Assembly (NCBI GenBank): GCA_946631855.1 | Contig: CAMPAL010000003.1 | Coordinates: 1 to 60,475 of the forward strand | Source of the DNA: an uncultured Treponema sp. | GTDB taxonomy: Bacteria > Spirochaetota > Spirochaetia > Treponematales > Treponemataceae | DNA length: 60,475 nt | Direction of reading: 5' to 3' | Made by a program: the position numbers and the translations under genes | In this document: piece after piece, positions 1 to 60,475 of the stretch | Position numbering within the stretch: position 1 is the stretch's first letter | Layout of the letters: every line of letters begins with the position of its first letter | Notes under the pieces: generated by a model | Databases searched by the model: none | What the model saw: only the letters and a program-made list of their open reading frames with translations | What the model was told of the DNA's origin: nothing

Positions 1-325
1 TGTTTAAATCGCTTGGTTCACCGTGAGTTGCCCATCTTGTATGACCAATTCCAAGGTTTCCTTTGATGATATCTCCAGTTTTTTCATAAAGAGACATTTC
101 AAACTTTGTAAATTCATCATCTTTTAAGTTTTCAGGAATTACCTGGCCTGTAATTTTTTCACCAAGATTTTTGAGCTTTCCTTTAGCTTTCTGAACTAAG
201 ATTTCTTCTCCAGTATAAACTGCAATACCAGCACTATCATAACCACGATATTCAAGTTTCTTCAAAGCCTTTATCAAAATTGGTGCTGCATTTTTATTTC
301 CGATATAACCAACAATTCCACACAT
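1..325 (-). CDS. glmS: Glutamine--fructose-6-phosphate aminotransferase, N-terminal part
   Basis: Makes glucosamine-6-phosphate from fructose-6-phosphate and glutamine, the first committed step toward UDP-GlcNAc and peptidoglycan. Only the first ~108 codons are in the window; the gene runs off the left edge. The protein begins MCGIVGYIG, so Cys2 becomes the N-terminal nucleophile of the class II glutamine amidotransferase domain. The family motifs [10 protein letters not shown] and [11 protein letters not shown] follow. The ATG at 325 is supported by an AGGAGA ribosome site just upstream. It is absent from the ORF track because it is cut. Identity is secure; nothing can be said about the isomerase half. 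Confidence 0.95.
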
Positions 326-382
326 AAAAAAAAATCTCCTAGCCCTAAAGTTTATAGGATTAAGAGATTTACCGCAATAAGA

Positions 383-1753
383 TTAAAGTAAAATTGTTAG
401 TAAGGCACCCTTAGTTTTTTCAGAATTTGAAGCCAGAATTTTTCCACCTAAAGAATCAATTATTACTGAAGAAATTGAAAGTCCTAAGCCAGCTCCTCCT
501 GCAGAACGGGAATGAGATGCGTCCCCTCTGTAAAAACGTTCAAATATATGAGGGAGCACTTCTTCTGAAAAGCCCGGACCATCATCTTCTACCTGAATAC
601 AGATTTTTGGACTCTTAGGGGTCTGTCCCCCCTGCTCTTCTTCAACTTTTCCATAAAGATTAATCTGACCAGCCCCAAATTTTATACTGTTAGAAATCAT
701 TGCAGTAAGAACCTGATGCAGCAGTTCCAGATCTGTTTCAAGACTGATATCTACATTTTCATCAAAATTGATTAAAACATCTGAATCTATTCCGGCGAAT
801 TCATTTTTTAGTCTGCTGAATAAAGCCCAGATATTAAAACTTTCTTTTTGAGGCTTTATGATTCCGTGCTCAATTTTAGACATCTGTAACAAATTTGTGA
901 TGATTGAATTCATGGAATTTGCTTCTGCTATTATCATATCCAGAGATTTTTCCAGCTGTTCAGGATTTTCCTTTCCCCATCTTTTCAAAAGATTTGCCTG
1001 ACCAAGAATGCCTGCCACTGGAGTTTTTAATTCATGCGAAACATCGGAAGTAAAACTTCGTTCACGGTCAAAATCCTTTCTAAGACTTTCAAAAAGGGTG
1101 TTAAAAGTTTTAGCAAGCTGGTCCAGTTCATCATCATTCTTACTAACAGGTAAAAGAGTTTCCAGATTTGTACTGCTCATTTTCTGAGCCGCCTGAGTAA
1201 TATGTTTAACCGGTTTTATAGTTTGTTTTGTTATCAGATAAGAAAGTAAAAATGAAACAATCAGAATTGGGATGATAACTATAAGTGAAATAAGAGGAAG
1301 CTGTTTTGCTATACCATGCGGAACGTCATTATCAATATCCATAGCGGTTTCAATAATATAAAGATGATTTCCAGTTTGATACTCTAAGCTGGTGTATAAA
1401 ATGTTCAAATTGCCATCAACAAAATAATCTTTCACAAAATATCGTTTTACCTTACCAGAAGTTGAAGCAAGTTTTGGTAAAAACGGATCATTGGTGATTA
1501 AAGTTTCTTCATTTTCTGAATCATAAATTACATAGGTGATGTAATAAGGCAAATCTAAAAATTCAGGGATTAATGACAAGGAAAACTGCATTTCATGTTT
1601 TAAAACAATAGCCGCATGATAAAGATCCCGCCCCTGCCTGTTTCTTATTGAATAACGAATAAGCATCAAAGACGCAAAGGATAAAAGGATCAGAATTGAG
1701 GCCACAATAATCATAAATCTGTAAGAAAGTCTAACTGCCAGCGATTTTTTCAT
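383..1753 (-). CDS. Membrane sensor histidine kinase
   Basis: A 456-residue two-component sensor kinase in the inner membrane. Visible parts: TM1 at about 12-33, a periplasmic sensor loop of ~120 residues, TM2 at about 152-174, a HAMP linker to ~228, a HisKA domain with phospho-acceptor His240 in SHELKTP, and a HATPase domain with N-box ISNSIKFG (~353), DDGPGF (~390) and GGAGLGL (~419). The start codon overlaps the response-regulator stop by 4 bp (ATGA), so the two are translationally coupled. Oddity: a GGQTP stretch at ~375-379, between two beta strands of the ATPase domain, is encoded by a copy of the dispersed GGGGACAGACCCC element. The signal sensed is unknown. Confidence 0.93.
   Translation of the reverse strand: MKKSLAVRLSYRFMIIVASILILLSFASLMLIRYSIRNRQGRDLYHAAIVLKHEMQFSLSLIPEFLDLPYYITYVIYDSENEETLITNDPFLPKLASTSGKVKRYFVKDYFVDGNLNILYTSLEYQTGNHLYIIETAMDIDNDVPHGIAKQLPLISLIVIIPILIVSFLLSYLITKQTIKPVKHITQAAQKMSSTNLETLLPVSKNDDELDQLAKTFNTLFESLRKDFDRERSFTSDVSHELKTPVAGILGQANLLKRWGKENPEQLEKSLDMIIAEANSMNSIITNLLQMSKIEHGIIKPQKESFNIWALFSRLKNEFAGIDSDVLINFDENVDISLETDLELLHQVLTAMISNSIKFGAGQINLYGKVEEEQGGQTPKSPKICIQVEDDGPGFSEEVLPHIFERFYRGDASHSRSAGGAGLGLSISSVIIDSLGGKILASNSEKTKGALLTILL
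618..630. repeat. Dispersed 13-mer GGGGTCTGTCCCC, exact, inside kinase gene
   Basis: Exact copy of the dispersed element. On the coding strand it reads GGGGACAGACCCC and supplies the GGQTP stretch in a loop of the kinase ATPase domain. Confidence 0.85.
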
Positions 1754-2433
1754 GCCTGATTCACCATCATATAGCCAACTCCACGAACAGTTTTTATATA
1801 TTCTGTTTTTGTTGGCTGATCTATTTTAGAACGTAAATAATTTACATAAACATCTACTGTATTTTCTTCAATGAAATAATCTTTTCCCCAAACTGCATCA
1901 ATAATTTGAGAACGACTTTGCACCACATTCTGGTTTTCCATAAAAAGTTTTAAAAGTAAAAACTCAAGTTTTGAAAGAGAAATTGAATTTCCCTGAACAC
2001 TTGCAGTCATACTCTGTAAATTCAGTTCAACATCCCGATTCTGAAGGATTTGAGTCTGAACAGGAGCTGCACTTTTACTCCGTCGCAAAACCGCACTTAT
2101 ACGGGCAAGAAGTTCTTCAATTGCAAAAGGTTTCGAAATATAATCATCGGCACCGGTGTTAAGCCCGTTTACTTTATCATAAGTTTCGCCTTTTGCTGTA
2201 ACCAGTATGACTGGAACCTGAGATACTTTTCTGATTCGGCGCAGAACTTCTATACCATTTAATTCAGGCAGCATGATATCCAGGAGAATTAGATCTGGTT
2301 TTTCTGCTTCAAACTTTTCGAGCGCCTGCCTGCCATCCACCGCGGTTACAGTTGTATACCCTTCGTGACTCAATTCAAGATTTTCAAAATTCAGAACAGT
2401 TTCATCATCTTCTACAATTAAAATTTTTTCCAT
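1750..2433 (-). CDS. OmpR/PhoB-family response regulator
   Basis: Cytoplasmic transcription regulator paired with the kinase just downstream. The N-terminal receiver domain has the acidic pair ED(D) at residues 8-10, phospho-acceptor Asp52 in LDIML, and the conserved Lys of SKPF near 100. The C-terminal winged helix ends with YVNYLRSKID and TVRGVGYMM, typical of the PhoB type. I place the start at the ATG of MEKILIVEDD. The ORF track begins four codons earlier at a GTG, but GGGAGAAGAA in front of this ATG is a good ribosome site. The gene overlaps the end of the preceding gene by 16 bp, so the three genes form one operon. Targets are unknown. Confidence 0.93.
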   Translation of the reverse strand: MEKILIVEDDETVLNFENLELSHEGYTTVTAVDGRQALEKFEAEKPDLILLDIMLPELNGIEVLRRIRKVSQVPVILVTAKGETYDKVNGLNTGADDYISKPFAIEELLARISAVLRRSKSAAPVQTQILQNRDVELNLQSMTASVQGNSISLSKLEFLLLKLFMENQNVVQSRSQIIDAVWGKDYFIEENTVDVYVNYLRSKIDQPTKTEYIKTVRGVGYMMVNQA

Positions 2434-2942
2434 TTCTTCTCCCACGGATTGTACTTATAGCTGTTATTAATCATAAGTCCCTGAATATCAAGTTTTACTT
2501 CTTCACCTGAAAAGGATTTTACACCGCTAATTTTCAGATTAAAATCCTTATTCAAATCTTCAAGTTCTGACTTCAAAATAAAAAGCTGGAACCCCCTGCA
2601 GTTTTTTCTGAACAAAATTCTTGCTTCTTCCAAAAACTTATTATTCAGGGTGATATTTTCAAGCCTTACTGTAAGCGGATCAACTTCTCTGGAAAAAACT
2701 AAATCTAATACAACAAATTCCGGAATATTTTCTTCTTCAGAAAAATCCTTCTTCCCTTCAAAAAATCTTATTCCTAAAAGAGTAAATTCTTCAATTTCTT
2801 CAGACCATCTGCGGCTTTTAAAATTCTTGTAAGTTTTCTGCTCACTTTCTGATGAATCATTTTCTTTTTCAGTAGAAGTGGCAAATAAAAGACTGCCTGA
2901 GAAAATCATTATTGTTAATAAAAATAAAAATCTGAATTTCAT
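2418..2942 (-). CDS. Secreted protein of unknown function, first gene of the two-component operon
   Basis: Unrecognised protein of ~174 residues. It starts with a clear type I signal peptide (MKFRFLFLLTIMIFSGSLLFA), so it is exported. The mature part is mixed alpha/beta, rich in Lys and Glu, with no cysteines suggesting a lipobox. I choose the ATG at 2942, eleven codons inside the track ORF, because the signal peptide begins there and the longer form would use TTG. Its 3' end overlaps the regulator gene by 16 bp, so it may be a periplasmic accessory to the sensor kinase; that link is inferred from position only. Confidence 0.7.
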   Translation of the reverse strand: MKFRFLFLLTIMIFSGSLLFATSTEKENDSSESEQKTYKNFKSRRWSEEIEEFTLLGIRFFEGKKDFSEEENIPEFVVLDLVFSREVDPLTVRLENITLNNKFLEEARILFRKNCRGFQLFILKSELEDLNKDFNLKISGVKSFSGEEVKLDIQGLMINNSYKYNPWEKKWKKF

Positions 2943-3130
2943 TTTCTGCTTATATCTTAATGTTAAAATCGCCAAACAGAAAGACTTTTTTAATTAGAGT
3001 TTTCTAAGATTTCTCTAAGAGTATTTTAAAGAATGCGTAATGATATTTTGTTATATTTTCTTATGTAAAGTAAAACTTACAAGGAGGATAGCTTATAAAA
3101 TAAAAACTAAAAAATGAATGAATACTCGGC

Positions 3131-3181
3131 AAAATCACTGTGGATTTTTTTTATAGTTTCCTCACCCACAGTGATTTTTTT
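3131..3181. terminator. Bidirectional intrinsic terminator at the mnmE 3' end
   Basis: A 13-bp perfect stem (AAAATCACTGTGG / CCACAGTGATTTT) with a 22-nt loop. Read on the plus strand it is followed by seven T; on the minus strand, the mnmE direction, only by four T and then GCC. It is therefore the better terminator for transcription entering from the left on the plus strand, where no gene is visible. It also serves as the boundary of mnmE. Confidence 0.7.
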
Positions 3182-4568
3182 ATTTCCCGACACAGAAATT
3201 TGCAAAAATTGAACCAAGCACATCGTCCGGAGTTACATCACCAGTAACTTCTCCAAGGCTATCAAGGGCATCTTCCAAATCCTGAACAACTGCATCAAGA
3301 GTGTAGTTATCATCAGCACTAACGAGGGCATGTTTTACACTTTCAAGAGCTTCTGCAACCGATTCTTTTTGTCTTGCAGAACCAAGACCTGCCTGCTGAC
3401 GTTCTGTAGAAAGGCCTGCGGTAAGAATTGCGGTTATTTGAGCATAGAGTTCTTTAAAACCACTTCCTTTTTTGGCAGAAACAAAAGCCTGAGGTCTGTC
3501 CCCTATATCACATGCCTCCACCCGGGGTCTGTCCCCTCCTGCTTCAATTTTATCAGCCTTATTCCAAACCAAAATTAAAGGTTCCTGACTCTTTTTTATA
3601 AATTCTTTGTCTTCATCATTCAGTCCAGAACTGGAATCTACCAGATATAAAACTAAATCTGCATCCTGAGCAAGATTTCGGCTTATCTGAACCCCCTGAG
3701 CTTCAATTTTATCATCAGTTTCTCTAAGGCCTGCTGTATCAAACAGTCTTACTGGAATACCATTTATACTTGCCCAGCTTTCAAGCCAGTCTCGGGTTGT
3801 ACCTTCTATATCACTTACAATTGCTCTTTCTTCTTTCAAAATTGCATTAAATAATGATGATTTTCCGGCATTTGTACGGCCTGCCAGTACAACTCTTGCC
3901 CCATCCTGATAGAGTTTTTCACCCTGCCAGGAATCAACCAGACTTTGAAGTCTTTCTATTGCAATTTCTATATCTTTTCTGTCAAAGGTGTCTGCAATTG
4001 TTTCTTCATCTTCCGGATATTCAATTTCTACTTCGATTGAAGCAAGTGTATCTATTATCAGTTTTTTGATTGAATCTATTTCGGTAAAAAGAGAACCAGA
4101 AAGTCGGCCTGCAGCATGAGAACGGGATGCATCTGTGTGAGAATCAATAATTTCTTTTACAGCTTCTGCTTTTGTAAGGTCAGTTTTTCCATTTATGTAA
4201 GCTCGGAAAGTATATTCACCACGGTTGGCCTGTCTAAATCCGCTTTTCAGCATTAAATTCTGAATGGCTGTTACAACTGCAGGTCCACCATGGCAGGAAA
4301 TTTCTACCATATCTTCACCAGTAAAAGATTTAGGAGCCCGGTAAACAGAAAGCATTACTTCATCAATTTTTTGATTTTGATCTACAATCCAGCCATAAAC
4401 AAGAGTATTTCCGGCAGCTTCCAGAAGAGCCTTTGGTCGTGAAAAAACTTTACTTACCAGTTCAATACAGCCTTTTCCAGAAACTCTGACTATTCCCAGT
4501 GCTGATGGAGCAAGGGCTGTTGCAATTGAAGAAATTGGTTCTTCAGGAGTGTATTGTGATGATGTCAT
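3180..4568 (-). CDS. mnmE: tRNA uridine-5-carboxymethylaminomethyl modification GTPase MnmE
   Basis: With MnmG (not in the window) this GTPase modifies the wobble uridine of several tRNAs. It has the folate-binding N-domain, helical domain, inserted G domain, and the diagnostic C-terminal FCVGK containing the catalytic Cys. G-motifs: G1 GRTNAGKS (~230-237), G3 DTAG, G4 NKAD (~336), G5 SAK (~364). The segment between G4 and G5 carries two GDRP tetrapeptides, each encoded by a copy of the dispersed 13-mer, which appears to have lengthened this loop without breaking the frame. The start overlaps the stop of the upstream gene by 4 bp, indicating coupling. Confidence 0.97.
   Translation of the reverse strand: MTSSQYTPEEPISSIATALAPSALGIVRVSGKGCIELVSKVFSRPKALLEAAGNTLVYGWIVDQNQKIDEVMLSVYRAPKSFTGEDMVEISCHGGPAVVTAIQNLMLKSGFRQANRGEYTFRAYINGKTDLTKAEAVKEIIDSHTDASRSHAAGRLSGSLFTEIDSIKKLIIDTLASIEVEIEYPEDEETIADTFDRKDIEIAIERLQSLVDSWQGEKLYQDGARVVLAGRTNAGKSSLFNAILKEERAIVSDIEGTTRDWLESWASINGIPVRLFDTAGLRETDDKIEAQGVQISRNLAQDADLVLYLVDSSSGLNDEDKEFIKKSQEPLILVWNKADKIEAGGDRPRVEACDIGDRPQAFVSAKKGSGFKELYAQITAILTAGLSTERQQAGLGSARQKESVAEALESVKHALVSADDNYTLDAVVQDLEDALDSLGEVTGDVTPDDVLGSIFANFCVGK
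3491..3536. repeat. Two dispersed 13-mers 33 bp apart inside mnmE
   Basis: GAGGTCTGTCCCC at 3491-3503 (one mismatch) and an exact GGGGTCTGTCCCC at 3524-3536, separated by 20 bp. Both lie in frame in the G4-G5 loop of MnmE and each encodes GDRP. The pair spacing resembles the pair ahead of trpA (start-to-start 34 bp). Confidence 0.85.
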
Positions 4569-6922
4569 GGTATAACCTGTAAAAATGGAGTAAATTTTTT
4601 AGTATTACGTTTATCCAGTTCTTCCAGATAAGTTGGATTCAAAATACTATCAAGCACGGAAACATCTGTATCTACAAATGCCGGACGAACCAGATTTCCA
4701 ATAGCAGGTTTTCTAAACTTTAAACTTGCTTCTGGAGCTGTTCCAATAAATTCTTCATCGGACGTAACATCTGCAGGTGTTGTATCATAATTTCCTACAT
4801 TATTCCAGCACATATAACCATGATCTACAGAGTCGCGAACTCCGAAGAACTGCTTCTTAATATAATCTGAATCATAATACAATCGGTCATAACTTACATT
4901 CAAAAAGAAGGACTGAACCCAAGGTCTTACAATTGCCCTGTTACGACACAAAACTGTATTTCGGAAAGAACCATAATAATAAATTCTGTAAGTTCTATCT
5001 GCCACAGGAGCATAATTCACAAAAGTCTGTTCAAAATGACTTGGATAGAACATTGGTCCAATTACATCAACATATTCAGAAAGCATTTCTGCATCCTGAC
5101 CGGTTCTTGTACCCGAGCGATTCCAGCCATTTGCTCCGTAAATATCAATGCCAATTGGTGCGTTTATGTTTTCGCGGGCGTAAGAAAGGAATGAAATTAA
5201 GGCTGATTCTTTATCCATCCCCTTATTTTGCCAGCGGTATCTTGCATTATATAAATTTTTTCCATCAGTTGGGAAACGAATATAATCAAACTGAATTTCA
5301 TCAAAACCACGGGAAATTAATTCTTTTGCAATTGTAATATTGTATTCCCATACTTCCTCAGAAAAAGGATCTACCCAATATTCATCATAATAAGCCATTT
5401 TCTGCTGGCCTGTTGGATTTCCTTCTTCATCAAGAACGTCTTCCATTCCCTTTTCACCCATCCAGGCACGATTTGTTTTTCCATCCCAGACGGCATATTT
5501 TCCACCAGCATATCGCGAAAGAACCTTATCTTTAAAAGTTACAATGCGGGCAATCATGTAAATTCCGTTCTTTTTATAATCATCAATAAAAGCATTTAAA
5601 TCTTTAATTGCATAATCAGATTCTTTTCCTTTTTCCTGAACAAGAGGATCTTCTGTATGATAACGCAGGTATCCATAATCATCCTTCATATCAATTACAA
5701 CCGCATTCATATTTCGGCTAAGAATGATATTTTTGAATTTATCCTGTCCTTCCTTATTTCTACTCTGATATGCCGAAGCATAAATTGCCTTTCTTCCGTT
5801 TGCAATTTCTGCATATGGAGTATTGATTGTTCCAGGATAAAGCATCCAGAGTTCATTTAAGACAATACCTTTTGAAAAACCACTTCGGTAATTTGGAATC
5901 CAGGCTGTATTGACCATTCCAGGAACTGCTGAAAAAGCCTTATGCCAGTCCTCCTCCTGTGATGGAGTGCCAGGACTCTGCAAAGTTGATAAATCTAAAG
6001 AGCCAAAACCTTCCAGTCTTGTATAAAGCAAAACATTATCAATAAGGCTAAGACCATCTATAACATCAGCAGGTTCTGTCCCCGCATAAATTAATTCACC
6101 CTTCTGCTCTTCCCAGTTAAACTTATAAATTCTAGGCATATAAGTTTGAGAAAGATATATTTCGGTAAAAGTACTTCCATCTGCTCTGGTACGAATAATT
6201 GGGATGATGTCAGAAATTTCATCTGCAGAAGATGAAGTTTGCGGCATTTTTTCAAAACCTTCATCAACATCAATCCAGACTGGTTTTTCACGATTAGGAT
6301 AAATATAAGAAAGTCCTAAAATTGGATGAGACATAAAAACTACAGTTTCGGCATTTATTGTAGCAACCGCAACGGCCTTTACACCTGGAGTTCTAAGGCT
6401 CATCGACTTCAAATTTTTCCAGCTTCGTCCTGCATCCTGAGAATAAAAAACAGCATCCTTTGTAGCAGTAACAATTTCTTTATTGTTAATAGGATTTACA
6501 CAAAGATCCTTCAATTTTTGAATTTCTTTTACAAGACTTGTACTTTTATTTTTGTACTTTTTGATTGTCAGGAAAGTAAGTCCATCATCCCGCTCTTCAA
6601 AATTTTTCAAATCATAAGAAAAAAAGATTCCTTTTGATGTACGGATAAACCAGCCTGAGCGCAAAGAGTTTGCAGAATCATTGAAATTTACCGGTACAAT
6701 CTGGTCTACACGACCTTCAGTCCAGAGAGGAATTGCGGCATTTCTGTTTGTAATACGAAAAAGACCTTCATCTGATCCAACTAAAAATACATTGGTTCCA
6801 GATTCAACTTCTTCTGCATTTACTGCAGTTTTTTCAGGAAGTTTGTATAAAGGTTTAATTTCCTGTGCATTTAGAAAGAGCCCTAAAAAAAACAAAGAGA
6901 GTACAAAAATTAATTTTTTCAT
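4565..6922 (-). CDS. Secreted DUF4015-type putative glycoside hydrolase
   Basis: A 785-residue exported protein with signal peptide MKKLIFVLSLFFLGLFLNA. The N-terminal ~370 residues look like a beta-propeller; SQDAGRSW matches the Asp-box seen in BNR repeats. The C-terminal ~350 residues (from GRKAIYAS) match my memory of the DUF4015 TIM-barrel family, with NAVVIDMKDDYG, ARIVTFKD and RGFDEIQFDYIRFP; the acidic residues there are plausible catalytic or metal ligands. The substrate is unknown, probably a polysaccharide. The start has GAGAG upstream. It is the upstream partner of mnmE in a coupled operon. Confidence is high for family and export, low for the precise reaction. Confidence 0.8.
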   Translation of the reverse strand: MKKLIFVLSLFFLGLFLNAQEIKPLYKLPEKTAVNAEEVESGTNVFLVGSDEGLFRITNRNAAIPLWTEGRVDQIVPVNFNDSANSLRSGWFIRTSKGIFFSYDLKNFEERDDGLTFLTIKKYKNKSTSLVKEIQKLKDLCVNPINNKEIVTATKDAVFYSQDAGRSWKNLKSMSLRTPGVKAVAVATINAETVVFMSHPILGLSYIYPNREKPVWIDVDEGFEKMPQTSSSADEISDIIPIIRTRADGSTFTEIYLSQTYMPRIYKFNWEEQKGELIYAGTEPADVIDGLSLIDNVLLYTRLEGFGSLDLSTLQSPGTPSQEEDWHKAFSAVPGMVNTAWIPNYRSGFSKGIVLNELWMLYPGTINTPYAEIANGRKAIYASAYQSRNKEGQDKFKNIILSRNMNAVVIDMKDDYGYLRYHTEDPLVQEKGKESDYAIKDLNAFIDDYKKNGIYMIARIVTFKDKVLSRYAGGKYAVWDGKTNRAWMGEKGMEDVLDEEGNPTGQQKMAYYDEYWVDPFSEEVWEYNITIAKELISRGFDEIQFDYIRFPTDGKNLYNARYRWQNKGMDKESALISFLSYARENINAPIGIDIYGANGWNRSGTRTGQDAEMLSEYVDVIGPMFYPSHFEQTFVNYAPVADRTYRIYYYGSFRNTVLCRNRAIVRPWVQSFFLNVSYDRLYYDSDYIKKQFFGVRDSVDHGYMCWNNVGNYDTTPADVTSDEEFIGTAPEASLKFRKPAIGNLVRPAFVDTDVSVLDSILNPTYLEELDKRNTKKFTPFLQVIP

Positions 6923-6963
6923 ACTCTCTTTATCGGAAGAATTAATATAATGATAAAGTTAAA

Positions 6964-6984
6964 AATTACAGATGTAATTACATA
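6964..6984 (-). terminator. Weak AT-rich terminator after the HD-domain gene
   Basis: AATTACATCTGTAATT hairpin followed by TTTTT on the minus strand, between the HD-domain gene stop and the next gene start. The stem is short and AT-rich, so it probably leaks. Confidence 0.35.
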
Positions 6985-6995
6985 ACTTTTTGCTA

Positions 6996-8453
6996 TTAAA
7001 CAATCTTATCCAAAGCTTCTACAACTGCTTCATCGTAAAGATTCTTCTGTTCTCTTAAAGTTGCAACTGCTGATTCCTTATCCATTGCATCACGATAAGA
7101 ACGTTTACTTGAAAGTGAAACATATGATTCTGCAACACGAATAAGGCGTGCAATCTGAGGAATCTTGTCTCCAGTCAAACCGTTTGGATATCCAGAACCA
7201 TCAATATTTTCATGGTGATTCATAGCAGCATCTTCAAATACGCTCCAGTATTTCTTTGGAACAAATTCAAGATATTTTTCAGCAAGATTTACATGTTCTT
7301 TCATTGCTTCTTTTTCTTCATTTGTTAAAGAAGTTGCAGAAAGTAAATCTGGATCAATTCCAAGGAAGCCCGCATCATAAATCATGGCAGCACAGAAGTT
7401 GAGCATTGCCATTCCCTGAGGAAGTCCAAGCTGAATTGAAAGTTTATATACAAGTTCACTTACGTTCTTAGAATTGTTCTTACGACCTGTAGCATAATCA
7501 ATCTGCTGACCAATTTCTTCACACTTAACTGCAAGCTGTTTAAGTTCATCTTCATCTTCTTCAGAAATTGTTAAATCAGGAAGAGCGGTTGCTGCAGCCC
7601 ATGAGGATTCTCCTGCCAGTCTTAACTGAGGATTTCCACCATACAAATCGGTAATTCCACCAAGCATAAGACGGTTTGTCTGAGTCTGATTTGCAGCCAG
7701 AAGTTTGAAAGCCTGAACGTACTGTTCCTGCTGAATCTGCTGCTGTTTGAATCCTTTTCTTACAATAAAGATGATAAGGAATACAATTATAAGGATGATT
7801 AAAGCAATTCCAATTACAGAGAAAGCAATTACTTTTGTAGAACGCTTTGTTTCATTTGCTGAAATTGTAAAGGCATTTCCCATGTCTTCAAGACCTGTTT
7901 TCAAAGCTTCTTTAAATTCCTGCTGACTCTGCTTTGTAGCTTCTGTCTGTTCCTTCATAGCCTGAGCCTGTTCCTGCATAGCTCTGGCCTGGGCATCCAT
8001 AGATTCCTGCTGAGCCTGGAAACGTTCCTGTTCAACTTTACGCTGAGCAGCTGTTTCTGCCTTTTCAGCAGCCTTCTGTTTATTTTCCTGTTCTGTTTCA
8101 ATCTGCTTAATCAGCTTTTTGATTTTTGTGTTTTCAATATTCGGATATCTTTCAAGATTCATCTGAATATCAATCAAAGCCATTTCATCATAGTCCTTCT
8201 GAATCTGCTGCAATTTAGTTGTATAAACTGTCTGTGCAAAGAAAAGAACATTAGCCTGAGATTCTTCATCTTTTGCTACTGCTAGTGCCTGATTTACATA
8301 TTTGTAGGCATTTTCTACATTACCATCATCATAAGCTTCATTTGCCTTATCCAAGAATCGAACAGCAAGATCACTGGTTGCGGCAAAGACACTAGCGGTG
8401 ATAAAAACAAAGCATAAAGAAAGTACAATTTTTTTTAATTTACCTGATAACAT
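6996..8453 (-). CDS. Membrane protein with coiled coil and degenerate HD-GYP domain
   Basis: A ~485-residue protein: signal peptide, TPR-like helical repeats (~20-110), a long Gln/Glu/Ala-rich coiled coil (~120-190), a TM helix near 210-235, and a cytoplasmic C-terminal HD-GYP-like domain. The domain keeps NHHENIDGSGYPNGLTG, but the metal-binding HD motif has become YD (IYDAGFLG instead of HDxGKxG). Cyclic-di-GMP phosphodiesterase activity is therefore doubtful and a binding or scaffold role is more likely. I chose the ATG at 8453 because GGAG lies six bases upstream; the longer track ORF lacks this. It overlaps the upstream gene by 14 bp. Confidence 0.8.
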   Translation of the reverse strand: MLSGKLKKIVLSLCFVFITASVFAATSDLAVRFLDKANEAYDDGNVENAYKYVNQALAVAKDEESQANVLFFAQTVYTTKLQQIQKDYDEMALIDIQMNLERYPNIENTKIKKLIKQIETEQENKQKAAEKAETAAQRKVEQERFQAQQESMDAQARAMQEQAQAMKEQTEATKQSQQEFKEALKTGLEDMGNAFTISANETKRSTKVIAFSVIGIALIILIIVFLIIFIVRKGFKQQQIQQEQYVQAFKLLAANQTQTNRLMLGGITDLYGGNPQLRLAGESSWAAATALPDLTISEEDEDELKQLAVKCEEIGQQIDYATGRKNNSKNVSELVYKLSIQLGLPQGMAMLNFCAAMIYDAGFLGIDPDLLSATSLTNEEKEAMKEHVNLAEKYLEFVPKKYWSVFEDAAMNHHENIDGSGYPNGLTGDKIPQIARLIRVAESYVSLSSKRSYRDAMDKESAVATLREQKNLYDEAVVEALDKIV

Positions 8454-9570
8454 TTTCGACTCCAACAGCAAGAATTAAGCTGGCACGGTTTTCTATACCA
8501 GCGTCCTTCATAATAAATTTGTCTCTAATACCAACATTTAAACTAAGGCTAACTTTTTCCAAATCGGCAAAAGGAAACTGAAGATTCATATCGGCACCCA
8601 TAGCGAACTTTATGTTATTATAAAAAAGATGTCCTGCATACCAGTCTGCACCAAGGTCAACTTTAACTCGTCCAAGAGGAATTCTTTCGAGTTTAATACC
8701 AACCAGGGGTGTATACATAGTATCAGCAACAGTTTTTATTTCTACACTATCAGTAGGTTTTCCTGTAACAATAGCACCAAATCCAGCTGTAAGGAAGAAT
8801 TTTGGTAAAGCTGATGGAGCAAACTTTAAGCTTGCATCTGCATCAACAAGTAAAGGAATAAGTGCCTTTTCATTTGAAATTGCTATTCCTAATGGCTGAA
8901 TAGATGCAAATAATTCTGCACCAATATTTGCCTTATTTTCCAGTGTATATTCATAATTGAATCCTATTGCTGGACCATAATGCAGATTTGTAATCTTACC
9001 AACTCCATCATAAAGGAAAGAAATATCAGCAAGACCAATATCAATCTTCCATTTATAACTTGTAAGATTTGTTTCCTTACCAGTTACGTAAACCTGTTTT
9101 CCACTGTCTGTATTCTTAGCAGCAACGTATTCCTTATCAACTGCTACACGCTGTTTTTCCTTCTCTTTTTCAAGACGGGCAACTTCGAGCTGACGCTGAT
9201 ATTCAACTTCTGCTTCATGTTCCTGCTGAAGTTTATAAGCATCTGCAATAACAGAATACATTTCTACTGCCTGTTCGTTATCAATATTATTTTCGATAAC
9301 AATTACAATTGCAGTCATGGCAAAATCATAATCATTATTAACAATAAGACGTCTGATTTTCTTTTCTGTATAATTTTCTATCAGATAATAATTTTTATCT
9401 TCGTTATTATCTGATAAGACAGAATTCAACTGAGATTCAGACTTTATAATGAAAATCTGATCTATCTGCTTGTAAATATTACTAATATATTCTTCAACAG
9501 CAAACACTGAACTTGCAGTAAAAAAGAGCACTACTAATATTACAAGTAACTTAATCTTTTTAAAGATCAT
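8440..9570 (-). CDS. Exported protein with coiled coil and C-terminal beta-barrel-like domain
   Basis: A 376-residue protein with signal peptide MIFKKIKLLVILVVLFFTASSVFA. Residues ~25-115 are helical, ~115-150 form a charged coiled coil rich in Glu, Lys and Arg, and from ~170 to the end there are alternating amphipathic strands typical of an outer-membrane barrel (for example VKVDLGADWYAG). I do not recognise a named family. It lies between the giant Ig-repeat gene and the HD-domain gene, spaced by 19 bp and overlapping by 14 bp, so the three products may form one envelope assembly; that is inferred from operon structure. Confidence 0.7.
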   Translation of the reverse strand: MIFKKIKLLVILVVLFFTASSVFAVEEYISNIYKQIDQIFIIKSESQLNSVLSDNNEDKNYYLIENYTEKKIRRLIVNNDYDFAMTAIVIVIENNIDNEQAVEMYSVIADAYKLQQEHEAEVEYQRQLEVARLEKEKEKQRVAVDKEYVAAKNTDSGKQVYVTGKETNLTSYKWKIDIGLADISFLYDGVGKITNLHYGPAIGFNYEYTLENKANIGAELFASIQPLGIAISNEKALIPLLVDADASLKFAPSALPKFFLTAGFGAIVTGKPTDSVEIKTVADTMYTPLVGIKLERIPLGRVKVDLGADWYAGHLFYNNIKFAMGADMNLQFPFADLEKVSLSLNVGIRDKFIMKDAGIENRASLILAVGVENVIR

Positions 9571-9589
9571 TTAAACTCCTTTCTATTTC

Positions 9590-12500
9590 CTAGAATATAT
9601 TTGTTCTTAAACCAAATCCAATCTGAGGGATAAGGTTCTTAATATCTACAGTACTTGAAACATCGGTTGGAATAAACCAGAGAGATCCTTCAACATACAT
9701 AGAGAAGGTACTGAATGCCTTCACATTCTGTAATTTTACCTTAGGGAACTCAACTTGTCCAAGGATTGCTGAAAGAATCTGTGGTTTTCCTGAGTTTGTA
9801 TCTGTAAAGTAAGAGAAGTCAGCACCTACAGATGCAGAAGCATACAACCAGTCCCAGTCATGTCCCATAAAGTAACTGAATGGAATTTCCATGATATTTG
9901 CAAGAATCTTCAAACTGAAGATATTTCCACCATAACGATACTTTTTCATTTCCTGACCTAAAAGTTTAGAAACAGCATCGCGCTGAGACTGTGTAAACTG
10001 TCCATAAGATAACTGAACTTTTACAACATCATCAAAGAAGGTAAGTCCGGCACCTACAGAGAATAATGAAGCTCCCCATAAACGGAAGTCAAGATACAAG
10101 CCCTGGATGAATGAAGGAACTTCATAAGAAGCCTTATCACCTTTTCTAAGTGCAACTACTACATCTTCCAGCTGAACATCATCATTTGAAAGTCCTGATA
10201 CACCAAGTTTCTGATTGTAACGTCCACCAATTGATGGAGAAATCAGCTTAATCTTAGGTGAAGTATTATCAATCTGAATAATTATTCTAGTGATTGCAGT
10301 TTCACCATTCTTCATTGTCGCACGGATAAGGAAGAAATGATATCCTTCTGGCAAATCCTGATTTTCTATACGGTACATCCACTTTTCATTTTCAGAAAGA
10401 AGCTGGAAGGTTTTACCGTTATCAAAAGATATTTCAATTTTTGCAACTTTCTTAGCGGCAACTGCAGCCTTAAACTCTGGAGTAGCTTCTTTTGTCTTAG
10501 AAAGCAGAAGTTCATCTTCACTAATTGAATAACCAGCCTGACCACGAATATATGGACGACCTGTTGCGAAATCACCATAAGTAAAGTTTTCAATTGTAAT
10601 CCAAGGACCAGTTGAAGAATAAGTGATTGTCTGTTCTTTAGAAGCTACCTGAGTACCGTTTCTAAGAATTGTATCTACACGGTAAGTATGTTTTCCTTCT
10701 GTAATATTTTCAGGAGTCATATCAAACTTAAAGAAACCACAACTTGTAAGGTTTGTTTCCTGGTTGAAATGTCCATCGATATAAAGTTTAAGAGAAGAAA
10801 TTTCAAACTCTGCTTCAGACTGTCCATAAATTGTAAATACACCCTGTTTATGTTCCCCATTAAGAGGATAAAGAATATCTACAGTTGCAGGAGCCTTATT
10901 CTTTTCGAGGTGGATATTTCGGCTGACATTTGTGATATTTCCAGCTTTATCTTTTCCTGTAAGTTCTACGTTATAGAAACCATCTGGAAGATCGCGGATA
11001 TCAATTGTTTCACCAATAATACGGTCAATCTTAATTTTCTTAACTACAGCACTACTTGATTTTTCAAGGTTACGGATTGTTATAAACAAGTCTGTAACTT
11101 CTACGTTATCATAAGTATTTCCAGAGAAGAAAAGATGTCCGGTTGTAGAAGAATCATCCAAAGGCAATTCAAGATTTAATTCAGGAGCATTGTTATCAAT
11201 GTTGATCAAACTTGAATACAAGCCGACAATTCCATATTTATCTGTAACTCTGAGGAAGACAACCTGTGTTCCACCAGGAATTGCACGTGTATCTACTACA
11301 TATTTCCAGTTTTCAGTTCCAACTGCATCGTTGTAGGTGTTACCGTTATCAAGAGAAACTTCTACCTTTTCAATTCCGTTCTTATCACTTGCCCAACCAG
11401 AAATTGTTACAATCTCGCGAACAGAAGTGTCGATTGTAGGAAGTTCTACTGCACCTTTTGGTTCTTCAAGAGAAATTCTGTAAGTTCTTGCAACCTCAGG
11501 TCCTTTTACGCCATTAATATCAACTGCATAAACAGTTACAGTATGCTCATTATCGGTCATTGTTTCCAATGGAACGTCGATTGAGAAGCTGGTGTTCAAA
11601 CCATATTCAGCATCTGCACTTTCACGTTTATAAACTTCTTTTGAAGAAACCTGTTTATACTGTCCGTTGTCAATCTTATAGAAGATTGAAGATTCACCAT
11701 CATCATCATAAACTACACCAGAAATTGTGAAGTCGCGTGTGATTACCTGCATTTCTTCTGGAACGTGAATTTCGGCGCGAGGTAAATCTGATTCATTATC
11801 AATACTGAATGCCCAGGCTTCCACTGTTGTCGAATTTCCTGCAGCATCTGTAAATACAAATGACATTGCATCATCAATTGGAGCTTCTGGAGTTCCTACC
11901 ATCATATTTGGAAGAGGATCCAGTTTCATTTCTATTCTATCTGAAGATTTACCTTTTACTGGTGGAGCAACATATTCTCCCTTAGCTAAGAAGCCGTTAT
12001 CTTTTACATCAAATACAATCAGGTTTTCACCGTTTACAACATCTATTTCCAGAGGTTCAACAACTTTTACTTCTGGTGGTGTTGTATCTTTATATGCTGA
12101 TGTAAGAATGTTTGTTACATGTCCAGAAAGTGATGTTGCACGAACATTAATTCTAATAAGTCCATCTTCATATTCTGAAAGATTAATATCCTTACTGAAA
12201 GTAACTCCAAGGTTGCTTGCATTTTTTCCAGAAGGAAGTGCAAAGTTAGACCAGCTTTCTCCACCATCGAGAGAGAATTCTACACTCTTAACTCCCAGCT
12301 GATGAGCGGCAGTTCCCGAAATTTTAACAGAATTACCAACCCACTGGAAAAGTTCTGGAGTCTGAAGAACTAAATCTGGACCAGAATTACTTGCAAGGAA
12401 GTTCAAAGGTTCTGAATTGTAAGAATCGTTCAAGCGGTCTGTAATTCTGACTGTTACATTCTTGTAAGAGCCATCTTTTTCTGCTGTAAGAATTACAAGA

Positions 12501-15500
12501 TTATCAACAGTTTCAAGTTTCAAACCATCAATATTTGTTGTAAATTCAGCATTAATTGGACCACTGACATTTGCATAATAATAATATTTAGAACCGTTAC
12601 TTAAAATATAATTCTTTTCAACTTCATCATAAACTGTAGCGGCATCCCTCATTCCATAAACTTTTTCTACATCATCAATATTTGCAGGATCAGTTTCACG
12701 GATAACTGTAATTGCTCCCTGAATTGTTGTTTCAAGAGAACCTGCCTTAATTGTAACCTTAAGATTGTTTACACGAGAAGGAAGATTTGCAAGAGGAATA
12801 TCTGCAACCCAGCGAAGAGGATTTTCAATTCCAGGTTTTACAAGTTTTGCTGCACCTTTCTGAATAACATCTCCACCTGCAACTTCATCACCATAGAATT
12901 CATAGGTTACCTGAGAAACTACAGCACCAGTATCAATATAAACGAAGATATCTCCACCAGCTTTTGTTGCATAATCAAGAACAACAGGCATACCACTCAT
13001 ATATTCCTGGTCATTTACCAGAGCAATATTAGCTGATAAAGTTGGGTTCTTTATAGCGGTGAATTTTCCTGAAGTAATTTTTCCATCGTCTGTAACAACA
13101 TCCATTGCAAGAGGATTGTTGCCTTCGATCATATCATAACGAGAGAAAACTCCGAAGTTTCTGTCCAGATTACCCTGATATACGCCAAGAGCATAAACAT
13201 CATATCCGCCATCAATCCAGCTAACTACAGGAGCTTTTGGAACAGGCATTTTTCCATTTTCAAGTTCTTCGATTTCTGGAATTTTAGAAATTGCAAAAGC
13301 ACGGGTATTAGCATTTCCACCTGCACTCTTAGCTACAATTTCAACTACATACATACCATAGTCAAATATACTTGTATCAATATCGATTTTGTATGAACCA
13401 TTCTTTTCAAGTTCTATATCTGTATAATTTTCTTCAATTGGAGAAGGTTTTACAGAAGCAATAACTCCTTTCTGAATATCTGCAATAACAGAAAGGATTC
13501 TATACTGAGCTGAAGAAAGGCCTGTCTGACAGGTGATTTTTCCTTTTACAGAAACAATTCCTTCTTCTGCTTCATAAGCGTTGATTGCAGCAGTATCTGA
13601 ATAAGCATCAATTCCAATTACAGGAAGAGCTGAATCATTCTTGAAAATAAGAGGTCTTGATTCAACTATCTTACCTTTCTTTGTTCTTACACGAACTTTT
13701 ACTTCTTCTGAAGAACCAACTGAATTCATCTGAGGTGTAAGTTTTATCTGATTTCCTGAAAGTGAAACTTTTGCAAATGGTGTAGAAGGATAAAGTTCTG
13801 CACTTACAGCAGTATCACCAATTAAATAACCGGTAACAGGGAATTCTGCATTACAGATAATTGAACCGTCTTCTGCTACAGTAGAATCATCAAAAACAAC
13901 AAGTGGTTCTGGTGCTTTTACTACATTTGTATTTGTAACATAGAAGAGAGCCTTATATTCTGATTCACGTCCAATTGTATCAGTTGCTTTTACAGTAAAC
14001 TTCATAACTCCTTTTGGAGAATCTGGATTAATAGGAAGACTTACTGTATATGAAGTCTGAGCTTTTAATTCGACATCATTTTCAATTATTCCATCTGAAC
14101 CCCATGTAAGTTCAGAATGAATGTTTGTAAGTCCAACACCAGAATTTGCAACTACAGAAATTGTTGAACTGCTTTCCGGATGAATTGCTATTCCGTTTAT
14201 AAAATCAATTGAACCTTTTCCAGAAGAAAGTCTTGGATCTGAGAAGGTTGGAGCAATTCCTTTTGAAACAATATTTGTTACATAAGGATTGCCTGTAACA
14301 TCATTTACATCAATTCCCCAGATTGTAACTTTATGATTTCCTGCAGCTAAATCTTCTGCTCCACAAAGGTCATAATAATAAACACCTTTAGTTTCCTGAA
14401 TGACTGGTTCATTATTATCAAGCTGGATTTTTACAGCCTTAACACCATCATCATCAGTTGCACGACCACGAACTGTAAGTCTGTCTGTATCGCCAAAAAC
14501 CTGACCTTCAGCAGGCTCTACTGTTGCTACAAGAGGCTTATCAAGTTCCTGATCAATAATTATATTTTTTGAAACATCTACAATGTTGCCTGCACGGTCA
14601 ACTGCATGAATTGAGAATTTCTGTGATTTTTCTTTACCGTTTGTTGTATCAAGAGTTACTGACCAGTAAGGGTTACCTGGAATTAACTCAAACACTCCTG
14701 ACTGACTTCCAAAAGTCCATGAAAGATCGGTAATACCAATTGTATCTTTAGCAAATCCTGCTACTGTAAATTTTCCGTTTACAACCTGATTATCAGCGGG
14801 GTAAACAATCTGAACATCAGGTTTTGTATTATCAATAAAGTAAAGGAATGAATACATACCAACAGATGTAGCTTTATCTACAGCTTTAAACCAGAGTACG
14901 GCTGGTCCATCTGGGAATTTACGAGTATCTACACTAAGTGAGAAAGTGCAGACATTCTTGTCTTTAGTTGTACTGATTTTTACTGGTGTAAAGGTTTTAC
15001 CGTTATCAACAGAATATGAAAGTTCTTTGATTCCGTTACCGTCCGAAACTACACCGTCAAATTTAACGTTTCCTGAAACAAGAATACCCATGCTTTTATC
15101 ACTAACTTCTGTAACAGGCTGTTTACGATCCAGCTGCCAGGTTAAAGAAACAGGCTTTCCAACTACAGGCTCATCATTAATATCATAACCAATTACTTTG
15201 ATTGTATGAGGACCTTCTTCCAGAGTTGTTGTATCCAGATAATAAGACCAGAATTCTTTACCTTCTGCTACAACAGTCTTTTCAATATCAGTTCCTTCAT
15301 CAAGAATCAATTCTACTTTTGAAACACCATCATCATCAACACAAGTACCGACAATGTTAAGGTTTCCTACAACCCTCATATTTGGATATGGGTTTGTAAT
15401 ACCAGAAATTGGTAAATCCGAATTTGGATCATAAAAAAGATTGTGAGGACCTTCAATGTATGTATTTCCACCAAGGTCGCGGGCAGTAATCATAATATTA

Positions 15501-15661
15501 TACTTGCCTGGTTTTCTTGAATCTAAATCAAACTGTTCCTGCCAGCTGTTTAGATTTTCAACATTTAATTCTTCAATATCGCCTTTACCATGTGCAAAAA
15601 GCGGTAATACAAAAATGGAAGCTATCAATACTCCCAAAATTTTCTTTCCAATTCTTAACAT
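9590..15661 (-). CDS. Giant Ig-repeat outer-membrane/surface protein
   Basis: About 2,023 residues. It begins with a signal peptide (MLRIGKKILGVLIASIFVLPLFAHG) and continues with at least ten beta-rich Ig/fibronectin-like modules of ~90-100 residues. These share the pattern D(N/T)xxPxxxxxxP...G.....G.A.DD.GVxxVxxSLDNG, as in bacterial Ig-like adhesins. The last ~200 residues look like a short beta-barrel and end in Phe, a typical outer-membrane assembly signal. Likely a surface filament or adhesin anchored by its own C-terminus. The ATG at 15661 has AAGGGG upstream; the longer track start would be a TTG. A plausible promoter sits at 15695-15723. Ligand unknown. Confidence 0.82.
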   Translation of the reverse strand: MLRIGKKILGVLIASIFVLPLFAHGKGDIEELNVENLNSWQEQFDLDSRKPGKYNIMITARDLGGNTYIEGPHNLFYDPNSDLPISGITNPYPNMRVVGNLNIVGTCVDDDGVSKVELILDEGTDIEKTVVAEGKEFWSYYLDTTTLEEGPHTIKVIGYDINDEPVVGKPVSLTWQLDRKQPVTEVSDKSMGILVSGNVKFDGVVSDGNGIKELSYSVDNGKTFTPVKISTTKDKNVCTFSLSVDTRKFPDGPAVLWFKAVDKATSVGMYSFLYFIDNTKPDVQIVYPADNQVVNGKFTVAGFAKDTIGITDLSWTFGSQSGVFELIPGNPYWSVTLDTTNGKEKSQKFSIHAVDRAGNIVDVSKNIIIDQELDKPLVATVEPAEGQVFGDTDRLTVRGRATDDDGVKAVKIQLDNNEPVIQETKGVYYYDLCGAEDLAAGNHKVTIWGIDVNDVTGNPYVTNIVSKGIAPTFSDPRLSSGKGSIDFINGIAIHPESSSTISVVANSGVGLTNIHSELTWGSDGIIENDVELKAQTSYTVSLPINPDSPKGVMKFTVKATDTIGRESEYKALFYVTNTNVVKAPEPLVVFDDSTVAEDGSIICNAEFPVTGYLIGDTAVSAELYPSTPFAKVSLSGNQIKLTPQMNSVGSSEEVKVRVRTKKGKIVESRPLIFKNDSALPVIGIDAYSDTAAINAYEAEEGIVSVKGKITCQTGLSSAQYRILSVIADIQKGVIASVKPSPIEENYTDIELEKNGSYKIDIDTSIFDYGMYVVEIVAKSAGGNANTRAFAISKIPEIEELENGKMPVPKAPVVSWIDGGYDVYALGVYQGNLDRNFGVFSRYDMIEGNNPLAMDVVTDDGKITSGKFTAIKNPTLSANIALVNDQEYMSGMPVVLDYATKAGGDIFVYIDTGAVVSQVTYEFYGDEVAGGDVIQKGAAKLVKPGIENPLRWVADIPLANLPSRVNNLKVTIKAGSLETTIQGAITVIRETDPANIDDVEKVYGMRDAATVYDEVEKNYILSNGSKYYYYANVSGPINAEFTTNIDGLKLETVDNLVILTAEKDGSYKNVTVRITDRLNDSYNSEPLNFLASNSGPDLVLQTPELFQWVGNSVKISGTAAHQLGVKSVEFSLDGGESWSNFALPSGKNASNLGVTFSKDINLSEYEDGLIRINVRATSLSGHVTNILTSAYKDTTPPEVKVVEPLEIDVVNGENLIVFDVKDNGFLAKGEYVAPPVKGKSSDRIEMKLDPLPNMMVGTPEAPIDDAMSFVFTDAAGNSTTVEAWAFSIDNESDLPRAEIHVPEEMQVITRDFTISGVVYDDDGESSIFYKIDNGQYKQVSSKEVYKRESADAEYGLNTSFSIDVPLETMTDNEHTVTVYAVDINGVKGPEVARTYRISLEEPKGAVELPTIDTSVREIVTISGWASDKNGIEKVEVSLDNGNTYNDAVGTENWKYVVDTRAIPGGTQVVFLRVTDKYGIVGLYSSLINIDNNAPELNLELPLDDSSTTGHLFFSGNTYDNVEVTDLFITIRNLEKSSSAVVKKIKIDRIIGETIDIRDLPDGFYNVELTGKDKAGNITNVSRNIHLEKNKAPATVDILYPLNGEHKQGVFTIYGQSEAEFEISSLKLYIDGHFNQETNLTSCGFFKFDMTPENITEGKHTYRVDTILRNGTQVASKEQTITYSSTGPWITIENFTYGDFATGRPYIRGQAGYSISEDELLLSKTKEATPEFKAAVAAKKVAKIEISFDNGKTFQLLSENEKWMYRIENQDLPEGYHFFLIRATMKNGETAITRIIIQIDNTSPKIKLISPSIGGRYNQKLGVSGLSNDDVQLEDVVVALRKGDKASYEVPSFIQGLYLDFRLWGASLFSVGAGLTFFDDVVKVQLSYGQFTQSQRDAVSKLLGQEMKKYRYGGNIFSLKILANIMEIPFSYFMGHDWDWLYASASVGADFSYFTDTNSGKPQILSAILGQVEFPKVKLQNVKAFSTFSMYVEGSLWFIPTDVSSTVDIKNLIPQIGFGLRTNIF

Positions 15662-15694
15662 TCGATACCCCTTAATCAAATACAGAGAATTTGC

Positions 15695-15723
15695 CTTATA
15701 TATTTATCGACATGATTTGTCTA
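15695..15723 (-). promoter_or_regulatory. Promoter of the Ig-repeat operon
   Basis: On the minus strand, -35 TAGACA and -10 TATAAG with a 17-bp spacer, about 34 bp upstream of the chosen ATG. Confidence 0.5.
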
Positions 15724-15831
15724 TTTAATTACGAAAAAATGATTTAGTTATTTTTGCAAAAGAGTTACACTGTTAATTGTAAGTTTGCAAAATATTTTTT
15801 AAAAGCAGCACTTTTGTTAGCAGGAGAATTT

Positions 15832-16575
15832 ATGGATATATCTAATATAACTATATTACAGAATATAATCGATAAAAGCAAAAAAATTGTTTTTTTTGGA
15901 GGAGCTGGAGTATCAACAGAATCTGGTTTACCTGATTTTAGAAGTGTTGACGGCCTTTACAACCAGGAATGGAAATATCCGCCGGAAACAATAATCAGTC
16001 ACAGTTTTTATTATAAAGACACAAAAGAATTTTACCGCTTTTACAGGGCTAAACTTTTACCAGTTGGAATTGAACCTAATCCTGCTCATTATAAACTTGC
16101 AGAACTTGAAAAAGCAGGCAAACTACTGGCAGTTGTAACTCAAAATATAGATGGATTACACCAGAAAGCAGGAAGTAAAAATGTTTTTGAACTGCATGGT
16201 TCTACATTGAGAAATTATTGTCTTGATTGTCACGCCTTCTACAATGAAACAATAATCCTTGAAAGTGAAAATGCCCCTGACACCCTTCCCCACTGCCCGA
16301 AATGTGGTGGACTTATAAAACCAGATGTTGTGCTTTATGAAGAAGGGCTGGATCAGGATGTTATTTCGGGAGCGGTAAATGCCATTTCCCAGGCAGACAC
16401 CCTGATTATTGGTGGAACTTCACTAACTGTTTATCCTGCAGCCGGTTTAATAAACTATTTCCATGGCGATAAACTGGTTCTTTTAAATAAATCTGTAACT
16501 CCTCAGGATAATATGGCAGATTTAGTTATTCATGAACCAATTGGACAAGTCTTAAGCCAGATAAAAGTAAACTAG
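15832..16575 (+). CDS. cobB: NAD-dependent protein deacylase, sirtuin family
   Basis: A 247-residue Sir2-family enzyme that removes acyl groups from lysines using NAD. Motifs: GAGVSTESGLPDFRS for NAD binding, TQNIDGLHQKAG, catalytic His in ELHGS, and a zinc knuckle CLDC...CPKC. I place the start at the ATG of MDISNIT because AGGAGA lies four bases upstream; the ORF-track start 26 codons earlier has none and adds an unconserved stretch. It is transcribed divergently from the Ig-repeat operon, and its stop is one base from the stop of the convergent protease gene, with no terminator between. Confidence 0.93.
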   Translation: MDISNITILQNIIDKSKKIVFFGGAGVSTESGLPDFRSVDGLYNQEWKYPPETIISHSFYYKDTKEFYRFYRAKLLPVGIEPNPAHYKLAELEKAGKLLAVVTQNIDGLHQKAGSKNVFELHGSTLRNYCLDCHAFYNETIILESENAPDTLPHCPKCGGLIKPDVVLYEEGLDQDVISGAVNAISQADTLIIGGTSLTVYPAAGLINYFHGDKLVLLNKSVTPQDNMADLVIHEPIGQVLSQIKVN

Positions 16576-16576
16576 A

Positions 16577-19500
16577 TTAAAAAGAAGCCTGAATTCCAAA
16601 TGTCGAATAAACTGGATTTTTTAAATTCTTTCTAAAACTTACACTTGTCAGAGAAAATATACTCATCTTAAGTGAAGATTTTGCGAAAGGCCCGATATTT
16701 GGTGTAGCTTCCATAGTAATCTTTAAATAAGCAGAATCTAAGAAACAGCCCCTGCCTGAAAAAAGATTGCCTGCATAAGTCATAAGATGAGCACCCTGGA
16801 ATCCTGATTGTGTATAATAACTTGCACCAGCTGAAAGGGCATAACCTGCTGAAACATAGAAATTATTTGCATAAAACCAGTGTATTAAAGGAAGAGCCTT
16901 CTGTATTTCCATTCCAAACAAAACTGTTTCTGTATAAAGATCAAAAACAACGCGGCCTGTATCTCCAATATATTCTGTATAACCAAGAATTGAATTTGAA
17001 GGCAACAAAGTAAAATCTACTTTTGTAGGAAGATTGTAAACAAATCCGTTATAGCAGGTTAATGGAATTAAACGAGGAATGTACCCTTTAAATCCTGCAG
17101 ATAAAGCAAAGGCGTCTATATATTTTACAGGATTTTCTTCAATCGAAGCGTCTTTTCTATATCCTACAGAAACTGCTGCTGTAACTCCGGCTTTTTCCAT
17201 GCGGGAAGTTCCTGCTTTGTGAACATTTGTATATTTCAATGTTACGATATCCTGAACGGTGTAGAATTTTTTATCATCCTGTGGAGCAACAATATTCTGA
17301 TACTTTGGAAGCCAGAACAAAAATTCATGATATGACTGAAGGTTTTTATTTCTTGCATCCTGACGGCCATATCCACCTTCGATAGTGTTTGAAATTCCAG
17401 CGTAAGAATGTCTTCCAAAAGGATACATAAAGGACTGCTGCATCTTTCCATAAGTCAGCTTAAATCCTTCTTTATCGAACTCAACTTTTCCATCGATGGT
17501 AGAAGAGAATAAAGAGGTGTCTGTCCCCTTCTGCGAAAGGAATTCAAGTCCAAATCCACCATTCAGGTAATTCCATCCACCAGTCAAAATGAATAAATCA
17601 TTACTTCCGTCTGTCCATGGATTTGCTGTTATATAAGAAAGTCCAACAAAATAATTTTGAGTACTTGATGTATAAACTGCATTTCTTCCAAAATAAGAAG
17701 TTGAATACAAAGAAGCAGGAATGAAAATTCCATGTCTTAAATAATTTAAAGAATTATATTTTTTAGAATTCAGTTCGTAAGAATCTAAAGCTGATAATAC
17801 ATCTGTTTTCTGTTCGGATGATAAAAGCTCTGATTTTGCAGAAGATGCTATATCATAAGTTTGATGTGGAAAATCGTTCTGTGAAGGAAGAAGTAAAATC
17901 CTGTTTTGTCTGAAGAAAACACCACTATAAACTATGTAATCTCCAAAACTAAGTGGTTCATAAACACCGCCCGATAAATCCTGATTAATCAGTTCGAACT
18001 GATTTTTGGAAATGTCCAGCTTTCCGAGTCTTGGCATTGAATCTGGAATAGCAAAACTAAAATAGATATTTCCATCTTTTACAGAAAGAGAACGAACTAC
18101 CATTTTTTCTTCAGGCATTTCATAAAGTGCAAGTTCTTTTCCGTCTAAATCACAAATACAAATTGCGTATTTTGTACCTGTCTTTTTTATACAGGCAAAC
18201 TGTCCATCAGCATAATTCTTATAGTCGAATTTCATGCCTGCATATGGAGAAGAAATTGTTTTTACATCTTCAAGACTGATTTTTTTGTTCTTTTGAAAAT
18301 CAATTCTGGCAATAAAAGTCTCATTTGCAAAATTTTCGTATTTATCGGCAACAAGATAGTAATCATTTCCGGACATTACAATTTCAGCATTTTTTAAGCC
18401 GGTTTCTTTGATTTTTATAAAAGATTCACTTTCAAAATCATATAATTTAAGGGCAGTTTTTATTGTTGCAGCTTCTTCTGATGTATAAGAAAAAAGTAAA
18501 AAACGGTCATCTGGAGAAATTGTAAAAGAAGAAATTCTGTTATGAGAAAGCAGTGTCTTTGGCTTAAGAGCAGAGATATTTTGTAAAGCCTCTTCCAAAT
18601 CATCTTTTTCTACATACTGAATTGTTGAAGTAAGAGAATCAATCCAGAAAATGCCTTTTGAACTTTCTGTTAAATTTGAAAATAAAGAACCTGAATTATT
18701 GTAGATTGAATAAGCAGATGATGATGGATTGAAAAAATCTTTTACAAGGCCTGCTTCAACTGGATTTGCAGGAACAGAAGGTACGGAATATGAGTTTATA
18801 AAATATTTCCATGCTATACGGGTAGAAACTTTAAATGCCTTCTTGAAACAACCTTCCACCGAAAGCGAATTTAGATTTACAAGGTTGTACCAGAATTTTG
18901 CATAAGCTTCGAGTCCATATTTTTCCTGTAGATACTGATGAAATGCACCATTGAAGTAATAATTTGCTCCTGTCGGAACAACATCACGGGAACCAAACGC
19001 ATCATAAAAACCAGGAAAGTCATCTTCAATTTTAGCCTGTTTTACATACTGTTTGGCATATTCATTATTAAGACGGCCTTCGCCTTTTGAACTTTCACTG
19101 CTTACTGCTGCACCTTCTGCAATTCCTGAATTGATAAGAAAAAATCCCGGAGTTGCAATATCACCAAAAACTGATGAAAAAAACTTCCAGAATCCATTTT
19201 TCATATTGAAGGTAACTGCATGAGTTACTTCATGCGAAAAAACAGAAAGAAATGTTTCCGAAAAAACGTTTAAATCATCTAAATCGGTTACAGAAGTATC
19301 ATAAATTACAATGTGATTATATGGAGAAATTGTCCAGTAAGCATTTAGTTTTTCAACTGCAGGTGTAATTACAACCGGCATGCGAAAAGAAGGTTTTATT
19401 CCGTACTGCTCAGTTACTTCATAATAAATTCTGTCTGCATTTTCATACAAAATACTTGCAGTTCTTTCACAACGCTTAGGATAAATGATATCAAACCATT

Positions 19501-19609
19501 CTGTCTTAACAACTCTAAGTTCTTTTTCTCCTGATAAAGAACCACTTGCGGCAAAAACATCTGTAAATAGTAATCCCGCTAAAATAAGAAATAGAAATAC
19601 TTTTTTCAT
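16577..19609 (-). CDS. Exported HEXXH metalloprotease-like protein with C-terminal outer-membrane barrel
   Basis: About 1,010 residues. After signal peptide MKKVFLFLILAGLLFTDVFA comes a gluzincin-like N-domain with HEVTH (zinc and catalytic residues) and a downstream GIAEGAAV whose Glu could be the third ligand, as in peptidase-MA-like families. The middle ~250 residues resemble WD/TolB-type propeller strands. The last ~400 residues look like a beta-barrel ending FGIQASF. The ATG at 19609 is preceded by GGAGAG; the track start 11 codons upstream is weaker. No close named family recognised. A dispersed 13-mer copy (17516-17528) encodes the GTDT in the barrel half. Confidence 0.7.
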   Translation of the reverse strand: MKKVFLFLILAGLLFTDVFAASGSLSGEKELRVVKTEWFDIIYPKRCERTASILYENADRIYYEVTEQYGIKPSFRMPVVITPAVEKLNAYWTISPYNHIVIYDTSVTDLDDLNVFSETFLSVFSHEVTHAVTFNMKNGFWKFFSSVFGDIATPGFFLINSGIAEGAAVSSESSKGEGRLNNEYAKQYVKQAKIEDDFPGFYDAFGSRDVVPTGANYYFNGAFHQYLQEKYGLEAYAKFWYNLVNLNSLSVEGCFKKAFKVSTRIAWKYFINSYSVPSVPANPVEAGLVKDFFNPSSSAYSIYNNSGSLFSNLTESSKGIFWIDSLTSTIQYVEKDDLEEALQNISALKPKTLLSHNRISSFTISPDDRFLLFSYTSEEAATIKTALKLYDFESESFIKIKETGLKNAEIVMSGNDYYLVADKYENFANETFIARIDFQKNKKISLEDVKTISSPYAGMKFDYKNYADGQFACIKKTGTKYAICICDLDGKELALYEMPEEKMVVRSLSVKDGNIYFSFAIPDSMPRLGKLDISKNQFELINQDLSGGVYEPLSFGDYIVYSGVFFRQNRILLLPSQNDFPHQTYDIASSAKSELLSSEQKTDVLSALDSYELNSKKYNSLNYLRHGIFIPASLYSTSYFGRNAVYTSSTQNYFVGLSYITANPWTDGSNDLFILTGGWNYLNGGFGLEFLSQKGTDTSLFSSTIDGKVEFDKEGFKLTYGKMQQSFMYPFGRHSYAGISNTIEGGYGRQDARNKNLQSYHEFLFWLPKYQNIVAPQDDKKFYTVQDIVTLKYTNVHKAGTSRMEKAGVTAAVSVGYRKDASIEENPVKYIDAFALSAGFKGYIPRLIPLTCYNGFVYNLPTKVDFTLLPSNSILGYTEYIGDTGRVVFDLYTETVLFGMEIQKALPLIHWFYANNFYVSAGYALSAGASYYTQSGFQGAHLMTYAGNLFSGRGCFLDSAYLKITMEATPNIGPFAKSSLKMSIFSLTSVSFRKNLKNPVYSTFGIQASF
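17516..17528. repeat. Dispersed 13-mer, one mismatch, inside protease/barrel gene
   Basis: GGTGTCTGTCCCC, in frame; encodes GTDT on the coding strand. Confidence 0.65.
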
Positions 19610-19647
19610 TATTCTCTCTCCTCTCTTAGCGGATAGTAACAAAAATC

Positions 19648-21375
19648 CTACATTTTTGCAATTTTACTAACAGAATATTTAAAATAAAAAGCACCTGTTG
19701 GAGCAGCAATTACTGTAAATATTGATGTAAATATTATCAGTCCAGCAGTATTCTTTGGTAAAACAAAAAGTCCAAGTAAAACTGCAATAACAGTAACAAT
19801 CATACTAAAGAAAACAGAAATTAAACTGTTCATATTCTGTTTGAATGCCGCTGTAGGATTTTCCCACTGAAGTTTTGGATTGACTGTATCAATAAACATT
19901 TCAATCAGCACAATAAGCACTGAAACTGAAAGTGAAACAAAACTTGCACCAATAAAAATTCTTACATAAGCGGCTGCTGGTAATGTAAGTCCCAGAATAA
20001 GACCAAGGCCAGTAAGTAAAAGTGACACATAAATATCTGCAATAATGATATAAGTTATAGCGTGCCAGAATTTTGCCTTAACAATTAAATCATACTGAAT
20101 TGGCATGGCTTTTAAATCATACAGGAACTTTCCTTCTCTCGAAAAAGAAGATGAAGCCAGCATAGACATATTTCCTATAAAAATAATTACAGCTCCTACA
20201 ATGACACTTGCATAATAGAAGAAGATATCACCTTTTTTTGTAGAAAACTCATATATGAAAGATTTTATTGTGAAGCAAAATTGTTCAAAAGTTCCTTCAC
20301 TGCCAGAAATAAATCCGAAAGAAAATGTAACAAGAAATATTAATGGCATCAGAAATATCATTAAAGGGCCGTTTGCAAAAAATGCAGGTTCGCGGAGGAC
20401 TGTTTTTACATCACGCCAGTAAAGAGCCTTAAAAATTGAGTCTGAATGAATATCTTTTGAAAGAACTTTTTCGACCTTTTCTGAAGAAAGCTTTTTTTCT
20501 TTACCTTCTGAAAAGCCTTTTAAAGTTTTTACATAGAATTTACTCATCACAGGAATAAGGGCAAAAATGATTACAGCTGTAAAAACCAAAAGAACAAGAA
20601 TTGCTATAAAATTTCCATCCACCGCTTTTGAAATAAAAGAAATAAACGGAAATTTTTCAGAAAAATTCTGCAGATAATTAATAAACGGAACTAATGCAGA
20701 TACATTTTCTTCTTCTCCAAAAGCTAAAAGAGAAACTCTGGAGTTTATAAGGCCATATATTGCTGCAAAAATGATGATAAAAAAACTGGCTATAAGATTT
20801 AAAATTTTTCTCTTACGCAAAGCTGGAATAAGTGAAAGCACCAGAATAAAAAGAAAATAGATTATAGCTACACCAAAAATAGAAAAGGAAAGACTTACTG
20901 CCAGAAAACCCAGATAAAACAAAGGATTTGTCAAAAGTCCTTCATTGAATCCATAAATAAAAGATGCAATTGCAAAAAATAAAACGGCAAAAACTGCATC
21001 TGTTACAAAAGAAACGCCAAACTTAGCCCCGAACAACTGCACTGGGGTTAAAGGCATTGCCATAAATTCGTCTTCACATTTACCAGTGTAATAATTTGCT
21101 GCAACTGAAGTAAAACCTAGAAACAAAATGATGAACAAAGCCAGAAAACATGAAAGGACTGGCATAAAAGAACTTTTTCCATTCAATGCCAGAACTTTAT
21201 AAACTGAATTCATAGAAAGGGTGTACATCAAAGTAAAAACAGAAAGAACATAAACTAATACAAGAATAAGCAGGATACTTTTTATTAGTCCTTTGGGACC
21301 TTTCTTAAATCCTTCAAAAATAGTGTTAAAAGAAAAACTGTTGGAAGCAAAAATTTTAAATAACTTAAAAATCAT
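19648..21375 (-). CDS. ABC-2 type exporter permease
   Basis: A ~575-residue integral membrane protein with about a dozen hydrophobic helices in two groups, separated by a charged cytoplasmic segment (SEGKEKKLSSEKVEKVLSKD). It is paired with the ATPase gene, whose stop it overlaps by 11 bp. I choose the ATG at 21375 (MIFKLFKIF), which has AGGAAGG upstream. Together they form an ABC-2 exporter; similar pairs move lipids, peptides or antibiotics, but nothing here shows the cargo. Confidence 0.8.
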   Translation of the reverse strand: MIFKLFKIFASNSFSFNTIFEGFKKGPKGLIKSILLILVLVYVLSVFTLMYTLSMNSVYKVLALNGKSSFMPVLSCFLALFIILFLGFTSVAANYYTGKCEDEFMAMPLTPVQLFGAKFGVSFVTDAVFAVLFFAIASFIYGFNEGLLTNPLFYLGFLAVSLSFSIFGVAIIYFLFILVLSLIPALRKRKILNLIASFFIIIFAAIYGLINSRVSLLAFGEEENVSALVPFINYLQNFSEKFPFISFISKAVDGNFIAILVLLVFTAVIIFALIPVMSKFYVKTLKGFSEGKEKKLSSEKVEKVLSKDIHSDSIFKALYWRDVKTVLREPAFFANGPLMIFLMPLIFLVTFSFGFISGSEGTFEQFCFTIKSFIYEFSTKKGDIFFYYASVIVGAVIIFIGNMSMLASSSFSREGKFLYDLKAMPIQYDLIVKAKFWHAITYIIIADIYVSLLLTGLGLILGLTLPAAAYVRIFIGASFVSLSVSVLIVLIEMFIDTVNPKLQWENPTAAFKQNMNSLISVFFSMIVTVIAVLLGLFVLPKNTAGLIIFTSIFTVIAAPTGAFYFKYSVSKIAKM

Positions 21376-22120
21376 TTTTACCTTCCTGTACTTCACTTCC
21401 AATTAATTTCAGGAAGATTTCTTCTAGTGACTGACCTTCCTGCCCATGCTTTTCTTTAAGTTCATTCATTGTTCCTACAAAAAGCAGTTCTCCTTTTTTT
21501 ATAATTCCAATGCGATCACATAATTTTTCTGCAACTTCCATTACGTGTGTCGAAAAGAAAACTGTTTTTCCAGAATTAGCTCTTTCCCTCATAATCTCTT
21601 TGATGATGAAAGCAGCTTCAGGATCAAGACCAACCATAGGTTCATCCAGAATCCAGTTATCTGGTTCTGTAATTAAACTTGCAATAAGAAAAAGTTTCTG
21701 CTTCATACCATGGCTGTAAGATGAGATTTTATTGCCAAGAACATCTTTTAAGCCAAATTTATTACAGTAAAATTCTATTCTGCTTTTACGTTCCTCCAGC
21801 GAAACTTTGTAAACATCACCAATAAAATTCAAATATTCTATAGCTTTAAGACGGGAAAAAATTTCAGGGTTATCTGGAACAAATGCAAAAGTTCTCTTGG
21901 CAGCAATTGGTCTTTCTGCAAGTGAAATGTCATTCAAAATAACATCACCCTCGTCTGGTGGAAGAATGCCTGTTATCATTTTGATTGTTGTTGTTTTTCC
22001 AGCCCCGTTTGGTCCAAGAAAGCCAAAAATTTCACCATTATTAACAGTCAGATTAAGGGAATTAACCGCTTTTACACCGTTTTTATTATAGGATTTAGAA
22101 ACACCTTTTATTTCAAACAT
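21365..22120 (-). CDS. ABC transporter ATP-binding protein (ABC-2 exporter)
   Basis: A 251-residue ATPase for the downstream permease. Walker A GPNGAGKTT, Q-loop region near FAFVPDNPEIF, signature SYSHGMKQKL and Walker B WILDEPMVGLDPE are all intact, followed by the H-loop STHVMEVAEKLCD. The start is the ATG of MFEIKGVSKSY, preceded by AAAGGAGAAAA; the track ORF begins 15 codons earlier without a ribosome site. Just upstream is a hairpin, CACCAC-TAAC-GTGGTG, nearly the same as one upstream of the acyl-CoA synthetase gene. Confidence 0.92.
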   Translation of the reverse strand: MFEIKGVSKSYNKNGVKAVNSLNLTVNNGEIFGFLGPNGAGKTTTIKMITGILPPDEGDVILNDISLAERPIAAKRTFAFVPDNPEIFSRLKAIEYLNFIGDVYKVSLEERKSRIEFYCNKFGLKDVLGNKISSYSHGMKQKLFLIASLITEPDNWILDEPMVGLDPEAAFIIKEIMRERANSGKTVFFSTHVMEVAEKLCDRIGIIKKGELLFVGTMNELKEKHGQEGQSLEEIFLKLIGSEVQEGKNDF

Positions 22121-22138
22121 TTTATTTTCTCCTTTAAA

Positions 22139-22164
22139 ACACCACGTTAGTGGTGCTGCATGCA
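22139..22164 (-). repeat. Leader hairpin shared with the acyl-CoA synthetase gene
   Basis: On the minus strand TGCATGCA is followed by CACCAC-TAAC-GTGGTG and then TTTTAAAGGAGAAA. The block GCAG-ACCACTAACGTGG-TTTTAAAGGAGAAA recurs with few changes at 25827-25860 ahead of an unrelated gene. Confidence 0.6.
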
Positions 22165-22235
22165 AAATAATTTTATCAGAATAAAATAAAAAAAATAGTA
22201 AGGTATTTGTATTATTTCAAAAAATCTATAAAAAA

Positions 22236-23816
22236 TTAAAAATCTGCTGTTTTGGCAAGAAGATAAACAAAAGTTGAATTCCAGTAGATTGCAACTTCAT
22301 TCGTACTGTAACTTGGCTGTTCATCTATAAAACATTTCAATGGTGGCTGCCCCTGAAGATTTTGTTTTGCACATTCATCCTGAAGCCATTCAGAAGGACC
22401 ACCCGAAAGCATTCCTGCAGTTACAATTCCACTCGCTCCGGAAGGCCTGTGATGAGGATGCAGAGGACTTTTACTTCCACAACCGGTTACATAACAGATA
22501 TTCAGAGGATTAGCTCCCAAAATATAATCAAGCTGATATTTTGCAGCAGCCTTATATTCAGGCTTTCCGTTAATTGAATAGGCCAGCATAAGCAGATGAG
22601 CCTGATCACAAACAGCCCCGTTACTTCCCCAGCCAAAATGCTGCAGACAGGTTTTAAAAGCAGACTGATTTACAATTCCCATAATTTCATCTGCACCTTT
22701 TAAAACATCAGAACGGATACTGTTTAAAAGTGTAAAATCTTTTATACGTTCAGAATTTTCAAGAAGGATTTCTGTTCCATAGCCAGAAACCATGCCCCAG
22801 CCAAAACTTTCTGTCCAGCCGCGATCCCATGGAGTAGCAGGATCCAGAGGTCTCTGTTTTTGCAAAGTACGAATTCTTACAGCTTTTTCTAAAAGACTAT
22901 TGTCGCCAGTGGCAGCCCACAAAGCACAAAGAGCGAAATATCTTTCATCAGAAACATTGCGGTCACCATAACCACCTGTAGTTATTTCAGGAGGATTGAT
23001 AAAAAATTCATCTTCGTGAGTATCAAGATAAAGCTGGGCCTTTTTTGCTGCAGCCAGAAGATTTCTTGCAAAGTTAGGATCAATATCTTCAAAAAAAGCA
23101 GATGAATAAGCCATTACTCCTGCAAAATCGGCAGTTGCGGCTGTAGAAACTGGAGATAAAACCAGCTTATCTTTTTCTTCTTCAGGCATTATAAAAGCAC
23201 AGAAATGATAGCATGAAATTTTATGATAGACTGCTCCATCATCACGCTGCATCTGAAGCATCCATTCCAGTTCAAACCGTACTTCAGAAAGAATATCAAA
23301 ATCTGTAAATGAATCTCTGGTATTTTTATATGCAATTAAAAGATCCATTACAGTCTTGGCACCTGCAACAATATAACGTCCATAATCTCCGGCATCATGC
23401 CATCCACCCTGAACATTCTTTGTCTGATTTGTGCCGTAAATTTCTGCTTCACCAGTATGACAGATTCCCTGTCCACATCTTGAAAGATTAAAAAAATTCA
23501 ATGACTTAAAATACAGGTCTTTGTATACATTCTTTTCAATTTTGAAGTTAAAACTTTTTGCGTCTTTTGACTGAACATAATACTGACCTGGATTTTCCAG
23601 TTCAGAAAAATCTGCCAGGTAAACAGGTTGACCTGCCCGTGCATCATCTTTTTGACTTAAAGAAATTTTTCCAGAATAAACACAAGCATTAGTCTTTGCA
23701 TCAAAAACTTCAAAGAGGTCTGTCCCCTCATGAAAATCTCCCATAAGAAATGCGTACTTTGAATCCTTAAGGGAATATCCAACCTGATTAATGAAAACTG
23801 AATTATTATCTTTCAT
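22236..23816 (-). CDS. Family 9 glycoside hydrolase (endoglucanase or cellodextrinase)
   Basis: A ~526-residue GH9 enzyme that cleaves beta-1,4-glucans by inversion. An N-terminal Ig-like domain of the CelD type (INQVGYSLKDSKYAF) is followed by the (alpha/alpha)6 barrel with catalytic-base motif GGWHDAGDYGRY, the HPHHRPSG signature, and the acid in STNEVAIYWNS. No signal peptide is visible from either candidate start, so the enzyme may be cytoplasmic and act on imported cello-oligosaccharides. I use the first ATG (23816). There is no ribosome site; TATAGT lies seven bases upstream, hinting at a leaderless mRNA. A dispersed 13-mer encodes its GTDLF. Confidence 0.9.
   Translation of the reverse strand: MKDNNSVFINQVGYSLKDSKYAFLMGDFHEGTDLFEVFDAKTNACVYSGKISLSQKDDARAGQPVYLADFSELENPGQYYVQSKDAKSFNFKIEKNVYKDLYFKSLNFFNLSRCGQGICHTGEAEIYGTNQTKNVQGGWHDAGDYGRYIVAGAKTVMDLLIAYKNTRDSFTDFDILSEVRFELEWMLQMQRDDGAVYHKISCYHFCAFIMPEEEKDKLVLSPVSTAATADFAGVMAYSSAFFEDIDPNFARNLLAAAKKAQLYLDTHEDEFFINPPEITTGGYGDRNVSDERYFALCALWAATGDNSLLEKAVRIRTLQKQRPLDPATPWDRGWTESFGWGMVSGYGTEILLENSERIKDFTLLNSIRSDVLKGADEIMGIVNQSAFKTCLQHFGWGSNGAVCDQAHLLMLAYSINGKPEYKAAAKYQLDYILGANPLNICYVTGCGSKSPLHPHHRPSGASGIVTAGMLSGGPSEWLQDECAKQNLQGQPPLKCFIDEQPSYSTNEVAIYWNSTFVYLLAKTADF
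23715..23727. repeat. Dispersed 13-mer, one mismatch, inside GH9 gene
   Basis: GAGGTCTGTCCCC followed by TCATG. The flanking CATGAGGGGACAGACC (coding strand) is shared with the copy in aroEKA at 31552. Confidence 0.75.
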
Positions 23817-23884
23817 GAGAAAAACTATAACTGACAATATGGCTGAAAACTTGTATAAATCTCCACATTATTTGCTAAAAGATT

Positions 23885-24493
23885 TTATTTCCAGCACATT
23901 AGACGGCTAAAAGGTAGCCTTTGAGTTTGAGTTTCGCCCTTATAGTTTGTAAGTTTTATATTGATATAACTGTTCTGAACTTCTTTTGCAGAATCTTCTC
24001 CGTAAAAAGTAGCAAGAAGTTCCAGATACTCTTCATCTGAAATGTCTTCATCATTAAAAACTGGAGCAAGAAACAAATCCAGAATCATTTTTAACTGCTC
24101 ATCTGCAGAATTATAAAAATCAACAAGACTTTTTCTTGTAATGTTCAGTTTTAGAAAATCTTTTTCGCAGGTCACAATTCCAGATGAAAAAATGTAGGAC
24201 TGCCTTTTATCATCCTTCATTGAAATACGGATAATTGAAAAATCACTGGCACTGCAATTTACATTTATAAAACCTGCCTTTGCAAGTTCGTAGCTTACCT
24301 GTTTTACGTCGATAGACTGTTCATTCCCACCAGCGGCTGCAAATATCATTTTTGTAAAAGCCTGTCCTGTTCCACCTTCAAATGAAATATCTACAGAACC
24401 GTCTTTCTGCAAAACCAAAGATAAATCAACCGTGCAGGAAGATAAAAATATTAATGATAAAAATGCTGTCAAAATAAAAAGTCTGTGTTTCAT
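23885..24493 (-). CDS. Small exported lipoprotein of unknown function
   Basis: 202 residues with a lipoprotein signal: hydrophobic MKHRLFILTAFLSLIFL, then lipobox LSSC, so Cys20 is probably lipidated. The mature part begins TVDLSLVLQKDGSVDISFEG, a strand pattern seen in LppM-like lipoproteins of spirochaetes and other bacteria; that resemblance is from memory. It starts directly at the base after the NlpC/P60 stop, so the two are co-transcribed and may work together at the envelope. Confidence 0.75.
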   Translation of the reverse strand: MKHRLFILTAFLSLIFLSSCTVDLSLVLQKDGSVDISFEGGTGQAFTKMIFAAAGGNEQSIDVKQVSYELAKAGFINVNCSASDFSIIRISMKDDKRQSYIFSSGIVTCEKDFLKLNITRKSLVDFYNSADEQLKMILDLFLAPVFNDEDISDEEYLELLATFYGEDSAKEVQNSYINIKLTNYKGETQTQRLPFSRLMCWK

Positions 24494-25633
24494 CTACTTA
24501 CCTAAAAAAGTTCCAAGACCAAAAGTTACACGAATACCTGTAAACAAAACAAGACCAGCTGAAACGGACTGGATGAATGGTAATGCTGCATAATCTTTCT
24601 GATTAAAAACTGTATAACTTATATCCTGTACAAGCTGAACTTTTGAGTCTCCAATAGGAATTGAAGGTGTTGAAAAAGATGCCCCAAGAATTCCTGGAAA
24701 AACAGAGGCACTTATTTCTTCATTTGTACCAATCATTTTTGGCTGTCCAAAAGTTATAACAGGCCCTGCATAAAAACGAACAAAATCATTTACAGTTGCA
24801 GAAAGCATTAAAGGCATCTGGAAAACTCCAAGCCCATGATTATATCTGAATGCAAGACCAATACCAGGTTCCAGAATCCATTTTGAATATCTTACATTTG
24901 AATGAATATCTATTCCCCGCCATTTAAGCATAAATTCATTTGGTGAAACTAATGACCAGTTACAGAAAACAGTTGAATCGACTGTCACAGCATCAGGAAA
25001 TTTTGCATTTGGCTTGTAGAAGGAACTTCCTTTATATTCCAGTTTTACCTTTGATTTTGAAGAAGCTTTTTCACCATCTGCTTTTACAACTTCCTCTTCA
25101 AAAACTTCTTCTGTATTTTTAGCTTTTCCAGATTTTATAAACTGACCACAGGCAACATATTTTGGCTGCCAGTAAGGCTGATTAAGAGAAGAAATTATAA
25201 CACCAGTGTTTGGGCCATCGCTAATTGCAGAAATAAACTGATTATTTCCAATGTAAATACCAACGTGGGTGATTGGAGCAGTATTATTTGTTTTAAAAAA
25301 CAAGAGATCTCCAATTTCCTTATTTTTATCAGGAATAATTTTACAATAACTGTACAAAGCCTTTGAGGTTCTTGGTAACTGTTTTCCGATTGATTCTCTG
25401 GCAACATAATAAATTAAACCTGAACAATCAAACTTATCTGGGCCGACAGCCCCGTACACATAAGGAGAACCAACATATTTTTTTGCTTCTGCTACAAATT
25501 TTTCTCTTGAAACCTGAGCCTGTGCCGGAGTCTGATCTTCCGCACAAAGTTTTAAACATGAAACGGAAAAAAGAATCAAAAGTAAAACAAGAATTCTTTT
25601 TGCAGGCTGATTAACTAAATTTAAAATCTTCAT
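24494..25633 (-). CDS. NlpC/P60 peptidoglycan endopeptidase with C-terminal barrel-like domain
   Basis: About 379 residues. After a hydrophobic signal sequence (ILVLLLILFSVSCLKLCA) comes an NlpC/P60 cysteine-peptidase domain: catalytic Cys in FDCSGLIYY, catalytic His in THVGIYIGN, then a conserved polar position. Such enzymes cut stem-peptide bonds in peptidoglycan. After a charged linker (~175-200) the last ~180 residues are beta-rich and resemble a small outer-membrane barrel, an unusual partner for NlpC/P60. The start at MKILNL is chosen because the signal begins there; upstream in-frame ATGs exist and no ribosome site decides. It is followed immediately by the lipoprotein gene. Confidence 0.82.
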   Translation of the reverse strand: MKILNLVNQPAKRILVLLLILFSVSCLKLCAEDQTPAQAQVSREKFVAEAKKYVGSPYVYGAVGPDKFDCSGLIYYVARESIGKQLPRTSKALYSYCKIIPDKNKEIGDLLFFKTNNTAPITHVGIYIGNNQFISAISDGPNTGVIISSLNQPYWQPKYVACGQFIKSGKAKNTEEVFEEEVVKADGEKASSKSKVKLEYKGSSFYKPNAKFPDAVTVDSTVFCNWSLVSPNEFMLKWRGIDIHSNVRYSKWILEPGIGLAFRYNHGLGVFQMPLMLSATVNDFVRFYAGPVITFGQPKMIGTNEEISASVFPGILGASFSTPSIPIGDSKVQLVQDISYTVFNQKDYAALPFIQSVSAGLVLFTGIRVTFGLGTFLGK

Positions 25634-25700
25634 AATTATATTTTCGATATATTTTAGCATTAACATTCTAATTTTTTTCAAATTTTTATATATATGGATG

Positions 25701-25706
25701 TATAAT
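25701..25706 (+). promoter_or_regulatory. Candidate -10 box for the acyl-CoA synthetase gene
   Basis: TATAAT, with no convincing -35. If used, transcription starts near 25713 and the leader of ~150 nt contains all the hairpins described next. Confidence 0.35.
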
Positions 25707-25726
25707 TAACTCATAAAATCAGCCGC

Positions 25727-25844
25727 AAACACGGTGTTTACAGGAGGCATGATAAAAAGTACTTCCATGTACTTTTTATCATAGGCAGATTTTGCCGATG
25801 GCAAAACTGTGATTTACTGCATCCATGCAGTACCACTAACGTGG
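25727..25844 (+). repeat. Leader with five tandem hairpins
   Basis: Successive inverted repeats: AAACAC-G-GTGTTT (25727-25739); a 14-bp perfect stem ATGATAAAAAGTAC with loop TTCCAT (25749-25782); CAGATTTTGCC/GGCAAAACTG with one bulge (25786-25809); TACTGCAT-CC-ATGCAGTA (25815-25832); CCAC-TAAC-GTGG (25833-25844). The ribosome site AAAGGAGA follows at once. No T-tract follows any stem, so these are not terminators. They could stabilise the mRNA or bind a regulator. Confidence 0.7.
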
Positions 25845-25863
25845 GGTTTTAAAGGAGAAACAA

Positions 25864-27633
25864 ATGTCCACTAAACAAAGAACTTTACCATGGGCTTATT
25901 TAGATGATTTTAGAGGAACTGATTTCAAGGGTGAATGGCCAACATTCCCAGAAATGCTCCGTATTCAGACAAAAAGAAATGGAGAAAGACCATTTTTCAC
26001 TGTTTTTGAAGGTCCTGAAGATGAAAAAAAGACTTTAACCTACAATGAAGTTTTGTCAAAAGTTCAAATACTGGGCAAATGGTTAATAGCCAGCGGAATT
26101 AAAAAAGGTGACAGAATTGCCGTAATGGGAAAAAACTCTCCTGAATGGGCAACAGTTTTCCATGCAGCATTTTTCGCCAGCGGTATAATTGTTCCAATTG
26201 ATAATGGACTTCACGAAACAGACGTAATCAACATTGTAAATACAGCAAAACCAAAAATTGTATTTTGTGATGATGATAAAGCTGCTTTCTACACCAAAAA
26301 TTTTAAGGACATCATTGTAAAATCCTTAAATCCAGATAAAGCAGAAGACTATGTCTACAATCTTAGACCAAACGGTGATGTAAAAGACAATGAACCTGTT
26401 CAGGAAACTGATACTGCAGCAATTCTCTTTACTTCTGGAACTACAGGAAGACCAAAAGGCGTTATGCTTAGTCACAGAAACCTGATTTCTGATGGTTTTA
26501 TTGCCATGACCAACCTTACAATTTATAACACAGATGTTTTTTACGCCCTTCTTCCAATCCACCACGCCTACACCATGCAGGCAGCCTTTATTGTTCCGGT
26601 AGAAACTGGTGCTGAAATTGTATTTGGAAAGAGTCTTGCGGTTTCAAAACTGATGAAAGAACTTAAAGAAGGTAAAATTTCCATCATGCTGGGAGTTCCA
26701 CTTCTTTATAACAAACTGCTTTTTGGAATTCGAAACGGAATTCGTTCAAAAGGACCACTTGTTTCTGGTCTGATTGCCTGCCTCCGTGGTATTTCTTTCT
26801 TCATAAAAAAACTGACTGGAAAAAATCTTGGAAAAGTCCTTTTCAAATCAGTTTTACAGCAGGCAAATATTTACACCCTTAGAGTTGCAATTTGCGGTGG
26901 TGGACCTTTGGCTTCCAGCGTATTCAAACAATACAATGCAATGGGTATAGATTTTATCCAGGGTTACGGTCTAACAGAAACATCCCCAATTATCACCCTT
27001 AATCCTCTGGAACACTTTAAAATTGAAAGTGTTGGACGTTCTTTTGCACCATACGAAGATATAAAAATTATCAATGGTGAAAAAACTCTTACAAACAAGG
27101 GCATTCAGAATGTTGGTGAAATTGTTATAAAAGGTCCTATGGTAATGCAGGGTTACTATCAGATGCCGGAAGAAACAAAAGCAATGTTTACTGAAGACGG
27201 ATATCTGAAAACTGGTGACTTAGGATGGATGGATAAAGAACTTTATGTAATGCTTTGTGGTCGTGCTAAGAACCTGATTGTTACAAGTGGTGGAAAAAAT
27301 GTTTATCCTGAAGAAATTGAAGATTCTTTCCAGTTGATTGATGACGTACAGCAGGTAACAGTCCGTGGATATCACCCTGATGATGATAAAACTTCAGAAC
27401 TGATTGAAGCTTTAATCTACCCAAGCGATTCACTCTATCAGAAACTTGGATGTGAAAGAAACAATCAGTTCGTTCAGGATGAAGTAATGGAAGAAATCAG
27501 GAAGGATGTTGCAAAGGTAAACAAAAACTTCCAGAGTTATTCTCAAATTACAAAAATTACTCTTTTGAAGGAGCCATTAGAAATGACCACTTCACAAAAA
27601 GTAAAACGAAATTTTATAGCTAAAACCTATTAA
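25864..27633 (+). CDS. Long-chain acyl-CoA synthetase / AMP-dependent ligase
   Basis: A 589-residue ANL-superfamily enzyme that activates a fatty acid with ATP and couples it to CoA. Motif A5-type P-loop LFTSGTTGRPKG, GYGLTETSP, TGDLGWMD and the C-terminal catalytic Lys in TTSQKVKRNF are all present, and length fits FadD-like enzymes. AAAGGAGAAAC supports the ATG. The exact chain-length preference cannot be read from sequence. The gene sits alone behind an elaborate hairpin leader, and its stop codon abuts the stop of the convergent gene with no bases between. Confidence 0.92.
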   Translation: MSTKQRTLPWAYLDDFRGTDFKGEWPTFPEMLRIQTKRNGERPFFTVFEGPEDEKKTLTYNEVLSKVQILGKWLIASGIKKGDRIAVMGKNSPEWATVFHAAFFASGIIVPIDNGLHETDVINIVNTAKPKIVFCDDDKAAFYTKNFKDIIVKSLNPDKAEDYVYNLRPNGDVKDNEPVQETDTAAILFTSGTTGRPKGVMLSHRNLISDGFIAMTNLTIYNTDVFYALLPIHHAYTMQAAFIVPVETGAEIVFGKSLAVSKLMKELKEGKISIMLGVPLLYNKLLFGIRNGIRSKGPLVSGLIACLRGISFFIKKLTGKNLGKVLFKSVLQQANIYTLRVAICGGGPLASSVFKQYNAMGIDFIQGYGLTETSPIITLNPLEHFKIESVGRSFAPYEDIKIINGEKTLTNKGIQNVGEIVIKGPMVMQGYYQMPEETKAMFTEDGYLKTGDLGWMDKELYVMLCGRAKNLIVTSGGKNVYPEEIEDSFQLIDDVQQVTVRGYHPDDDKTSELIEALIYPSDSLYQKLGCERNNQFVQDEVMEEIRKDVAKVNKNFQSYSQITKITLLKEPLEMTTSQKVKRNFIAKTY

Positions 27634-28839
27634 TTATCTTAAATATGCTCTGATTTCTTTTGCCATTTCAGCAAAATCGTCTGGTCTTCTCTGGTAGACA
27701 GCAAGATATGGGTCAGGTAATGCACCACCTGCGCAGGAAGCTGCAAAGAAACGTACATCATCTGACTGAACATCATAAGCTTCTGCCCGGGAATTGACTG
27801 GAGCGAGCATAGTTTTCATTGCAATATGATTCTGTACATCAATAGAAATCAGACTTGCAAGTATATCTTTTCCATTCACATTATCACTTACTAAAACTCC
27901 AGAAATTGCAGGAGCAATTACCCCATGAGAGATAGTATCAGTCAGATATGGCATTCTTATAGTTTCAAAATTTCTGACAACGTTATAATTCAAAGTTCTG
28001 TGCTGAGAAAGACTTGTAAAGAAAACTGCTACCTGGAACTGACTGGCAAATCCAACCAGGTCATTTATATTTCCCATGTACCACTGAGGATGAGTCAAAC
28101 CAAGTTCTGGCCAGGTTTTTAAGATATCAAGCTGACTGCGTAAAGTAAGAGTTCCACCATCATCTGGTAAAACTGCAAGTTCTGCATCCAGAACATCAGA
28201 AAGAGACTGGGCAGATTTTAAAGCTTCAATCAGTTTGTTATAGGCGTCTGTCCCCCCCTGTGCTTCAATCAAAACTGCAAGGAAAGCAAAAAGAACTCTG
28301 TCATCACCACCATTTGTAAAGAATGGAGAAAAAACAAGTTTATTCGCACCGTAAACATAATCCATAAAAGATTTATAAGATTCAAAAGGTTTTACTTCGC
28401 TTTTTGAAACAACCGGATTATAAACATCCATTTCATAATGATCGAGCAAAAGTGGCAAACAGTATTTATTGCGCAGGGCAGAAGGAATGGAATCTAAAAG
28501 TCTGTTTGGAATTGTTTCTACACTACCTGCAAGAGAGTCTGTAACTTCGCCTTTCCAGGTAAAAAGAACATCATATTTTTTTTGAAGAATACCAAGATCC
28601 ATAGCTCCGGGAGCAATTACATCATACTTAATTGTAATTTTTTCTTTTTGAGGAATGTATTCTTTTAAAAGATTTACAATATCATCTGACAAACCATAAA
28701 AAGCAACTTTTACAGTTCTATCGTTAATTCTTTTTCTTATTGAATGGACTGCTGTAAATCCACCAATAATTATTACCAGAGCAATAATTCCAATAAATAC
28801 AAATTTCGATAATTTAATAGATTTTGTTTTCTTTTTCAT
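27634..28839 (-). CDS. Membrane-anchored solute-binding-like protein
   Basis: 401 residues. An N-terminal TM/signal anchor (FVFIGIIALVIIIGGFTAV) without cleavage site or lipobox is followed by a domain whose strand-helix pattern (VKVAFYGLSDDIVNLLKEY) and length fit a type II periplasmic binding protein. No transporter genes are next to it, so it may be a receptor or an orphan component. The end of the protein is conserved-looking (FFAASCAGGALPDPYLAVYQRRPDDF). A dispersed 13-mer (28242-28254) encodes its GGTDA. I cannot name the ligand. Confidence 0.6.
   Translation of the reverse strand: MKKKTKSIKLSKFVFIGIIALVIIIGGFTAVHSIRKRINDRTVKVAFYGLSDDIVNLLKEYIPQKEKITIKYDVIAPGAMDLGILQKKYDVLFTWKGEVTDSLAGSVETIPNRLLDSIPSALRNKYCLPLLLDHYEMDVYNPVVSKSEVKPFESYKSFMDYVYGANKLVFSPFFTNGGDDRVLFAFLAVLIEAQGGTDAYNKLIEALKSAQSLSDVLDAELAVLPDDGGTLTLRSQLDILKTWPELGLTHPQWYMGNINDLVGFASQFQVAVFFTSLSQHRTLNYNVVRNFETIRMPYLTDTISHGVIAPAISGVLVSDNVNGKDILASLISIDVQNHIAMKTMLAPVNSRAEAYDVQSDDVRFFAASCAGGALPDPYLAVYQRRPDDFAEMAKEIRAYLR
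28242..28254. repeat. Dispersed 13-mer, one mismatch, inside binding-protein gene
   Basis: GGCGTCTGTCCCC followed by CCCTGTGCTTCAA. A similar flank (CTCCTGYTTCAA) follows the copies at 3524 and 42757, suggesting the repeat unit can extend to ~24 bp. Confidence 0.7.
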
Positions 28840-28879
28840 AAACTCATTATCGGCAGAAAGAGTTTTTTATTGCGTTTTT

Positions 28880-29500
28880 TTAGAAGATTTTTATTAAAAG
28901 AAGATGACCCTTTTTTACACTTACTTCAGCAGTTTTTCCAGGCAAAACTTCATTACTGCAGGCATACTGATAATCACAATTTATGGAACCATTTTCCAGA
29001 GGATATTTTGCATTTTTGATAGTAAGGCCACCTGCATTTCCGTCAACGCAAAGAAGGGAAAAATAGGAAAATGATGAAGGAATATAAGAGGGGTCTGTCC
29101 CCACTATCTCCATTTCAGAATAATCATCCAAAAGGCGGGCATTTTTTCCGCTTTTGTAGAGATAAAGCAGGGCAGAAATATTAACCAGAGAATGATCAAA
29201 ACGCTGGCCAAGGAATCCCAAAAGTAAAAAATCATCAAAACCGCGACGGACTGCTTCCTTGCAGGCATAAAAAGAATCTGTATCATCTTTTTCGCAGGGA
29301 AGCTGAATTATTTCCACCGCCAGACCGGGCCTTTCATGAGAATCGAAATCTCCAATCACCAGATCAGGTTTTACCCCAAGGTTTTCGGCATGATTGAGTC
29401 CTCCGTCACAGAAGATAAAAAAATCATCTGGACGAAGCTGTTCGCGCAGTCTTGCATAATTTGTAATTTGAGCCGCACCAACAATAACACAACGTGCCAT
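28880..29500 (-). CDS. thiN: Thiamine pyrophosphokinase
   Basis: 206 residues; transfers pyrophosphate from ATP to thiamine to make the cofactor TPP. Motifs FFIFCDGGLNHAENLGVKPDLVIGDFDS (quoted in part here: CDGGLNHA and IGDFDS) and KDDTDSFYA give the metal and ATP site typical of the family, and GFLGQRFDHSLVNI follows. It is the last gene of the aromatic operon, 16 bp after aroG, with no TPP riboswitch in front, so it is probably co-expressed with chorismate synthesis rather than under thiamine control. An exact dispersed 13-mer encodes GTDPS in a loop. Confidence 0.92.
   Translation of the reverse strand: MARCVIVGAAQITNYARLREQLRPDDFFIFCDGGLNHAENLGVKPDLVIGDFDSHERPGLAVEIIQLPCEKDDTDSFYACKEAVRRGFDDFLLLGFLGQRFDHSLVNISALLYLYKSGKNARLLDDYSEMEIVGTDPSYIPSSFSYFSLLCVDGNAGGLTIKNAKYPLENGSINCDYQYACSNEVLPGKTAEVSVKKGHLLLIKIF
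29090..29102. repeat. Dispersed 13-mer, exact, inside thiN
   Basis: GGGGTCTGTCCCC on the plus strand; encodes GTDP on the coding strand, after the conserved catalytic region. Confidence 0.85.
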
Positions 29501-29516
29501 AAAAACCCCTTGAAAA

Positions 29517-30545
29517 TTAAAGTTTGTCTGCTATATCGTAAATCAGTTTTTCCGATTTTTCCCAGCCCAAACAAGGGTCGGTGATAGATTTTCCGTAACA
29601 ACCTTCACCAATTTTCTGTGCACCGTCTTCGATATAACTTTCAATCATAAATCCTTTTACAATCTTTTTAATTCTATCATTGTGAGCACAAGAATTAAGA
29701 ACATCCATAACAATTCGAGGCTGCTCAAAAGGATTTTTCTTTGAATTTGAGTGATTGGTATCAATGATACATGCAGGATTTTTAAGTTCGCGTTCATCGT
29801 ATGCATCACAAAGGCGGATTAAATCTTCATAATGATAATTCTGCTGATTATTTCCGTGCTTGTTTGTTGAACCGCGGAGGATGGCATGTGTATCTGGATT
29901 TCCTTCTGAATGAACTTCCCAGCCCCTGTAAATAAAAGTATGTGGATGTTGAGCGGCATGGATTGCATTCATCATAACTGCATAATCACCGGAAGTTGGA
30001 TTTTTCATTCCTACAGGAACTTCAATTCCACTTGAAACAAGTCTGTGTTCCTGATTTTCAACAGAACGGGCACCAACAGCAACATAGCCCAGTAAATCAT
30101 CAAGATACTGATAATTATCCGGATAAAGCATTTCATCTGCAAAAATAAAGCCTGTTTCTTCCACCGCCCTCATGTGCATTCTACGGCAGGCAATCAAACC
30201 TTTATAAAGATCTGGTTTCTGACTTGGGTCAGGCTGATGTAACATTCCCTTGTATCCGTCCCCAGTTGTACGAGGTTTATTTGTGTAAATTCTAGGAACC
30301 ATAAAAATTTTGTCCTGAACTTTTTCCTGAACCTTTATAAGACGGGTCATATAATCTAAAACTGCATCTTCATTATCAGCAGAACAGGGACCTATAATCA
30401 GCAAAAGTTTATTCAAACGTCCTTCAAAAACAGCCTTTAATTCTGCACGTTTTTTTTCAACTATTTTGCTGACCTTTCCAGTTACAGGGAATTCTTCTTT
30501 TACCTCTGCTGGAATTGCTAATTTTCTTTCAAACTCCATATTCAT
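29517..30545 (-). CDS. aroG: 3-deoxy-7-phosphoheptulonate (DAHP) synthase, class I
   Basis: 342 residues; condenses phosphoenolpyruvate and erythrose-4-phosphate, the entry step of the shikimate pathway. The (beta/alpha)8 barrel shows IIGPCSADN, RIYTNKPRTTGDGYKG, GARSVENQEHR and IDTNHSNS, as in AroF/AroG/AroH. AGGAAAAT precedes the ATG. Which amino acid inhibits it allosterically cannot be told by eye, so aroG is used as a generic symbol. It lies after aroEKA and before thiN in an operon led by a Phe/Tyr attenuator, so its synthesis should respond to phenylalanine supply. Confidence 0.95.
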   Translation of the reverse strand: MNMEFERKLAIPAEVKEEFPVTGKVSKIVEKKRAELKAVFEGRLNKLLLIIGPCSADNEDAVLDYMTRLIKVQEKVQDKIFMVPRIYTNKPRTTGDGYKGMLHQPDPSQKPDLYKGLIACRRMHMRAVEETGFIFADEMLYPDNYQYLDDLLGYVAVGARSVENQEHRLVSSGIEVPVGMKNPTSGDYAVMMNAIHAAQHPHTFIYRGWEVHSEGNPDTHAILRGSTNKHGNNQQNYHYEDLIRLCDAYDERELKNPACIIDTNHSNSKKNPFEQPRIVMDVLNSCAHNDRIKKIVKGFMIESYIEDGAQKIGEGCYGKSITDPCLGWEKSEKLIYDIADKL

Positions 30546-30572
30546 TTTATTTTCCTACCTTAGTTTGTAAAT

Positions 30573-33062
30573 CTATTTTCTCTCTACATTTATTCCCAGT
30601 TTTTTAATTACATCAAAATAAGACGGAAAACTCTTTTGAACGGCATGGGCATCATCCACCACCCCGCCAGTTATACTTAAAAGAGTTGAAAGTGCCATTA
30701 CAATCCTGTGATCGTTACAGCCTTTGGCCCTGCCCTTAGGAGTAAAAATCTTTCCGCCTTTTATCACAATCTGATTTTCAGAACGTTCTGTTTTAATTCC
30801 AAATTTGGCAAGTTCTTCGCACATTATTTTTCCGCGGTCACTTTCTTTTATAGCAAGTCTTTTTGTTCCCGTAAAAATTCCACCATTATGAGTTGCAGCC
30901 ACCACAAAAAGAACCGGTCCAAGATCAGGACAGTCTGAAATATCCAGAGTTGGGCAGCCTTTTTCCAGCTGAGCAAACATTTCTTTATAAACCCGGTCGC
31001 CCTGCAAACTGTGATCATAAAGACCTTCAACACTGACCTTTCCGCCAAGTGTATTAAAAACATCCAGAAAAGCGGCGTTTGAATAGTCACCTTCGACTGC
31101 AATTTCACGGGCTTTATAGGTCTGTCCCCCTTTTACGAACAAAGTGTTTTCATCTTTCCACTCTGCTTTTACACCAAAATCGGACATAGCCTGCAAAGTA
31201 AGGTTGATGTAAGGACGGCTTTCTACAGGAGGAATCAGTTTTATCTGACTATCGTTTTCGAGTAATGGAAGCACAAAAAGAAGGCCTGTTATAAACTGAC
31301 TGCTGATATTTCCTGCCAGTTCATAAGTTCCCCCTGTAAACTTTTTACCATTCGTGTTGATGATAATTTTGTTTTCCTTACGGTCAAAAGAAATTCCAGT
31401 TTTAGAACAAAGATCTTCATAAATTGTCTGAGGACGAGTCATTAAAACTTTAGAACCAGACAGTTCTGTTTTTGAAGCAAACTGAATTGCAAGCGGGATA
31501 AAGAAACGCAAGGTTGAACCACTTTCACGGCAATTTAAGAAAAGTTCATTTGGGGTCTGTCCCCTCATGTTTTCATTTCCAATTCCTGTGATAGAAACTG
31601 TATCTTCATTACATTCAACCTGAGCCCCTAAAGCCTTTACACAATCCAAAGTTGCCAGAATATCCTGAGAATAATCAACATTGGTAATAAGACTTTTTCC
31701 TTCTGCCAAAGCGGCACAAATTATTGAACGGTGGGCTAAACTTTTCGATGGTGGAGCAGAAACTTTTCCTTCTGCTTTGCCTGGCTTAATAAGCGCGATG
31801 TCCTGAACTATATCAGATTCAAGTCCGGCATCTGAAATAATCTGACGGGCTATTTTTTCAGGTCCAATTCCACCTTTCACGATAGCATCTGCAGCAGCCT
31901 TGTAGATTGGAAAACGAACTTCAAATAAAGCTTTTATTTTTTCTGCACTATTAGCGGTTGGACGGTCTTTTGTTGGTAAAAGTTCTTCCAGCGGACGATT
32001 TATAAAATAAATTCTTCCATTCTTTTTAAGATTATGTACATTTTGCGGATTCAGAATTGCCCCGCCGCCGGTGGAAATTACACAACCATTTTTTAGGGAA
32101 AGTTCGGCAATTACTTCAGATTCTACTTTTCTAAAATAAGCTTCACCCTCTTTTGCAAAAATTTCAGAAATTTCACGACCTTCTTTTTTTACAATTTCTG
32201 CATCCGAATCAATAAGTTCTCTGTTCAAAAGTCTTGAAATCTGTTTTCCGACTGTAGATTTTCCACTTGCAGGCATTCCAATCAAAACCAGATTTTCTTT
32301 TCTGCCTAAAATTGTCTTAAAGATTTTATCAGCCTTGTCTGTTTCAACTGATTTATCAAAAAAGAATTCTGCAGCTTTGATAGCCTGACCAACCAGCATG
32401 TAAAGTCCACCCTCGGCCTTCAATCCTCTTTTTTTTGCATCAAGAATTAAATTCGTACAATTTGGATTATAAATTGCATCTAAAACGCCTTCCAGTTTTG
32501 GGAAAGAGTCCAGACTGATTGGCTGTGCATCGGTTTTAGGAAACATTCCGCATGGTGTTGTATTAATGATGATATTTGTATCTGTTTCTTTCAGAGCTTC
32601 TTCATAAGTAATTTCTTCTTCACTTTCAGGATGACGGCTTACCTTTGCAACACTTTTACAGCCCAAACTTTGAACCAAAGCTTTAGCCGTTTTACTGGTA
32701 CCTCCAGTTCCCAAAATCAGAACTTTCTTACCCTTTACAGAAAGACCCATTTTTTCGAGCAGAGATTTCATTCCGTAAAAGTCTGTATTGTAACCGTAAA
32801 GTTTGCCATTTTTATTAACAATTGTATTTACGGCTCCAATCAGTTTTGCAGCTTCATCTATTTCATCAAGATAAGGGATTACTGTTTCTTTATAAGGAAT
32901 TGTTACATTTATTCCCTGAAAATCCCTTGCCTTCATAAAAGCATCAACTTTATCTGGTTCAATTTCTTTTAACTCATACTGATAGTCTCCTATCATGTTA
33001 TGAATATCTTTTGAAAATGAATGTCCTAAATGCTCACCTATCAGACCGTATTTCATAACCAT
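30573..33062 (-). CDS. aroEKA: Trifunctional shikimate dehydrogenase - shikimate kinase - EPSP synthase fusion
   Basis: 829 residues carrying three consecutive pathway enzymes. AroE domain ~1-255: GEHLGHSFSKDIHN, NVTIPYK, GAVNT, LGTGGTSK for NADP. AroK domain ~256-412: P-loop GMPASGKST (~262-270), STGGGA. AroA (EPSP synthase) domain ~422-829: SAPPSKSLAHR, SGSTLRF, NISSQF, DGQ-region equivalents, KESDR, DHRIVMAL. All key motifs look intact, so each domain is probably active, converting 3-dehydroshikimate to EPSP on one chain. The start overlaps aroC by 10 bp. Dispersed-element copies encode RGQTP (~500) in the AroA part and a weaker GGQT further on. Confidence 0.95.
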   Translation of the reverse strand: MVMKYGLIGEHLGHSFSKDIHNMIGDYQYELKEIEPDKVDAFMKARDFQGINVTIPYKETVIPYLDEIDEAAKLIGAVNTIVNKNGKLYGYNTDFYGMKSLLEKMGLSVKGKKVLILGTGGTSKTAKALVQSLGCKSVAKVSRHPESEEEITYEEALKETDTNIIINTTPCGMFPKTDAQPISLDSFPKLEGVLDAIYNPNCTNLILDAKKRGLKAEGGLYMLVGQAIKAAEFFFDKSVETDKADKIFKTILGRKENLVLIGMPASGKSTVGKQISRLLNRELIDSDAEIVKKEGREISEIFAKEGEAYFRKVESEVIAELSLKNGCVISTGGGAILNPQNVHNLKKNGRIYFINRPLEELLPTKDRPTANSAEKIKALFEVRFPIYKAAADAIVKGGIGPEKIARQIISDAGLESDIVQDIALIKPGKAEGKVSAPPSKSLAHRSIICAALAEGKSLITNVDYSQDILATLDCVKALGAQVECNEDTVSITGIGNENMRGQTPNELFLNCRESGSTLRFFIPLAIQFASKTELSGSKVLMTRPQTIYEDLCSKTGISFDRKENKIIINTNGKKFTGGTYELAGNISSQFITGLLFVLPLLENDSQIKLIPPVESRPYINLTLQAMSDFGVKAEWKDENTLFVKGGQTYKAREIAVEGDYSNAAFLDVFNTLGGKVSVEGLYDHSLQGDRVYKEMFAQLEKGCPTLDISDCPDLGPVLFVVAATHNGGIFTGTKRLAIKESDRGKIMCEELAKFGIKTERSENQIVIKGGKIFTPKGRAKGCNDHRIVMALSTLLSITGGVVDDAHAVQKSFPSYFDVIKKLGINVERK
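31117..31129. repeat. Dispersed 13-mer, two mismatches, inside aroEKA
   Basis: TAGGTCTGTCCCC, degenerate first arm; encodes GGQT in the EPSP synthase domain. Confidence 0.45.
31552..31564. repeat. Dispersed 13-mer, exact, inside aroEKA
   Basis: GGGGTCTGTCCCC; encodes RGQTP at the start of a loop in the EPSP synthase domain. Confidence 0.85.
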
Positions 33063-34207
33063 ACTCCACCGTTAAGTATCTGATCCAGCATATCTGGATT
33101 ATCATTTTTATCTAAAGAAGGACCAAAATAATCTGTTCCGTAACGACCGGCTAAAGCATCATAAATTACAAGAGCTGTTACACTATCAACAACGACCCTT
33201 GCGCGGTGGATGATTGCAGGATCATGTCTTCCTTCAATCTGAAGTTTTGCATTAGTCATAGCTTTCATATTGATAGTATTCTGTTCTTTATAAATTGATG
33301 GAGTTGGTTTTACCGCACATCTGAAAGTAACTGGCATTCCGTTTGAAATTCCACCGTTTATTCCACCATTATTGTTTGTTTTTGTTCTAACTTCACCATC
33401 TTCCATATAGAAAGCATCATTAAATTCACTTCCAGGATGATCTACCAGATCAAAAGCAGCCCCGAACTGAACTCCTTTTATTGCAGGAATACTAAAAAGT
33501 GCGTAAGAAAGCATGCTTTCCAAAGTTCCAAACCATGGTTCTCCAACACCGGCAGGCATTCCTGTAATTGCAGTTTCAAGAACACCACCAATACTGTCCC
33601 CCTGGGCTGCAACTTCTTCTGCTTTTGCTTTCATCAAAGCTGCTTTTTCATTGTCCAGAACGGCAAAATTTGTGTTTGAAAGACTGTCAAAATCCTGATT
33701 ATAATCGCCAAAAGGTCTGTCTTTTATTCCGCCCAAAGACTGAATATGACTTCCAATTCTGATACCTTTTTTTTCAAGTTCAGGAATAACAATTCCTCCT
33801 GCCGCAACCAGAGCTGCTGTTATTCTTCCGCTAAAATGTCCGCCGCCTCTGTAATCCTGAAATCCATGATATTTTACATTTGCTGTGTAGTCGGCATGGC
33901 CAGGTCGGGCAAGCATGGCAGTTTTTTCATAATCTTTACTGTGCTGAACTGAATTTGGAATAAGGATTGTCAAAGGAGTTCCTGTAGTTTTGTCATTAAA
34001 AACTCCGCTTGCAAGAATGAATTCATCTTTTTCAACGCGGGCAGTAGAAATTTTTCCGCTTGGACGTCTTAAATCCAGCTGATGATTTATAAAATCCTTA
34101 TTAACAGGAATTCCTGGTGCAAGTCCGTCTAATACAACTCCAATATATGGCCCGTGACTTTCACCAAAAATTGTTACTGCAAGATTTTCGCCAAGAATAT
34201 TCTTCAT
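33053..34207 (-). CDS. aroC: Chorismate synthase
   Basis: 384 residues; converts EPSP to chorismate, needing reduced flavin. Signature GESHGPYIG at the N-terminus, RPGHADYTANVKY, GGGHFSGRITA, QGDSIGG and EGRHDP are all present. It lies 6 bp after aroB and overlaps aroEKA by 10 bp, so these are coupled. A GGGGGACAGTATT stretch in the gene resembles the dispersed element but encodes the family-conserved QGDSIGG, so I treat it as chance. Confidence 0.97.
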   Translation of the reverse strand: MKNILGENLAVTIFGESHGPYIGVVLDGLAPGIPVNKDFINHQLDLRRPSGKISTARVEKDEFILASGVFNDKTTGTPLTILIPNSVQHSKDYEKTAMLARPGHADYTANVKYHGFQDYRGGGHFSGRITAALVAAGGIVIPELEKKGIRIGSHIQSLGGIKDRPFGDYNQDFDSLSNTNFAVLDNEKAALMKAKAEEVAAQGDSIGGVLETAITGMPAGVGEPWFGTLESMLSYALFSIPAIKGVQFGAAFDLVDHPGSEFNDAFYMEDGEVRTKTNNNGGINGGISNGMPVTFRCAVKPTPSIYKEQNTINMKAMTNAKLQIEGRHDPAIIHRARVVVDSVTALVIYDALAGRYGTDYFGPSLDKNDNPDMLDQILNGGVWL

Positions 34208-34213
34208 ATCTTC

Positions 34214-35224
34214 CTACCTCACCACTACCATTTCTAGTCTTTCATGTAATTCTTCAAGAGTCATATCTTTCATTTCAAAAGTACCTGCCTTGTTTACATG
34301 AATTGTTGAAATACTTCCGTTTCCAGCTTTTTTATCATGCCTGATTGCTTCCAGGGCTTTCTCCACATTTACAGAACATTCAACCGGAAGATTCAATTTT
34401 TTCATAATCGGAATAAGAATCTGACGAACTTCTTCTGAAGCAAGACAAAGCATTCCAAGTCCAACGCATTCCCCATGATAAAGAGCCCCATCTGAAACAA
34501 TTTCAATTCCATGCCCGATTGTGTGACCAAAATTCAAAACTTTGCGAAGGCCTGATTCTTTTTCATCCTTTTCAACAACATCTGTTTTTAACTGAACTGA
34601 ACGCTGAATTATTTCTTCAAGATGATCAAAAGGATTGTCTTTCTGAAATTTTTCCACAAGAGCGGCATCAAAAGTCAAAGCCATTTTTAAAGCTTCAGCA
34701 AGTCCGTTTGAAATCTGACGCTGAGGAAGAGATTTTAACAAATCAACATCTATAAGAACTTTTTTAGGCTGCCAGAAAGCCCCGATAATATTTTTTACTC
34801 CGCCAAAATTAACAGCAGTTTTTCCACCAACCGAAGAATCGACCATTGATAAAACTGTAGTAGGAATATTGTAAAAATCGATACCACGCATATAAGAGGC
34901 AGCAGTAAAACCACACAAATCACCAACCATTCCTCCACCAACAGCAAGGACACAATCTTTGCGGGTAAAATTATTCTGAATCATCAGCTGGAACAAATCC
35001 TGCATGGTTTCCAGATTTTTATGATTTTCACCACTTTTAATTACAGCAATAACAGGCTCTTTACATTTTTCAGAAATTGCCTTTGCGTATTCAGGAGGAA
35101 CCCCTTCATCTGAAACAATCAAAACTTTTCTATTCAGATTGAGTTCTTTTTCTGCACGTTTAAAAACGCCTTTCTCAATCACCACATCATAAGTTTTTTC
35201 ACCTAAATGAACTGTATTTACCAT
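34214..35224 (-). CDS. aroB: 3-dehydroquinate synthase
   Basis: 336 residues; second shikimate-pathway enzyme, NAD- and metal-dependent. Motifs: SGENHKNLETM, GGGMVGDLCGF, RGIDFYNIPTTVLSMVDSSVGGK (in part: PTTVLSMVDSSVGGK), and metal ligands in LNFGHTIGHGIE and YHGECVGLGM. Next in the operon after pheA (12 bp). The following enzyme, dehydroquinate dehydratase (aroD/aroQ), is not in this window and must be encoded elsewhere if the pathway is complete. Confidence 0.97.
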   Translation of the reverse strand: MVNTVHLGEKTYDVVIEKGVFKRAEKELNLNRKVLIVSDEGVPPEYAKAISEKCKEPVIAVIKSGENHKNLETMQDLFQLMIQNNFTRKDCVLAVGGGMVGDLCGFTAASYMRGIDFYNIPTTVLSMVDSSVGGKTAVNFGGVKNIIGAFWQPKKVLIDVDLLKSLPQRQISNGLAEALKMALTFDAALVEKFQKDNPFDHLEEIIQRSVQLKTDVVEKDEKESGLRKVLNFGHTIGHGIEIVSDGALYHGECVGLGMLCLASEEVRQILIPIMKKLNLPVECSVNVEKALEAIRHDKKAGNGSISTIHVNKAGTFEMKDMTLEELHERLEMVVVR

Positions 35225-35236
35225 AATATCTTCCTG

Positions 35237-36331
35237 CTAGAGTTTTTTATTCAAAATATATGAGCCAAGAACTTTTAACATCTGGCATTTTTCAGAAACT
35301 TCCTTCAACATTTCCTGAGTATCTTCTGAAGAAAGTTTACCTTCTGCTTCAACATAAAAATAATATTCCCACTGTGAATCTTTCAAAGGACGACTGCGAA
35401 CAACCCGCATATTAAATCCGAAATCTGAAATAATGTTCAAAACTTTTACCAGAGAACCAGATTCATTTTTTACAACAAACATCATAATAAAAGTACTGAA
35501 ATCTTCTGTATTGATAATTTCTTCTTTTACTTTTGAAAAAACTGCGAAGCGGGTGGTGTTGCTTGTATTTTCGTTGATATGAGAAGCCAGAACATCAAGT
35601 CCGTAAAGTTCTGCTGTTTCTGAACTGGCAATTGCGGCTATAGATCTGTCCCCCAGTTCTGCAACCTGTTTTGCCGCTCTGGCAGTATTACTTGCAGTTT
35701 TAGTTTCCCAGTTATGTGCTTTTATGTATTTTTCACACTGATCCAAAGCCTGAGGATGACTAATAACTGTTTTAATATCAGAAAGTTTTGTTCCCTTTAC
35801 GGTGAGCAGATTTTGAGTTACAGGAAGACCATAAATACCGTTTACATAAAGTTTTCCTGTAAACATAAGATCGTTTACCTGACCAACTTCACCAGCGTAA
35901 GAGTTTTCTATTGGAAGAACTGCTACATCACACTCCCCGTTTTCTACAGATTCATAAGCTGATGCAAAGTCGGTGTAGGAAATTAAAACTCCATCCGGGA
36001 AGATTTTTTTTGCAGCAATATTTGCAAATGCACCTTCAATTCCGCTGTATGCAATTTTTGCACCTTCCAGAAGTTTATGCTGATATTTTTTGGAAATATC
36101 CATCAAATCCTGAATGAACTTAACATAATATGGCTGTAAATCTATATTTTTAATGAACTGAACACAGCGGTCTATAACCTGCTGTTCACGAGTTGAATCA
36201 AATACCTGCATTCCATTTTTCTTTTTATAGTTTGCAACCTGCACTACAAGATTCATTCTCTGCTCAAAAAGTTCAGCCATTTTAGCGTCAATTTCATTAA
36301 TTTTACTACGAGCCTGTTCCAGTTCAGTCAT
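35237..36331 (-). CDS. pheA: Bifunctional chorismate mutase / prephenate dehydratase (P-protein)
   Basis: 364 residues. An N-terminal AroQ-type chorismate mutase (~1-85; RSKINEIDAKMAELFEQRMNL in part) is followed by the prephenate dehydratase domain (GAFANIAAKKIFP, VLPIENSYAGEV, NTTRFAVF) and a C-terminal ACT domain with ESGSLVKVL and RSRPLKDSQWEYYFYVEA that normally binds Phe for feedback inhibition. It commits chorismate to phenylalanine. It is the first structural gene behind the pheL leader, so it is controlled both by attenuation and allostery. Near 35641 is a degenerate copy of the dispersed element (encodes GDRS). Confidence 0.97.
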   Translation of the reverse strand: MTELEQARSKINEIDAKMAELFEQRMNLVVQVANYKKKNGMQVFDSTREQQVIDRCVQFIKNIDLQPYYVKFIQDLMDISKKYQHKLLEGAKIAYSGIEGAFANIAAKKIFPDGVLISYTDFASAYESVENGECDVAVLPIENSYAGEVGQVNDLMFTGKLYVNGIYGLPVTQNLLTVKGTKLSDIKTVISHPQALDQCEKYIKAHNWETKTASNTARAAKQVAELGDRSIAAIASSETAELYGLDVLASHINENTSNTTRFAVFSKVKEEIINTEDFSTFIMMFVVKNESGSLVKVLNIISDFGFNMRVVRSRPLKDSQWEYYFYVEAEGKLSSEDTQEMLKEVSEKCQMLKVLGSYILNKKL

Positions 36332-36370
36332 TTTACTTCCTCATATTTTTTTGATACACAAAAAAGCACC

Positions 36371-36409
36371 AAAAAAAAACGGTTCCATTCGATAAAGAAT
36401 AGAACCGTT
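36371..36409 (-). terminator. Attenuator terminator of the pheL-pheA operon
   Basis: Minus-strand stem AACGGTTCTATTC / GAATGGAACCGTT (13 bp including one G-U pair), loop TTTATC, followed by nine T. It sits between the leader peptide and pheA, 40 bp upstream of the pheA start. This is the 3:4 hairpin of a classic attenuator. Confidence 0.9.
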
Positions 36410-36470
36410 CTTTTTGTATATAAACTATATCGTTTAATCTACAAGCAACTTGCCAGCCTACGCTTTATCG
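36390..36470 (-). promoter_or_regulatory. Antiterminator strands of the phe attenuator
   Basis: Strand 2, CGATAAAGCGTAG (36458-36470), overlaps the leader stop codon. It pairs with strand 3, CTATTCTTTATCG (36390-36402), which forms part of the terminator stem and its loop: 8 + 3 bp around a 2x2 internal loop. A ribosome at the stop codon would cover strand 2 and permit termination. One stalled upstream at Phe/Tyr codons would leave it free to block the terminator. Confidence 0.8.
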
Positions 36471-36545
36471 GGCACTCCCATTTTTACTAAAGTAATAAAA
36501 GGAGAAAGCCTCAAAAGAGAAGAATGCAAATGTGTTTGTATTCAT
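36465..36545 (-). CDS. pheL: Phenylalanine/tyrosine leader peptide
   Basis: A 26-residue ORF too short for the track. Its core reads TFAFFSFEAFSFYYF: seven Phe and two Tyr in fifteen codons, analogous to pheL of enterobacteria. It acts by its translation, not its product: shortage of charged tRNA-Phe (or tRNA-Tyr) stalls the ribosome and lets the antiterminator form. Another in-frame ATG lies at 36554, three codons upstream. No ribosome site is visible, and the predicted transcription start is only a few bases from that ATG, so it may be leaderless. It precedes pheA and the whole aro operon. Confidence 0.9.
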   Translation of the reverse strand: MNTNTFAFFSFEAFSFYYFSKNGSAR

Positions 36546-36563
36546 AGATTTCATATTTAGAAA

Positions 36564-36600
36564 ATATTATCTTTTATTCTTTGTTCTTGTCAATAGAAAC
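36564..36600 (-). promoter_or_regulatory. pheL promoter with partial trp-type operator
   Basis: Minus strand: -35 TTGACA (36588-36593), -10 TAATAT or GATAAT (18- or 16-bp spacer). The -35 is embedded in GTTTCTATTGACAAGAAC (36583-36600), which has one perfect half-site GTTTCTA of the GTTWCTA-N4-TAGWAAC dyad found at trpX and trpE, in the same position relative to the -35. Confidence 0.75.
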
Positions 36601-36627
36601 ATAAACGAAATGCTTCTTAAGTCTTTC

Positions 36628-36656
36628 TTGACATTAAAGGCTGATAATTTTATTAT
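36628..36656 (+). promoter_or_regulatory. carA promoter
   Basis: TTGACA, 17-bp spacer, TATTAT; predicted start near 36663. It is divergent from the pheL promoter, with 27 bp between the two -35 boxes. Confidence 0.85.
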
Positions 36657-36673
36657 TTCTTTCAATCTGAACA

Positions 36674-36733
36674 AAGACGTTCATTTTAAGTTAAGACATA
36701 TTGTCTTTATTTAAAATGAGCGTCTTTTTTTTT
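36674..36733 (+). terminator. Intrinsic terminator in the carA leader (attenuator)
   Basis: A 16-bp stem AAGACGTTCATTTTAA / TTAAAATGAGCGTCTT (one G-U pair) holding an inner hairpin AAGACA-TAT-TGTCTT, followed by nine T (36725-36733). It lies ~10 nt after the predicted transcription start and before the carA ribosome site GGAGG, so carAB-pyrG expression requires read-through. There is no room for a leader peptide before it, and no PyrR-type or other known antiterminator was recognised. Confidence 0.8.
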
Positions 36734-36747
36734 GCCCTGGAGGTTTT

Positions 36748-37892
36748 ATGGCATTTCTGATTCTTGCCGACGGGACCGTTTTTGAAGGAAAATCCATTGG
36801 TGCAAGTGGTTCTACCATTGGAGAAACAGTCTTTACCACCGGTATGACAGGCTATTTGGAAACTCTGACTGATCCAAGTTATTTTGGTCAAATTGTTACC
36901 CAGACTTTCCCTTTGATTGGAAATTATGGAGTTATTCCAGAAGATTTTGAAAGCAAAAAGTCCTGGGTAAAAGGATATATTGTACGAGAATTGTGTGATA
37001 TTCCTTCCAACTTCAGATGCGAGGGCACCTTAGATTCCTTCCTTAAAAGTCAGAATATTACCGGAATTTGCGGGATTGATACCCGAGCACTTACAAAAAA
37101 ACTGAGGGAAGCAGGCGTTATGAACGGCATGATAATCAGCAGTGATAAGTGCCCCGAAATTAATGCTTCACTTTTAGAAAAAATCAAAAATTATAAAATT
37201 ACAGAAGCAGTTGAAAGTGTAAGCTGCTCTGAAATTAAAAAAGAAAAAGCCTCTCTTGTAAAAGATTATCCTGAAATTAATCACAAAATGGAAAAAGTTC
37301 AGAACCTCAAAATTGTTTTGTGGGATTTTGGTGCAAAAACAAATATTCAGAGAGAACTGGAAAAACGAGGTGCGGAAGTAACAATTGTTCCTTATTTCAC
37401 CACCGCCCAGGAAATTCTTGCCCTAAATCCAGATGGAATTATGCTTTCAAACGGTCCTGGAGATCCTGCAGATAACACAAAAATTATTTCCGAAATCAAA
37501 AAACTCTGTGATTATGATCTTTCTCTGCCAGAGGGCAAAAAGCCTGTCACAATTTTTGGAATCTGTCTTGGTCATCAGATGCTGGCCCTGGCTCGTGGTG
37601 CAAAAACTTCAAAACTAAAGTACGGACACCGCGGTGGCAATCATCCTGTAAAAGATACTGAAACCGGATTGATTTATATCTCAAGCCAGAATCATGGTTA
37701 TGCGGTAGAAAATGATTCAATCCCTCCATATGCAAAACTTGCTTTTATAAACTGTAATGATAATACATGCGAAGGTTTAACTTACACAGACATTCCTGCT
37801 TTCAGTGTGCAATTCCATCCGGAAGCCTGTGGCGGCCCTCACGACACAAATTATCTTTTTGACAAATTTATCAGGGAGATGACAAAAAAATT

Positions 37893-37896
<4 letters not shown>
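36748..37896 (+). CDS. carA: Carbamoyl-phosphate synthase, small (glutaminase) subunit
   Basis: 382 residues; releases ammonia from glutamine for CarB. The N-terminal CPSase domain (GTVFEGKSIGA, TGMTGYLETLTDPSY) precedes a class I glutamine amidotransferase with nucleophile Cys in GICLGHQ and His/Glu in FSVQFHPEA. GGAGG is seven bases before the ATG. The stop overlaps the carB start by 4 bp (ATGA). Carbamoyl phosphate feeds pyrimidine and arginine synthesis; because pyrG follows, the pyrimidine role probably dominates. A terminator in the leader implies control by attenuation. Confidence 0.97.
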
Positions 37897-42688
<4,792 letters not shown>

Positions 42689-42690
42689 GA

Positions 42691-42769
42691 GGGGTCTGTC
42701 CCCTATTGTATGTCCCTGATAGTGAAAAGTTCTTCCACCATCAGGGGGGGCCAGCAGGGGTCTGTCCCC
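42691..42769 (+). repeat. Two exact 13-mers flanking a hairpin after pyrG
   Basis: GGGGTCTGTCCCC at 42691-42703 and 42757-42769. Between them lies CCCTGAT...ATCAGGG (stem 7 bp, 42714-42747 approximately). No T-tract follows, so this is not a standard intrinsic terminator. Two 13-mers around a stem recur ahead of trpA. Confidence 0.8.
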
Positions 42770-42806
42770 TCCTGTTTCAAATCTTTCAAAATCCAAAATT
42801 ACCGAA

Positions 42807-42876
42807 CGGAAATTTCCGCAAACCTTATAATAAAAAGGAATATTCCCAAAATTTGAAAATTTACGGAAAAATCCGT
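42807..42876 (+). promoter_or_regulatory. Promoter and two operator-like dyads of the XRE regulator
   Basis: CGGAAATTTCCG (42807-42818, perfect palindrome) lies just upstream of -10 TATAAT (42826-42831); the -35 is poor. A second dyad, ACGGA-AAAA-TCCGT (42863-42876), lies 12 bp before the regulator ATG. GGAATATTCC (42837-42846) is between them. Two similar dyads around the start suggest autorepression. Confidence 0.55.
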
Positions 42877-42888
42877 CAAAATATTTGT

Positions 42889-43236
42889 ATGAATTTTTGG
42901 GAACGAGTAGATGCTCTTATCGTTGATAAAAATCTTACAAGAAAAGCTTTAGCACAAGATGCAGGTTTTAATGTTTCAAATATAGGAAAAGGAATTACAA
43001 ACAATAACATACCGGCTGCAGACACAGCAGTTAGAATAGCAAAAATACTTGGTACAAGCGTTGAATACCTTGTAACTGGTGAAGAAGTTTCCACCAGAAA
43101 ACATTCCTACAAAATGGATGATTACTACAAATATTCAAAAATAATCAAAGCCTTAAACAATATTCCTGAAGAATCACGCTCTTCTGTTGAATTATTTCTA
43201 AACGACCTTTCCAGCAAATATCACAGTTCAAAATAA
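42889..43236 (+). CDS. XRE-family helix-turn-helix regulator
   Basis: 115 residues. The N-terminal ~65 residues form a Cro/CI-type helix-turn-helix: LTRKALAQDAGFNVSNIGKG (20 residues) and TAVRIAKILGTSVEYLVTGE. The C-terminal ~45 residues are helical and may dimerise. I start at MNFWERV; the track ORF runs 61 codons further upstream through repeats and operators and has no support. There is no ribosome site. It sits between pyrG and metY and may regulate itself; other targets are unknown. Confidence 0.82.
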   Translation: MNFWERVDALIVDKNLTRKALAQDAGFNVSNIGKGITNNNIPAADTAVRIAKILGTSVEYLVTGEEVSTRKHSYKMDDYYKYSKIIKALNNIPEESRSSVELFLNDLSSKYHSSK

Positions 43237-43280
43237 ATTTCGAAAATACAACAATTTTTAAATTTTTTTCTAAAATTCGA

Positions 43281-43337
43281 TTGACAAAGATTCGGGGTGG
43301 TTGTATATATTATATATACCCACAAACCTAGTAGGTA
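43281..43337 (+). promoter_or_regulatory. metY promoter and sulfur-type operator
   Basis: -35 TTGACA (43281-43286), 17-bp spacer, -10 TATATA inside the palindrome GTATATATTATATATAC (43303-43319), then TACCCAC-N7-GTAGGTA (43317-43337). The same layout, with a perfect TACCTAC-N7-GTAGGTA, occurs at 59574-59630 before the cystine-type binding protein. The dyad recalls Rrf2-family sites (CymR/IscR), but that is only an inference. Confidence 0.75.
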
Positions 43338-43356
43338 AATAATAAAGGAGGACATG

Positions 43357-43434
43357 ATGAAAGTTTATTTTGAGAAACTTGTTAGAGAAAATTTTAGAAA
43401 TGGAGTCATGTGCTCATGTAAATGCATTCACTAA
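43357..43434 (+). CDS. Cysteine-rich leader peptide upstream of metY-cysK
   Basis: A 25-residue ORF, absent from the track, ending MCSCKCIH. Three Cys codons occur within five codons near its end. AAAGGAGG is placed five bases before this ATG, one of the best ribosome sites in the window; an ATG three bases earlier is too close to it. Position before a cysteine-synthesis operon suggests a cysteine-sensing leader. Downstream there is CCGCA-AAG-TGCGG (43456-43468), then eight T after 10 nt, which is not a canonical terminator, so the switch mechanism is unresolved (Rho-dependent or translational control are possible). Confidence 0.7.
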   Translation: MKVYFEKLVRENFRNGVMCSCKCIH

Positions 43435-43506
43435 CAAAATAACTAACCTTTACCACCGCAAAGTGCGGACATTATTAATTTTTTTTATAAATAGGAGATT
43501 ACAATT

Positions 43507-44793
43507 ATGGCAGATTTTTCAAATACAAAATTCGAAACAAAACAGTTACACATTGGACAGGAAACTCCTGATCCAGCATCAGATTCAAGAGCTGTTCCAA
43601 TTTATCAGACAACTTCTTACGTATTCCGTAATTCACAGCACGCCGCTGACCGTTTTGGTCTTGCAGATGCAGGAAACATCTACGGACGTCTTACAAACTC
43701 AACTCAGGGAGTTTTTGAAGCAAGAATTGCCGCTTTGGAAGGTGGTTCTGCAGCCTTAGCAGTTTCTTCTGGTGCCGCAGCAATTACATACGCAATCGAA
43801 GCCATTGCCCAGGCAGGTGATCATGTTGTTGCTCAGAAAACAATCTACGGGGGAACATACAATCTTCTTAAGCACACACTTAAACCATTTGGAGTTGAAA
43901 CAACTTTCGTAGATGTACACAACTTAAAAGAAGTAGAAGCAGCTATTAAAGACAATACAAAAGTTCTTTACCTTGAAACACTTGGAAATCCAAATTCAGA
44001 TGTTCCAGATCTTGATGCACTTATCGCACTTGGTCACAAATATGGTCTTGCAGTAATTGTTGATAATACTTTCGGAACACCTTACTTAATCCGTCCTCTT
44101 GAACACGGAGCTGACGTAGTAGTTCATTCTGCAACAAAGTTCATTGGTGGACACGGAACAACTCTTGGTGGAATTATCATTGAATCTGGTAAAACAAACT
44201 GGAAATCTGGAAAATTCCCAAGCATTGCAACTCCAAACGAATCATACCATGGAGTAAGTTTTGCTGATGCAGTTCCTGGTGCAGCATACGTAACTTACAT
44301 CAGAGCAATCCTCCTCCGCGATACAGGTGCTTCTATTTCACCTTTCAACGCGTGGGCATTAATTCAGGGAACAGAAACACTTTCTCTTCGCGTAGAACGT
44401 CATGTTGAAAACACAAAGAAAGTTGTAGAATTCCTTGCAAAAAATCCAAAAGTAACTAAAGTTAATCATCCGTCATTAAAAGATCATCCAGATCACGCTT
44501 TATATCAGAAATACTTCCCTAATGGAGGAGCTTCAATCTTCACTTTCGAAATTAAAGGTGGAAAAGAAGAAGCCTGGAGATTTATTGATAACCTTCAGAT
44601 TTTCAGTCTTCTTGCAAATGTTGCTGATGTTAAATCTCTGGTTATTCATCCTGCTACAACAACTCACTCTGAACTTAGTCCAGAAGAACTTGCAGAACAG
44701 GGAATCACACAGAGTACAATCAGACTTTCAATTGGTACTGAACATATTGATGATATTATTGCGGATTTGGAAAGAGGATTTGCAGCTGTATAA
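43507..44793 (+). CDS. metY: O-acetylhomoserine aminocarboxypropyltransferase (sulfhydrylase)
   Basis: 428 residues; PLP enzyme of the Cys/Met metabolism family that makes homocysteine (or accepts O-acetylserine to make cysteine). Family markers are RLTNSTQGVFEARIAALEGG (20 residues), SSGAAAITYAI, and the PLP lysine in HSATKFIGGHGTTLGG. Length and the TETLSLRVERH region fit the ~430-residue MetY type rather than MetB/MetC. AGGAG precedes the ATG. It is downstream of a Cys leader peptide and a dyad shared with a cystine-type transporter, in keeping with control by sulfur supply. Confidence 0.95.
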   Translation: MADFSNTKFETKQLHIGQETPDPASDSRAVPIYQTTSYVFRNSQHAADRFGLADAGNIYGRLTNSTQGVFEARIAALEGGSAALAVSSGAAAITYAIEAIAQAGDHVVAQKTIYGGTYNLLKHTLKPFGVETTFVDVHNLKEVEAAIKDNTKVLYLETLGNPNSDVPDLDALIALGHKYGLAVIVDNTFGTPYLIRPLEHGADVVVHSATKFIGGHGTTLGGIIIESGKTNWKSGKFPSIATPNESYHGVSFADAVPGAAYVTYIRAILLRDTGASISPFNAWALIQGTETLSLRVERHVENTKKVVEFLAKNPKVTKVNHPSLKDHPDHALYQKYFPNGGASIFTFEIKGGKEEAWRFIDNLQIFSLLANVADVKSLVIHPATTTHSELSPEELAEQGITQSTIRLSIGTEHIDDIIADLERGFAAV

Positions 44794-44795
44794 GT

Positions 44796-44882
44796 TGACT
44801 TTTTCATAATTGAAAAAAAAAGTCATTTGTATAAATATTAAAATAAAGCAGCAGATTTTCAAAAAGAAGATTTGCTGCTTTT
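44796..44882 (+). terminator. Two hairpins between metY and cysK
   Basis: TGACTTTTT / AAAAAGTCA (44796-44825) and AAGCAGCA / TGCTGCTT (44846-44880), the second followed by only four T and then the cysK ribosome site. They are likely a weak terminator or mRNA-processing/stability structures that set the metY:cysK ratio. Confidence 0.5.
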
Positions 44883-44895
44883 ATCAGGAGATTTT

Positions 44896-45831
44896 ATGTC
44901 AAAAATTTACACATCAGTTGATCAGTTAATTGGTCACACACCACTTCTTGAACTTACACATCTTGAAAAAGAATTTGGTCTTAAAGCAAAAGTTCTTGCA
45001 AAACTCGAAGCTTTCAATCCTGCAGGCAGCGTAAAAGATCGTATTGCTAAAAATATGATTGACCAGGCAGAAAAAAAAGGAAAGCTAAAACCTGGTGCAA
45101 CAATCATTGAACCAACTTCTGGAAATACAGGTATTGGTCTTGCTTCTGTTGCAGCTGCAAGAGGATATAAAATTGTTATCGTAATGCCAGAAACAATGTC
45201 TATCGAACGCCGTCAGATTATGAAAGGCTATGGTGCAGAACTGGTTTTGACAGAAGGCGCAAAAGGTATGAAAGGTGCCATCGAAAAAGCTGATGAACTT
45301 GCAAAACAGATTCCAGGCTCATGGATTGCCGGTCAGTTCATCAATCCTGATAACCCTGCTACCCACGTAGAAACAACAGGTCCAGAAATCTGGGAAGATA
45401 CAGACGGTAAAGTTGATTATTTTGTTGCCGGTGTTGGTACAGGTGGAACAATTACTGGTGTTGGAAAATTCCTCAAATCTAAAAAAGCTGATGTAAAAAT
45501 TGTTGCTGTTGAACCTGCTACTTCTGCAGTTCTTTCAAAAGGAACTCCTGGTTCACACAAAATTCAGGGAATTGGAGCAGGCTTTGTTCCAGATGTTCTT
45601 GATACAAAAATCTATGATGAAATTATCACTGTAGAAAACGAAGCTGCTTTTGAATATGGCAGATTGACTGGTCATAAAGAAGGTTTCTTAGTTGGTATTT
45701 CTGCAGGTGCCGCAATAAAAGCTGCAATTGATCTTGCAAAAAGACCAGAAAGTGAAGGAAAAACAATTGTAGTTCTTTTGCCAGATAATGGTGATAAATA
45801 TCTTTCTACACCATTATTCGCCGAAGAATAA
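44896..45831 (+). CDS. cysK: Cysteine synthase (O-acetylserine sulfhydrylase)
   Basis: 311 residues; PLP enzyme that makes cysteine from O-acetylserine and sulfide. The PLP lysine is in [11 protein letters not shown], the substrate loop is [11 protein letters not shown], and the phosphate-binding loop is [10 protein letters not shown]. The ATG at 44896 follows CAGGAG; the track start eight codons earlier is unsupported. It is the second gene of the metY operon and ends at a strong terminator built from a copy of the dispersed 13-mer. Confidence 0.97.
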
Positions 45832-45864
45832 TACAAAGATTTATAAAAGTAACATTCTCACCGT

Positions 45865-45894
45865 AAGAGGGGTCTGTCCCCTCTTTTTTTTTTT
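45865..45894 (+). terminator. cysK terminator formed by a dispersed 13-mer
   Basis: AAGAGGGG-TCTGT-CCCCTCTT (8-bp stem, 5-nt loop) followed by eleven T. The core 45869-45881 is an exact GGGGTCTGTCCCC, so here the element acts as an intrinsic terminator. Confidence 0.9.
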
Positions 45895-45909
45895 AACATT
45901 TTTTTTCAT

Positions 45910-45963
45910 GTTTCTATTGACAGAAACAAAATCTAATTATATAGTGTTACTATAAAGAGAAAC
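45910..45963 (+). promoter_or_regulatory. trpX promoter with two trp-type operators
   Basis: -35 TTGACA (45917-45922), 17-bp spacer, -10 TATAGT (45940-45945). Box 1 GTTTCTATTGACAGAAAC (45910-45927) covers the -35; box 2 GTTACTATAAAGAGAAAC (45946-45963) starts right after the -10. Box 1 and its flank TTTCAT are nearly identical to the trpE promoter. Confidence 0.8.
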
Positions 45964-45988
45964 ATAATTAATCAGGAGAAATAAAAAT

Positions 45989-46981
45989 ATGAAAAAATCA
46001 ATCGCAATCGCATTAGTTGCAGCTCTTTGTCTTTCATCAGTAAGTGCTGCTAAAAAACAGAAAGCAAAAAAAGTTAGAATTGGAATCGCAAAAATTGTTC
46101 AGCACGTAGCTTTGGACGATGTAGAACGTGGTGTTATTGATGCTATTAATAATGCAGGATTCAAAGCAACTTATGACCTTCAGAATGCAAATGGTGATAT
46201 CAACACAGCAAACCAGATTGCTTCACAGTTCAAAGATGAAAAGGTTGATGTTGCTGTAGGTATTGCAACTCCAATCGCAATCGCACTTGCAAACACAATG
46301 AAAAGCACACCTATCGTATTTGGTACTGTAACTGATCCTCTTGGAGCAGGCCTTGTAACAACATTAGAACATGGCGAAGGCAACATCACAGGTATGTCTG
46401 ATGAACTTCCTTCAAAAGAACACATCAAACTTTTCAAAGAAATAGCTGGAATCAAAACTCTTGGATATATCTACACTTCAAACGAAGATAACTCTATTTC
46501 TTCTCTTGAACTTGTAAAAAAAGGATGTGAAGAAGCAGGCATTCAGCTGGTTGTTCAGTCAATCACTAATTCATCAGAAGTAAAACAGGCTGCAGAAGCA
46601 ATTGTTGGCCGTGTAGATGGTATTTACCTCACAACAGATAATACTGTTTTCTCTGCTCTCCCAAGTTTAGTTTCAGTTTTCAACAAAGCTAAAAAACCAA
46701 TCTTCTCTGGTGATGTAACTGGTGCTAAAGACGGCGGATGTTTCATGGCTTCAGGTTTCAACTACTACAAAGCAGGATATGCAACTGGTGAAATAGTAGT
46801 TTCAATCCTCAACGGAAAGAAACCTGCAGAAATCCCAGTTCGCTTTATGACAAAACCTGAAGATTCAGACCTTCTTTTTGACCTGGATGCAGCTAAAACT
46901 TGTGGAATTACAATTCCAGAAAAATATCTTAAACAGGCTACATTCATTATTGAAAATGGCAAATTAAAAGAAAATAAGTAA
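45989..46981 (+). CDS. trpX: ABC transporter substrate-binding protein, probably tryptophan
   Basis: 330 residues: signal peptide (MKKSIAIALVAALCLSSVSA) and a type I periplasmic-binding fold of the COG2984/TrpX group, with GIATPIAIALANTM, PIVFGTVTDPLGAGLV, and GDVTGAKDGGCFMASGFNYY (20 residues). Proteins of this group include the tryptophan-binding TrpX of Gram-positive bacteria. Here the assignment gains support from operator boxes shared with the trp biosynthetic operon. AGGAGAAA precedes the ATG. A terminator follows, so the binding protein can be made in excess of the permease and ATPase. Confidence 0.82.
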   Translation: MKKSIAIALVAALCLSSVSAAKKQKAKKVRIGIAKIVQHVALDDVERGVIDAINNAGFKATYDLQNANGDINTANQIASQFKDEKVDVAVGIATPIAIALANTMKSTPIVFGTVTDPLGAGLVTTLEHGEGNITGMSDELPSKEHIKLFKEIAGIKTLGYIYTSNEDNSISSLELVKKGCEEAGIQLVVQSITNSSEVKQAAEAIVGRVDGIYLTTDNTVFSALPSLVSVFNKAKKPIFSGDVTGAKDGGCFMASGFNYYKAGYATGEIVVSILNGKKPAEIPVRFMTKPEDSDLLFDLDAAKTCGITIPEKYLKQATFIIENGKLKENK

Positions 46982-47016
46982 AAAAAAGTTAAACCAATAC
47001 AAAATGTTTTTTTCCT

Positions 47017-47052
47017 AAAAAAGGAATTCCTACTTTTGGAATTCCTTTTTTT
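47017..47052 (+). terminator. trpX terminator
   Basis: AAAAAAGGAATTCC, loop TACTTTT, GGAATTCCTTTTTTT; a strong intrinsic terminator 35 bp after trpX. Confidence 0.85.
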
Positions 47053-47056
47053 GTTT

Positions 47057-47080
47057 TATAATGTTTCTAAAAATAGAAAC
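47057..47080 (+). promoter_or_regulatory. trpY promoter (-10) and perfect trp-type operator
   Basis: TATAAT (47057-47062) directly abuts the perfect dyad GTTTCTA-AAAA-TAGAAAC (47063-47080). The -35 would lie inside the trpX terminator and is weak. This gives the permease/ATPase pair its own regulated start. Confidence 0.7.
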
Positions 47081-47098
47081 ACTAGGATATTAAAAAAA

Positions 47099-48037
47099 AT
47101 GATAGAAACAATTCTTATTGAAGGCTTAATTTACAGCATCATGGTTTTAGGCCTTTTTATCAGCTATAGAACCTTAAATTTCTGTGATATGACTGTAGAC
47201 GGAGCATTCCCAATGGGGGGATGTATTCTTGCAGCCTGTCTCACACACGGTATGGCACCTGTAACAGGTATTTTCTTAGCCTTTTTAGGAGGCTGTTTAG
47301 CAGGTCTTATAACCACTCTTCTTTATACAAAACTCAGAGTTCCAGATCTTCTTGCCGGAATTTTAATGATGACTATGCTCTATTCTGTAAACCTTAGAAT
47401 CATGCAGAACAGAGCAAACATTTCTTTCCTCCGCCTGGACACTACTTTTTCAAAAATCACAAGTTTCTTTGAAACTCATTTTGAATCACTCCCAGCCGAA
47501 ACAGGCATTTTAATTTTCCTTGTTCTTTTCATTATAGTTTTTAAAATCCTTCTGGACCTTTTCTTCCACACAGATTTAGGTCTTACAATGGGAGCCTTAG
47601 GTTCAAACGAACAGATGGTCATTTCTCAGGGAGTAAATCCTCAAATTGTTCGTGGAATCGGAGTTTGCTTTGGAGATGGACTTGCTGCCCTTTCTGGTGC
47701 TTTTGCCTCTATGTATAACGGCTTTGCAGATGTAGGAAGTGGAACTGGTGTAATTGTAAGTGGACTTGCTTCTCTTATGCTGGGTGAATTTATTATCCGT
47801 TCAAACAAAATTGGATTACAGACTTTACGCGTATTGATTGGTTCAATCATCTACCGCGCATTAATGGTTCTTGCAAGAAGATATGGTCACTATATCCACC
47901 TTACAGCAAACGACCTTAAACTTATTACAGGCCTTCTGATTATCATCTGTCTTATCATTGCAAATGCTAAAGGCAAATCTAATATTTCCAAACACTTAAA
48001 AAGACCTGTCAAAAAAGGATGTCTGCAAGAGGCTTAA
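47099..48037 (+). CDS. trpY: ABC transporter permease, tryptophan-type
   Basis: 312 residues, about nine hydrophobic helices, COG4120-like permease partner of TrpX. It opens MIETILIEGLIYSIMVLGLF and contains the conserved TVDGAFPMGG segment near residue 36. I start at 47099; the track ORF adds 21 codons that run through the operator and cannot be translated from the regulated promoter. AGGA lies upstream at a long spacing. It is followed 42 bp later by the ATPase gene, with a GC-rich palindrome between. Confidence 0.82.
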   Translation: MIETILIEGLIYSIMVLGLFISYRTLNFCDMTVDGAFPMGGCILAACLTHGMAPVTGIFLAFLGGCLAGLITTLLYTKLRVPDLLAGILMMTMLYSVNLRIMQNRANISFLRLDTTFSKITSFFETHFESLPAETGILIFLVLFIIVFKILLDLFFHTDLGLTMGALGSNEQMVISQGVNPQIVRGIGVCFGDGLAALSGAFASMYNGFADVGSGTGVIVSGLASLMLGEFIIRSNKIGLQTLRVLIGSIIYRALMVLARRYGHYIHLTANDLKLITGLLIIICLIIANAKGKSNISKHLKRPVKKGCLQEA

Positions 48038-48047
48038 AATTCACACC

Positions 48048-48061
48048 GGCCGCTAGCGGCC
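48048..48061. repeat. GC-rich perfect palindrome before trpZ
   Basis: GGCCGCTAGCGGCC, 14 bp fully self-complementary, seven bases ahead of the trpZ ribosome site. Striking in AT-rich DNA; it could form a hairpin that tunes trpZ translation or protects the mRNA. Confidence 0.6.
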
Positions 48062-48079
48062 TTACACAGGAGATAAAAA

Positions 48080-48898
48080 ATGATTAAGTTAGAAAATATT
48101 GGTATTACCTTTCATCCAGGCACTCCAGACGAAAATACAGCCCTCAAAAATATCAATCTGGAAATAAATCAGGGCGATTTTATTACTGTAATTGGTTCAA
48201 ACGGAGCTGGAAAATCTACCCTCTATAACATAATCGCAGGAACTCTTTCTCCAAGCAAGGGAAAAATTCTTCTTTCAATGCCTGGTCAGGACGGAAAAAT
48301 TGAAGAAAGAGATATCACATTCGACGCTGAACATAAAAGAGCTGCTTACATTGGACGTATTTTTCAGAATCCGCTTTTAGGTACCGCCGGTAAAATGTCA
48401 CTCGAAGACAACATGATTATTTGTTCTTCAAAGGGCTGGAAGGGACTAAAAATCAGCCTGAATAAAAAGAAACGTGAAGAATTTAAGAAACAATTGCAGC
48501 AGTTGAACATGGGACTGGAAAACCGTCTTTCTGACAATGTGGAACAGTTTTCTGGTGGACAGCGTCAGGCCCTCACCCTTCTTATGGCCGTTCTTTCAAA
48601 ACCAGCAATCCTTCTTTTAGATGAACATACCGCTGCCCTGGATCCTACAAACGCCGCAATTGTTATGGAATTAACCAGAAAATTCGCAAAAGAATATAAT
48701 CTTACCGTTATGATGGTTACTCACAACATGCAGCAGGCCCTGGATTACGGTAACCGGCTTTTAATGATGGATGATGGAGAAATTATCCTTGATATTAGCG
48801 GTGAAGAAAAACAGAAACTTACACTTGATGATTTAGCAGAACGCTTCAAACAGATTAAAAAGCACTCTATGACCAACGACCAGATGGCACTGCAATAA
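48080..48898 (+). CDS. trpZ: ABC transporter ATP-binding protein, tryptophan-type
   Basis: 272 residues, COG1101-like ATPase. Walker A GSNGAGKST, signature QFSGGQRQAL, Walker B LLLDEHTAALDP (Glu followed by His) and H-loop THNMQQ are intact. GGAGAT precedes the ATG. With trpX and trpY it makes a complete importer; membership of the tryptophan group is inferred from family plus the shared operators. Confidence 0.88.
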   Translation: MIKLENIGITFHPGTPDENTALKNINLEINQGDFITVIGSNGAGKSTLYNIIAGTLSPSKGKILLSMPGQDGKIEERDITFDAEHKRAAYIGRIFQNPLLGTAGKMSLEDNMIICSSKGWKGLKISLNKKKREEFKKQLQQLNMGLENRLSDNVEQFSGGQRQALTLLMAVLSKPAILLLDEHTAALDPTNAAIVMELTRKFAKEYNLTVMMVTHNMQQALDYGNRLLMMDDGEIILDISGEEKQKLTLDDLAERFKQIKKHSMTNDQMALQ

Positions 48899-48901
48899 TT
48901 T

Positions 48902-48930
48902 TTGATTTTCCCTACAAATAAGGTTACAAT
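48902..48930 (+). promoter_or_regulatory. plsC promoter
   Basis: TTGATT, 17-bp spacer, TACAAT. Only eight bases separate the -10 from the plsC ATG, so the transcript would start at or very near the ATG. Confidence 0.55.
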
Positions 48931-48938
48931 ATTTTATT

Positions 48939-49685
48939 ATGAAATATGTACTTATTGCAGTTGGTGCCTTACTTGCCTTATGGCTTGCTTTTTATCTTGT
49001 AAGCTGGATTTTTCTCATCCTTACAAGTATCACAATTCCAATGAAGAAAGTTTATGATAAACCATCAAAGTTTTATTATAAAATCTTCAACTACGGTTAC
49101 TGGATTATCTGTAAACATGGAAGAGTAAAAATCCATACAAGTGGAACCGAAAAAATCCCGACAGATGGAACCCGATTCCTCTTTGTTTCAAATCATCGTT
49201 CAAAATTTGATAACATGATTCATTCCCTCACCATGAAAAATCAGTTCTTAGCATTTATTTCTAAAACTGCAAACTTTAAGATTCCAATGGGCCGTCACTT
49301 TATGCAGAGAAGCTGTTATATAGCAACTGAACAGAACAATGTTAAAAGCGGATTAAATGCAGTTCTAAGAGCAATCTCTCTGATTAAATCAGATGCAACC
49401 TCTATAGCAGTTTTCCCGGAAGGAACCCGTAGCAAAGATAACACCCTTCTGGAATTTAAACCAGGTTGTTTCAAAATCGCTGAAAAAACAAAATGTCCAA
49501 TTGTCGTTGGAGTAACTCAGGGTACAGAACGAATCCACAAAAACTGGCCCTGGAAAAAAACAGATACATATTTTGATGTAATTGACGTAATCTATCCTGA
49601 ACAGCTTGAAGGAAAAACCACTGTTGAAATTAGTGATTACGTTTACAAAGAAATGAAAGAATATTTAATGAATAACCCAAAATAG
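48939..49685 (+). CDS. plsC: 1-acyl-sn-glycerol-3-phosphate acyltransferase
   Basis: 248 residues; esterifies lysophosphatidic acid to phosphatidic acid at the membrane. An N-terminal TM helix (VLIAVGALLALWLAFYLVSW), the catalytic NHRSKFD (NHx4D-type motif) and substrate motif FPEGTRSKDN followed by FKPGCFKIA are clear. No ribosome site at normal distance; see the promoter entry for possible leaderless translation. It is followed after 15 bp by a lipid-kinase gene, which fits phospholipid metabolism. Confidence 0.92.
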   Translation: MKYVLIAVGALLALWLAFYLVSWIFLILTSITIPMKKVYDKPSKFYYKIFNYGYWIICKHGRVKIHTSGTEKIPTDGTRFLFVSNHRSKFDNMIHSLTMKNQFLAFISKTANFKIPMGRHFMQRSCYIATEQNNVKSGLNAVLRAISLIKSDATSIAVFPEGTRSKDNTLLEFKPGCFKIAEKTKCPIVVGVTQGTERIHKNWPWKKTDTYFDVIDVIYPEQLEGKTTVEISDYVYKEMKEYLMNNPK

Positions 49686-49700
49686 GAGGAGTTATAAAAA

Positions 49701-50558
49701 ATGATTTACATTTTGTACAATCTGCTCGCTAACAATAAAAGCGGCGAAAGCGCTTCAGAAGAAGTAAAAGGAATTCTTTCTGGCAAAGAATTCACTGTAA
49801 AAGACATCACAAAAGAAGGAAATCTTGTACAGTACATTAAACCTCTTGCCGAAGGCGATTCTCTGGTAATCGTTGGTGGAGACGGAACTTTAAATGTTGT
49901 AATCAATCATCTTTATGGAAGAATTAAATGGGATAACGTTTACTACTATGCAGCAGGTAGTGGAAATGACTTTGCTCATGATGTAAAAGACTGTGAAAAA
50001 TTCATGTCCTTCCTTATTCCACTTAAAGATTTCGTAGCTAATCTTCCAACTGTTTATGTAAACGGAATGGAAAGAAAATTCATCAACGGAATCGGTTATG
50101 GTATCGATGGTTACTGTTGTGAAATGGGTGATGAACAGCGTGCAATTTCAACAGAAAAAATCAATTACACAGCAATTGCAATTAAAGGCCTTCTTGGAAA
50201 ATTCAAACCATGCAACGGAAAAGTAACAATTGATGGTGTAGAAAAGAAATTCAAGAAAATCTGGCTTGCTCCAACAATGATTGGTAAATACTACGGTGGT
50301 GGTATGATGGTAACTCCAGATCAGAATCGTCTGAATCCAGAACACAAAGTTTCAGTTGTTGTATGGCATGGCGGCGGAAAGCTTGGTACTTTGATGAAAT
50401 TCCCTAAGATTTTTGAAGGAACTCACCTTAAATACAAGAAAAACATTCAGTGTTTCACAGGACACGAAATTACAGTTGCATTTGATAAACCACAGGCTTT
50501 ACAAATTGATGGTGAAACTGTAAAAAATGTTACTTCTTACACTGTAAAATACAACTAA
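49701..50558 (+). CDS. YegS/diacylglycerol-kinase-family lipid kinase
   Basis: 285 residues of the DAGK catalytic family. IVGGDGTLNVVINHL and GSGNDFAHD are the nucleotide-binding motifs, and NGIGYGIDGYCCEM and KYYGGGMMVTPDQ fit the second domain. It probably phosphorylates diacylglycerol or a related lipid, recycling it to phosphatidic acid next to PlsC. GGAGGAG lies upstream of the ATG. A strong terminator follows. The exact lipid is not predictable. Confidence 0.88.
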   Translation: MIYILYNLLANNKSGESASEEVKGILSGKEFTVKDITKEGNLVQYIKPLAEGDSLVIVGGDGTLNVVINHLYGRIKWDNVYYYAAGSGNDFAHDVKDCEKFMSFLIPLKDFVANLPTVYVNGMERKFINGIGYGIDGYCCEMGDEQRAISTEKINYTAIAIKGLLGKFKPCNGKVTIDGVEKKFKKIWLAPTMIGKYYGGGMMVTPDQNRLNPEHKVSVVVWHGGGKLGTLMKFPKIFEGTHLKYKKNIQCFTGHEITVAFDKPQALQIDGETVKNVTSYTVKYN

Positions 50559-50580
50559 TTTAAATCTTAATTTAGTTTTT

Positions 50581-50630
50581 AAACTCCGGATGATATGAAC
50601 AAAACATTTCTCCGGAGTTTTATTTTTTTT
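50581..50630 (+). terminator. Terminator after the lipid-kinase gene
   Basis: AAACTCCGGA / TCCGGAGTTT (10-bp stem, 20-nt loop) followed by TATTTTTTTT. Confidence 0.9.
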
Positions 50631-50645
50631 AAATTTATTTTTCAT

Positions 50646-50711
50646 GTTTCTATTGACAGTAACAAAATGTTAATGTTACTATAAGTAGTAACAGTTACTA
50701 TTTATAGTAAC
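50646..50711 (+). promoter_or_regulatory. trpE promoter with three tandem trp-type operators
   Basis: -35 TTGACA (50653-50658), -10 TACTAT (50677-50682; 18-bp spacer). Box 1 GTTTCTATTGACAGTAAC (50646-50663) over the -35; box 2 GTTACTATAAGTAGTAAC (50675-50692, perfect) over the -10; box 3 GTTACTATTTATAGTAAC (50694-50711, perfect) over the start site. The spacing recalls TrpR operators in length (18 bp) but the sequence differs from the enterobacterial CTAG core. Confidence 0.85.
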
Positions 50712-50749
50712 ATTACAAAAAGTTTATTTACTTTCAGGAGAAACTAATT

Positions 50750-52198
50750 ATGGAAAAAAGAAATGATGCCCTCTATCAAAGCCTTTCAGCAGAAAGATAC
50801 ACCCCTTACTCTCTTGCACGTAAAATTGGAGCAAAAGCAATTTTAGAATCAGCCAGTTTTGCAAAAGGCAGAGAACGTTATTCCATTCTTATGACAGAAG
50901 AAGCTTTTAAAATTATTCAGGATCAGGACGGTCCAGCTTTCATAGTTGAAGGAAAACGTATTCCATTTGATTCATCAAACACAGACAGCCGCGACGCACT
51001 TGGTCGAAAAAAAGATGCTGATATTCTGGATGCCCTTCTTTATGTTGCAGAACAGAACGATTCACCAGCACAGGGAACAAACGCCGAAATCCCTCTTCCT
51101 GCAAGTGGTCTTGGATATTTAAGTTACGAATTTGCTGCCCGCTGTGACAACATAAAGTTTTTTGAACAAAAAGATGAACTGAAAATTCCTGAAAGTCTTT
51201 TTATTGCGGGTCACATCTATATTGTTTTTGACCATTTTACAGAAACAATGCACATTTTCGGATTAAACTACAACGAACACCAGATTGACCTGCAGGCTGC
51301 AATCGATAATTTAATCAAACGTATGAATGATATGGACTTTTCTTATGTAGAAGAGCCTCCTACCCATTTTGAATACAAAATGATTACCGATCTTGAACAG
51401 TCGAAAAAAGAATACATCGAAAAAGTTCAGACTCTAAAAAAACATATTATTGCAGGAGATATTATTCAGGCCGTTCCAAGCCGCAGAGTTCAGATTGAAT
51501 GCGATGCAGCTGCTCTGATAGTGTATGGCAAACTCCGCAAAGTAAATCCTTCCCCATATCTTTTTTACATTGATTTTGGAGATTTCCAGCTTACCGGTTC
51601 TTCACCAGAAAGCCTGGTAAGAGTCAGAAATAAAAAAGCTTCAATCCACCCTATTGCAGGAACTATCCACCGCGGTAAGAACGATGCAGAAGATGAAGAA
51701 TTAAAACAGACCCTGCTGTCTAATCCAAAAGAAAGAGCAGAACACCTTATGCTGGTAGATTTAGCCCGCAACGATTTAGGTCGTGTCTGCAACGAAGGTT
51801 CTGTAACAGTTCCTCAATATATGGAATGCGAACTTTACAGCCATGTAATTCACATTGTTTCAAACACAGAAGGAATTGTCCGCGACGGAATTAAACCAAT
51901 CCAGGTTTTAAGAGCTTCCTTCCCGGCAGGAACCGTTTCCGGTGCTCCAAAAATAAGTGCCATGCAGATTTTAAGTGGTCTTGAAGATACAAAACGCCGT
52001 TTCTACGCCGGTGCAGTTGGTTATGTTCAAAGCAATGGTGATTTGGACTTCTGTATTACAATCCGTTCTGCCCTAAAACAAGGCAAAGTATGGTCTTTAC
52101 AGGCCGGTGGAGGAATAGTTTACGATTCAGATCCAGAAAGAGAATACACAGAAACCTGCGAAAAACTAGGTGCCCTAATAGACACCCTGACAAAATAA
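50750..52198 (+). CDS. trpE: Anthranilate synthase component I
   Basis: 482 residues; with the TrpG domain it converts chorismate and glutamine to anthranilate. Chorismate-utilising motifs: GDIIQAVPSRR, PSPYLFYIDFGDFQLTGSSPE (in part), HPIAGTIHRG, ARNDLGRVC, FPAGTVSGAPK and YAGAVGYV. The N-terminal LARKIGAKAILESA contains a LLESx-like region that in other TrpE proteins helps bind feedback tryptophan. AGGAGAAAC precedes the ATG. First gene of trpE-GD-CF-B-A. Confidence 0.96.
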   Translation: MEKRNDALYQSLSAERYTPYSLARKIGAKAILESASFAKGRERYSILMTEEAFKIIQDQDGPAFIVEGKRIPFDSSNTDSRDALGRKKDADILDALLYVAEQNDSPAQGTNAEIPLPASGLGYLSYEFAARCDNIKFFEQKDELKIPESLFIAGHIYIVFDHFTETMHIFGLNYNEHQIDLQAAIDNLIKRMNDMDFSYVEEPPTHFEYKMITDLEQSKKEYIEKVQTLKKHIIAGDIIQAVPSRRVQIECDAAALIVYGKLRKVNPSPYLFYIDFGDFQLTGSSPESLVRVRNKKASIHPIAGTIHRGKNDAEDEELKQTLLSNPKERAEHLMLVDLARNDLGRVCNEGSVTVPQYMECELYSHVIHIVSNTEGIVRDGIKPIQVLRASFPAGTVSGAPKISAMQILSGLEDTKRRFYAGAVGYVQSNGDLDFCITIRSALKQGKVWSLQAGGGIVYDSDPEREYTETCEKLGALIDTLTK

Positions 52199-52210
52199 GG
52201 AGACACGACC

Positions 52211-53809
52211 ATGATTTTAGTTATAGATAATTACGATAGTTTTACATTTAATGTAGTTCAGGCATTTGAACAGGCTACAAGTGAAGAAATTCGTGTAGTT
52301 CGCAACGATGAATATAAAATTGAAGAACTTGCCGCAATGAAGCCAAAATATCTGGTAGTTTCACCAGGCCCTGGAAATCCTTCATCAGCTGGAATAAGCA
52401 AGGAAGCAATTGCATTCTTTGCAGGAAAAATTCCAGTTCTTGGAGTTTGCCTTGGTCATCAGTCAATTGCAGAAGCTTTTGGTGCAAAAATTGTAAGTGC
52501 AAAGTTCATTAAACACGGAATTGTAGAAGATATAGATTTAGACGGAAAAGGAATCTTCCGTACAATCGGTAAATCTGCAAAATTTACCCGTTATCATTCC
52601 CTGGTAATTGATGAAAGTACCCTGCCAGAAGAATTTGAAGTTACAGCCAGAGCAAAAGATGGAGATATCATGGGTATTCGCCACAAAACATACCCAATTG
52701 AAGGAATTCAGTTCCATCCAGAATCAATTGCATCAGAAAACTGTCAGAAACTTATCCAGGCCTTTTTGAATTACAGACGAGACAATCTTCCTGTTGCCCA
52801 GTATCTTAATCAGCTTATGGATAAAAAAGACTTATCTGAAGAAGAAGCAGCATTCTTTATGGAAAACGTAACCGACGGAACAATGGAACCAAGCGTTATG
52901 GCCGCAATTCTTACTGCCATGGCGGCAAAAGGTCCTGCCACATCTGAGATGATTGGTTGTGCAAAAACTTTGCTCCGTAAAAAAAGAGAATTTCCTTGTC
53001 AGAAAAAAGGTCTTGCAGAAATTGTAGGAACTGGTGGAGACTGCAAAGGAAGTTTTAACATTTCTTCTCTATCTGCAATTATTGCCGCTTCTTGTGGACA
53101 GCCAATGGCCAAGCACGGAAACAGAGCCGTTTCTTCTAAATCAGGTTCAGCAGACTTTTTTGAAAAACTTGGAATTAATATTATGGCAGAACCAGAAAAA
53201 ACTGCCCGACAGGTTGAAAAAACAGACTTCGGCTTTTTGATGGCACCAGTTTATCACTCTGCAATGCGTTTTGCGGCACCTGTAAGAAAGGCCTTAGGAA
53301 TTAAAACAATCATGAATATCCTTGGACCTCTTTTAAATCCTGCCGGAGCTGAATACGAAGTTCTTGGAGTTTATTCAAAGGACCTTTTAAAAGATTATGC
53401 CCACGCCGCAATTTCTCTTGGTGCAAAAAGAGTTATGGTTGTCTGCTCTGAAGACGGATATGACGAAATCTCTCCTTGTACAAATACTTATGTTTACCAG
53501 ATGGATAACAAGGGCAACGAATATCACTATGTCATTAATCCTGAAAAATTTGGAATTACAGATGCTTCTGAAACTGAGTTGATTGGCGGTTCTGGAGAAG
53601 AAAATGCCAAGCTCGGTTTGGAAATACTGAACGGTGGTGGAAGAAAAACAATCCGCTATGCAGTTGGCTTAAACACAGCTGCAATTTTATACATCACAGG
53701 AAAAACCAGAACCCTAAAAGACGGCTACAAAATGGCTTTGGATGCAATAGACAGCGGAAAGGCCTTAGCAAAACTTGAAGAAATCAGAGAATTTAGTAAG
53801 AGCGCATAA
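52211..53809 (+). CDS. trpGD: Anthranilate synthase component II - anthranilate phosphoribosyltransferase fusion
   Basis: 532 residues. Residues ~1-190 form the TrpG glutaminase (DNYDSFTFNVVQ, SPGPGNPSSAG, Cys in GVCLGHQ, GIQFHPES). Residues ~200-532 form TrpD (EIVGTGGDCKGSFNISS, KHGNRAVSSKSGSAD, RFAAPVRKALGIKTIMNILGP in part). Fusion of these two activities is also known from enterobacteria. The stop overlaps the trpCF start by one base (TAATG). Confidence 0.96.
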   Translation: MILVIDNYDSFTFNVVQAFEQATSEEIRVVRNDEYKIEELAAMKPKYLVVSPGPGNPSSAGISKEAIAFFAGKIPVLGVCLGHQSIAEAFGAKIVSAKFIKHGIVEDIDLDGKGIFRTIGKSAKFTRYHSLVIDESTLPEEFEVTARAKDGDIMGIRHKTYPIEGIQFHPESIASENCQKLIQAFLNYRRDNLPVAQYLNQLMDKKDLSEEEAAFFMENVTDGTMEPSVMAAILTAMAAKGPATSEMIGCAKTLLRKKREFPCQKKGLAEIVGTGGDCKGSFNISSLSAIIAASCGQPMAKHGNRAVSSKSGSADFFEKLGINIMAEPEKTARQVEKTDFGFLMAPVYHSAMRFAAPVRKALGIKTIMNILGPLLNPAGAEYEVLGVYSKDLLKDYAHAAISLGAKRVMVVCSEDGYDEISPCTNTYVYQMDNKGNEYHYVINPEKFGITDASETELIGGSGEENAKLGLEILNGGGRKTIRYAVGLNTAAILYITGKTRTLKDGYKMALDAIDSGKALAKLEEIREFSKSA

Positions 53810-55242
53810 TGACAAACATAGTTGGACAAATTGTTGAAAAACGTAAAAAAGATATAGAAAAAAAAGGCTATACTTTTGGATTTGAAATTCCTGCTAAGAG
53901 GGACAGACCCCTCAATCCTTTTATGCAGGATAAGGGAGTAATTCTTGAAGTAAAAAGAGCTTCTCCAAGCAAGGGGGACATTGCTCCAAATCTTGATTCA
54001 GTTGAAACCGCAAAACGTTACCAGAAAAACGGGGCGTCTGCCATTTCCTGTCTTACAGAAGAAAATTATTTTAAGGGTTCTCTAAAGGACTTAATGGCAA
54101 TCTGTAAGGCTATTCCAGATATTGCAGTTCTTCGTAAAGACTTTTTGCTGGAAGAAGAAGAAGTTGATATTTCCTACCGCTGTGGTGCCGATGCCGTCCT
54201 TTTAATCTGCGGAATTTTGAGTCTGGAAAAATTACTTTCCATGACAAAACGCTGCAAGGAGCTTGGAATTAGGGCTCTGGTGGAAGTAAGAACTCAGGAT
54301 GATGTAGAAAAAGTTTTGCAGGTAAAAAAGGAATATGCAGACACAATAGTTTGCGGAGTAAATTCCCGAAATCTTAAGGATTTTACAATTGATCTTTTAG
54401 TTCCTGCCATGCTTAAGAAAAAACTTGGCGGACAAGTGATTTTTGAAAGTGGAATTACCACCGCCCAGGCTGCTTCTACAATTGCTTCAATGGGCTTTGC
54501 AGGCCTCTTACTTGGTGAATTTGCCGCAAGAGACCCGGAAAAAGCCGGAAGATTTGTTCAGGCATTTAAAGCTCAAAAAGAAAGTCTTTACGGCAAAAAA
54601 ATGCTTGAGCTGGCAGAAGTAATTGAAAACAAGAATAATAAAAACAGAGGGGACAGACCTCTGGTAAAAATATGTGGACTTACCAGAGCAGAAGATTTAC
54701 TTTTAGCAGATCAGCTGGGAGCAGATTTTACAGGCTTTATTTTTGCCCAAGAATATGGCCGCAACGTTTATGGTCCAAAGTTTAAAGCAATGGAACCTTA
54801 TCTTGAAAAAATAAAGGCTTTTAAGGTTGCAGTTATTACAAATCCTCTTTCGGAAGAAGCAGAGGAAGCAGCCCGCCTTGTACAAGAAGGAAAACTTGAT
54901 TTTATTCAGTTGCATGGCATTCCATACGCCAAAGTTCCAGAAAAGTTTTTGAACCTGCCCCACTATTTTGCCATTACAGATAAAATGGGCAATTTAGAAA
55001 GTCTGAGTCATGAATTAAAAGATTTGGGGCAGGCCCGTTTTATTCAGGAATCAAAAGAAGGAAACTACAGCCAGGAAGGAAAACTCTGGATGGCTGGAGG
55101 TCTGTCCCCAGACAATATTTCCCAGCTGGTAAAAAAATACAATCCAGAACTGGTAGATTTAAGCAGCGGGCTGGAAGATTCTGGACAGACAGGAATTAAA
55201 AACCCTGATAAGATGAAAAAACTATTTGAAGCCCTAAAATAA
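53809..55242 (+). CDS. trpCF: Indole-3-glycerol-phosphate synthase - phosphoribosylanthranilate isomerase fusion
   Basis: 477 residues. TrpC ~1-265 (ILEVKRASPSKG, LRKDFL, GVNSRNLKDF, FESGI, LLGEF). TrpF ~285-477 (VKICGLTRAEDL, GFIFAQEYGRNV, IQLHG, GGLSPDN). TrpC-TrpF fusion is well known. Dispersed-element copies encode RDRP at residues 31-34 and GDRP at ~281-284; the second lies exactly in the linker joining the two domains. The GGLSP segment is family-conserved, so the third match (55097-55109) may be chance. Confidence 0.96.
   Translation: MTNIVGQIVEKRKKDIEKKGYTFGFEIPAKRDRPLNPFMQDKGVILEVKRASPSKGDIAPNLDSVETAKRYQKNGASAISCLTEENYFKGSLKDLMAICKAIPDIAVLRKDFLLEEEEVDISYRCGADAVLLICGILSLEKLLSMTKRCKELGIRALVEVRTQDDVEKVLQVKKEYADTIVCGVNSRNLKDFTIDLLVPAMLKKKLGGQVIFESGITTAQAASTIASMGFAGLLLGEFAARDPEKAGRFVQAFKAQKESLYGKKMLELAEVIENKNNKNRGDRPLVKICGLTRAEDLLLADQLGADFTGFIFAQEYGRNVYGPKFKAMEPYLEKIKAFKVAVITNPLSEEAEEAARLVQEGKLDFIQLHGIPYAKVPEKFLNLPHYFAITDKMGNLESLSHELKDLGQARFIQESKEGNYSQEGKLWMAGGLSPDNISQLVKKYNPELVDLSSGLEDSGQTGIKNPDKMKKLFEALK
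53899..53911. repeat. Dispersed 13-mer, one mismatch, inside trpC part
   Basis: AGGGACAGACCCC, then CTC, in frame; encodes RDRP near the N-terminus. Confidence 0.75.
54649..54661. repeat. Dispersed 13-mer, one mismatch, in the TrpC-TrpF linker
   Basis: GGGGACAGACCTC, in frame; encodes GDRP in the inter-domain linker KNNKNRGDRPLVKICG. Confidence 0.8.
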
Positions 55243-55262
55243 GATTTAATAAAGAGGTATTT

Positions 55263-56534
55263 ATGACACATTCAGATAATGGATTTTTTGACCGTTTTGG
55301 CGGTAAATATGTTGCAGAAGTTTTGCGAAGTCAGCTGGATGAACTGGAAGTAGCTTTTAATAAGGCTATGAAGGATCCGGCATTTTTGGAGGAATTTGCC
55401 ACAATTCAGAGAGATTATATTGGCCGCGAAACTCCACTTTTATATGCAGAAACTGCTACAAAACTTTTGGGCGGAGCAAAAATCTACATAAAACTGGAAG
55501 GCCTGGCAAATACAGGTGCCCACAAAATCAACAACGCAATTGGTCAGTGTTTGCTGGCAAAATACATGGGTAAAAAACGAATTATTGCAGAAACTGGAGC
55601 TGGACAGCATGGCCTTGCAACTGCAGCAGCCTGTGCAAAACTTGGTTTGGACTGTACCGTTTACATGGGAGAAGTTGATGTTCGCCGTCAACAGCCAAAT
55701 GTTGCTTCTATGGAATTATATGGAGCAAAGGTTCAGGCAGTTACTTCTGGAAGTCGTACCCTTAAAGATGCTGTAAACGAAGCTATGCGTGACTGGGCAG
55801 CCCATCCAAACGATACTCACTATGTTCTGGGCTCAGCTTTAGGTCCTGCACCTTTCCCAGATATTGTACGCGAATTTCAGTCTGTAATTGGAAAGGAAAT
55901 TCAAAAGCAGTGTGCAGAAAGAAACATTAAACCTACAGCAATTATTGCCTGCTGCGGCGGTGGTTCAAACTCCATCGGTTGTTTTGCCCCATTCATTGAC
56001 CAGAAGGAACCAAGACTTATTGCAGTTGAAGCGGGTGGAATTGGTCCTGGAGTTGGCGAAAATGCTTCCCGCATGACAGGAAATGCCAGCCGCGAAGGAA
56101 TTATGCAGGGCTACAAATCACGCTTTTTGCTGGATGAAGATGGCCAGGCCCTCCCAACCCGCTCAATTTCTGCTGGCCTTGATTACTGTGGAATTGGGCC
56201 TCAACTGGCCGCTTTGGGAAAATCTGGACGTGTAGAATTTACTTCTGCCCTGGACAGAGAAGCCCTGGATGCCCTTAAGTTTTTTGCTAAAAACGAAGGT
56301 GTTCTTTTTGCCATGGAATCTTCCCACGCAGGAGCTCAGGCAATCAAAATGGCTCCTACAATGAGTAAGGATGATGTAATCATTATTAATATGTCTGGTC
56401 GTGGTGATAAAGATATTTTCATCACAAGCCCAGTCTTCCGCCCTCAAGAATGGAAAAACTTCCTGGAAGCAGAACTTGAACGCCTAAATTCTGCAAAAGA
56501 TATTCACGATGCAGATTTGATGAAAGACCATTAA
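55263..56534 (+). CDS. trpB: Tryptophan synthase beta chain
   Basis: 423 residues; condenses indole with serine using PLP. The PLP lysine is in NTGAHKINNA, AETGAGQHG follows, GGGSNSIG binds the phosphate, and SAGLDYCGIGP is the typical TrpB1 segment. Length is slightly above the usual ~400. AGAGGT precedes the ATG. It is followed by a pair of dispersed 13-mers and then trpA, an unusual gap because trpB and trpA are often closely linked. Confidence 0.97.
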   Translation: MTHSDNGFFDRFGGKYVAEVLRSQLDELEVAFNKAMKDPAFLEEFATIQRDYIGRETPLLYAETATKLLGGAKIYIKLEGLANTGAHKINNAIGQCLLAKYMGKKRIIAETGAGQHGLATAAACAKLGLDCTVYMGEVDVRRQQPNVASMELYGAKVQAVTSGSRTLKDAVNEAMRDWAAHPNDTHYVLGSALGPAPFPDIVREFQSVIGKEIQKQCAERNIKPTAIIACCGGGSNSIGCFAPFIDQKEPRLIAVEAGGIGPGVGENASRMTGNASREGIMQGYKSRFLLDEDGQALPTRSISAGLDYCGIGPQLAALGKSGRVEFTSALDREALDALKFFAKNEGVLFAMESSHAGAQAIKMAPTMSKDDVIIINMSGRGDKDIFITSPVFRPQEWKNFLEAELERLNSAKDIHDADLMKDH

Positions 56535-56542
56535 TTTTTTGA

Positions 56543-56589
56543 GGGGTCTGTCCCCCTGCATGGTACAATCCATTTAGGGGTCTGTCCCC
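56543..56589 (+). repeat. Two exact 13-mers between trpB and trpA
   Basis: GGGGTCTGTCCCC at 56543-56555 and 56577-56589, separated by 21 bp that contain ATGG-TACAAT-CCAT. No T-tract follows. The second copy ends 25 bp before the trpA ATG, close to its ribosome site AGGAGAAAC. Confidence 0.88.
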
Positions 56590-56613
56590 CCACCATCATA
56601 TTCAGGAGAAACT

Positions 56614-57372
56614 ATGAACGAAAAAATAAAACTTATGTCACACCTGGTAGCCGGCTACCCAACAGATGAATATGCCCTCACCGCAGCCCGTGCCCTTATT
56701 GCAGGTGGAGCAGATATATTAGAAATCCAGCTTCCTTTCAGCGACCCAAGCGCAGACGGTCCTGCAATTCAGGGAGCCTGTACCCAAGTTCTTTCCAGAG
56801 GCTACAAAACTGCTGACGGACTAAAATTCATTGAAACAATTCACAAGGAATTCCCAGATATCCCAATCTATCTTATGAGTTATGCATCTTTGATTTACAC
56901 TCCAGGCATAGAAACCTTCTGCAAAAAAGCGGCACAGGTCGGGGTAAAAGGAATGATTATTCCAGACCTCCCTTTTGATAATGATGAAGGACTTACAAAA
57001 GCCTGCCAGGCAAACGGCATGATAAACATTCCTGTTGCAGCACCTAGCATGAGTCGTGAAAGACTTGAAAAAATGGCTAAAGCAGGATTTCCTTACATCT
57101 ATGCAGCCCTTCGCACTGGAATTACAGGCCAGGACACCCAAATTGACCAGGCAACTTTAGATTTTATTAAAGCAGTTGGTCAGGGCGGTTCTAAAGTTTA
57201 CGGAGGATTTGGAATTTCCAATGGTCAACAGTCAGCTGCTCTGGGGCATTCAGTTGAAGCAGTAGTTGCAGGTTCAGTTTTTGTCCGCACCATCACTCAA
57301 AATCAGGATGATAAAGACAAGCTTTTCCAGGCTGTAGAAGCTAAAGCCCGGGAAATTACTCATTCAAACTAA
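56614..57372 (+). CDS. trpA: Tryptophan synthase alpha chain
   Basis: 252 residues; cleaves indole-3-glycerol phosphate to indole for TrpB. Motifs LVAGYPTDEY, LEIQLPFSDPSADGP (catalytic Glu in LEIQLPFSDP), MSYASLIYTPG, and GGFGISNG for the phosphate; the second catalytic Asp falls in MIIPDLPFD. AGGAGAAACT precedes the ATG. Last gene of the trp operon. Expression relative to trpB may be set by the intervening repeat pair. Confidence 0.96.
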   Translation: MNEKIKLMSHLVAGYPTDEYALTAARALIAGGADILEIQLPFSDPSADGPAIQGACTQVLSRGYKTADGLKFIETIHKEFPDIPIYLMSYASLIYTPGIETFCKKAAQVGVKGMIIPDLPFDNDEGLTKACQANGMINIPVAAPSMSRERLEKMAKAGFPYIYAALRTGITGQDTQIDQATLDFIKAVGQGGSKVYGGFGISNGQQSAALGHSVEAVVAGSVFVRTITQNQDDKDKLFQAVEAKAREITHSN

Positions 57373-57402
57373 AATTCAAAATGCACAAATGCAGACCTTA
57401 CA

Positions 57403-57431
57403 TTGACTAAGAAGTCTTAAAAATTTAAAAT
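57403..57431 (+). promoter_or_regulatory. Promoter of the amino-acid ABC operon
   Basis: TTGACT, 17-bp spacer, TAAAAT. The -10 overlaps the ATG used in the ORF track (57430), which argues for the next in-frame ATG at 57442 as the true start. Confidence 0.5.
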
Positions 57432-57441
57432 GTCGTATTTT

Positions 57442-58104
57442 ATGGACTTCGAATTCATTAAACAAGTCATTCCGATGTATGTCGAAGCCGCAGGTCTTAC
57501 CCTTCGTCTTGCTTTTATTGGAATCCTTTTATCAATCGTATTAGGTCTCATTTGTGCCCTTATAAAATATTTTAAGGTACCAGTTTTACGTCAAATAACC
57601 AGTATCTACATTGAATTTTCAAGAAACACACCACTGTTAATCCAGCTCTTTTTCCTTTATTTTGCATTTCCAAGAATGGGAATAAAACTTTCCTCTGTTC
57701 AGTGTGCAATTATCGGATTGACTTTTTTAGGTGGAAGCTACATGGAAGAAACATTCCGTTCAGCCCTGGAATCAGTTTCAAAAATTCAGATTGAATCTGC
57801 CCAGTGCATTGGTCTAACCCGCCGACAGATTACTCAATACGTAATTTTACCTCAGGCTATTTCAGTTTCAATTCCAGGCTTTTGTGCAAATATCATGTTT
57901 ATGATAAAAGAAACCTCCGTTTTTTCTGCCGTAGCTCTGGCTGATTTAATGTTTGTTGCAAAAGATTTAATCGGGCTTTACTACAAAACAGACGAAGCCC
58001 TTACTTTACTTTGTATCTCATATTTAATCTTATTACTGCCTGTTTCAATTCTGGCAGCTTATACAGAAAGGAGATTGCGTTATGCACAGTTCGGAAACCA
58101 TTAA
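57442..58104 (+). CDS. Polar amino-acid ABC transporter permease 1
   Basis: 220 residues with about five TM helices, of the HisM/GltK family (His/Glu/Gln/Arg/opine type): EFSRNTPLLIQLFFLYF, GGSYMEETFRSALESV and the EAA-loop region QCIGLTRRQITQYVILPQA (19 residues). I favour the start MDFEF at 57442 because the predicted promoter covers the upstream ATG; translation may be leaderless. It overlaps the second permease gene by 23 bp. Cystine is the likely substrate, from the regulatory site shared with metY. Confidence 0.85.
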   Translation: MDFEFIKQVIPMYVEAAGLTLRLAFIGILLSIVLGLICALIKYFKVPVLRQITSIYIEFSRNTPLLIQLFFLYFAFPRMGIKLSSVQCAIIGLTFLGGSYMEETFRSALESVSKIQIESAQCIGLTRRQITQYVILPQAISVSIPGFCANIMFMIKETSVFSAVALADLMFVAKDLIGLYYKTDEALTLLCISYLILLLPVSILAAYTERRLRYAQFGNH

Positions 58105-58783
58105 TGCAATCTTAGATGCTTTCAGTGTTCTTGGAATGGGAACCAATTTTCTCCGCCTTTTAGGAGGGCTCTGGGTAACCGTCTGGATTGCACTCGTATC
58201 AGTAGCTTTTTCAATCATCCTGGGTTTTGGTCTTGGAATGCTCATGACCCGAAAAAATAAATTCTTAAAGGCAATATGTAAAATTTACCTTGAAATAATG
58301 CGTATTATGCCTCAGATGGTACTGCTTTTTGTTGCATACTACGGACTTACAAGAATGTTCAACATTTCTCTTTCAGGAGAAGCAGCTTCTATTCTGGTTT
58401 TTACACTCTGGGGAACTGCAGAAATGGGTGATTTAGTCAGAGGCTCTTTAGAAAGCGTACCTCAGCACCAGTATGATTCAGGTCGTGCTCTGGGATTAAC
58501 AGAACGTCAGATTTTCTTCTACATAGTAATTCCTCAGACTTTACGTTCACTTATTCCTTTAAGCATGAACTTAATTACCAGAATGATTAAAACAACTTCT
58601 CTTGTCGTTTTCGTAGGTGTAATTGAAGTTGTAAAAATTGGTCAGCAAATTATCGAAGGAAACAGGCTTACAAAACCAACTGCCTCAATCGCCGTTTACT
58701 TTGTAATTTTTATGATGTATTTCCTTGTCTGCTGGATTTTAAGTCTTCTTGCCAGATACATCGAAAAGAAACAGAAAAAATAA
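58082..58783 (+). CDS. Polar amino-acid ABC transporter permease 2
   Basis: 233 residues, same family as its neighbour: LEIMRIMPQMVLLFVAYYG, GTAEMGDLVRGSLESVPQHQ (20 residues) and ALGLTERQIFFYIVIPQTL (19 residues) forming the EAA loop. It overlaps permease 1 by 23 bp, giving translational coupling, and is followed 11 bp later by the ATPase. Together the two permeases form a heterodimeric channel. Confidence 0.88.
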   Translation: MHSSETINAILDAFSVLGMGTNFLRLLGGLWVTVWIALVSVAFSIILGFGLGMLMTRKNKFLKAICKIYLEIMRIMPQMVLLFVAYYGLTRMFNISLSGEAASILVFTLWGTAEMGDLVRGSLESVPQHQYDSGRALGLTERQIFFYIVIPQTLRSLIPLSMNLITRMIKTTSLVVFVGVIEVVKIGQQIIEGNRLTKPTASIAVYFVIFMMYFLVCWILSLLARYIEKKQKK

Positions 58784-58794
58784 GGAATTAAATT

Positions 58795-59550
58795 ATGGCT
58801 TTACTGGAAATAAAAAATATCGAAAAATCTTTTGGTGATGCAAAAATCTTAAAAAACGTATCTTTAAGCGTTGAAAAAGGACAGGTAATTGTCATTCTGG
58901 GGCCTTCCGGCTGTGGAAAATCTACCCTCCTGCGCTGTATAAACGGTCTTGAAACAATTCAGAATGGAGAAATCACTCTGGATGGACAGGTTATTTCAAA
59001 CCGCAAAAAAGATATGCACTTAGTCCGCCAGAAAATTGGAATGGTTTTCCAGAGCTATGACCTTTTCCCTCATTTGAACGTTATGAAAAATCTTCTTCTT
59101 GGACCAAAACATGCCCATGACCTTAATCTGAATATGGATCAGGTTCAGAAAGAAGCAGAAATGTGGCTGGAAAGAGTTGGTCTCGCAGACAAAAAAAATG
59201 CTTACCCAAGAACTCTCTCCGGTGGACAAAAACAGCGTGTTGCAATTGTTAGAATGCTCTGTCTACATCCGGAAGTTATGCTTTTTGATGAAGTTACAGC
59301 TGCCCTGGACCCTGAAATGGTTCGCGAAGTTCTTGATGTTATGATGGATCTTGCAAACGACGGTAAAACCATGCTCATTGTAACTCACCAGATGGAGTTT
59401 GCCCGTGCAGTTGCAGACAGAATTATTTTCATGGATGAAGGCCAGATTATTGAAGAATCAGATCCTGAAGAATTCTGGACAAATCCAAAAACTGAAAGAG
59501 CAAAGAAATTCCTTCAGACTTTTGAATTTGAAAGCAGAAAACACAAATAA
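58795..59550 (+). CDS. Polar amino-acid ABC transporter ATP-binding protein
   Basis: 251 residues, GlnQ/HisP-like. Walker A GPSGCGKST, Q-loop GMVFQSYDLFPH, signature LSGGQKQRVAI, Walker B VMLFDEVTAALDP and H-loop VTHQMEFAR are all intact. AAGGAAT lies before the ATG. The family does not reveal the substrate. Confidence 0.93.
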   Translation: MALLEIKNIEKSFGDAKILKNVSLSVEKGQVIVILGPSGCGKSTLLRCINGLETIQNGEITLDGQVISNRKKDMHLVRQKIGMVFQSYDLFPHLNVMKNLLLGPKHAHDLNLNMDQVQKEAEMWLERVGLADKKNAYPRTLSGGQKQRVAIVRMLCLHPEVMLFDEVTAALDPEMVREVLDVMMDLANDGKTMLIVTHQMEFARAVADRIIFMDEGQIIEESDPEEFWTNPKTERAKKFLQTFEFESRKHK

Positions 59551-59573
59551 TTTTAAAATTTTTTGAAAACTTA

Positions 59574-59630
59574 TTGACTATTCTTCTTAGAGGCTGTATA
59601 TATTATATATACCTACTAAACAAGTAGGTA
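59574..59630 (+). promoter_or_regulatory. Promoter and sulfur-type operator of the binding-protein gene
   Basis: -35 TTGACT (59574-59579), 17-bp spacer, -10 TATATA in the palindrome GTATATATTATATATAC (59596-59612), then TACCTAC-N7-GTAGGTA (59610-59630, perfect). Near-identical layout to the metY promoter at 43281-43337. Confidence 0.8.
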
Positions 59631-59668
59631 AACTATAAAAACAAAACATAAATTAAGGAGATAATTCT

Positions 59669-60475
59669 ATGAAAAAATCATTCGCAAAAACAATAATTGC
59701 TGCTGCACTTGTTCTTACAAGTCTTTCACCACTTGCTGCTAAACCAAAATTCCGTACATTGGATCAGATTAAAAAGAAGAAGACAATCAACATTGCTGTT
59801 TTCAGTGACAAAAAACCATTCGGTTATGTTGATGAATATGGTAAGTATCAGGGTTATGATGTTTACTTCGCAGAAAGAATTGCAAAAGATCTCGGAGTAA
59901 AAGTAAAATACGTTCCAGTTGAAGCTGCTGCTCGTGTAGAAGTTCTTGAAACTGGTAAAGTTGATATCACACTTGCAAACTTCACTGTAACACCAGCTCG
60001 TGCAGAAAAAGTTGATTTCACACTCCCATATATGAAATGTGCTCTTGGAATTGTTTCAAATGAAAAAAATCTTATTACAGATGTTGAACAGTTAAAAGGC
60101 AAAACTTTGATTGTTTCTAAAGGAACAACTGCAGAAACCTACTTCACAAATTTCTATCCAGAGGTTAAACTTTTAAAGTTCGATCAGTATTCAGAAGCTT
60201 ACAATGCCCTTCTTGATGGACGTGGAGATGCTCTTTCAACAGACAACACAGAAGTTCTTGCATGGGCAATTGAAAATCCTGGATTTGCTGTAGGTGTTGA
60301 AACTCTTGGAGAATTAGATACAATTGCAGCAGCAGTATCAAAAGGAAATACAAGCCTCTTAAACTGGCTCAACGACGAAATCAAAGCTTTGGGAAAAGAA
60401 AACTTCTTCCATGCTGATTACGAAGCAACTCTCCGCGCTGTATACGGAGCTGAATCAAATGCAGATTCTCTTGTA
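59669..60475 (+). CDS. Polar amino-acid ABC transporter substrate-binding protein, probably cystine (partial)
   Basis: At least 269 residues; runs off the right edge and is missing from the ORF track. A signal peptide (MKKSFAKTIIAAALVLTSLSPLAA) precedes a type II binding fold: KPFGYVDEYGKYQGYDVYFA (20 residues), AAARVEVLETGKVDITLANF (20 residues), and TVTPARAEKVDFTLPYM (17 residues). This is the FliY/TcyA-like family of cystine and polar amino-acid binders. Cystine is favoured because its promoter shares a long dyad with metY-cysK. AAGGAGAT precedes the ATG. It has its own promoter although its permease and ATPase genes lie just upstream. Confidence 0.88.
   Translation, partial: MKKSFAKTIIAAALVLTSLSPLAAKPKFRTLDQIKKKKTINIAVFSDKKPFGYVDEYGKYQGYDVYFAERIAKDLGVKVKYVPVEAAARVEVLETGKVDITLANFTVTPARAEKVDFTLPYMKCALGIVSNEKNLITDVEQLKGKTLIVSKGTTAETYFTNFYPEVKLLKFDQYSEAYNALLDGRGDALSTDNTEVLAWAIENPGFAVGVETLGELDTIAAAVSKGNTSLLNWLNDEIKALGKENFFHADYEATLRAVYGAESNADSLV

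Follow-up and report, generated by a model that had tools for sequence, protein, structure and literature searches.

The leader of an acyl-CoA synthetase-like gene in an uncultured Treponema sp. carries several hairpins in a row. The question is whether this array belongs to the gene as its own leader or is one instance of something more widely dispersed. The window, which is the whole stretch of DNA that was analysed (60,475 nucleotides), represents contig 3 of a 2.65-Mb assembly that is 77% complete. The preliminary description of this DNA listed five tandem inverted repeats at positions 25727-25860, and all five were confirmed at these places, as was the perfect 14-bp stem of one of them.

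The array upstream of the acyl-CoA synthetase gene

The features of the array and its surroundings are listed below (SD, Shine-Dalgarno sequence; H2 to H5, hairpins of the element; R1, covariance model of the element).

22126-22162, minus strand: putative 3'-end relic of the element (part of H4, H5 and SD), forming the SD of an ABC exporter gene; R1 score 32 bits
25677-25706, plus strand: promoter-like site TTCAAA-18-TATAAT, matching 10 of 12 consensus positions, upstream of the element
25723-25746, plus strand: putative older 3'-end relic, CCGCAAACACGGTGTTTACAGGAG, an H5-like hairpin and GGAG; the present copy adjoins this GGAG
25727-25739, plus strand: first hairpin, AAACA-cgg-TGTTT
25747-25857, plus strand: full copy of the proposed SD-inserting hairpin element (family A), ~111 bp; boundaries from left flanks and empty sites
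25749-25782, plus strand: H2, perfect 14-bp stem; loop TTCCAT with UCC core
25785-25810, plus strand: H3, GCAG-A-TTTTGCC gat GGCAAAA-CTGT; inner TTTTGCC-gat-GGCAAAA at 25790-25806
25815-25832, plus strand: H4, TACTGCAT cc ATGCAGTA; loop with UCC core
25833-25844, plus strand: H5, CCAC-TAAC-GTGG; UAAC tetraloop
25852-25857, plus strand: element-borne SD of the acyl-CoA synthetase gene, AAGGAG
25864-27633, plus strand: host gene, acyl-CoA synthetase-like open reading frame (ORF) of 589 amino acids, with orthologues throughout the genus

The predicted RNA fold of the array has an energy of -50.6 kcal/mol, compared with a mean of -32.3 for shuffled sequences (z -5.6; none of 200 shuffles as low). 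R1 matches positions 25742-25858 at 126.8 bits, and no gathering-level match to Rfam was found anywhere in the window. The array had been described as free of terminator T-tracts; two simple terminator-like matches were flagged, neither of which is convincing for this leader. The promoter-like site places the element upstream of the gene in what would be its 5' UTR, with the qualification that matches of this quality have a chance mean of 1.5 in the region. In L004, the nearest relative examined (88% protein identity), the promoter region is similar and TATAAT stands in the same context though the element is absent; the leader there has no hairpins and a plain TTTAGGAG SD, and the same genome (G025) carries the element elsewhere. 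None of the 29 other acyl-CoA synthetase orthologue leaders compared contains the element.

For the first hairpin a better reading is CCGCAAACACGGTGTTTACAGGAG, which makes it a degraded repeat of the last hairpin together with its SD. The same H5 and SD block occurs to the left of the copy at other loci, for example L042, L043, L052, L101 and L122. The final block of the array was said to recur upstream of the ABC exporter gene at 22139-22164. It does recur, at 22126-22162 on the minus strand and 5' of the gene, with 95% identity over 37 bp; the sequence quoted for it was short by a few bases (actual GCAGTACCACTAACGTGGGGTTTTAAAGGAGAAA). A 24-base pattern of this block is found at just these two places in the 2.65-Mb assembly, even with three mismatches allowed. 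A very similar ABC gene in another genome (G006) bears a full copy (L056). Judged by sequence, the ABC-exporter block and the first hairpin are both remnants of 3' ends of the same element, each with H5 and an SD. Two generations of the element seem to be preserved in the acyl-CoA synthetase leader, an earlier copy of which just the end survives and, adjoining it, a more recent one, in the order that we infer. The genome as a whole contains two full copies, relics, and one degenerate copy before exoA (L338, G000:C30:1257-1374), in which the stem sequences are entirely different and the UCC loops are retained.

A dispersed structure at ribosome-binding sites

When the leader was used as the query in a DNA search of ~59 congeneric genomes, 28 of them proved to have close copies at other places; most matches ran from about window base 25742 to about 25857. 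With the covariance model the element was found in 96 of 146 congeneric genomes, and in 46 of the 64 of good quality. Copies per genome often number 15-25 or more, and several genomes have at least 25 scored candidates. In a wider draw beyond the genus, two other genera of the family gave strong copies, and all matches farther out were weak. In a scan of GTDB genomes the matched records named by organism were Treponema or Spirochaetes, with T. berlinense, T. porcinum and T. ruminis among them. Dispersal across so many genomes and genes led us to reject the idea of a leader private to the acyl-CoA synthetase gene. Thus the modular build, the repetition, the shared block and the unusual character that had been described are borne out, while the gene-specific leader is replaced by an array dispersed before unrelated genes. 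The preliminary description had also raised the case of hairpins absent in close relatives and unique here; they are absent at this site in relatives and far from unique.

The copies resemble each other more within a genome (mean identity 0.86) than between genomes (0.71), with a mean of 0.93 and values up to 0.99 in T. berlinense. The nearest copy lies in the same genome in 52% of cases, compared with 4% after shuffling; gene conversion may explain part of this similarity. A phage or plasmid origin was rejected, as no match was found in viral contigs (one exact pattern searched) or in phage and plasmid records (blastn).

The secondary structure is strongly conserved. In an alignment of 26 copies, 18 of 28 pairs show compensatory change. 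Among 102 copies 97.4% of the pair cells form and in 22 of the 28 pairs both partners change (no shuffle out of 500 reached this level), although this alignment was fitted to the covariance model, which favours the pairing figures somewhat. The UAAC tetraloop of H5 is present in 85 of the 102 copies, and the UCC core in the H2 and H4 loops of nearly all. It is important to note that G-U is no commoner than A-C in the stems (15 and 22, respectively, among ~2,800 pair cells). Since a selected RNA should tolerate G-U, we read the stems as probable features of the DNA, their pairing as RNA being under little selection once the element has inserted.

The position of the element is also very regular. 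All 104 copies are in the sense orientation with respect to the gene, and in 90 of them an ORF starts within 14 nt of the element end, typically at 5-7 nt. The right end, AAGGAG, serves as the SD of the gene at normal spacing. Of the remaining copies some stand first in a tandem array, others are followed by another hairpin element that ends in an SD, one is at a contig end, and four (L045, L098, L113 and L135) are exceptions located upstream of genes and off the annotated SD. At L135 the element is followed by a short leader-peptide-like ORF, MILYFEKLVRENFRNGLMRRCCLC, ending MRRCCLC, upstream of a PLP enzyme of Cys/Met metabolism. Among the copies with context none was seen inside a coding sequence, although 54 of the 76 AGGAG sites in the window are coding. 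Of the 22 non-coding sites 18 are SDs anyway, which fits SD specificity and GGAG targeting plus selection alike.

Empty sites are available for comparison at two loci. The filled HTH gene in G129 reads TTACAAGGAG, then the element ending in AAAGGAG, then ATCAACATG, while the empty gene reads TTACAAGGAGGGCTCAACATG in G003 and similarly in G104. A VapC-type gene is filled in G112 and empty in G066 (TTAGGAGGAAAAAATG) and G048. At both loci the empty site is an ordinary SD, and the filled site consists of GGAG (GGGG in G112), the element, AAGGAG and the same start codon. Only these two comparisons are clean; at hisC and exoA the flanks show further differences besides the element. The hisC locus in G025:C6 (L179) and in G111:C2/C127 (L163, L164) has 100% DNA identity over the compared stretch in assemblies classed as different species; contamination or a very recent transfer might explain this. 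The left flanks of different loci have (A)GGAG alone in common, and the element sits just 3' of this motif, so that its borders form a direct GGAG repeat with the hairpins internal. Because the left and right hexamers differ within many loci (for example L036, L047, L082, L107 and L149), the right SD is taken as element sequence, and a target-site duplication is ruled out.

A second, unrelated hairpin repeat of ~152 bp, family B, with the form GYAAGATAAAAAC...TTTTTATRGGAG, is present in 58 of the 146 genomes. Of its 30 loci (L307-L336) 27 immediately precede a start codon, the left border in most being GGAG and the right one TTTTTATRGGAG; it also occurs at L117:878-1029 (minus strand) and follows family A at L117, L061 and others. 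The same borders in families A and B suggest a shared insertion process.

The order of hairpins H2, H3 and H4 and the UCC loops are also found in dispersed triplets (L366-L394), which are matched by R1 (weakly) and by a second model, R2, and which number 17-98 per genome. There are 17-29 in genomes that we take to be of T. denticola type, and 85 and 98 in two genomes of another genus. Unlike family A, the triplets have no H5 and no SD end, and the inspected copies are away from start codons. From the triplet the SD-carrying form seems to have been derived by specialisation, a direction that we infer. Several triplets lie just 3' of genes ending in GFRLAWRP-like sequences, which resemble the variable proteins of diversity-generating retroelements.

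Possible explanations of the element

Taken together, these data make it probable that the array is one copy of a non-coding, non-autonomous mobile element of ~111-126 bp, dispersed in gut and rumen Treponema, which inserts into SDs and restores them. The element would insert immediately 3' of GGAG in the SD of the gene, in one orientation, and since it ends in its own AAGGAG the gene would keep a ribosome-binding site at normal spacing. It could apparently enter important genes in this way without loss of the translation signal. Insertions in coding regions would be purged, and the inserted leader would be roughly neutral for the host gene. The strict Watson-Crick stems, the single orientation and the GGAG at both borders suggest that the movement depends on a hairpin-recognising process acting on one DNA strand, with the enzyme supplied in trans.

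The strong conserved structure with its covariation could also be that of a cis-regulatory RNA, a riboswitch or protein-binding leader of a regulon, in which the UCC loops shut the SD or a global regulator is bound. Both UCC loop cores are complementary to GGAG, and as no Rfam family covers the element this would be a new family. The antisense strand of H2 reads ACANGGANGU, which we take to resemble the CsrA consensus; however, this motif is on the strand opposite to the mRNA of the gene. Riboswitches and other cis-regulatory RNA families are expected to have a coherent set of target genes, but the 95 downstream genes match 108 Pfam families, none with more than two members, and are functionally unrelated. 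Over 79 loci the SD has the same predicted accessibility whether or not the element is present (p 0.79; folding model without pseudoknots), so that sequestration or exposure of the SD by the element was rejected. Together with the lack of a preference for G-U, unlike in selected RNAs, and with the empty sites, this makes a regulatory RNA improbable; a regulon has no support, while effects on single genes are possible. A somewhat less remote alternative, still unlikely, is a selected leader that stabilises or insulates the mRNA, its hairpins protecting the 5' UTR and standardising the SD, and which is retained because it benefits highly expressed genes. Copies do precede central genes, among them those of phosphoglycerate kinase, triosephosphate isomerase and H+-pyrophosphatase, and some family B insertions are common to species at the same gene (L328 in G080, L329 in G135). 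On the other hand, there is no signal of G-U tolerance, an effect on SD accessibility is not predicted, and the other acyl-CoA synthetase leaders compared do without the element; a stabilising role could still hold for individual copies after insertion. An ancient leader passed on vertically, kept uniform by gene conversion and not mobile at present, might account for the species-specific similarity as concerted evolution, and the left-end and right-end H5 and SD blocks are alike at several loci (L101, L122, L141). It is very improbable in view of the empty sites with an intact SD in relatives and of the different element subtypes at the same fabF-like gene in different species (L100 and L116).

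If the element is mobile, its mobiliser has to be considered. In several respects the element resembles a palindrome of REP/RAYT type or IS200/IS605 origin, moved by a Y1 HUH transposase with GGAG as its cleavage site: hairpins lie close to both borders, the border motif is short and invariant, the orientation is single, there is no target-site duplication, and the UCC loops complement GGAG as a guide might. However, of 24 genomes 17 lack Y1_Tnp (PF01797); G042 (98% complete, 16 copies), G048 and G004 are in this group. The Y1 loci that are present have other ends and no convincing R1 match, and tags and location are unlike those of surveyed REPs (PMC3733652). We therefore regard this origin as doubtful, about as much so as the regulatory RNA. 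Reverse transcriptase (RVT_1) and PDDEXK_2 nuclease were likewise rejected as mobilisers, the presence or absence of these two and of Y1 being uncorrelated with copy number (24 genomes each, some incomplete); G042 has none of the three. The IS200 copies in T. berlinense (G018) and G129 were rejected as a source, as their ends differ, and so was the Y1 gene of the genome studied here, which is associated with another repeat type. The window at 45865-45885 and locus L186 (G000:C6) contain AAGAGGGGTCTGTCCCCTCTT, resembling the GGGGACAGACC/GGTCTGTCCCC that flank this RAYT-like gene; it is a probable REP-type repeat of another kind. Near-perfect palindromes at 47017-47081 and 50674-50711 of the window have a 14-bp stem with GGAATTCC and adjacent TGTTACTATAAGTAGTAACA and GTTACTATTTATAGTAAC. 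Among 122 left ends of the element no ORF-bearing, autonomous version was found.

A more specific form of the proposed mobile element is that the DNA finds ribosome-binding sites by base pairing. The UCC of the loops is complementary to the GGA of the border motif GGAG, and the loops could serve as anti-SD guides for GGAG at the target and at the end of the element itself, with a mobiliser of whatever type and a process common to at least two unrelated hairpin families. No covariation of loop and target was seen, and this form is offered as a speculation with a small chance of being correct.

Comparison with known mobile elements

Small mobile repeats usually lie between genes. If the proposed explanation is true, this is a rare transposable element that both targets the ribosome-binding site and ends in one. 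Such a family would be specialised on a short signal that nearly every host gene carries and would persist by supplying a replacement, and tens of genes in each genome would have had their 5' leaders rewritten. The carriers include the named isolates T. berlinense, T. porcinum and T. ruminis, which can be studied in culture. No description of an SD-inserting repeat was found among the open-licence papers searched.

REP/BIME sequences with their RAYT (TnpA-REP) are similar in being short dispersed palindromes with lineage-specific amplification and a short invariant tag by the hairpin. The tagged REPs surveyed have GTAG and CGTC tags and sites mainly downstream of coding regions (PMC3733652). 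In contrast, the tag of the present element, GGAG, is the SD of the gene, its copies lie in sense at start codons, neither GTAG nor CGTC is present at its ends, and many carrier genomes have no Y1 partner. The IS200/IS605 family (for example IS608) is alike on paper: it has hairpins close to either end, inserts 3' of a short motif that does not vary, keeps one orientation and may be guided by base pairing. However, no TnpA or TnpB is located on or near the element, and the complement is in the loops and not at the feet of the stems. As for integron attC sites, the RYYYAAC / GTTRRRY pair was not recognised by eye in the element consensus, and the copies are dispersed over contigs, not arrayed. 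A review of prokaryotic MITEs makes no use of the terms Shine, ribosome or start codon (PMC10969869). The element is small, non-coding and dispersed as MITEs are, with no autonomous relative found. It shares with the bacterial MITEs and similar small repeats (Correia/NEMIS, ERIC, BOX, RUP) the small, non-autonomous and highly structured character and transcription with neighbouring genes, and with BOX the modular build. It differs from classical MITEs in having neither terminal inverted repeats nor a target-site duplication, and from all of these in that it would insert at, and restore, a ribosome-binding site.
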